Below are positions 1-27,560 of a stretch of 27,560 bases of DNA, piece after piece. The notes under the pieces are model-generated. The model did no database searches, was not told the DNA's origin, and worked only from the letters and a program-made list of their open reading frames with translations. The first letter of the stretch is position 1, and each line of letters opens with the position of its first letter. Source of the DNA: a virus; IMG/VR virus record IMGVR_UViG_3300032304_000009, positions 1 to 27,560 of that record; one strand, given 5' to 3'. The translations under genes and the position numbers were made by a program.

Positions 1-546
1 AAAGTGTTGGTCATGCTTTGGTTGATAGCCAGCGAGAACGATGGGCGCATTCCTGACAACAAAACTCTTGCTTTTCGTCTTAGACTGACAGAACTGAAAA
101 CAAAAGAAATCATTATCAAGCTGTCTCATTGGTTGGAACAAGATGATATCAGCACGATATCAGAGCGATATCAAAGTGATAGACCAGAGAGAGAGACAGA
201 GACAAAGAAAGAGGTAAAGAGAGAGATAGCAACTATCGTTGCTTGCCCTCCAGATGTTGATCAGCAAATTTGGGACGATTGGAAACAGTTACGCAAAGCT
301 AAGAAAGCCCCTGTCACAGAAACCGTGGTAAACAGCGCACGAAAAGAAGCCGCAAAAGCAAACATGGCGTTTAGCGACTTTTTGAGTGTTTGGTGCGCTA
401 GAGGGTCACAAGGTTTACAAGCTGATTGGTTAAAGCCTGATGAGAAAAATTTAAGCAAAACTGGTCAAATGAATCAAAGGGTAATTTCTGGTCTTACCCG
501 TGGTCTTATTGGAGGCGGCTCAAATGTCAAATTACTTGGAAACTGA
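1..546 (+). CDS. lambda O-like replication initiator, 5'-truncated
   Basis: The reading frame is open to the left edge, so the true start lies outside; a GTG at 4 is unlikely to be the real start. The visible N-terminal part (VLVMLWLIASENDGRIPDNK and following, to about residue 50) resembles the winged-helix DNA-binding region of phage replication proteins of the O/DnaD type. A charged linker follows (about residues 58-75, rich in Arg, Glu, Lys). The C-terminal part, from about residue 84 (VDQQIWDDWKQLRKAKKAP) to WLKP near residue 143, matches the domain that often ends such proteins in betaproteobacterial phages. The next gene is a P-like helicase loader, the classic O-P order. The linker DNA carries 11-bp iterons (separate entry). 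Initiator function is inferred from family likeness and context. Confidence 0.7.
   Translation, partial: KVLVMLWLIASENDGRIPDNKTLAFRLRLTELKTKEIIIKLSHWLEQDDISTISERYQSDRPERETETKKEVKREIATIVACPPDVDQQIWDDWKQLRKAKKAPVTETVVNSARKEAAKANMAFSDFLSVWCARGSQGLQADWLKPDEKNLSKTGQMNQRVISGLTRGLIGGGSNVKLLGN
145..182 (+). repeat. 11-bp iterons (GATATC core)
   Basis: GATATC occurs at 145, 156 and 167, exactly 11 bp apart. The units are GATATCAGCAC, GATATCAGAGC and GATATCAAAGT, and a fourth degenerate unit begins GATAGACC at 178. The period is not a multiple of three, so the three copies are read in three different codon frames (GAT-ATC, cGA-TAT-C, and so on). The repetition is therefore held at DNA level and is not a protein repeat. 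Confidence 0.75.
145..229 (+). other. candidate replication origin inside the O-like gene
   Basis: Three to four 11-bp iterons are followed at once by a strand-asymmetric purine tract: of the 44 bases from 186 to 229 only four (197, 203, 215, 227) are pyrimidines. Lambdoid phages place their origin in the middle of the O gene, as iterons bound by O next to an easily melted, strand-asymmetric region. The layout and position here are the same, in the linker between the DNA-binding and C-terminal domains. Origin activity is inference; the repeats and tract are seen directly. Confidence 0.55.
511..515 (+). promoter_or_regulatory. ribosome binding site choosing ATG 524
   Basis: GGAGG at 511-515 sits 8 nt before ATG 524 and inside the end of the O-like gene. 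It favours this ATG over the GTG at 500, which lies upstream of it. Confidence 0.7.
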
Positions 547-916
547 TTTTTGCAACCAAGACCAAGGTCTTGATTACATCTTTGGGCGAATGATGGCCAT
601 TTATGGCGCACCGTTTAACCGTCATTTTGATGGCCTTGACCCGGAGTTTGTTCGCCAAGAATGGAAGGGTCAGATTGGCAAATTCTTGACTTACCGCCCA
701 AGCATGGACTTTGCCATTGATAAGCTAAACGAGGAATTTGTACCTAGCGCGATCAAATTTAGAAATTTGTGCAATCAAGGCCCGGAAATTCCTGTTAAGC
801 CATTACCTCAAATTGAACGCAAAATGACCATTCACGAGCAAATTGAGAGTGACAGAGTTAAAGCTGAAGCGATGGCAAAATTGGCAGAACTTAGAAAACA
901 ATTTGGTAGATCATGA
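524..916 (+). CDS. replication protein P-like (helicase loader candidate)
   Basis: The protein has 130 aa and overlaps the end of the O-like gene by 23 nt, which suggests translational coupling. Its central segment (YIFGRMMAIYGAPFNRHFDG, then EWKGQIGKFL, MDFAIDKL and FVPSAIKFRNLC, about residues 18-84) follows the pattern of the short P-like or helicase-loader-associated proteins that come after O-type initiators: an aromatic N-terminal helix, a conserved 'EW...L' helix, and a 'P.P..F...C' segment like that of lambda P. The C-terminal third is charged and helical. In lambda, P brings the host DnaB helicase to O at the origin; the same role here is inferred from position and weak motif likeness. 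It lacks any visible ATPase motif, so it is not a DnaC-type AAA+ loader. Confidence 0.55.
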   Translation: MSNYLETDFCNQDQGLDYIFGRMMAIYGAPFNRHFDGLDPEFVRQEWKGQIGKFLTYRPSMDFAIDKLNEEFVPSAIKFRNLCNQGPEIPVKPLPQIERKMTIHEQIESDRVKAEAMAKLAELRKQFGRS

Positions 917-934
917 CATTTAATTGGCCAACAA

Positions 935-1150
935 ATGACTCCGAAAGAATTGGAACACTTCAAGGATTGCGAAGCCCGAGAGTGGACAAGGCGCTACAAA
1001 GCCAAGAAACAGACGATTGGCTCAAGGCAAGCGTTGCTTTGGTGGCAAGGAGTGTTGTTGGACTTGCAACGAATCAGAGGCGAGTCAGATACTTTGGATT
1101 TGAGACAACGCATGAACAGGATTCAAGATGAGACGAGCCGCAAGGGTTGA
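935..1150 (+). CDS. small conserved phage protein, unknown function
   Basis: The product is a 71-aa hydrophilic, helical protein that starts MTPKELEHFKDCEAREWTRR and is rich in Arg, Lys and Gln. The 'CEAR.W' start followed by a region ending in an Arg-rich helix recalls a group of small proteins in Burkholderiales prophages next to replication genes; no function is known. A competing reading frame at 913-1131 overlaps the upstream stop as ATGA, but its translation has an irregular composition (VALVARSVVGLATNQ), so the 935 frame is preferred. The end overlaps the next gene by 23 nt. No strong Shine-Dalgarno sequence precedes ATG 935, which leaves some doubt about the start. Confidence 0.55.
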   Translation: MTPKELEHFKDCEAREWTRRYKAKKQTIGSRQALLWWQGVLLDLQRIRGESDTLDLRQRMNRIQDETSRKG

Positions 1151-1394
1151 CGCAAACCAAGATCAAATTGTTTCAGCCCTTAGAGCCGCTGGCGCTTATG
1201 TCTGGATCATCGGGCTTCCTGTTGACCTTTTAGTTGGCCATAAAGGTCACACATTCTTAGTGGAGATCAAAACAGACTCTAAAAAGCGTTTAACGGCCCT
1301 ACAAGCCGATTTCTTTGAAAATTGGGCTGGTAGTACCTTGGCAAGAATAGATTGCCCTGAAGCGGCATTACGCATGATCGGAGTAGTCAAGTGA
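1128..1394 (+). CDS. VRR-NUC-like PD-(D/E)XK nuclease
   Basis: This 88-aa protein has the compact core of a PD-(D/E)XK nuclease: PVDLL with Asp33, then a strand with VEIK (Glu46, Lys48), spaced as in VRR-NUC and Holliday-junction-resolvase-like phage enzymes. The segment RLTALQADFFENW (about residues 54-66) and the closing CPEAALRMIG are typical of the small phage members. Such stand-alone domains are thought to cut branched or flapped DNA during phage replication or recombination. It sits in the replication cluster and overlaps the next gene by 4 nt (GTGA). Motif assignment is good; the substrate is unknown. Confidence 0.75.
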   Translation: MRRAARVDANQDQIVSALRAAGAYVWIIGLPVDLLVGHKGHTFLVEIKTDSKKRLTALQADFFENWAGSTLARIDCPEAALRMIGVVK

Positions 1395-1723
1395 AAGCGC
1401 CATACAAAGCGATTGAGTTTATTTTGGAACAGGCCCCAAAATTTGGTGTTGCTAAATCACAACGGATTTTTCTTGAGGAATTTCGCAAGACAAAAAAGGC
1501 GTTGCTTATGAAAGACGCAATGACAAAAGGTTTTGATTCTGCGGTGGCACAAGAGCGTGAAGCCTATGCACATCCTGAATATCAAGAACTTTTACACGGG
1601 CTGGCTGAAGCGATAGAACAAGAGGAAACCCTATTGTGGAAACTGAGGGCGGCTCAAATGAAATCGGACATCTGGCGATCAGAGCAAGCAAGTGAGCGTT
1701 TAGGCGTAAAAACAACGGAGTAA
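1391..1723 (+). CDS. conserved phage protein in the replication cluster
   Basis: The 110-aa protein uses a GTG start that overlaps the stop of the nuclease gene (GTGA). It is strongly helical and charged. The segment IFLEEFRKTKKALLMKDA (about residues 26-44) and the later AQEREAYAHPEYQELLHGL, followed by a Glu-rich helix and QMKSDIWRSEQASER, make it resemble a family of unnamed proteins next to nuclease genes in phages of Burkholderiales. No catalytic motif, membrane segment or zinc site is visible. The position between two nuclease-like genes suggests a role in DNA metabolism, perhaps recombination, but that is guesswork. Confidence 0.6.
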   Translation: MKAPYKAIEFILEQAPKFGVAKSQRIFLEEFRKTKKALLMKDAMTKGFDSAVAQEREAYAHPEYQELLHGLAEAIEQEETLLWKLRAAQMKSDIWRSEQASERLGVKTTE

Positions 1724-1725
1724 AT

Positions 1726-1953
1726 ATGATGTGTCCCCGCTGTAGTTCTGAAAACCTTAAAGTTTTAGATACCCGATCAACACCAGAATTTGTTACCCGC
1801 AGACGAATCTGCATTAATGGACATAAATTTTTAACCCAAGAACATGCAATATCTGAAGCACAAATATGTGAGAAGCCAGAAACTACTGAAACTAGTGGCG
1901 GCTCTCTCTTGTCAAAGTTGTGGAATGGACAATGGCGTCCAAGCGGCTCATAG
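1726..1953 (+). CDS. NrdR-like zinc-ribbon protein
   Basis: The 75-aa protein begins MMCPRCSSENLKVLDTR and continues VTRRRICINGHKFLTQE. This is close to the N-terminal zinc ribbon of the NrdR repressor, whose members read CP.C......V.DSR, then RRR.C..C...F.T.E. Cys3, Cys6, Cys29 and His33 would bind zinc; the last ligand is His where NrdR has Cys. The ATP-cone that completes NrdR is absent, so it cannot sense nucleotides the same way and is probably a small DNA- or RNA-binding accessory protein. Its last 110 nt overlap the next gene in another frame. The tail after about residue 40 has no recognisable fold, so the part shared with the nuclease gene may be under little constraint. Confidence 0.55.
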   Translation: MMCPRCSSENLKVLDTRSTPEFVTRRRICINGHKFLTQEHAISEAQICEKPETTETSGGSLLSKLWNGQWRPSGS

Positions 1954-2164
1954 CAATTGGGGCGGTGGTAAGGGCAAAGGCATTAAGGCTGACGACAACT
2001 TAGTGGCCGCCTTGTGCCTCAAATGCCATTACGAAATAGACCAAGGGGCGCATCTATCAAAAGATGAACGCAAAGAAATGTGGCTAAAAGCCCACAAAGC
2101 TACATTGGAGGCACTTGGAGAGAAATGGCCTCCAGAAGTGCCAATGCCTTATTTGTTTCTATGA
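1844..2164 (+). CDS. YbcO/HNH-like putative nuclease
   Basis: The 106-aa protein carries paired Cys motifs, C23-x2-C26 and C58-x2-C61 followed by His62, plus the central AAHSN (34-38) and a Gly/Lys-rich loop. The layout C..C...AH..G.G...K..D..-A..C..CH.EID matches the YbcO family (DUF1364) of small prophage nucleases with an HNH/zinc-finger-type fold. The helical C-terminus (KDERKEMWLKAHKATLEAL) is also typical. The start at ATG 1844 lies inside the zinc-ribbon gene; the basic stretch KYVRSQKLLKLVA just after it belongs to the family's normal N-terminus, which supports this start. Nuclease activity is inferred from the family. Confidence 0.7.
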   Translation: MQYLKHKYVRSQKLLKLVAALSCQSCGMDNGVQAAHSNWGGGKGKGIKADDNLVAALCLKCHYEIDQGAHLSKDERKEMWLKAHKATLEALGEKWPPEVPMPYLFL

Positions 2165-2319
2165 GCCTTGTCTAAGCCTTGAGCCTCATGGCGCTTTAGT
2201 TCTTGTTCCACAGCTTTGATGCGGGACATTTCAGCGCGATGCTCAGAAACCTTTTCATAGTGCATAGGCTGTTTAGGGGCGCTAGATTTAGCAGAAGTGA
2301 TTTTAAAATTTGTGGCCAT
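2149..2319 (-). CDS. small basic protein on the opposite strand
   Basis: This 56-aa protein is the only convincing minus-strand gene in the window. AGGA lies about 8 nt before ATG (complement of 2317-2319), which supports this start over one 30 nt upstream. The protein is Lys/Ala-rich and hydrophilic with a helical second half (SEHRAEMSRIKAVEQELKRH) that could form a short coiled coil or bind nucleic acid. Its 3' end overlaps the end of the YbcO-like gene by 16 nt, convergently. It is transcribed away from the promoter at 2343-2371. No family is recognised. An early regulatory role is possible because of its orientation, but nothing in the sequence proves this. Confidence 0.5.
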   Translation of the reverse strand: MATNFKITSAKSSAPKQPMHYEKVSEHRAEMSRIKAVEQELKRHEAQGLDKAHRNK

Positions 2320-2342
2320 GACAAATCCTGTTAAAATGGTGA

Positions 2343-2371
2343 TTGACATTGTGCCACATAGCGCATAAAGT
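2343..2371 (+). promoter_or_regulatory. sigma70-type promoter for the small-protein/packaging operon
   Basis: A perfect -35 hexamer TTGACA (2343-2348) is followed by a 17-nt spacer and TAAAGT (2366-2371, 4 of 6 matches to TATAAT). Transcription would start near 2378, before the gene at 2404. It lies in the gap between the minus-strand gene and the next plus-strand gene, where an operon promoter is expected. Confidence 0.55.
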
Positions 2372-2403
2372 CAAAACCATAAATTCTTTGCAAGGAAAAT
2401 ATC

Positions 2404-2616
2404 ATGGGTAAAATGGATACAAAAATGGCTAAAAGCATTACTGGTGCAACACCCCCTAAAGGTGCTGAATCTTCTGACCGTACAGGCGAACGCATGGAAA
2501 AAATGCGTGGTGGCGTTGCTATGGGTAAAGAGGACAAAATGGGCACTGATCACCAGTTCAACACCGGTAAGACAAACGGCATTTGCTACACTAAAACCAA
2601 AGCAGAGTACCGCTAA
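2404..2616 (+). CDS. small Gly/Lys/Met-rich protein, unknown
   Basis: The 70-aa product starts MGKMDTKMAKSITGATPPKG and ends TGKTNGICYTKTKAEYR. It is rich in Lys, Gly and Met, has no hydrophobic core and is likely disordered. AAGGA before ATG 2404 and the promoter just upstream support it. The overlapping frame at 2444-2698 has no such signals and looks accidental. It is the first of a series of tiny basic proteins ahead of the terminase, a common arrangement in P22-like environmental phages. No function is known. A role as an abundant virion or DNA-associated protein would fit but is speculative. Confidence 0.55.
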   Translation: MGKMDTKMAKSITGATPPKGAESSDRTGERMEKMRGGVAMGKEDKMGTDHQFNTGKTNGICYTKTKAEYR

Positions 2617-2621
2617 AAAGC

Positions 2622-2657
2622 GAAACCCAAACAGTCATGCACGACTGAATGGGTTTC
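2622..2657 (+). other. intergenic RNA hairpin with symmetric internal loop
   Basis: GAAACCCA (2622-2629) pairs perfectly with TGGGTTTC (2650-2657), and inside it CAGTC (2632-2636) pairs with GACTG (2643-2647). The two stems are separated by a symmetric AA/AA internal loop, with ATGCAC as the end loop. There is no U-tract after it, so it is not a simple terminator. It lies between the stop of the previous gene and the ribosome binding site of the zinc-binding protein gene; RNA processing, stability or translational control are possible roles. Confidence 0.7.
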
Positions 2658-2685
2658 TAAACATCACAAATGATAAGGATTTGAA

Positions 2686-2904
2686 ATGTCTGGTTTGAAT
2701 TGTAAGGCTTGTGTTTACTTTAATGACATAGGTCAGATGGGGCAGTGCAGACGCTACCCCACTTACCAAAACCGTCACTACACTGAGTGGTGCGGTGAAT
2801 TTGAGTTAGTTGCCATCGTCCCAACGGAGGATGTTACACCCGTCCTAGAGGCGGGTGCTTTTTTGCCTAAAAGACGTGGCAGACCAGCAAAGGATGCAAA
2901 ATGA
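2686..2904 (+). CDS. small Cys4 protein with AT-hook-like tail
   Basis: The 72-aa protein has Cys6, Cys9, Cys21 and Cys36 in the pattern C-x2-C-x11-C-RRYP...WCGEF, seen in small phage proteins thought to bind zinc or an iron-sulfur centre. The C-terminus, KRRGRPAK (62-69), contains the RGRP core of an AT-hook, which binds the minor groove of AT-rich DNA. AAGGA precedes ATG 2686. The end overlaps the groES-like start as ATGA. Codons 51-60 contain a complete intrinsic terminator (separate entry), which is highly unusual for a coding sequence. The metal centre and DNA binding are inferred from motifs only. Confidence 0.65.
   Translation: MSGLNCKACVYFNDIGQMGQCRRYPTYQNRHYTEWCGEFELVAIVPTEDVTPVLEAGAFLPKRRGRPAKDAK
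2837..2864 (+). terminator. intrinsic terminator inside the Cys4-protein gene
   Basis: CACCCGTC (2837-2844) pairs with GGCGGGTG (2850-2857), an 8-bp GC-rich stem with one T-G wobble and loop CTAGA. One C and then six Ts (2859-2864) follow. This is the textbook form of a Rho-independent terminator, yet it lies within an open, overlapping gene, just ahead of groES and the packaging genes. Ribosomes on this gene would melt the hairpin, so translation could control read-through. Confidence 0.65.
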
Positions 2905-3185
2905 ACTTGCAACCTTTAAGAGACAAAATCCTTGTGCGTCCCGAAAAGCGTACTTTAAGCGACACTTTAATTATCCATTCCGCAGAAGCTGACAGCCGTG
3001 GAACTGTGATTGCAGTAGGCCCAGAAGCCCAAGCCGAGGGTTTGAATGTTGGTGATCGCATTACTTTTGGTACATTTGCCAAAGAATACAAAGACGAATA
3101 CCTAAAGTTTGAGGAAATCAAGCACAATAATGAGCGCTTACTCAAAATGAGTTGGCAAGATGTTTGTTTTGTAATAGAGGACTAA
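2901..3185 (+). CDS. groES: GroES-like co-chaperonin
   Basis: At 94 aa this is almost the length of bacterial GroES (97). It starts MNLQPLRDKILVRPEKR, the usual 'PL.D.V.V...' opening. The mobile loop follows (about residues 17-34), with the hydrophobic segment TLIIHS in place of the usual GIVLP, which binds GroEL. RGTVIAVGPEA (33-43), VGDRITFGTFA and the closing segment YLKFEEIKHN to DVCFVIED complete the fold. Phage co-chaperonins such as T4 gp31 pair with host GroEL to fold the coat protein; P22-type coats are GroEL clients. Placement just before the packaging genes fits that role. The start overlaps the previous gene as ATGA. Family assignment is firm; the substrate is inferred. Confidence 0.88.
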   Translation: MNLQPLRDKILVRPEKRTLSDTLIIHSAEADSRGTVIAVGPEAQAEGLNVGDRITFGTFAKEYKDEYLKFEEIKHNNERLLKMSWQDVCFVIED

Positions 3186-3187
3186 TC

Positions 3188-3352
3188 ATGGCTACTAAAC
3201 CCGGTCTTTATGCCAATATTCACGCTAAACAAGAGCGTATCAAGCAACAAAAAGCTGAGGGTAAACCCGTAGAGCGTATGAGAACGCCCGGCACAAAGGG
3301 CGCACCCACAGCCGCGGCATTTAAACAGTCTGCTAAAACCGCAAAGAAATAA
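3188..3352 (+). CDS. small basic phage protein (KPGLYANIHAK family)
   Basis: The 54-aa protein starts MATKPGLYANIHAKQERIKQ and ends AFKQSAKTAKK. Its start was placed at ATG 3188, two bases after the previous stop, instead of the in-frame ATG at 3152 inside groES, because the opening 'KPGLYANIHAK' is the conserved start of this small family in many tailed phages. It is very rich in Lys, Ala and Gly and likely disordered. No function is known. Members commonly sit beside the next gene (DUF6321-like), ahead of the terminase. It may be a minor virion or DNA-binding protein, but this is unproved. Confidence 0.7.
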   Translation: MATKPGLYANIHAKQERIKQQKAEGKPVERMRTPGTKGAPTAAAFKQSAKTAKK

Positions 3353-3354
3353 TC

Positions 3355-3627
3355 ATGGCCAAGCACGATAAGCCTATCCCTCACAAGACAACGGGCAAGG
3401 ACAAGACCTATAACCCTACTGAAAAGGGTGCGGGAATGACCGCCAAGGGTCGCGCTGAATACAACGCCAAGAATAATTCAAACTTAAAGCCGCCAGCGCC
3501 AAATCCTAAGACAAAAAAGGATGAAGGACGCAAGGCAAGTTTTTGCGCCCGAATGGAAGGTGTGGTTAAGAACGCCAAAGGGCCAGCAGAACGTGCCAAG
3601 GCATCACTAAAGAACTGGAACTGCTAA
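3355..3627 (+). CDS. DUF6321-like small basic protein
   Basis: The 90-aa protein contains the marks of this family: [20 protein letters not shown] (about residues 27-46), then [12 protein letters not shown] and a closing [10 protein letters not shown]. It is rich in Lys, Asn and Pro and has no membrane segment. The family is widespread in tailed phages close to packaging genes, and its role is unknown. The start ATG 3355 follows the previous stop by two bases (TAATCATG), and its stop overlaps the next start (TAATG), so the three small genes are probably translated as a coupled unit. Confidence 0.72.
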
Positions 3628-3770
3628 TGCCACTTATTAAATCTAAATCCCCCGAAGCGTTTAAAAAGAACATCAAAACTGAAATTAAAGCTGGTAAGCC
3701 TGTAAAACAAGCCGTAGCCATTGCTTACTCAGAAAAGCGTGAAGCCGCCAAAAAGGACAAAAAGAAATGA
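3627..3770 (+). CDS. 47-aa basic helical protein
   Basis: This gene is very short: [20 protein letters not shown], then [20 protein letters not shown] and a Lys-rich tail. The pattern 'MPL.KSKS..A...[17 protein letters not shown]' is a known recurrent small phage protein of unknown function. ATG 3627 overlaps the previous stop by one base and its own stop overlaps the next ATG (ATGA at 3767). This tight packing and family likeness support it as a real gene. One amphipathic helix probably makes up most of the protein. Confidence 0.7.
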
Positions 3771-3916
3771 TCGAGCAAGTTAAAGCCCGAATTGCTGACC
3801 TTGAGAAGCAAAAAGAACAAATGTTGGCTAACTTTCATGCCATATCTGGCGCTATTGCTGAGAATCAGGCATGGTTGAAAGAACTAGAGAAACCCGTAGA
3901 ATCACCTAATGACTGA
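3767..3916 (+). CDS. 49-aa coiled-coil protein upstream of terminase
   Basis: The product begins [20 protein letters not shown] and continues to [14 protein letters not shown]. Heptad-like spacing of Val, Ile, Leu and Met across residues 2-45 predicts one coiled-coil helix or a helical hairpin. It overlaps the previous gene by 4 nt (ATGA) and the small terminase gene by 8 nt. Short coiled-coil proteins of this kind are often found directly before the terminase in podophages; their job is unknown. A terminase or portal assembly accessory is possible from position alone. Confidence 0.65.
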
Positions 3917-4319
3917 TACAACCGAGAAACGCCCTGTTGGTCGCCCTACCCTTTACAAACCTGAGTATTGTGAGGAAGTGGTTACTTTGGGCAAAATCGG
4001 CAAAAGTACTGAAGCAATAGGCGCAATTCTTAATGTTGGTACTGCCACAATGTATCGTTGGCGTGATGAATTTCCCGAATTTCGAGAAGCCTTGGAGTTG
4101 GCCAAAGAGTTTGAACTGCAATGGTGGGAAGATATTGCCCAAACTCACATGGTTGAGAACAAAGAAAGCGACAGACTGAATGCAACAATTTGGTCAAGGT
4201 CTATGGCGGCAAGATTCCCCAAAAAGTATCGTGAGCAAGTCAAGCAAGAGATTACAGGCGCTGATGGCGCACCGTTGTTAGCTGGCATTCAAGTTTCATT
4301 TGTGAAGCCAAGTGAGTGA
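3909..4319 (+). CDS. terS: terminase small subunit
   Basis: The 136-aa protein has an N-terminal VGRPTLYKPEY motif (9-20) and a helix-turn-helix at about residues 30-55 (STEAIGAILNVGTATMYRWR), the DNA-recognition part of small terminases. WSRSMAARFPKKYREQ (95-110) is typical of this phage family, and the C-terminal tail would contact the large subunit. It binds the packaging site on concatemeric DNA and recruits TerL. It overlaps the upstream coiled-coil gene and, by 8 nt, the large subunit gene downstream. Confidence 0.85.
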   Translation: MTDTTEKRPVGRPTLYKPEYCEEVVTLGKIGKSTEAIGAILNVGTATMYRWRDEFPEFREALELAKEFELQWWEDIAQTHMVENKESDRLNATIWSRSMAARFPKKYREQVKQEITGADGAPLLAGIQVSFVKPSE

Positions 4320-5595
4320 CATTAGCCAAGTAATAGCAAAGGCTGAGTTTCCCCTCAAGCTACAGTGCTTGTTTCAGCCCTCACGTTATAAAGTTCTGTA
4401 CGGTGGACGCGGTGGCGCTAAGTCATGGGGTGTTGCTAGGGCTTTGCTTATTAAAGGCGCTCAAGCCCCGTTAAGAGTGCTTTGCGCCCGTGAATTCCAG
4501 ACTTCTATCAAAGACTCAGTTCATAAGTTACTGTGTGACCAGATTGAGGCTTTAGGGCTTGGATCGTTTTACGAAATCACCCAAACAAGCATCAGGGGCA
4601 AGAACGGCACAGAGTTTAGCTTTGTGGGATTAAAGAACAATGTGGCCAACGTCAAGTCTTACGAAGGCGTTGATGTGTGTTGGGTTGAGGAAGCGCAGAC
4701 AACTAGCCGTATGTCGTGGAATGTGCTGATTCCTACCATTCGTAAAGAAAAGTCAGAAATCTGGGTTACGTTTAACCCTGAGTTAGAGACTGATGAAACT
4801 TACCAGCGGTTTGTGCTTAACCCGCCTGAGAACTGCATAGTCCAAAAGATCAACTGGTCAGATAACCCTTGGTTTCCTGAAACGCTAAAACTTGAGAAGG
4901 ATGCGCTTAAACACCGTGATCCACAGGGCTATAACGTGGTTTGGGAAGGTTTGTGCCGCCAGACGGTAGATGGGGCTATCTTTGCCAAAGAAATGCAACT
5001 GGCTGAGTTAGATGGGCGCATCACTAAGGTCAACTACGATGCCACAAAGCCCGTCCATGCCATCTTTGACCTTGGTTGGTCTGATGCCACAGCAATCTGG
5101 TTCTTACAGTTTGTAGGCATGGAAACCCGGCTAATTCGTTACATTGAAGGCAATCAGCAGACCATGAGCGACTATCTGGCCAAGATGCAAACCTTTGGGT
5201 ATATGTACGACACGCTTTGGTTGCCACATGATGCTGAAAACAAGACGCTGGCAGGGAATGGCAGAAGCATTGAGGAAATTGTAAGGAATGCTGGTTACAA
5301 AACCAAGATAATCCCAAGAACGCCCATTATGGACTCCATTAATGCGGCTAGAACAATCTTTGTAAACTGCTGGTTTGACCGTGAAAACTGTCATGAGGGC
5401 TTGCAATGCCTACGTCATTACCGTTACGATGTTGACCCAGACACTAAGCAATTTAGCAAAACGCCATTGCACGACAACTATTCACATGGCGCTGATGCGT
5501 TTAGGTACATTGGTTTGATGGTAAATGAGCCTAGACAAGCCAGAAAGCCAAGAGCAAACGCAAATTATGGTAGCGATTATTCTTGGATGAGTTAA
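4312..5595 (+). CDS. terL: terminase large subunit (PBSX/Terminase_3 type)
   Basis: The 427-aa packaging motor starts at GTG 4312, inside the end of the small-subunit gene. The ATPase half has Walker A GGRGGAKS (31-38), a Walker B strand VDVCWVEEA (120-128, with the acidic pair at its end) and the coupling motif TFNP (153-156). The nuclease half has IFDLGWSDAT (251-260, Asp253 and Asp258 as metal ligands), HDA (306-308) and SHGADAFRY (391-399), the last acidic motif of the RNase H-like fold. It pumps DNA into the prohead through the portal and cuts the concatemer. All catalytic motifs look intact and the length is normal. Confidence 0.95.
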   Translation: MSDISQVIAKAEFPLKLQCLFQPSRYKVLYGGRGGAKSWGVARALLIKGAQAPLRVLCAREFQTSIKDSVHKLLCDQIEALGLGSFYEITQTSIRGKNGTEFSFVGLKNNVANVKSYEGVDVCWVEEAQTTSRMSWNVLIPTIRKEKSEIWVTFNPELETDETYQRFVLNPPENCIVQKINWSDNPWFPETLKLEKDALKHRDPQGYNVVWEGLCRQTVDGAIFAKEMQLAELDGRITKVNYDATKPVHAIFDLGWSDATAIWFLQFVGMETRLIRYIEGNQQTMSDYLAKMQTFGYMYDTLWLPHDAENKTLAGNGRSIEEIVRNAGYKTKIIPRTPIMDSINAARTIFVNCWFDRENCHEGLQCLRHYRYDVDPDTKQFSKTPLHDNYSHGADAFRYIGLMVNEPRQARKPRANANYGSDYSWMS

Positions 5596-5624
5596 AATGT
5601 CTCCAAATCACTTAGGGCAACATC

Positions 5625-7706
5625 ATGGCTGATGATTACGACAAACGAATTCAAGAGGCAATAGAGTTTCTCAAGTTTGCTAACGATGCAGACACAATGA
5701 ATCGTCAGGAAGCGCTTGAGGATTTGAAGTTTGGTGCTGGTGATCAATGGCCAGTTACACTGCAAAACTCACGCAATCTTGAATCACGCCCTTGCATTAC
5801 GGTGAACAAGGTGGACAACTATTGCCGCCAAGTTTCCAATCAGCAACGCCAGCAACGTCCCCGCATCAAAGTCCATGCCACAAACACGCACGAGGACATG
5901 GTTGACGCACAGACCATCAGCGGCATTATTCGCCATATTGAAGTTAATTCCAACGCTGACCATGCCTATGACAATGCGTTTGAATACGCTGTTCGCATGG
6001 GATGGGGCTATGTACGGGTCAGAACTGACTACATTTCAGAGGATTCGTTTGATCAGGAAATTTACATTGACCCTGTGGATAACCCATTCACTGTGTACTT
6101 TGACCCCAATTCAGTAGCGCCTGATGGTTCTGACGCTGACCGTTGTTTAATTACAACAATGATGCTGAAAGAGGAATTCCGTAAGCTGTACCCAGACGCT
6201 GATGACGGTGGCACAAGTTTCACACAGCGTGGAACGGGTGACTCTCAGTCTGAGTGGATTACTAAAGAGGACATTCGCCTTGCTGAGTATTACTACACGG
6301 TCAGGGAAAAGGCTACTCTGTACCTTTTAAGCGATGGTTCATCTACATTTGCTGATGACAAAGACTTCTTTAAGCGCCTAGAGGCTTACGGCATTACTGT
6401 GGTGGATAAGCGTGATTCGTTCAAGAAAACCATTAAGTATTGCAAGATGACCGCGGTTGAAATTCTTGAGGAACGCGATTGGGCTGGCAAATACATTCCT
6501 ATTGTCCCTGTTTATGGCCGCCACATCGTTATTGGTGACAAACGCAAAAAGTTCGGCATGATTCGCTATGCCAAAGACCCACAGCGTATGTATAACTTTT
6601 GGCAAACCGCGATTACTGAGGGTGTTGCACTAGCGCCAAAGGCTAAATGGTTGATTGCTGAAGGCCAAGACGAAGGGCATGAACAAGATTGGGCAAACGC
6701 CAACATCAAGTCATTCCCCGTCCTGCGGTACAAACAGACTGACATTGATGGTCGCCCTGCGCCAGTTCCCTCACGCTTACAGCCAGAGCCGCCACAAGCG
6801 GGAATTATGGCCGCGGCTATGGGTGTGGACAATGATATTAAAAACATTATGGGTGTGTTTGACCCTGCACAGCTTGGTCAAGGAAACATTTCAGGCAAAG
6901 CATTGAATGGCCAGCAACAACAAGTTGACCTGACAAACTTTGATTATTACGACAACTTGACACGTTCAATCAGTCACGTTGGTAAGATTTGCCTAGACTT
7001 AATTCCTAAGATTTACGACACAGAGCGTGTCATGCGAATCATTGGGGATGATGGCAAGCCAGAATTGTTGACGATCAACCAGCGTGATTCTGTTGACCAT
7101 GTGCTGAATGACATTACCGTGGGTCAATATGATGTGGTCATGGAGACAGGGCCGGGCTACAACAGCAAGCGCCAAGAAGCCGTGGACAATATGCTTCCCC
7201 TGCTGTCAGCCGCACCAGAACTTATGCAAGTGGCTGGTGACTTGGTGTTTAGAAACATGGATTGGCCGGGCGCTGACATTATTGCTGACCGCCTTGCCGC
7301 GGCTAACCCAATGGCTCAGATTGACGATAAGTCTAAAGTACCGCCACAAGTTCAAATGCAACTGGCCATGTCGCAGAAACAGATTCAGGAACTTACACAG
7401 GCAATTCAAGCTAGAGACTTGATGCTCAAAAACCGCATGGATGTTGAGCAATTACGTCAAGACTCAGAGACTAAGCGCACCCTGATGAAAGAGACAGGCA
7501 GGGCTAATGAGGCTGAATTGCGTGAACAAAGTGACCGCGCTGAGATGCAAATGCGTGTTGAAGGTCAAGCATACGACACGGTTATTACTTCTCAAACAAG
7601 GCTTGAAATTGAAAGAATGAAACAACAAATTGCTCTTATGTTGGCTCAAATGGATAAAGGTGCATTAAATGATGCAAATGCCGAGGCAACAGAACGGGCT
7701 ATTTGA
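5625..7706 (+). CDS. P22-type portal protein
   Basis: At 693 aa this is close to P22 gp1 (725). The opening (RRQEALEDLKFGAGDQWP-like, residues 26-42, then RPCITVNKVDNYCRQV) and the central VYFDPNS, DADRCLIT and LAEYYYTVREK segments are typical of the P22 portal family. The region around FDPAQLGQGNISGKALNGQQ (about residues 412-431) corresponds to the stem and crown part. From about residue 560 on it is Gln- and Met-rich and helical, like the long barrel helix of P22 that reaches into the capsid and helps sense fullness. It forms the dodecameric ring used by terminase, gp4-like and gp10-like proteins. The ATG at 5625 has a modest AGGG ribosome site. Confidence 0.93.
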   Translation: MADDYDKRIQEAIEFLKFANDADTMNRQEALEDLKFGAGDQWPVTLQNSRNLESRPCITVNKVDNYCRQVSNQQRQQRPRIKVHATNTHEDMVDAQTISGIIRHIEVNSNADHAYDNAFEYAVRMGWGYVRVRTDYISEDSFDQEIYIDPVDNPFTVYFDPNSVAPDGSDADRCLITTMMLKEEFRKLYPDADDGGTSFTQRGTGDSQSEWITKEDIRLAEYYYTVREKATLYLLSDGSSTFADDKDFFKRLEAYGITVVDKRDSFKKTIKYCKMTAVEILEERDWAGKYIPIVPVYGRHIVIGDKRKKFGMIRYAKDPQRMYNFWQTAITEGVALAPKAKWLIAEGQDEGHEQDWANANIKSFPVLRYKQTDIDGRPAPVPSRLQPEPPQAGIMAAAMGVDNDIKNIMGVFDPAQLGQGNISGKALNGQQQQVDLTNFDYYDNLTRSISHVGKICLDLIPKIYDTERVMRIIGDDGKPELLTINQRDSVDHVLNDITVGQYDVVMETGPGYNSKRQEAVDNMLPLLSAAPELMQVAGDLVFRNMDWPGADIIADRLAAANPMAQIDDKSKVPPQVQMQLAMSQKQIQELTQAIQARDLMLKNRMDVEQLRQDSETKRTLMKETGRANEAELREQSDRAEMQMRVEGQAYDTVITSQTRLEIERMKQQIALMLAQMDKGALNDANAEATERAI

Positions 7707-7731
7707 AATTTAAATAAATTTGTGGTAGATT
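7703..7731 (+). promoter_or_regulatory. extended -10 promoter before scaffold and coat genes
   Basis: TTGAAA (7703-7708, 5 of 6 matches) is followed by a 17-nt spacer and TAGATT (7726-7731, 4 of 6), with TG at 7723-7724 giving an extended -10. It lies in a 74-nt gap, one of the larger gaps in the window, about 50 nt before the scaffold start. Extra transcription for scaffold and coat, needed in hundreds of copies, would make sense. Confidence 0.5.
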
Positions 7732-7780
7732 AACTACACCTTACCCGTGAGGCACATGGGGTCAAATCGTTGGGAAACGT

Positions 7781-8680
7781 ATGTCCGATAAAGAAGCGGG
7801 TCAAGTATTGACCAGTGAGAATGCGGCAGAATTTTATGCAAACAGATTAGGTTTAGCTGAATCTCCAGCGGAGACTGAGGCGGTTGAAGAAACCGAGCCA
7901 GTAGCCGAAGATGATCAGAGTGAGCCGAAAGAGGCAGAAAAGGAAGCAAACCAAGAGGGTGAGCGAAAGCAAAATCCTAAACTTGAAAAGCGGTTTTCAG
8001 AGATAACCAAGCAACGTGAGGAAGCGCGAAAAGAAGCGCAGAACGAACGTCAAGCAAGGGTAGAACTAGAACAGCGTTTGGCGGCACTAGAGCAACAGAG
8101 ACAGCCTCAACAGCAATCTTATGTTGATCAAGAGCCACAACCAAGCCAGTTCAACGATGCGTTTGAGTATGCGAAGGCTCTAGCTGAGTTTTCAACAGAA
8201 AAAGCGTTAGCTGAACGTGATAGGCAATTGGCACAGCAGAAAGAACAGGAAGCGCAACAAAAGATTATTCAATCTTGGGCGCAGAAGGTTCAGGAAGCAA
8301 AAGCCGAATTGCCCGATTTTGATGATTTGGTCGCATCCAGTGACGTAGTTGTAAATAACGCAGTCAGGGATGCAATTCTGGAGAGTGATGTAGGCCCAAA
8401 AATCCTGTATCACCTAGCTGAAAATAATGACCTAGCCAAAAAGATCGCCAGCTTGAGTCCAAATGCCGCGCTTAGAGAGATAGGTAAATTGGAAGCAAAG
8501 TTTGAGGTTAATCCTGAAACCAAGCAGACAGCCCCTGTTGTTAGAAGTAAAGCACCAACACCGATTCAACCGATTCGTGGTGGGCAAGGCAAGGCTGATG
8601 TACCGATATCCGCTGATGGCGAATTTCATGGTTCATATCAGGCTTGGAAGGCCGCCCGTAAAGCGGGGAAAATTCGGTAA
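7781..8680 (+). CDS. scaffold-like capsid assembly protein
   Basis: The 299-aa protein is placed between portal and coat, where P22 has its scaffold gene 8. It is very acidic over residues 25-65, then forms a long Glu/Gln/Arg-rich coiled coil (about 60-175) with Gln-rich stretches, and ends in a basic segment AWKAARKAGKIR. The P22 scaffold likewise is an elongated helical protein with a basic C-terminal helix-turn-helix that binds the coat. It would guide prohead assembly and then leave. GGGA precedes ATG 7781. Sequence identity to gp8 is not evident; assignment rests on position, composition and the C-terminus. Confidence 0.8.
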   Translation: MSDKEAGQVLTSENAAEFYANRLGLAESPAETEAVEETEPVAEDDQSEPKEAEKEANQEGERKQNPKLEKRFSEITKQREEARKEAQNERQARVELEQRLAALEQQRQPQQQSYVDQEPQPSQFNDAFEYAKALAEFSTEKALAERDRQLAQQKEQEAQQKIIQSWAQKVQEAKAELPDFDDLVASSDVVVNNAVRDAILESDVGPKILYHLAENNDLAKKIASLSPNAALREIGKLEAKFEVNPETKQTAPVVRSKAPTPIQPIRGGQGKADVPISADGEFHGSYQAWKAARKAGKIR

Positions 8681-8704
8681 ACCTAATCTTTTTGGAGAAT
8701 TTAA

Positions 8705-9943
8705 ATGGCTAATAATTTATTGACGATAAGCAAGATCACCAACGAAGCGTTGATGGTCTTGGAAAATGAGTTGACTTTCACAAGTGAAGTTGACCGCAAC
8801 TATGATGACCAGTTCGCTGTTGTCGGTGCAAAGATTGGTAACACAGTCAATGTCCGCAAGCCCGGTCGTTTCATTGGTACTACTGGCCCTGCGCTGAACG
8901 TGGAAGATTTTAACGAGACTTCAGTTCCCGTTACTTTGTCTACACAGTTTCACGTTGACACACAGTTCACAACACAAGACTTGGCTTTGTCCTTGGATAT
9001 GTTCAGTGACCGCGTGTTGAAGCCAGCTATTGCCGCTATTGCCAACAAGATTGACCGTGACGGTATGTCTATGGCTACCTTGCAAACTGCCAACATCGTT
9101 GGTACTGCTGGAACACCGCCCACAGGCTTGATCACATATCTGACTGCTGGCGCTTACCTTGACTCTGAAGGCGCACCCCGTGACGGTCGTCGTTCATGTA
9201 TCGTTGAGCCTTTCACAAGCGCAACAATCGTGGACAGCTTGAAGGGTTTGTTCGTTCCCTCTGACCGTATTGGCAACCAATACGAAAAGGGTTTGATGGG
9301 CCGTGACTCTGCTGGTATGAACTGGAAGATGGATCAGAACGTGGTAAGCCAAACATTTGGCTCATTTGCTGGTACTGCTGTCGAGAACACAACCACAGGC
9401 ACAGGTTTCCTGACTTCTGGTTGGGCATCAACAAGCACCATCACTTTGACTGCTACTGGTACGGTTTCACTTAACGCTGGCGATGTATTCCAAATTGCTG
9501 GTGTTTTTGCTGTTAACCCCCAGAATCGTCAAGCCTACGGCACAAACAAACTGCGTAATTTCGTGGTTAAGCAAGCCGTTTCCGCTACTGATGGCACTAT
9601 GTCTGTCGTGGTTAGCCCTGCTGTGATTACCGCTGGTCAATTCCAGAACGTGTCAATCCCAACAACTTCCTCAACAGCCGCTATCACATTCTTTAACAAG
9701 TCAGGTACTGTTTCCCCACAAAACATCATCATGCACCGTAATGCTTTCACATTGGCAGTAGCCGATCTGGAATTGCCAGAAGGTGTGCATTTTGCTGGTC
9801 GTGCAAGCGATAAGGAAATTGGTTTGTCAATGCGTGTTGTGCGTCAGTACACCATCAACAATGACTCCATCCCCACACGTTTGGACGTTCTGTATGGTTG
9901 GGCGCCTCTCTACCCTGAGTTGGCTTGCCGCGTAGCCGCTTAA
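8705..9943 (+). CDS. P22-type major coat protein
   Basis: The 412-aa protein (P22 gp5 has 430) starts MANNLLTISKITNEALMVLE, with GNTVNVRKPGRF (45-56) and the helix-rich region that follows, as in the P22 coat family (HK97 fold). Residues 225-335 are Thr/Ser/Gly-rich and beta-like and contain DVFQIAGVFAVNPQNR; they correspond to the inserted I-domain of P22 coat, which stabilises folding and capsid size. A strong ribosome site, GGAGA, precedes ATG 8705. A GC-rich hairpin follows the stop. It builds the icosahedral shell together with the scaffold-like protein, and may need the phage GroES. Confidence 0.93.
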   Translation: MANNLLTISKITNEALMVLENELTFTSEVDRNYDDQFAVVGAKIGNTVNVRKPGRFIGTTGPALNVEDFNETSVPVTLSTQFHVDTQFTTQDLALSLDMFSDRVLKPAIAAIANKIDRDGMSMATLQTANIVGTAGTPPTGLITYLTAGAYLDSEGAPRDGRRSCIVEPFTSATIVDSLKGLFVPSDRIGNQYEKGLMGRDSAGMNWKMDQNVVSQTFGSFAGTAVENTTTGTGFLTSGWASTSTITLTATGTVSLNAGDVFQIAGVFAVNPQNRQAYGTNKLRNFVVKQAVSATDGTMSVVVSPAVITAGQFQNVSIPTTSSTAAITFFNKSGTVSPQNIIMHRNAFTLAVADLELPEGVHFAGRASDKEIGLSMRVVRQYTINNDSIPTRLDVLYGWAPLYPELACRVAA

Positions 9944-9950
9944 TGTTCAA

Positions 9951-9969
9951 GGGGGGCTAAAAACCCCCC
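9951..9969 (+). other. G6/C6 hairpin after the coat gene
   Basis: GGGGGG (9951-9956) pairs with CCCCCC (9964-9969) around the loop CTAAAAA. Only scattered Ts follow, so termination would be weak. It could stop part of the transcripts or protect the 3' end of coat mRNA, giving more coat than downstream product. Confidence 0.65.
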
Positions 9970-9998
9970 GTTACTAAACTTAATTTAAGGAAATTATC

Positions 9999-10376
9999 AT
10001 GGCTAATCCCGGACCAGCAACGACAGTCACCCAAGAATCATTTGCCCCAATGACCAACGTGGTCAAAGGTGGTGTGTTTTCTTTGACTCTTACCCCCTCC
10101 GCTGTTGCAACAATTACAACTGCCGCCCAAAACTTTGCCAGCACTGGCATTGGCTTGGTCGTTGGTGATTTTGTTTCAGTAGCATTCAATGGCGCACAGA
10201 CTGCTGGCGTAGGCGTTCTTGACGCTTATGTCTCAGCCGCTGACCAATTGACAATTCGTTTTGTTAACCCAACTGCCGCAAGCGTTACACCAGCATCAGG
10301 TACTTACCTAGTGTCTGTTCAGCGCCCAAGTACCTCTACAGGTTATGGCCAAACTTCTCCATTACTTTCTTGGTAA
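9999..10376 (+). CDS. small beta-rich protein, candidate head decoration (copy 1)
   Basis: The 125-aa protein is rich in Ala, Thr, Val and Ser and probably an all-beta domain. Its core, VVGDFVSVAFNGAQTAGVGV, then AYVSAADQLTIRFVNPTAAS and SGTYLVSVQRP, is repeated with changes in the next gene, so the two are paralogues. Proteins with this pattern follow the coat gene in many environmental phages and are likely capsid decoration or head-fibre proteins. A hairpin before it and a strong terminator after it suggest it is made in tuned amounts. AAGGA precedes ATG 9999. Function is inferred from position. Confidence 0.65.
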   Translation: MANPGPATTVTQESFAPMTNVVKGGVFSLTLTPSAVATITTAAQNFASTGIGLVVGDFVSVAFNGAQTAGVGVLDAYVSAADQLTIRFVNPTAASVTPASGTYLVSVQRPSTSTGYGQTSPLLSW

Positions 10377-10390
10377 TTTGAGTTTAGTTT

Positions 10391-10428
10391 AAAAAAAGGC
10401 CACTCTCAAAAGGGGTGGCTTTTTCTTT
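10391..10428 (+). terminator. Rho-independent terminator
   Basis: GCCAC (10399-10403) pairs with GTGGC (10415-10419), extended inward by T-G, C-G and T-G pairs around loop CAAAA, and flanked by seven As on the left and TTTTTCTTT on the right. It ends the coat and decoration transcript. The next gene would need read-through or a promoter; TACAAT at 10438-10443 is a possible -10 but has no convincing -35. Confidence 0.82.
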
Positions 10429-10469
10429 ATTTAGCGTTACAATTTAACCATTCTTGAAAAGGAATTATC

Positions 10470-10796
10470 ATGGCTCTGCAAACGACAATTTTGCGTGGAA
10501 ACATATCCAACGCATTCGTTATGGGCGTGGCGTTTTCTGCTACAACCGTTGCCACTTCTGGCGCATCTAAGACTGTTACCGTTGCTGGCTTAAAAGTTGG
10601 CGATGCAATACAAGTGACTCTCCCTGCGGCTCAAACTACTGGCGTTGCTATTGCTAACGCTTATGTTTCCGCTGATGACACTTTGATTGTTCAGTTTATC
10701 AATGCAACAGGCTCAAGCGCTTCTGCCGCGGCTGGTACTTACACCGTTGTTGTTGATCGTCCTGAGTATTTGCCCCTTGATTCAAACGCTGTTTAA
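10470..10796 (+). CDS. small beta-rich protein, candidate head decoration (copy 2)
   Basis: The 108-aa protein is a divergent copy of the protein at 9999: both have VGD, then (G/A)AQT(A/T)GV, AYVSA.D.L.(I/V).F.N.T..S and GTY.V.V.RP in the same order and spacing. Its N-terminus differs (MALQTTILRGNISNAFVMGV). Two neighbouring decoration-like proteins may share a lattice site on the capsid or form hetero-oligomers. AAGGA precedes ATG 10470. It follows a terminator, so its expression may differ from that of the first copy. Confidence 0.62.
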   Translation: MALQTTILRGNISNAFVMGVAFSATTVATSGASKTVTVAGLKVGDAIQVTLPAAQTTGVAIANAYVSADDTLIVQFINATGSSASAAAGTYTVVVDRPEYLPLDSNAV

Positions 10797-10798
10797 TC

Positions 10799-11146
10799 AT
10801 GTCTAATACAACGGTCTTACGTCCTGTAGGAGTTACAACCGCCATTTCGGTGGGTGCAACTTCTACTGCCGCAACGCTGATTACTGCAAGCACTAATGAC
10901 CAAGTTAACTACGCTTCTTTCATCAACACGGGTGCTACCTATGTTGCTGTGAGCCTTGGCGATGCTAACGTGGCCGCGGCTGTCTTGCCTGTCAGCGGTT
11001 CAACTACAGGGAACTTTGTGTTACCCGCCTCAATGACAGTTCCAATTGTCTTGGCAGTACCCGCAAGCCCTTACTACGTCCGCATGATCGGTTCGGGCGC
11101 TGGCCCATCAATCGTTTATGTCACCCCCGTTGGCGATCAAAGCTAA
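10799..11146 (+). CDS. beta-rich virion-associated protein, unknown
   Basis: The 115-aa protein is rich in Ala, Thr, Val and Ser, with alternating hydrophobic residues (SVGATSTAATLITASTNDQV, then FINTGATYVAVSLGDANVAA) that suggest a small beta-sandwich. Proteins with this 'N.GA.YVAV..G' core, which recur between coat and fibre genes in aquatic phages, are probably structural. It starts two bases after the previous stop (TAATCATG), so the two are translated together. No catalytic motif or export signal is present. Decoration or fibre-base protein are the main options. Confidence 0.55.
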   Translation: MSNTTVLRPVGVTTAISVGATSTAATLITASTNDQVNYASFINTGATYVAVSLGDANVAAAVLPVSGSTTGNFVLPASMTVPIVLAVPASPYYVRMIGSGAGPSIVYVTPVGDQS

Positions 11147-11154
11147 GAGGCGCT

Positions 11155-12996
11155 ATGTCTGACCCTGCACAATCCACAGAACAAAACATTTTGCCTGTTC
11201 AGGCGCTGTTTAATGTTGATAAAACTTTTAACACGTTTATTGGTCAGGGTCAGCCATTTTATGCAATTCCAAACCCTAATCAATCAGGGTTAAACATAAC
11301 AAACAGCGTTATCAATAGCACAACTATTGGCGCTACGACACCATCATCAGCGGCTTTTACGACTGCAACAGTCTCAACAGCCCCTGTAAGTGGTAATGAT
11401 GTTGTTAACAAAACATATCTTGATTTTTATGCGGCTGGTATTTCTTGGAAACAACCAGTTCGTTGCGGAACAACCGCAAACATTACGTTGTCTGGATTGC
11501 AAACCATTGATGGCGTAACCGTTGTTGCGGGTAACAGGGTGTTGGTTAAAAACCAAACAACTACATCACAAAACGGCATTTATTTGGCTTCTGCTACGGC
11601 ATGGTCAAGAGCGCCTGATGCGGACACATGGAATGAATTGATTTCAGCTTTGGTGTTTGTGGAATCAGGAAGCACTTTGGCGGGGTCTGCATGGTATTGC
11701 ACAATTCAGCCGGGCGGCACTATTGGCACAACCGCAATTGTTTGGTCAAACTTTTCTGTTGCCGCAACCTATACCGCTGGCACAGGGTTAACCCTTACTG
11801 ACTACGTTTTCAGTATCACAAACACAGGCGTAACTGCCGCGGCTTATGGGTCAGCTTCTAAGACTCTGACCGCAACTGTCAACGCACAAGGTCAATTGAC
11901 TTTAATTTCTGCGCCAGATATTGCTATTGCAAACACTCAAGTCTCAGGCTTGGGAACAATGTCAACGCAATCTGCATCTAGCGTGGCTATCACGGGTGGA
12001 TCAATCAACGGCACGACAATCGGTGGCACAACTGCCGCGGCTGTCAATGCAACCACATTCACAGGCGCTGGAACGGGTCTTACAGGCACTGCAACGAGTT
12101 TATCTATTGGTGGTAATGCCGCCACAGCCACAAGCGCTACAGCGGCTACAAACCTTGCTGGTGGTGCAACTGGTTCTGTTCCTTACCAAAGCGCATCATC
12201 AACCACAGCGTTTTTGAATGCTGGTTCAAACGGTCAAGTTTTGACTTTGGCAAGCGGTGTCCCATCATGGGCAACACCTACAACGGGAACTGTGACTTCT
12301 GTTGGTGGAACGGGTACGGTATCAGGCATTAGTTTATCGGGTACGGTGACAAGTTCAGGCAATCTGACCCTTGGTGGAACGCTTGATTTGTCAGCGCCTC
12401 CCGCCATTGGTGGAACGACTGCCAATACAATTAGAGGCTCAACAATTACTGCAACCACAAAGGTCGTTAGTCCTTATGTTGATGCGGCAAGCTCTGCTGG
12501 TGGTGCATTAAGAACTTTGGCAGGCGCAAATTGTTTGCAATGGGGCGCTGGCGATGCGGTAAACCTTACGCTTGATGGCCCATTCAACATGAATCCCGCC
12601 AACGCAAGCATTTCTATTGCACCAACAGGCACAGGCACTTTGACGGTCAACCCTGCAACTGCGGGAACAATGAACAACATGGCCATTGGTGGATCAACCC
12701 CTGCCGCTGGTGCGTTTACCACTTTGTCAATTACATCAACATTTTCTGCTAACGGTTCTGTTGGCTCAAATGGTCAAGTGCTACAGTCTGCGGGTGCGGG
12801 TTCACCCGCTGTGTGGGCAACCCCTGCAAATGGGATTACGATTGCTGACGACACAAGCACAAATGCCACACGTTATTTGGTGTTCACAAGTGCCACAACA
12901 GGCACAGTTACCACACAGAATGTTAGTTCTACAAAACTACAATTTAACCCAAGCACAGGCGCTTTTACCGCCAATCAGCTAATCATTGCACCGTAA
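11155..12996 (+). CDS. tail fibre protein
   Basis: The 613-aa protein is rich in Thr, Gly, Ser and Ala, typical of trimeric phage fibres. Residues 1-75 probably attach it to the virion. Residues 80-205 include VNKTYLDFYAAG, then WKQPVRCGTTANITLSGLQT and VVAGNRVLVKNQTTTSQNGI, a module shared by many marine and freshwater phage fibres. After that come loose repeats: NGTTIGGTT and IGGSTPAAGAFTTL units, and SNGQVL followed by W-A-T-P twice (about residues 357-373 and 537-556). Such beta-repeats form the shaft. The C-terminus is short and no peptidase or chaperone domain is seen. It would contact the host surface. GAGG precedes ATG 11155. Confidence 0.8.
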   Translation: MSDPAQSTEQNILPVQALFNVDKTFNTFIGQGQPFYAIPNPNQSGLNITNSVINSTTIGATTPSSAAFTTATVSTAPVSGNDVVNKTYLDFYAAGISWKQPVRCGTTANITLSGLQTIDGVTVVAGNRVLVKNQTTTSQNGIYLASATAWSRAPDADTWNELISALVFVESGSTLAGSAWYCTIQPGGTIGTTAIVWSNFSVAATYTAGTGLTLTDYVFSITNTGVTAAAYGSASKTLTATVNAQGQLTLISAPDIAIANTQVSGLGTMSTQSASSVAITGGSINGTTIGGTTAAAVNATTFTGAGTGLTGTATSLSIGGNAATATSATAATNLAGGATGSVPYQSASSTTAFLNAGSNGQVLTLASGVPSWATPTTGTVTSVGGTGTVSGISLSGTVTSSGNLTLGGTLDLSAPPAIGGTTANTIRGSTITATTKVVSPYVDAASSAGGALRTLAGANCLQWGAGDAVNLTLDGPFNMNPANASISIAPTGTGTLTVNPATAGTMNNMAIGGSTPAAGAFTTLSITSTFSANGSVGSNGQVLQSAGAGSPAVWATPANGITIADDTSTNATRYLVFTSATTGTVTTQNVSSTKLQFNPSTGAFTANQLIIAP

Positions 12997-13005
12997 AGGA
13001 AAATC

Positions 13006-13494
13006 ATGGGACAGTTAACTTTTCAAGCAACACTAGGCGGTGCGGTCAACTTGGCAGGGCCAAACACGGCCTCTACAACCACTTTTACGTTGCCAGCGGC
13101 TGATGGTACTTCTGGTCAAGGCATGGTGACAAATGGTAGTGGAACATTGTCTTTTACTGATGTTGGCTATTTAAACATTCCACAGAACTCTCAATCTGCA
13201 AACTACACATTAGTTTTGGCTGATGCTGGCAAGCATATATTCCACCCATCAACCGATGCCAATGCAAGGACATTCACAATTCCAGCAAACAGTTCTGTGG
13301 CATATCCAATTGGTACAGCAATTACATTTATTAACATGACTTCACAAGTGGTAACAATTGCAATTACCACGGACACAATGTATTTATCTTCTGCTGGTAC
13401 TACAGGCTCACGTTCTTTAGCACAGTATGGGTCTGCTACAGCAATCAAGATTACTTCTACCAATTGGTTAATTTCAGGGAGTGGTTTGACATGA
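13006..13494 (+). CDS. tail fibre-associated protein
   Basis: The 162-aa protein opens MGQLTFQATLGGAVNLAGPN and continues with FTLPAADGTSGQGMVTNGSG, a unit that appears in many phage fibre shafts and as separate small proteins. The second half (NYTLVLADAGKHIFHPSTDA to WLISGSGLT) matches a receptor-tip-like beta domain common at the end of aquatic phage fibres. It could be the distal part of the fibre encoded at 11155, made as a separate polypeptide. AAGGA lies before ATG 13006, and its stop overlaps the next start (ATGA). Confidence 0.65.
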   Translation: MGQLTFQATLGGAVNLAGPNTASTTTFTLPAADGTSGQGMVTNGSGTLSFTDVGYLNIPQNSQSANYTLVLADAGKHIFHPSTDANARTFTIPANSSVAYPIGTAITFINMTSQVVTIAITTDTMYLSSAGTTGSRSLAQYGSATAIKITSTNWLISGSGLT

Positions 13495-14678
13495 GTGGAA
13501 TACTTCAATCAGTTTTCCAAAATCTTAGGTCTTTTATTACAGTACCGGGTGCGCCTACGATTGGCACAGCTACGGCTGGAAATACAACTGCATCTGTCAC
13601 TTTTACAGCGCCAGCAAGTGATGGTGGGTCGGCTATTACGGGATACACGGTAACAAGTTCACCCGGTAGTTTGACAGGAACTGGCGCAAGTTCCCCAATA
13701 ACTGTTACTGGTCTAACCAATGGAACAAGTTACACGTTTACAGTTACGGCAACTAATGCTGTAGGTACAGGCCCAGCAAGTGCGGCCTCAAATAGTGTGT
13801 CACCAATAGCCCCAACTTGCGCTACTTTCACTACAGCTGGTATATACACATGGGTAGCGCCTACTGGCGTTACATCAGTTTCTGTTCTTGCTGTTGGTGG
13901 TGGTGGGCAAGGCGCTGGTGCAATTTCTTGTAATCGTGCTGGCGCTGGTGGTGGCGGGGGTGGATTAAGTTATAGAAATGGATATTCTGTAACACCCGGT
14001 AATAGTTACACAGTTGAAGTTGGTGCGGGAGGTATAAATACATCATATACCCGAGGCGCTAGTGGAGGTTCATCTACTTTTGTAAATTCCTCTACTTTAT
14101 TTGCTGGTGCGGGTGGAGGTGTTAGTTCTTGCTGTAAAGGTTGTGGTGGCGTAGGTGGTTGCGGAGGTTGTGCCGCTGGTACAACTGGATATAGAGGCGG
14201 TTTTGGAGGTAATGCCGGAACTAATATAAGTGGCGGTGGCGGTGGCGGTGCGGCTGGTTATTCATCTCCCTGCGGCAATCAAGGCCCTGGTGGTGGTCGA
14301 GGTGGTAATGCCACAGGCGGTTCAGGAACTGCAATTACTAATAGTGGCGGTGGCGGTGGTGGTGGCGCTGGTGGTAATGGAATTAGTAAAAGTGGCTCTG
14401 GTGGAGGTGGTGTAGGACTGTATGGTAAAACTACCACAGGTTCTGCTGGTGCTTCTGGAAGTGGTGGTGGTGGTGGTTCTGGAGGTTGTAGCGGTGTATC
14501 ACAACCCGGTTGCGGCTCACCCGGTGCTGGTGGTAAATATGGCGGTGGCGGTGGCGGTGGCGGTAAATCAGGAACTTGGTATGGCGGTGCGGGTGGTGTT
14601 GGCGCTGTTCGTATTGTCTGGTGTTTAGGTGGGGTGCGTGGTTCTCCATCTTTCCCGTCCACTAATGTTGGCCCTTAA
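13491..14678 (+). CDS. fibronectin-III plus glycine/cysteine-rich adhesin-like protein
   Basis: The start at ATG 13491 overlaps the previous stop (ATGA), better than an in-frame GTG/ATG further up. The 395-aa protein has a short N-terminus, one fibronectin type III domain (about residues 19-105: PGAPTIGTATAGNTTASVTF, then GLTNGTSYTFTVTATNAVG), then a domain starting near residue 110 (TAGIYTWVAPTGVTSVSVLA) that turns into long Gly-rich runs and closes with GAVRIVW. Poly-glycine sandwiches of this kind tip some phage adhesins such as gp38 of T4-like phage S16. Eleven Cys residues, including a CCKGCGGVGGCGGC cluster, are odd for this class. Host recognition is the likely role, by inference. Confidence 0.72.
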   Translation: MSGILQSVFQNLRSFITVPGAPTIGTATAGNTTASVTFTAPASDGGSAITGYTVTSSPGSLTGTGASSPITVTGLTNGTSYTFTVTATNAVGTGPASAASNSVSPIAPTCATFTTAGIYTWVAPTGVTSVSVLAVGGGGQGAGAISCNRAGAGGGGGGLSYRNGYSVTPGNSYTVEVGAGGINTSYTRGASGGSSTFVNSSTLFAGAGGGVSSCCKGCGGVGGCGGCAAGTTGYRGGFGGNAGTNISGGGGGGAAGYSSPCGNQGPGGGRGGNATGGSGTAITNSGGGGGGGAGGNGISKSGSGGGGVGLYGKTTTGSAGASGSGGGGGSGGCSGVSQPGCGSPGAGGKYGGGGGGGGKSGTWYGGAGGVGAVRIVWCLGGVRGSPSFPSTNVGP

Positions 14679-14693
14679 TTTTTTATAAAAAAT
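14678..14693. promoter_or_regulatory. AT-only palindrome with late-promoter likeness
   Basis: ATTTTTTATAAAAAAT is a perfect 16-nt palindrome that fills the whole gap between the adhesin stop and ATG 14694. It contains TATAAA, similar to the T4 late promoter core TATAAATA. No Shine-Dalgarno sequence fits between it and the ATG. Its role is unknown. Confidence 0.4.
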
Positions 14694-15194
14694 ATGAAAC
14701 TTTATATTGAAATTGAAAATGGAGTGCCTAAAAATCACCCTGCCTTTGAGGACAACCTTATTCAAGCGTTTGGTGCAGTCCCAACACACTGGGAGGCGTT
14801 TATTCGTGTTGTTCGCCCCATACCGGGTATTTACCAACTTTTTGAAGAAAATGCATTTACGTATGAAAAAGTAGATGGTGTTTGGACTGATGTGTGGCAT
14901 ATACGCAACATGACTGCGGAAGAAAAAAATGAATTGCAACAGTCTGTTATTACTGCGTTTAACGATGATGTAGATGCTTCTAATTGGTCTGCATGGATTT
15001 TTGATGAAACTATTTGCGCAATGGTTCCGCCAATCCCACGCCCTGCTGACGATCAAACCAAACTAGATGCTGGTATTTTTACGTTATGGTGCGGGGCAGA
15101 TGCAAGCTGGAAAGACACTCCAGCTAAACCCGTTGATGAAAATCAATATAAATTTGATTTTTTTGCTTGGAAATGGGTTCAGGTTGTAAACTAA
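14694..15194 (+). CDS. T4-like marine phage tail-fibre accessory protein, unknown
   Basis: The 166-aa protein opens MKLYIEIENGVPKNHPAFED and has NLIQAFGAVPTHWEAF, MTAEEKNELQ and a closing aromatic run YKFDFFAWKWVQ. This layout is common in proteins encoded beside fibre genes of cyanophages and other T4-like aquatic phages, perhaps as fibre assembly or attachment factors. It is acidic and rich in Trp. The gene is preceded by an AT palindrome and has no visible ribosome binding site, unlike the phage's own structural genes. With the next three genes it forms a block of different composition. The family is recognised only by pattern; the function is not known. Confidence 0.55.
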   Translation: MKLYIEIENGVPKNHPAFEDNLIQAFGAVPTHWEAFIRVVRPIPGIYQLFEENAFTYEKVDGVWTDVWHIRNMTAEEKNELQQSVITAFNDDVDASNWSAWIFDETICAMVPPIPRPADDQTKLDAGIFTLWCGADASWKDTPAKPVDENQYKFDFFAWKWVQVVN

Positions 15195-15219
15195 TATTTT
15201 AAACAACAAACAAAAAACC

Positions 15220-15936
15220 ATGTCAAAAACTGCAACCAAAAAATCAAAACAAAAAGTATGTAAAGCCGCTGATTCTGTGGCTCAAGTTGTTCAAAATACA
15301 CAACTTCAAATTACACATTATTTTCCATGTCCAATTTATTTAATTGAACGTACAGATTTTTTGGATGTAGTAAATACTGTTTCTGAAGAAGCCCTCAAAG
15401 CTACTAAAAAAACTCAACCGCTTAATGAGATTTATCCTGTATACATGACAGGTAATTATTTTGGCGATTTGCGAATGGAAAAGTTTTCAAACTTTGTTGG
15501 CGCAACAGCTTGGAACATCCTTAATGAGCAAGGTTATGCCATGCAAGACAAAGCTGTGCAATTTACAGAAATGTGGACACAAGAGCATCACAAGCACTCT
15601 GCAATGGATGCTCACGTTCATGGTTTTGGTTCACAAATTGTTGGATTTTATTTTCTTGAAACACCAGAAAATTGTTCTCATGTAGTATTTTACGATCCTA
15701 GAGCCGCAAAAGTTCAAATTGATTTGCCAGAGCAAGATGTAAATCTTGCAACACCAGCTAGTAAGATGATTAATTTTACGCCTAAACCCGGCATGATGAT
15801 TTTTGCTAATTCATGGTTAGCACATTCATTTACTAAACACGCGGCTGAATTACCCATTAAATTTGTTCATTTTAATTTGACTGTAATTCAAAGCCCACAA
15901 GAATCGTGTTCTGTGCCAGCCGCTGAGATTGTATGA
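15220..15936 (+). CDS. 2-oxoglutarate/Fe(II)-dependent oxygenase
   Basis: The 238-aa protein fits the phage and cyanobacterial 2OG-Fe(II) oxygenase group of PF13759/TIGR02466. After a Lys-rich leader, the core strand AMDAHVHGFGSQIVGFYFLE (128-147) carries candidate iron ligands His132 and His134; PKPGMMIFANSWLAHSF (188-204) carries the distal His202; and LPIKFVHFNL (211-220) is where the 2OG-binding basic residue should sit, here Lys214 rather than the usual Arg. The lone HxH motif in place of HxD deserves care. In aquatic phages such genes lie in fibre regions and may hydroxylate fibre or host proteins. The gene is AT-rich (15 G/C in 60 nt at 15301-15360) and lacks a clear ribosome site. Confidence 0.82.
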   Translation: MSKTATKKSKQKVCKAADSVAQVVQNTQLQITHYFPCPIYLIERTDFLDVVNTVSEEALKATKKTQPLNEIYPVYMTGNYFGDLRMEKFSNFVGATAWNILNEQGYAMQDKAVQFTEMWTQEHHKHSAMDAHVHGFGSQIVGFYFLETPENCSHVVFYDPRAAKVQIDLPEQDVNLATPASKMINFTPKPGMMIFANSWLAHSFTKHAAELPIKFVHFNLTVIQSPQESCSVPAAEIV

Positions 15937-16154
15937 GTAAATTCTTAATTCGATTTAACAAAAGTCGAGGTCAAGAAGGTAGAGGTTCAATGGAACACGT
16001 TTGGCGTGTGTTTGAAGATGGCAAAGAATATCTTGTCAAACACATTAAAATTGAAGTTCCAATTTGGGATGAAACTGATGGCGTTGATTGGAACATTGCT
16101 TGTAATGGAACTTTGACATTAAATCGAAAAACATCAACAGCGATAATCCAATGA
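15933..16154 (+). CDS. small conserved aquatic-phage protein
   Basis: The 73-aa protein reads MSKFLIRFNKSRGQEGRGSM, then EHVWRVFEDGKEYLVKHI and DGVDWNIACNGTLTLNRKTS. This compact beta-rich pattern is found in T4-like marine phages next to oxygenase and fibre genes, with no known function. It overlaps the oxygenase stop by 4 nt (ATGA) and the next gene by 4 nt, so the three are translated as one unit. It belongs to the AT-rich block. A partner or substrate of the oxygenase is possible from gene order alone. Confidence 0.6.
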   Translation: MSKFLIRFNKSRGQEGRGSMEHVWRVFEDGKEYLVKHIKIEVPIWDETDGVDWNIACNGTLTLNRKTSTAIIQ

Positions 16155-16462
16155 GATTTTTGTGGAAAATATCAGAATTAAAAGGTGATGAAAAAGCCAT
16201 ATTTCAGGCTAAGTATCACGTTTTTTTGATTGAAGATGATTTAAGAATTGAGACTGAAGGCTATTGGGATTTTGACCCTACAAAGGCGACAATTCCAACA
16301 TCCGAAGTAACCGAGGAAATGGTTGCAAATTGGATTGATCAAGGCACTACCCAAGATGGCATTAGTAGCATAAAATCAAGGCTAATAGAGCAACTTGAAG
16401 CGGTAAAAAAACAGCAAGAAATTGCCTTGCCTTGGAAGCCGCCAACATTTAGATTAAGTTAA
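16151..16462 (+). CDS. small fibre-region protein (DUF7936-like)
   Basis: The 103-aa protein begins MRFLWKISELKGDEKAIFQA, has a middle segment GYWDFDPTKATIPTSEVTEE and then MVANWIDQGT..GISSIKSRLIEQL, ending in LPWKPP. The order 'W.I..L', 'F.P', 'VTEE.V..WI', 'I...L..Q...K...PW' resembles small proteins found beside fibre genes in cyanophages. Residues 1-45 look like a beta-sheet and 55-95 helical. It overlaps the gene before it by 4 nt and ends the AT-rich block; the next gene has a normal AAGGA ribosome site. The function is unknown. Confidence 0.55.
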   Translation: MRFLWKISELKGDEKAIFQAKYHVFLIEDDLRIETEGYWDFDPTKATIPTSEVTEEMVANWIDQGTTQDGISSIKSRLIEQLEAVKKQQEIALPWKPPTFRLS

Positions 16463-16471
16463 GGAAACACT

Positions 16472-17452
16472 ATGGCTGTGCCTTTTGACATTGTTAGCCG
16501 AGCGCTAAAAGACATTGGTGCATTGGAAGCTGGTGAAACTCCTACTCCAGACGCGGCACTTGATGCGTTTGAGATGATGAATGACATGATTGACCAGTGG
16601 TCAAACGAAAACATGATGGTTTTCAATGTCACAGAGATTATCTGCCCTGTGATACCGGGTCAAACTCAGTACACAATTGGCCCTAACCCATCTACTCAGA
16701 ACTTTATTGGCGCTTCTTTTACAGGCTCAATAACAGGCAATATTTTGACTGTGACAGGAATCTTGTCTGGTGCTTTGGCTCAAGGTCAGACTTTGAGTGG
16801 CACAGGCATAACCGCGGGAACAAAGATTACACAGTTTTTGACGGGTGCTGGTGGCAACATCAATGAGGAAGGCACTTACCAAGTCAACATCAATCAAACT
16901 GTTGCATCCACAACCATCACGGCTTACTACCAAAAGCCTTTAAACCTTGACTCAGCGTTTGTTAGGGTAAACACTACGTCTAATGGCCAGCCTATCACTG
17001 GCGGTGGTTTGGACTACCCAATGTCAGTTTTGGCATTGCAAGATTACGAAATGATTGGTTTAAAGACGCTGAGTGGCCCGTGGCCAAAAGCGGTTTACTT
17101 TAACGCTGGCTCAGATTCAGGCAACTTGTTTGTGTGGCCTAGCCCATCACAAGGTGAACTGCATTTGTTTGCCAATACCTTGTTTAGCCGTTACGACTCA
17201 ATGTATGAGGATATAACGCTTCCACAAGGCTACGCAATGTGCCTCAGATGGTGTTTGGCCGAGCGTTTGATGCCTATGTATGGCAAAGCCTCTCCAACGC
17301 AAATAGCGATGATTCAGACGTTTGCAGGGCAAGCTAAAGCTACCATCAAACGCACCAACATGGCCCCACTTGCGGTAGCCCGTTATCCAGATGCTTTGCA
17401 AACGGGTAGGGCGAAGGATGCGGGATGGATTCTTACTGGCGGCTTTGTTTAA
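16472..17452 (+). CDS. P22 gp4-like tail accessory factor with inserted beta-domain
   Basis: The N-terminus ([20 protein letters not shown], then [20 protein letters not shown]) is the P22 tail accessory factor family, which binds the portal ring after packaging and receives the tail. At 326 aa it is nearly twice the length of P22 gp4 (166). Part of the excess is a Gly/Thr-rich beta-domain at residues 82-151, set exactly between YTIGPNPS and [11 protein letters not shown], which normally lie a few residues apart in relatives. The later part ([20 protein letters not shown], then [17 protein letters not shown]) is the usual helical C-terminus. The same inserted domain occurs twice in the next gene. 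AAGGA precedes ATG 16472. Confidence 0.85.
16715..16924 (+). repeat. coding repeat: beta-domain, copy A
   Basis: It encodes residues 82-151 of the gp4-like protein: [18 protein letters not shown], then [35 protein letters not shown]. The same order, FTGS..G..LTV....SG...GQ...G.G...GT.IT...TG.GG..GTY.VN.SQTVA, is found in copies B and C of the next gene. Confidence 0.75.
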
Positions 17453-17461
17453 GGGGCTACC

Positions 17462-19462
17462 ATGCCAGATTTTGGTTTTGTTGGCTCATCATACGAAGCG
17501 CCTAGTATCTATCAGGATGCACAGGAGTGCATCAATTTCTTTCCAGAAGTTGACCCTGTAAAACAACAGGGTGAGCGTGGGGTGATTGCGCTTTATCCGA
17601 CACCGGGCTTGACGTTAAAAGCCTTGTTGCCTAATTTGCAAGAGGTGCGTGGGCTTCACACCGTGTCTGGCGGTGAGCAAATGATTGCGGTATGCGGCTC
17701 TTACGTCTATGCGCTTACGGCTAATTTTGTCCCTGCGGTAATTGGTCAACTTAATTCCAGCACAGGAATAGTGCGGATTACAGACAACGGCATTAATGTT
17801 TATATTGTGGACGGTGCATTTCGTTACACATGGTACATATCAAGCCCTGCGTCTGCCGTGTTTACGGGTTCTACAAGCGGCACAACATTAACTGTTGCAA
17901 GCGTTTCTAGTGGCACTATTGCTGTTGGACAATCTTTGTTTGGTATTGGTGTATTGTCTGGAACTGTCATTACTGCGCTTGGCACAGGAACTGGCGGTGC
18001 TGGTACATACACCATCAACAGAAGCCAAACTGTTGCAAACTCAGTCATGAATTCTGCGACTGTTGGTGCGGTAGTGACTGCCACTATTGCGGGAACAGTA
18101 ATGACTGTTTCTGCGGTTGCATCAGGCGTTTTGCACGTTGGCCAGACTATTAGTGGCGTTGGCGTAACCCTTGGCACAATTATTACGGCTTTGGGAACGG
18201 GTACGGGTGGTGTTGGAACTTACACGGTAAGCGTGGCAAGCACTGTAGCCGTTGGCGTGACTATGTACGGTTTGAACTTCTCTGTTCTACCCTCTACTGA
18301 TGGTGCGTTTAGCGGTGCAAACACGGTTGATATTATTGACAACTACTTTGTCTATAACAACCCAACGACTCAGCAATTTGGCGCTAGTGACCTTTTGTCG
18401 CCTATTTCGCCACAAACTAGCTTTTCATTAAAAGATGGCGCACCAGATGATTTGGTGGCTTTAATTGTTGACCATCGTGAAGTCTATTTGATGGGTGAAA
18501 TTTCCTCAGAAGTGTGGACTGATGTGGGCGCTGTGCCGTTCCCGTTTCAGAGGATTCCCGGCACTTCTACCCAACACGGTATTGCCGCACCTTTCTCAAT
18601 TGCTCGACTTGGTAATTCATTTGCTTACGTTTCCCGTAACAACCGTGGTCAATCCCAAATTATGCAAATGCAGGGGTACATTCCACAGCGCATTTCTACC
18701 CATGCCGTTGAAAACACTTTAGTCAATAAATACGTTGGCGATGCTATTTCTTGGACTTACCAACTAGAAGGCCATGAGGTTTTTGTTGTCACTTTCCCAT
18801 CTTTAGAACTGACATGGGCTTATGACGCAACCACAGCAATGTGGCACAAATGGCTTTACACGACAGACAACAACGAATATCAGCGTCACCGTGGTAATTG
18901 CTGTGCTGTGTTTCAAGGTTTAGTCATTATTGGTGACTATGAAAACGGCAAGCTGTACGAATTGGACAAAACCAATTACACAGACGATGGCCAAAACATC
19001 CGCAGATTGCGTAGAGCGCCACACTTGGTGACTGAGTTTCAGCGTCAGTATTTTGATGAATTGCAGATTCAGTTCCAGCCGGGCGTGGGTACTACGGGCA
19101 TTTCTGGTGCTGAACAAGTAACTAATACAAACACCATTTATTTGGGTGAAACATATACAATTACGGCAAGTGCAACTTTGACCATTGAGCCTGAACACAC
19201 TTACATTTTGGCCACTCAGCAACCCGTAATAACTACAACCACAAACAACCCTCAAGCAATGCTTAGATGGTCAAATGATGGTGGTTCTACATGGTCAAAC
19301 GAGCATTGGACAAGCGTTGGTCAACTTGGTAAGTACACAAATCGTGCCATTTGGCGCAGATTAGGGACAGCCCGTGACAGAATCTTTGAAGTTTCTGTAA
19401 CTGATCCTGTGAACTTTGTCATTATTTCGGCAAATCTTAAAGTACAAGGGGCAGAAAACTGA
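17462..19462 (+). CDS. P22 gp10-like packaged-DNA stabilisation protein with two inserted domains
   Basis: The 666-aa protein begins with [20 protein letters not shown] and FFPEVDP, the opening of the P22 gp10 (Phage_stabilise) family, which closes the portal-gp4 channel. P22 gp10 has 472 aa; the difference is largely two tandem beta-domains at about 133-200 and 204-268, after DGAFRYTWY. The family sequence returns with [20 protein letters not shown] (about 282-301) and continues to the end. It has the regular spacing of a beta-propeller-like protein (repeated [21 protein letters not shown]). It would plug the filled head and bind the tail needle. AAGGGG precedes ATG 17462; its stop overlaps the next start by one base. 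Confidence 0.87.
17858..18268 (+). repeat. coding tandem repeat: beta-domain, copies B and C
   Basis: Copy B (17858-18061, [19 protein letters not shown] and following) and copy C (18071-18268, [19 protein letters not shown] and following) share GQ(S/T)(L/I).G(I/V)GV..GT(V/I)[14 protein letters not shown](I/V). They match copy A at 16715-16924. The nucleotide sequences differ widely at third positions, so the duplication is old or under protein-level selection. Confidence 0.75.
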
Positions 19463-19701
19463 TGGCTACGTCTGGACTTTCAACCACACAGCAGATTAAT
19501 CCTTATCCACAATCGGTTTTTTTGGATGGGGCGACTAATCGTCCAACGCGGTCATGGCAACAGTTTTTTCTTAATCTGTTGAATTTTAGTTCTGCTACGA
19601 CTGCAACGGCAGGGTCTGCAACGCTTCCAGCTAACCCTGTTGGGTTTATAAATGTAACGGTAAATGGTCAGGCTTACAAAGTGCCTTACTACAATGTTTG
19701 A
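19462..19701 (+). CDS. small conserved podophage protein
   Basis: The 79-aa protein ends with ATLPANPVGFINVTVNGQAY and KVPYYNV, a closing motif shared by many small proteins that follow the gp10-like gene in environmental P22-like phages. The first half (INPYPQSVFLDGATNRPTRS, then WQQFFLNLLNF) has an aromatic helix. It begins at the last base of the gp10-like stop (TGATG), so the two are coupled. A tail-assembly or plug-associated role is likely from position, but not shown. Confidence 0.6.
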   Translation: MATSGLSTTQQINPYPQSVFLDGATNRPTRSWQQFFLNLLNFSSATTATAGSATLPANPVGFINVTVNGQAYKVPYYNV

Positions 19702-19714
19702 GAGAGCCTAAATC

Positions 19715-21640
19715 ATGGACAACTTAATTTCTTCACTTGTTGGCGATATTGCTAGTAACGCTGGCAATGCTTCTGGTGGTTTAGTAGATTATCAAGGCAA
19801 GTCGTATGACCCTCAAACTATTCTGTCGCTTGCAAAACAAGTAACAGCGTCAATTGATCCTAATGCTGTCAAAGGCGGTGTTTTTAGCACCAAAGGTGAA
19901 AGCGTAGGTTTTAACTACGATGAAGCAACCAAACTTTTGGGGCATCCTCCATCAGCGGCTGAACAAGTGGCTTTGGACATGGCTCGACACCTTTCTAATG
20001 AAGGTGTTACTGATATAAACAATGTAGATGCTACAACCACAAACAGACGTTTTGGCTCTACATACACAGGCGGTGGCGGCACTATCTATGAAATCAAAAA
20101 GGATGCTGATGGCAAGCCAATTATTTCAACATGGAGTAAAGACACAAGCAATAAAAAGGAAATTCTTGGTGGTTTAGCGCTTGCGGCATTGGCGTTTGGT
20201 ATCCCCGGAATATCCGAAGGCTTGCTTAGTAGCGCATCAACTGGTTCAACAATTGGAACGGTTGGCGCATCAACAGTGACAGGATTAACTGGCGCAGAAT
20301 TGGCCGCGGCAGAGATGGCATTGGGCGCTGGCTCTTATGCTGGTGGTTCAACTTTAGGAACGCTTGGCGCATTAGGAACTGAAGCGGCTGTAGCTGGTAT
20401 GGGTACAGGTACAGGCTTAACAGCGGCTGGCGCTGGTGGCCTTGGCGGTGCAAGTGGTGCGGCTGGTCTTGGTGGCTCTTTAGGATCAGGTTTGACTGCG
20501 GCTGGTGCTGGTGGTCTAGGAGGTCTGTCGGGCGCGGCTGGTCTTGGCGGCTCTTTAGGCTCTGGATTGACTGCTGGCGCAGGGGGTTTAGCTCTTGGTA
20601 ATTCTTTACTTGGTGGTTCAACCCTTGGCTCTACATTAGGTAGTTTAGCCACAGGCGTAGGCGCTGGCGCACTTGGCTCAACATTAGGCGGTTTATCAAC
20701 AGGCGTAGGTTCTGCACTTGGCGCTGGTGCTGGTTCAGCCGCTGGTTCAGCCGTTGGCTCTGGTGCGGGTTCAGCATTAGGCACTGGCGCTGGTTCTGCT
20801 TTAGGCACTAGCCTTGCAACTGGTCTGGGCATATCTGCCCTTGGAAATGTGCTTGGTAGTGCCGCAAATCAATCTGGAATTTCTGATGCTAGAAATCTGA
20901 TTAACCAATATGGAACACAAGCGCAAGGAAATCTTGCAAAGGCTTATGCTGATGCTCAAGCATTAAATGTTGCAAATCGTGGTGACTTGGCAAGCAACTA
21001 TGGAAAAACGCAAGGCAATTTGTATGACATCTACAACCAACAAGTTGGAATTCAGCAACCTTACCAAAACGTTGGTCAAGCGGGATCACAAGGGTTAATT
21101 GGCAATCAAGATTACTTTAACCGTCAGTTTACAAACGCTGATTTAAATGCCAATCTAGCGCCTAACTATGCTTTCCAATTACAACAAGGTCAAATGGCTA
21201 ACCAACGTGCCGCCAACATGGGTGGCGGTAGCATGGGCGGTAATGCTTTACAAGGCTTGCAACGCTACACGCAAGATTATGCGGGTAATGCTTACCAAAA
21301 TGCCTTTACCAACTTCCAGAATCAAAGACAAAACATTTACAACACTTTGTCTGGAATGGCAAACATTGGCACTACATCAGGCGGTCAATTGGCAAGTCTT
21401 GGCAACACATTAGGTGGAAACCTTGGTAGTTTGTCATCTAATTATGGTGGAAACCTTACAACTAGCGCTGGTCAAGGAATCAATGCCGCAAATGCTTACG
21501 GCTTGAACACTGCCAACCTTGCAACTGGTATCGGTTCAGCTTTGGCTGGTAATGCTGTAGCGGGTGGTGCTAATACCGCAAACGCTTTAAATACACTTGG
21601 AAACACAGCGTTGCTTGGCTCAATGATCAAAGCGACATAA
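19715..21640 (+). CDS. DNA ejection/internal virion protein, Gly-Ala rich
   Basis: The 641-aa protein takes the place of P22 gene 7. Residues 1-148 are hydrophilic. From about 149 to 385 a hydrophobic, Gly/Ala/Ser-rich region (EILGGLALAALAFGIPGISE, then many AGAGGLGG- and GSALGTGAG-type segments) suggests glycine-zipper helices that could enter a membrane. The C-terminal part, from about 390 to the end, alternates Asn, Gln and Tyr-rich helices (YGTQAQGNLAKAYADAQALN, NYGKTQGNLYDIYNQQ, YAFQLQQGQMANQRAANMGG), the usual C-terminus of internal virion proteins in such phages. It would leave the capsid first and help form a channel across the host envelope. That role is inferred from gene order and composition. 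Confidence 0.78.
   Translation: MDNLISSLVGDIASNAGNASGGLVDYQGKSYDPQTILSLAKQVTASIDPNAVKGGVFSTKGESVGFNYDEATKLLGHPPSAAEQVALDMARHLSNEGVTDINNVDATTTNRRFGSTYTGGGGTIYEIKKDADGKPIISTWSKDTSNKKEILGGLALAALAFGIPGISEGLLSSASTGSTIGTVGASTVTGLTGAELAAAEMALGAGSYAGGSTLGTLGALGTEAAVAGMGTGTGLTAAGAGGLGGASGAAGLGGSLGSGLTAAGAGGLGGLSGAAGLGGSLGSGLTAGAGGLALGNSLLGGSTLGSTLGSLATGVGAGALGSTLGGLSTGVGSALGAGAGSAAGSAVGSGAGSALGTGAGSALGTSLATGLGISALGNVLGSAANQSGISDARNLINQYGTQAQGNLAKAYADAQALNVANRGDLASNYGKTQGNLYDIYNQQVGIQQPYQNVGQAGSQGLIGNQDYFNRQFTNADLNANLAPNYAFQLQQGQMANQRAANMGGGSMGGNALQGLQRYTQDYAGNAYQNAFTNFQNQRQNIYNTLSGMANIGTTSGGQLASLGNTLGGNLGSLSSNYGGNLTTSAGQGINAANAYGLNTANLATGIGSALAGNAVAGGANTANALNTLGNTALLGSMIKAT
20417..20566 (+). repeat. 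tandem 75-nt repeat in the ejection protein gene
   Basis: Two in-frame 75-nt units (20417-20491 and 20492-20566) each code for 25 residues, LTAAGAGGLGG(A/L)SGAAGLGG and then SLGSG. The peptides differ at one position only, while the DNA differs at several third-codon positions. A third, shortened unit starts at 20567 (LTAGAGGLALG). Confidence 0.85.
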
Positions 21641-21649
21641 GGATAAATC

Positions 21650-23107
21650 ATGGCTGACTTTTCAATGAACGTGAACTACCCAAAGCCTCAAGGTCAAACC
21701 CTTGGGGATATGTTGAACATGGCTGGTGGCATTCAAAGCTATCAACAAGCGCAACAAATGAATCCTTTGATTTTGGAAAAAGCCCAAATCGAGAATCAAG
21801 TTTTAAATCAAAAAAACAATGAGCGTTTAAAACTGCAAGAGTTTACAAGCAACCCAGCGAACTGGCAGACCAATGGCCGTATTGACATGGACAAGATTAA
21901 CGCGGTCATTCCAAAGATTGCCCCGTTGACAGGCGCTGATGTAATCAGTTCATTGAGTGGATTAAGCACAAGCCAAACTAATGCAACCGAAGCAAAAAAT
22001 AAAATGACGCAAGGAATGCGGCAAGTTGTTGCGGGACGATTAGGCATTTTGGGACGTATGGGCATTGATGATCCACAAATCATTGTGGGTGAATTAGATC
22101 GTCTTAAAAATGAAAATCCAGATAGCCGTGAAGTGCATGACTTGATTGAGGCTTACAAATACCCATTGAGCAAAGCCCAACGTGGGCCTAATGTTTTGAA
22201 AGACTTGATTGCACAAGAACAAAGTTTGTTGTCGCCAGCACAAAAAGAAACTGCATTAACACCAAGCATCAGCACAACAACAGGCGGTCAAACAATACTT
22301 ACACAGCCAAGCGTGGCGGGTTCTGCGCCTACAGCTACTATTGGTGTGGCGGCTGGCTTACAGAACACCCCACAGCAAGGTGGTGGCGTTATGGGTCAAA
22401 AGCCTGTAGTTGGCAATTTGCCATTGCCTTACCCTGTCAGAAGCGCATCACAACCTTACGCGCCAGAGCCAACAGAGGCGGCAGATCAGGCTTCTGGTCA
22501 AAGTTATCGCACACGTTTGATTGAGGCTCAAGGCGGTTTGCCACAAAGCCGAAGGAATGTTGAGGAAGTTATTAAGCAAGCCACAGGCATTGGTGAAAAC
22601 CTTAAATTTCCTAGCGGTGGCGTTATGGGCAGATTAGAGCAAAAAGTGCTTATGGCTTTAAAAAGCGATGAATACGATATGCTTGCTAAAGACTTGGCTA
22701 ACATGGCATTGTCAAACACTAAGGCTATGGGTGGCGTTGGAAATACCGTGGCTGGCTTGGATATGCAAGCCGTGGCCAATGGTACGGTTAAAGTTCCAAC
22801 AAATGTATTGATCAACATTGCCCGTAGGGTTCAGGCTGATCAAACCAACATTGATATGCAAGCCAATGGCGCACAGAAATTTGCACAGCAATATGGCGAC
22901 AACAACATCAAGGCTTATCAGCAATTATGGAATGCCAATGCTGATACCAAGATTTTTGAAGTTATGAACATTTACAAGGACATAACTGACCCAACTAAAC
23001 GCAAGTTTGAGATTGAAAAACTGCTAGGAAATGACCCCGTAAAGCGTCAAGAGTTTTACAATAAGTATCAGAACATTAAGAAATTGTCTGAAACTGGAGG
23101 TTTGTGA
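21650..23107 (+). CDS. internal virion / ejection protein
   Basis: The 485-aa protein is placed where P22 has its second ejection gene (20). The opening MADFSMNVNYPKPQGQTLGD with a Gln-rich helix (YQQAQQMNPLILEKAQIENQ) is often seen in internal virion proteins of environmental podophages. Residues 200-285 are a loose Pro/Thr/Gln-rich linker. The rest is helical (DMLAKDLANMALSNTKAMGG, then TNIDMQANGAQKFAQQYG). There is no catalytic motif. It follows the gene-7-like protein by 9 nt and overlaps the transglycosylase protein by one base. AAGGA precedes ATG 21650. Confidence 0.72.
   Translation: MADFSMNVNYPKPQGQTLGDMLNMAGGIQSYQQAQQMNPLILEKAQIENQVLNQKNNERLKLQEFTSNPANWQTNGRIDMDKINAVIPKIAPLTGADVISSLSGLSTSQTNATEAKNKMTQGMRQVVAGRLGILGRMGIDDPQIIVGELDRLKNENPDSREVHDLIEAYKYPLSKAQRGPNVLKDLIAQEQSLLSPAQKETALTPSISTTTGGQTILTQPSVAGSAPTATIGVAAGLQNTPQQGGGVMGQKPVVGNLPLPYPVRSASQPYAPEPTEAADQASGQSYRTRLIEAQGGLPQSRRNVEEVIKQATGIGENLKFPSGGVMGRLEQKVLMALKSDEYDMLAKDLANMALSNTKAMGGVGNTVAGLDMQAVANGTVKVPTNVLINIARRVQADQTNIDMQANGAQKFAQQYGDNNIKAYQQLWNANADTKIFEVMNIYKDITDPTKRKFEIEKLLGNDPVKRQEFYNKYQNIKKLSETGGL
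23096..23100 (+). promoter_or_regulatory. ribosome binding site choosing ATG 23107
   Basis: GGAGG at 23096-23100 is 6 nt from ATG 23107 but only 3 nt from the in-frame GTG at 23104. The ATG, which overlaps the previous stop as TGATG, is the better start. Confidence 0.7.
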
Positions 23108-25710
23108 TGGATGAACTTGGCGCACTTATTTTAGGTAAAAAACCAGAAGCCAAACCGTCTGTCATTTCTGATCAACTATTGGATAGCTTGAAACGTGTTG
23201 AGAGTGGCAAAGACCCTTACGCCATAAACAAACAAACTAAGGCAATGGGCGCTTATCAGTTTATGCCTGAGACTGTTCAAATGCTTCACAAACAGGGTGT
23301 GAAATTTAACCCTTTTGATGAGCAAGAGGCCCGTGGTGCGGCAAAACAATACTTAGAACAATTGGTGCAACGCAACAATGGTGATGTAAACAAAGCGTTG
23401 GCTCAGTATGGCGGCTTTATTACTAAAGACCCGTCTAAGTATGTGCAAAACGTCACACAAGGCGCACAGCAACCACAGCAAACGCAACAACCAAAACAAG
23501 CCCCTGATGATGAATTGGGCGCTTTGATTCTTGGTAAACAAACAAAGCCAAATCAGCAAGGCCAACAAAACCAGCCTATGCAAGAAAGCACTGCTGGTGG
23601 TGGCCGCGGCTCTTATGCCGGATTTGATCCAGAAGCTAAAGCTATTGCTGAAAGTCAATCAACCCGCGGGCCAAGACAGCCAGAAGGAACGGCACTAGGA
23701 CGCATGGCTGGCAATTTCTTGGGTCAAGTGCAAGAAAGTAAACGTGCTTTGGGTGAAATCATTACAGCACCTATTGCTGGCGCTGTAACAAGCGTTCTTG
23801 GCCCTGCAACGGGTATTGTGGCCACAATGCGATCTGGTCAATATGGAACGCCTGAAGGCATCCGCATTGGTGAAGAACAATCTAAAAACTTACAAAAACA
23901 ATTGTCGCCTGAAATCAGAACGCCTCAAGCACAAGCTGTTTTAGGTCAATTACAAAAAGCGTTTGAAGCATCCAAAGTTCCTCCTGTTGCTATGCCTGAA
24001 CTTGCGGGTTTTGCACCATTGGTAAGCCCTGCTATACAACAAGGCAAACAAATGGCGGGAGAGGCTTTGCAAGGTGGTAAACAAGTCGCGTCTAATATTG
24101 GTAAACAATTAGGCGTTGGTGAACTTGAATTGCAAAGACAATTTGAGGCTAAAGGCGGTCAACCACAAATTCAACCACAAGCTAAAGCTGGCAGTATTGG
24201 TGCGGCTAAAGTTGATGCTAATCCTTATGCTGGTGTTATTACTGGCGAAGAAACAGCAAGGGGGCAATTTCCTCAAGTCAAATTGTCTAAAACTGCTAAA
24301 GATGTACCAGTTTCTGAACAAGCAACTAGATCGCAAATTGCCAATGAAATACTTGGTGATACTGGTCAAGTTCGCCAAGGTGTTATTACTGGCAATGAAA
24401 ATCTATTGCGTAATGAACACACAAAAGCAAAGATGGCTAATCCAACGCCAGAAGGTGAACTGTATAAACAACAGATTGCCAATGAACAAGTGGCGTTATC
24501 TAACTATGCTCAAAAGCGCATTGAGAACACAGGCGCAAGCCCATCTTTAATAACACCTTATGAACGTGGTGAGCGTATCAATGACGCATTTGCGGGTCAA
24601 GATGGTTTGGCTGGTTTCTTTAAAAATGAAAAAACCAAACTTTATGATGACGCAAAATTAACTGTTGGTGACAATCCTGTTCAATCTTCAACTTTGGAGA
24701 ATTTAATAAATTCGCCTCAATTTAAAGCAGAGTTGAAAATAAGAAAGCAAGCTGACTTTACTGGTGGTTTAAAAGAATTGTTGGATTTGCACTCTACACA
24801 AGGTTTAGAAGGAACATCGCCTAGTAGCATTGCGGGATTGGAAAAATTACGCCAATCTTTAAATGCTCAATGGACTCCTGATAACGCTTACGCTATTCGT
24901 AAGGCGGTAGAAGCAATTGATTCTGACATTGCCAAAGCTGGTGGGCCGGGCTTGTATGAAAAAGCTAGAAGTTTGCACCAAGCTGAAAAAGTCTTGTTTG
25001 GTTCAAAAGGAATTAAACAAATTTTTGGCGACATTGATCCTAATGGCGTTCAAACTGCCACAGCGTTTGATTCAATTCCGCAAAAGCTAAACAGTATGCC
25101 ACTTGATCAATGGCGGCACATTTACGATACGGCTGAAAAAGTGTCTAAAGGCACAATTAACGGCCCAATTGATAAAGCAACTGGTTTACCTAAATGGACT
25201 GTTGAAGTTCCTCAAGAACTTAGAGTTTCAGCGCAATCAGCAATGGCCGAAATGCGTGGCAATCTTGCCCGTGAAATTTATCAAGCTGGCGCTTCTAAAG
25301 CGGGTGAGTGGAATCAAAATTCAGTTAACAACATTTTGAATGCTAGGGCTGACAAGATTAAATTGGCGTTTTCTCCAGAAGAACAAAAAGCCTTTCACAC
25401 ATTGAACATGGGTGGCTATCTAATGCCGGGCATTCATAGCTACGAAGGCGCTGGCCAACAAACTAGACGCGTTGGCATGATTGAAGGCAATCTTGGTAAG
25501 ATCGGTGCAACTACTGGTGCGGCCGCTGGAACGGCAATCTTTGGGCCGGGCGTGGGTACTGCCGTTGGTGGTTATTTAGGCGGTAAAGCTGGTGTAGCTG
25601 GTTCAGAAAAACTTGCCAATCGAGCATTAAGTAAAGAAGCTGTGAAATCCCAAAAGGAAATGCAAAAAGCATCACAACTTGGAACTAAACTTTCAGACTT
25701 AGGAAAATAA
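23107..25710 (+). CDS. ejection protein with lytic transglycosylase domain
   Basis: The 867-aa protein has an N-terminal lysozyme-like domain: LLDSLKRVESGKDPYAINKQ with candidate catalytic Glu32 in VESG, then GAYQFMP (48-54) and NNGDVNKALAQYGG near 95-108. Virion transglycosylases of this kind thin the peptidoglycan so that DNA can cross the periplasm. The domain is flanked by two copies of DELGALILGK (2-11 and 135-144). A Gln/Pro-rich linker follows, then a long helical body (about 200-800) and a Gly-zipper tail (GAAAGTAIFGPGVGTAVGGY, then GGKAGVAGSEKLA). It is the third and largest ejection-type protein in the row, taking the place of P22 gp16. Domain assignment is good; membrane action is inferred. 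Confidence 0.8.
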   Translation: MDELGALILGKKPEAKPSVISDQLLDSLKRVESGKDPYAINKQTKAMGAYQFMPETVQMLHKQGVKFNPFDEQEARGAAKQYLEQLVQRNNGDVNKALAQYGGFITKDPSKYVQNVTQGAQQPQQTQQPKQAPDDELGALILGKQTKPNQQGQQNQPMQESTAGGGRGSYAGFDPEAKAIAESQSTRGPRQPEGTALGRMAGNFLGQVQESKRALGEIITAPIAGAVTSVLGPATGIVATMRSGQYGTPEGIRIGEEQSKNLQKQLSPEIRTPQAQAVLGQLQKAFEASKVPPVAMPELAGFAPLVSPAIQQGKQMAGEALQGGKQVASNIGKQLGVGELELQRQFEAKGGQPQIQPQAKAGSIGAAKVDANPYAGVITGEETARGQFPQVKLSKTAKDVPVSEQATRSQIANEILGDTGQVRQGVITGNENLLRNEHTKAKMANPTPEGELYKQQIANEQVALSNYAQKRIENTGASPSLITPYERGERINDAFAGQDGLAGFFKNEKTKLYDDAKLTVGDNPVQSSTLENLINSPQFKAELKIRKQADFTGGLKELLDLHSTQGLEGTSPSSIAGLEKLRQSLNAQWTPDNAYAIRKAVEAIDSDIAKAGGPGLYEKARSLHQAEKVLFGSKGIKQIFGDIDPNGVQTATAFDSIPQKLNSMPLDQWRHIYDTAEKVSKGTINGPIDKATGLPKWTVEVPQELRVSAQSAMAEMRGNLAREIYQAGASKAGEWNQNSVNNILNARADKIKLAFSPEEQKAFHTLNMGGYLMPGIHSYEGAGQQTRRVGMIEGNLGKIGATTGAAAGTAIFGPGVGTAVGGYLGGKAGVAGSEKLANRALSKEAVKSQKEMQKASQLGTKLSDLGK

Positions 25711-25711
25711 C

Positions 25712-26254
25712 ATGGCAGTCAATCTTGCACCAATTGGTAACGGTTTCCAATTTTTTACCAACACAGGCATTCCCCTGAACGGTGGGTATATCTACACCTA
25801 CCAAGCTGGCTCTACAACCCCGCTTGCAACGTACACAACTGCAACGGGAACTATTGCCAATACCAATCCTATTCAATTAGGGACAAGCGGTCGCCCCCCA
25901 CAAGAAATTTGGTTGACTGAGGGTTTCTCATACAAGTTTGTTTTGACTGATTCTGCCAATGTGCAGATTGCCACTTACGATAACCTTTATGGTATCTTGG
26001 GAACGGCCGCGGCAGTTAACCCAATCCCCGCTGGCGGCATCATTATGTGGTCAGGCTCTATTGGTTCAATCCCTGTAGGCTATTACCTTTGCAACGGCTC
26101 TAACGGCACACCAGACTTGCGTGATCGCTTTGTGGTGGGTTCAGGTAGCACTTATGCTGTAGGTAATACAGGCGGCTTCACATCATCAGTCACAAGTTCT
26201 GGCGGCACAAACTTGCCACTTTACTATTCTTTAGCATTCATTCAGAAAGCATGA
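25712..26254 (+). CDS. short head-binding/tail-collar protein
   Basis: The 180-aa protein has two parts. Residues 1-100 (FFTNTGIPLNGGYIYTYQAG, then TTPLATYTTATGTIANTNPI, and GRPPQEIWLTEGFSYKFVLT) resemble the head-binding domain of P22-type tailspikes. Residues 104-155 (PIPAGGIIMWSGSIGSIPVG, YYLCNGSNGTPDLRDRFVVG) are a phage tail-collar domain. The long beta-helix of a tailspike is missing; instead the chain stops soon after. It may be an adaptor on which other fibre proteins attach, or a shortened spike. It is the last virion-type gene before the lysis cluster. Confidence 0.78.
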   Translation: MAVNLAPIGNGFQFFTNTGIPLNGGYIYTYQAGSTTPLATYTTATGTIANTNPIQLGTSGRPPQEIWLTEGFSYKFVLTDSANVQIATYDNLYGILGTAAAVNPIPAGGIIMWSGSIGSIPVGYYLCNGSNGTPDLRDRFVVGSGSTYAVGNTGGFTSSVTSSGGTNLPLYYSLAFIQKA

Positions 26255-26255
26255 C

Positions 26256-26459
26256 ATGGCTGATATTGATTTGGTGCAATACGGGGCGCTTCAACAAAAA
26301 GTTGAATCTATGGAAGCCAAGATTGACAAGATGGAAGCCCAGCTAGATACGCTGATTGAATTGGCTAACAAAGGTCGTGGTGGCTTTTGGATGGGCATGG
26401 TGTTTGTGTCTGGTGTTTCTACTTTCTTTGGTTACGTTTCTCACTACTGGTCAAAGTAA
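26256..26459 (+). CDS. single-membrane-segment protein, lysis cluster
   Basis: The 67-aa protein has a coiled-coil N-terminal half (QYGALQQKVESMEAKIDKME AQLDT) and one membrane segment near the end (FWMGMVFVSGVSTFFGYVSH). Short proteins of this kind appear in phage lysis cassettes as holin-like or antiholin-like factors and elsewhere as membrane anchors. It starts one base after the previous stop. With one membrane span it might be a class III-type holin or a regulator of the holins further on; the sequence cannot decide. Confidence 0.6.
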   Translation: MADIDLVQYGALQQKVESMEAKIDKMEAQLDTLIELANKGRGGFWMGMVFVSGVSTFFGYVSHYWSK

Positions 26460-26463
26460 ATGA

Positions 26464-26751
26464 ATGCGTTGGCTCATTCTGTTATTACTGTTTGGGCTAG
26501 TAGGTGCATTAGCCAAGAATGGCTGTCATGTGCGAGAGTTCTATGGGATAGGCTATACCATTCACAACCCCACAGAACGTCATCTTCAGATGGTAATGTG
26601 GCTAAAGAACAATGCGCCTTATTGCAATACTTCAGACTATGTAATCATTTGGAACAACTTGTCCGAGTGGGCGGGTACGGCAGATTCGGCAGAAACTAGA
26701 GGGCTAATTATTCGTGGGTACAAAAATGCGCTTGATCGGGAAAAAAAGTGA
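26464..26751 (+). CDS. small exported protein in the lysis cluster
   Basis: The 95-aa protein begins MRWLILLLLFGLVGALAKNG, a typical signal peptide or membrane anchor with likely cleavage after ALA (residue 17). The mature part, NGCHVREFYGIGYTIHNPTE, then MWLKNNAPYCNTSDYVIIWN and NLSEWAGTADSAETRGLI, has two Cys residues that may form a disulfide bond in the periplasm. Similar unnamed proteins lie beside lysis genes in aquatic betaproteobacterial phages. A spanin or superinfection-exclusion role is possible but no lipobox is seen. ATG 26464 lies 4 nt after the previous stop; another ATG at 26460 is in a different frame and is rejected. Confidence 0.6.
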   Translation: MRWLILLLLFGLVGALAKNGCHVREFYGIGYTIHNPTERHLQMVMWLKNNAPYCNTSDYVIIWNNLSEWAGTADSAETRGLIIRGYKNALDREKK

Positions 26752-26987
26752 AGATCAGTTACGACAAATGGTATCCAATAGTTCAGCCAAACCCGCCCAT
26801 GCAATCAGAAATGTTTGCCAAGCGTGTGGAAAGATTAGACGCTGAACGGGCGGTGCAAGTTCAGATAAATCAGCAAGTTAAAAAGTTTCATCAATATGAG
26901 TATGAAATTTATGAATACAGAATGCGACAGATTACGATAAACATTGACATTACCAATCTGAAACGACAAATTGATGCCCTTGTATGA
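26748..26987 (+). CDS. charged coiled-coil protein in the lysis cluster
   Basis: The 79-aa protein uses a GTG start that overlaps the previous stop (GTGA). It opens MKISYDKWYPIVQPNPPMQS and is then charged and helical (KRVERLDAERAVQVQINQQV, then EYEIYEYRMRQITINIDITN), with no signal peptide or membrane segment. The heptad pattern suggests an oligomer. No family is recognised. Rz-like spanins have similar charged helices but begin with a membrane span, which is missing here. It overlaps the next gene by 4 nt, so it is made with the membrane proteins. Confidence 0.5.
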   Translation: MKISYDKWYPIVQPNPPMQSEMFAKRVERLDAERAVQVQINQQVKKFHQYEYEIYEYRMRQITINIDITNLKRQIDALV

Positions 26988-27253
26988 CCAAGAAACCAAC
27001 ACCCAAAACGTCACCAGACACAAGAGACAAGCTGACGCTATATGTCACGCTAATGGTAAGCACAACCCTATGTATCTCCGTATTGGCCATGGTGATCAGC
27101 TTTATGTTGGGTCTGTGGGCCAAGGAAGTGGACAACGCGGAAATTTTCAAGATGATTTCACCCGCTTTTTCTACTCTTATAGGCGGCATGATTGGATTCC
27201 TGTCTGGTATCAAACTAATGCAAAACGATGATAAAAAGGATCACAAATGTTAG
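26984..27253 (+). CDS. two-membrane-segment holin candidate
   Basis: The 89-aa protein has a short charged N-terminus, two membrane segments (LYVTLMVSTTLCISVLAMVI at about 19-38 and ISPAFSTLIGGMIGFLSGIK at about 58-77) and a charged tail NDDKKDHKC. This is the plan of class II holins, which open the inner membrane at the end of infection. It overlaps the genes on both sides by 4-7 nt. The following gene is a better-known holin family, so this one might be an antiholin or a different membrane protein; position and hydrophobicity are the only evidence. Confidence 0.6.
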   Translation: MTKKPTPKTSPDTRDKLTLYVTLMVSTTLCISVLAMVISFMLGLWAKEVDNAEIFKMISPAFSTLIGGMIGFLSGIKLMQNDDKKDHKC

Positions 27254-27560
27254 ACATTCTTAGCGGTGGTTTATTAGGTTCTATCTTTGGTGGCATTTTT
27301 AGGATGGCCCCTGAAGTGCTGAAGTGGCTGGATAAAAAGAATGAGCGCCAGCATGAACTTAATATGTTTAAGTTCCAATGTGACTTGGAAGCCCAGCGTG
27401 GTCAGCAAAAATTAGCTGAAATTGGCGCACAACGTGAAGCCGCAGTAGATGTAGGCGTAATGAATGCCTTTAATTCGGCCATAGAACAGCAAGCAACGAT
27501 GGTAAAAGCCGCGGGTGGATGGGTAGCCTCACTTTCAGCTTCTGTGCGTCCTGTGGTCAC
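27247..27560 (+). CDS. 3TM-type holin (GTA_holin_3TM family), 3'-truncated
   Basis: 104 complete codons lie in the window; the gene continues past its end. It starts MLDILSGGLLGSIFGGIFRM, then APEVLKWLDKKNERQHELNM and a charged helix up to AQREAAVDVG, then WVASLSASVRPVV, where the first full membrane span normally begins. This order (Gly-rich amphipathic start, 'PEVLK..D.K.E..HEL', then 'W...L..SVRP') is typical of the holin family PF11351, whose membrane spans follow beyond this point. AAGGA precedes ATG 27247. It would release the endolysin or trigger lysis; the endolysin gene may follow outside the window. Confidence 0.75.
   Translation, partial: MLDILSGGLLGSIFGGIFRMAPEVLKWLDKKNERQHELNMFKFQCDLEAQRGQQKLAEIGAQREAAVDVGVMNAFNSAIEQQATMVKAAGGWVASLSASVRPVV

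Follow-up and report, generated by a model that had tools for sequence, protein, structure and literature searches.

Why would a phage protein carry the same ten residues twice, once at its extreme N-terminus and again behind a wall-cutting enzyme domain? The window analysed here, a stretch of 27,560 nucleotides, is the 27.6-kb record of a P22-like podovirus and encodes terminase, portal, scaffold, coat, an Hc3 tail protein and an ejection operon. The gene order Hc3 - gp7-like protein (phrog_598) - E485 - SLT protein is that of P22, and the repeat lies in the protein that ends the three-gene ejection operon (Table 1). A preliminary description proposed that the copies are docking tags for the scaffold, portal or inner face of the coat, or cleavage sites that free the enzyme domain. 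Made from the sequence of the window only, it was blind to how the pair changes together between lineages and to the exchangeable cassette that the pair brackets.

Table 1. Features of the ejection operon discussed in the text, in window coordinates.
Feature	Position	Strand	Remark
First ejection protein (641 aa), its C-terminal part resembling P22 gp7 (phrog_598)	19715..21640	+	does not track motif type
E485, preceding ejection protein, 485 aa; P22 gp20 / T7 gp15 position; stop overlaps the next gene's ATG	21650..23107	+	
E485 C-terminal 62 residues, candidate socket	22919..23104	+	one motif-type change on its own tree
Final protein of the ejection operon, 867 aa; in order, copy 1, the SLT cassette, a Gln/Pro-rich linker that contains copy 2, and a long body	23107..25710	+	
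Putative docking peptide copy 1, DELGALILGK, residues 2-11	23110..23139	+	conserved in relatives
Cassette flanked by the two copies, an SLT-type lytic transglycosylase domain, residues 20-101	23164..23409	+	PF01464, E = 2.8e-8
End of SLT region and Gln/Pro-rich linker before copy 2	23410..23508	+	predicted disordered; pLDDT 32 just ahead of copy 2 in modelled relative
Putative docking peptide copy 2, DELGALILGK, residues 135-144	23509..23538	+	0 mixed pairs among 83 proteins

The repeat itself is as first described. DELGALILGK is identical at residues 2-11 and 135-144, and four of the ten codons differ, all synonymously (GAT GAA CTT GGC GCA CTT ATT TTA GGT AAA in copy 1, GAT GAA TTG GGC GCT TTG ATT CTT GGT AAA in copy 2). 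Aligned with each other, the two copies of the window protein score 48, compared with 17.9 +/- 3.4 for shuffles. Because this score is far above the shuffles and both copies persist in relatives, a chance origin of the repeat is excluded. The open reading frame starts at ATG 23107, with GTG 23104 as the alternative from the ORF listing. The upstream gene's stop shares its last base with this ATG (TGATG), and in relatives the two codons directly abut, confirming both the start and the residue numbering given at first.

Many relatives of the window are present in IMG/VR. Of those assigned to a named bacterial genus, the Ramlibacter prophage L271 is the closest, and an operon related to that of the window is also present in PfAn1, a Pseudomonas fluorescens phage from Lake Baikal. 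Far from lacking the motif, as the preliminary description had allowed, they keep both copies. When the motif is divided into type A (LG.LILG) and type B (LEQFL), each of the 83 distinct proteins of either type has a same-type pair, with no mixed case. Two matching copies also occur in relatives whose N-termini are quite different, the peptide then differing lineage by lineage: DVLEQFLGGG..DPLEAFFSG, DEVSELILGK..DEISALILGT, GLDDFSSDVL..GLEDFSSHAL, DLFATLQG..DLFSTLQA, EDFGAIMARVKEA..EDFSAIMDRVKQA, FAELWDET..FADMWEAT and LLSTIQNAV..LLSTIQDAV. Some enzyme-less proteins have their copies in near tandem (NPFAQFVKQPNPFAQFV; LPAGFVLD..LPPGFQLD). When each of 15 motif clusters is represented by one protein, the own-pair scores add up to 641, and not one of 20,000 permutations does as well, the best reaching 534. 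Own-pair scores are weak in L027, L371 and L381, and no clear pair was found in L069/L252, whose proteins begin directly with the SLT domain; across these sequences, the main evidence is carried by the window-type and B-type lineages. Among all proteins of the first 105 related loci and the window, the strict motif is confined to the last ejection protein, which argues against a general virion address tag.

Is the likeness of the copies a property of the peptide or of the DNA? In 30 type A proteins, synonymous differences between the copies occur at 135 of 243 same-residue codon pairs, where independent draws of codons from the same gene would be expected to give 143.7. The codons differ as in independent sequence, so the copies have no recent shared DNA history and their likeness is held by selection on the peptide. 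Gene conversion or a DNA-level repeat is ruled out by this comparison. The protein-level selection first proposed from the window is thus borne out more widely, the copies being conserved across relatives while their synonymous codons are as free as in independent sequence.

What lies between the copies is far less constant. The SLT domain of the window has a nearly invariant ES catalytic signature. In fold it is matched by the transglycosylase domain of gp16, the T7 core protein (Z 8.8 over 97-99 residues). In PHROGs the last protein matches phrog_342 with E 6e-11, a family annotated 'internal virion protein with endolysin domain'. Beyond the SLT region, the body matches no named ejection family in PHROGs and no PDB sequence, and among solved structures only the SLT part of the protein finds a match. 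In relatives of types A and B the cassette takes the form of an SLT domain, of a ~55-residue coiled coil or of an NNPGNLRP-type domain that matches nothing in Pfam; some relatives hold no cassette, and in another lineage (L046) its place is taken by a VanY peptidase. SLT and coiled-coil cassettes are each found with both motif types. On the SLT-domain tree the motif type switches 6 times, at least 5 of these being forced, and both copies switch together every time; windows of the downstream body give 6-10 switches. Three relatives (G011, G032, G033) have a window-like backbone and a foreign body (39-40% identity) and keep the window-type pair, and in G005 the body is 70% identical, the backbone is distant and the motif pair is the other one. 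Judged from these trees and mosaics, cassette and body are exchanged independently of the peptide pair.

Two variants of the cassette region were observed in addition. In L334 (3001-3480), L318 and L324, the cassette NNPGNLRP...GFQ..TPEEGI.AAD.NL stands between B-type peptides and has no Pfam family match, and a similar NNPSGLGWNGKTW... domain lies between the copies in L278. The NNPGNLRP-type cassette is possibly an undescribed wall-active domain. In L036, L037 and L038, enzyme-less proteins bear N-terminal near-tandem copies of unrelated peptides (DPNY.NAN..TQ.AI, NPFAQFV, LP.GF.LD), and these pairs are the empty-cassette state.

If the peptides dock, the partner should be sought among proteins that change with them, and the preceding ejection protein, E485, does so at its C-terminus. 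A tree of its last 62 residues shows a single motif-type switch (support 100/99), and in 61/61 phages the type of the tail is that of the motif. With those residues removed, the E485 tree shows 5 switches, at least 4 of which are forced by well-supported branches. Sliding windows give 4-8 switches along most of the protein and then 3, 2 and 1 at the C-terminus. Columns that separate types A and B are likewise concentrated there, with 8 in the last 45 residues vs 7 in the other 440 (p = 1.2e-5), and those of the tail fall in residues 442-470, for example LLG vs LFP. Over 47 tails from all lineages, motif similarity tracks tail similarity when the rest of E485 is controlled (partial Mantel p = 0.0005). 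Only 5-6 independent motif-type switches are resolved, too few for a sign test on independent pairs to attain 0.05. We considered and rejected the tail as a third copy of the peptide: its own-lineage similarity is no better than cross-lineage similarity (p = 0.69), and it therefore behaves like a socket rather than another plug. In structure libraries the E485 C-terminal domain resembles unnamed viral proteins only, in a comparison that, for the PDB, barely probes that part. At the other end of E485 (21650-21800), a signature ~LG(D/E)M(L/V)N..GG.Q..QQAQQ.NPL is common to lineages with different docking peptides and could be an assembly motif of its own.

The other structural genes do not behave in this way. 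In terminase, portal, scaffold, coat, gp4, Hc3 and the gp7-like protein, separating columns number 1-6 each and are scattered. An apparent separating block of 37 columns in Hc3 proved to be an alignment artefact of truncated hits, with 4 columns left once corrected. The gp7-like first ejection protein was rejected as a partner, with 3 switches and 2 separating columns, as was the scaffold N-terminus, which is conserved but the same in the A-type G031 and in B-type phages. That N-terminus (in the gene at 7781-8680) has a signature, ~T(S/N)EN.A(E/D)F.A...G, conserved in P22-like relatives and missing in the more distant G018. Some further features of these genes deserve mention. The gp7-like protein of window-type phages (19715-21640) has a variable N-terminal extension of ~400 residues, the proteins of other lineages being ~245 residues in total. 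The adjacent gp4-like (16472-17452) and Hc3 (17462-19462) genes share an inserted Gly/Thr-rich domain of ~70 residues (phrog_38233/21413); Hc3 holds two stretches of it, and it is apparently missing from the ~500-aa Hc3 of G005, G024 and G031. A 2OG-Fe(II) oxygenase-like gene (phrog_81) lies at 15220-15936 among the tail genes.

A structural comparison was made with AlphaFold2 in the relative L095, whose last gene has its ATG immediately after the E485 stop and in frame with it. The modelled chain joined the last 140 residues of E485 to the first 160 of the next protein (63 aligned sequences); it is artificial, the intergenic stop being read as glycine purely as a computing device. With the E485 part present, copy 2 is predicted as a helix at residues 281-290 with a mean pLDDT of 82, and the linkers on its two sides score 32 and 39. 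With the E485 part absent, copy 2 falls to 43 without a helix, and copy 1 is at 45. Copy 1, tethered directly behind E485 in the fused chain, reaches only 54. The gain of copy 2 is not a general effect, since the SLT domain scores lower in the fused chain. In the models, then, copy 2 goes from disordered to an ordered helix when the E485 C-terminal part is present, which supports docking.

Taken together, the covariation and the models make the E485 C-terminal tail the best candidate partner of the peptides. We consider it probable, at roughly 60%, that the decapeptides are docking peptides that bracket an exchangeable wall-hydrolase cassette and putatively bind a socket on the E485 C-terminal domain. 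Each copy would be disordered alone and would fold into a short helix in that socket. E485 is expected to be oligomeric, and the two copies could fill equivalent sockets on two subunits and so staple the enzyme cassette between them; this could happen inside the virion core or in the conduit that crosses the envelope. No new interface would then be required to mount whichever cassette stands between the copies. Whether this extends to podoviral ejectosomes in general, each lineage placing its own peptide twice around a wall-active cassette, with pair and cognate tail socket coevolving as a specificity code while enzymes and body are freely exchanged, we judge to be an even question.

The concordance of peptide and tail could also have a simpler origin. 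The pair might be functional with some other protein as its partner, and its association with the E485 tail might be hitchhiking of adjacent DNA: the tail abuts copy 1, the two lie within 150 bases, and the switch counts drop towards the gene junction, as linkage predicts. Linkage can account for part of the concordance between tail and copy 1. Yet the cassette, equally near copy 1 on its other side, is unlinked (6 switches), copy 2 beyond the cassette is also concordant, and the change in predicted order depends on the E485 part. Copy 2 is the less well explained because it sits between a mosaic cassette and a mosaic body, so that each change of type would call for a precise double exchange, and we think hitchhiking an unlikely sole cause. 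Similarly doubtful is the first proposal, that the pair docks to scaffold, portal or coat and so loads the protein into the procapsid. Window-type genomes do retain the motif together with the whole backbone, and in P22 the scaffold is required for incorporation of the ejection proteins and its N-loop affects gp16 (PMC8402733, PMC12005531). However, none of terminase, portal, scaffold, coat, gp4 and Hc3 has a stretch that follows motif type as the E485 tail does; the A/B split is rejected by coat (AU p 0.0002) and marginally by portal (0.04), though not by scaffold (p 0.14); and the motif is absent from the other ejection proteins of the same phages. The idea of a docking tag in disordered stretches is supported, and scaffold, portal and coat are not favoured as its partners. 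By analogy with P22, scaffold-dependent recruitment is possible as a second role.

Roles other than docking fare worse. Retention of the copies as recombination sites for cassette exchange would suit the fact that exchange falls exactly between them, but their synonymous sites are no more alike than those of independent codons, and near-tandem pairs without a cassette occur (NPFAQFV, LPxGFxLD); we hold it to be highly improbable. Cleavage or maturation sites freeing the enzyme domain, the other early suggestion, would fit copies that flank an enzyme, and in P22 one ejection protein is known to be processed at its N-terminus (gp7, cut by OpdA). Against this, the same pair also brackets non-enzymatic coiled coils, and the sequences are unrelated between lineages and matched inside each protein: what is conserved is a hydrophobic peptide of LxxLI type, wholly different from one lineage to another. 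We find cleavage scarcely credible. Nor do we give any real weight to membrane-active amphipathic segments acting after ejection. The peptides are short, hydrophobic and partly helical in the model, but unspecific membrane binding would not predict matched, lineage-specific sequences or their covariation with the tail of a protein.

Docking on E485, if correct, would bear on a poorly known matter, the mutual recognition of P22-like ejection proteins, which are hard to see in virions. A matched pair that tracks the short tail of one neighbour is a specific, testable interface, and it would supply a rule for swapping the wall-cutting enzyme without loss of assembly. It also offers a sequence signature by which ejection proteins, mostly annotated as 'hypothetical' in uncultured phages, could be found there. 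The mosaic nature of ejection proteins is already known (PMC8954989); the extent of exchange around an invariant ten-residue pair would surprise specialists. In openly licensed papers we found no description of the peptides or of a matched lineage-specific pair around an exchangeable cassette that tracks a cognate tail, although an account in a subscription journal could have been missed.

Among known systems, P22 has the same gene order (gp7-gp20-gp16) and the same one-base stop/start overlap of the last two genes. Its gp16, unlike the window protein, lacks both a transglycosylase and a duplicated N-terminal peptide, and a search for the duplication in P22 gp16, gp20 and gp7 and in T7 gp16 and gp15 found none. 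P22 ejection proteins each assemble without the others, which counts against docking on E485 (PMC8402733). The T4 capsid targeting sequence is likewise a short N-terminal peptide on a head-carried protein, ten residues being enough in T4 to direct a protein to the head (PMC8402733). The window peptide, by contrast, occurs twice with a domain in between, is specific to its lineage and is missing from the phage's other head proteins; no sharing of one peptide by several internal proteins, as in T4, was seen across the 105 loci and the window, where the strict motif occurs in the last protein only. In modular polyketide and peptide synthetases, short terminal docking domains pair specifically while the modules that they join are exchanged. 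These proteins are unrelated, and we draw an analogy only, claiming no kinship. In T7, as here, the last ejection protein has an N-terminal transglycosylase. The N-terminal part of T7 gp16 (transglycosylase and 'molecular tape') binds the C-terminal domain of the preceding protein, gp15, through an extended stretch that comes after the enzyme, and stabilises both this domain and the tunnel (PMC8954989). T7 gp16 has no duplicated peptide, its tape is one continuous stretch after the enzyme, and no motif pair around an exchangeable cassette has been described for it. By operon position, gp16 and gp15 are nonetheless the same pair of proteins and would stand in the same relation to each other as the one proposed here.
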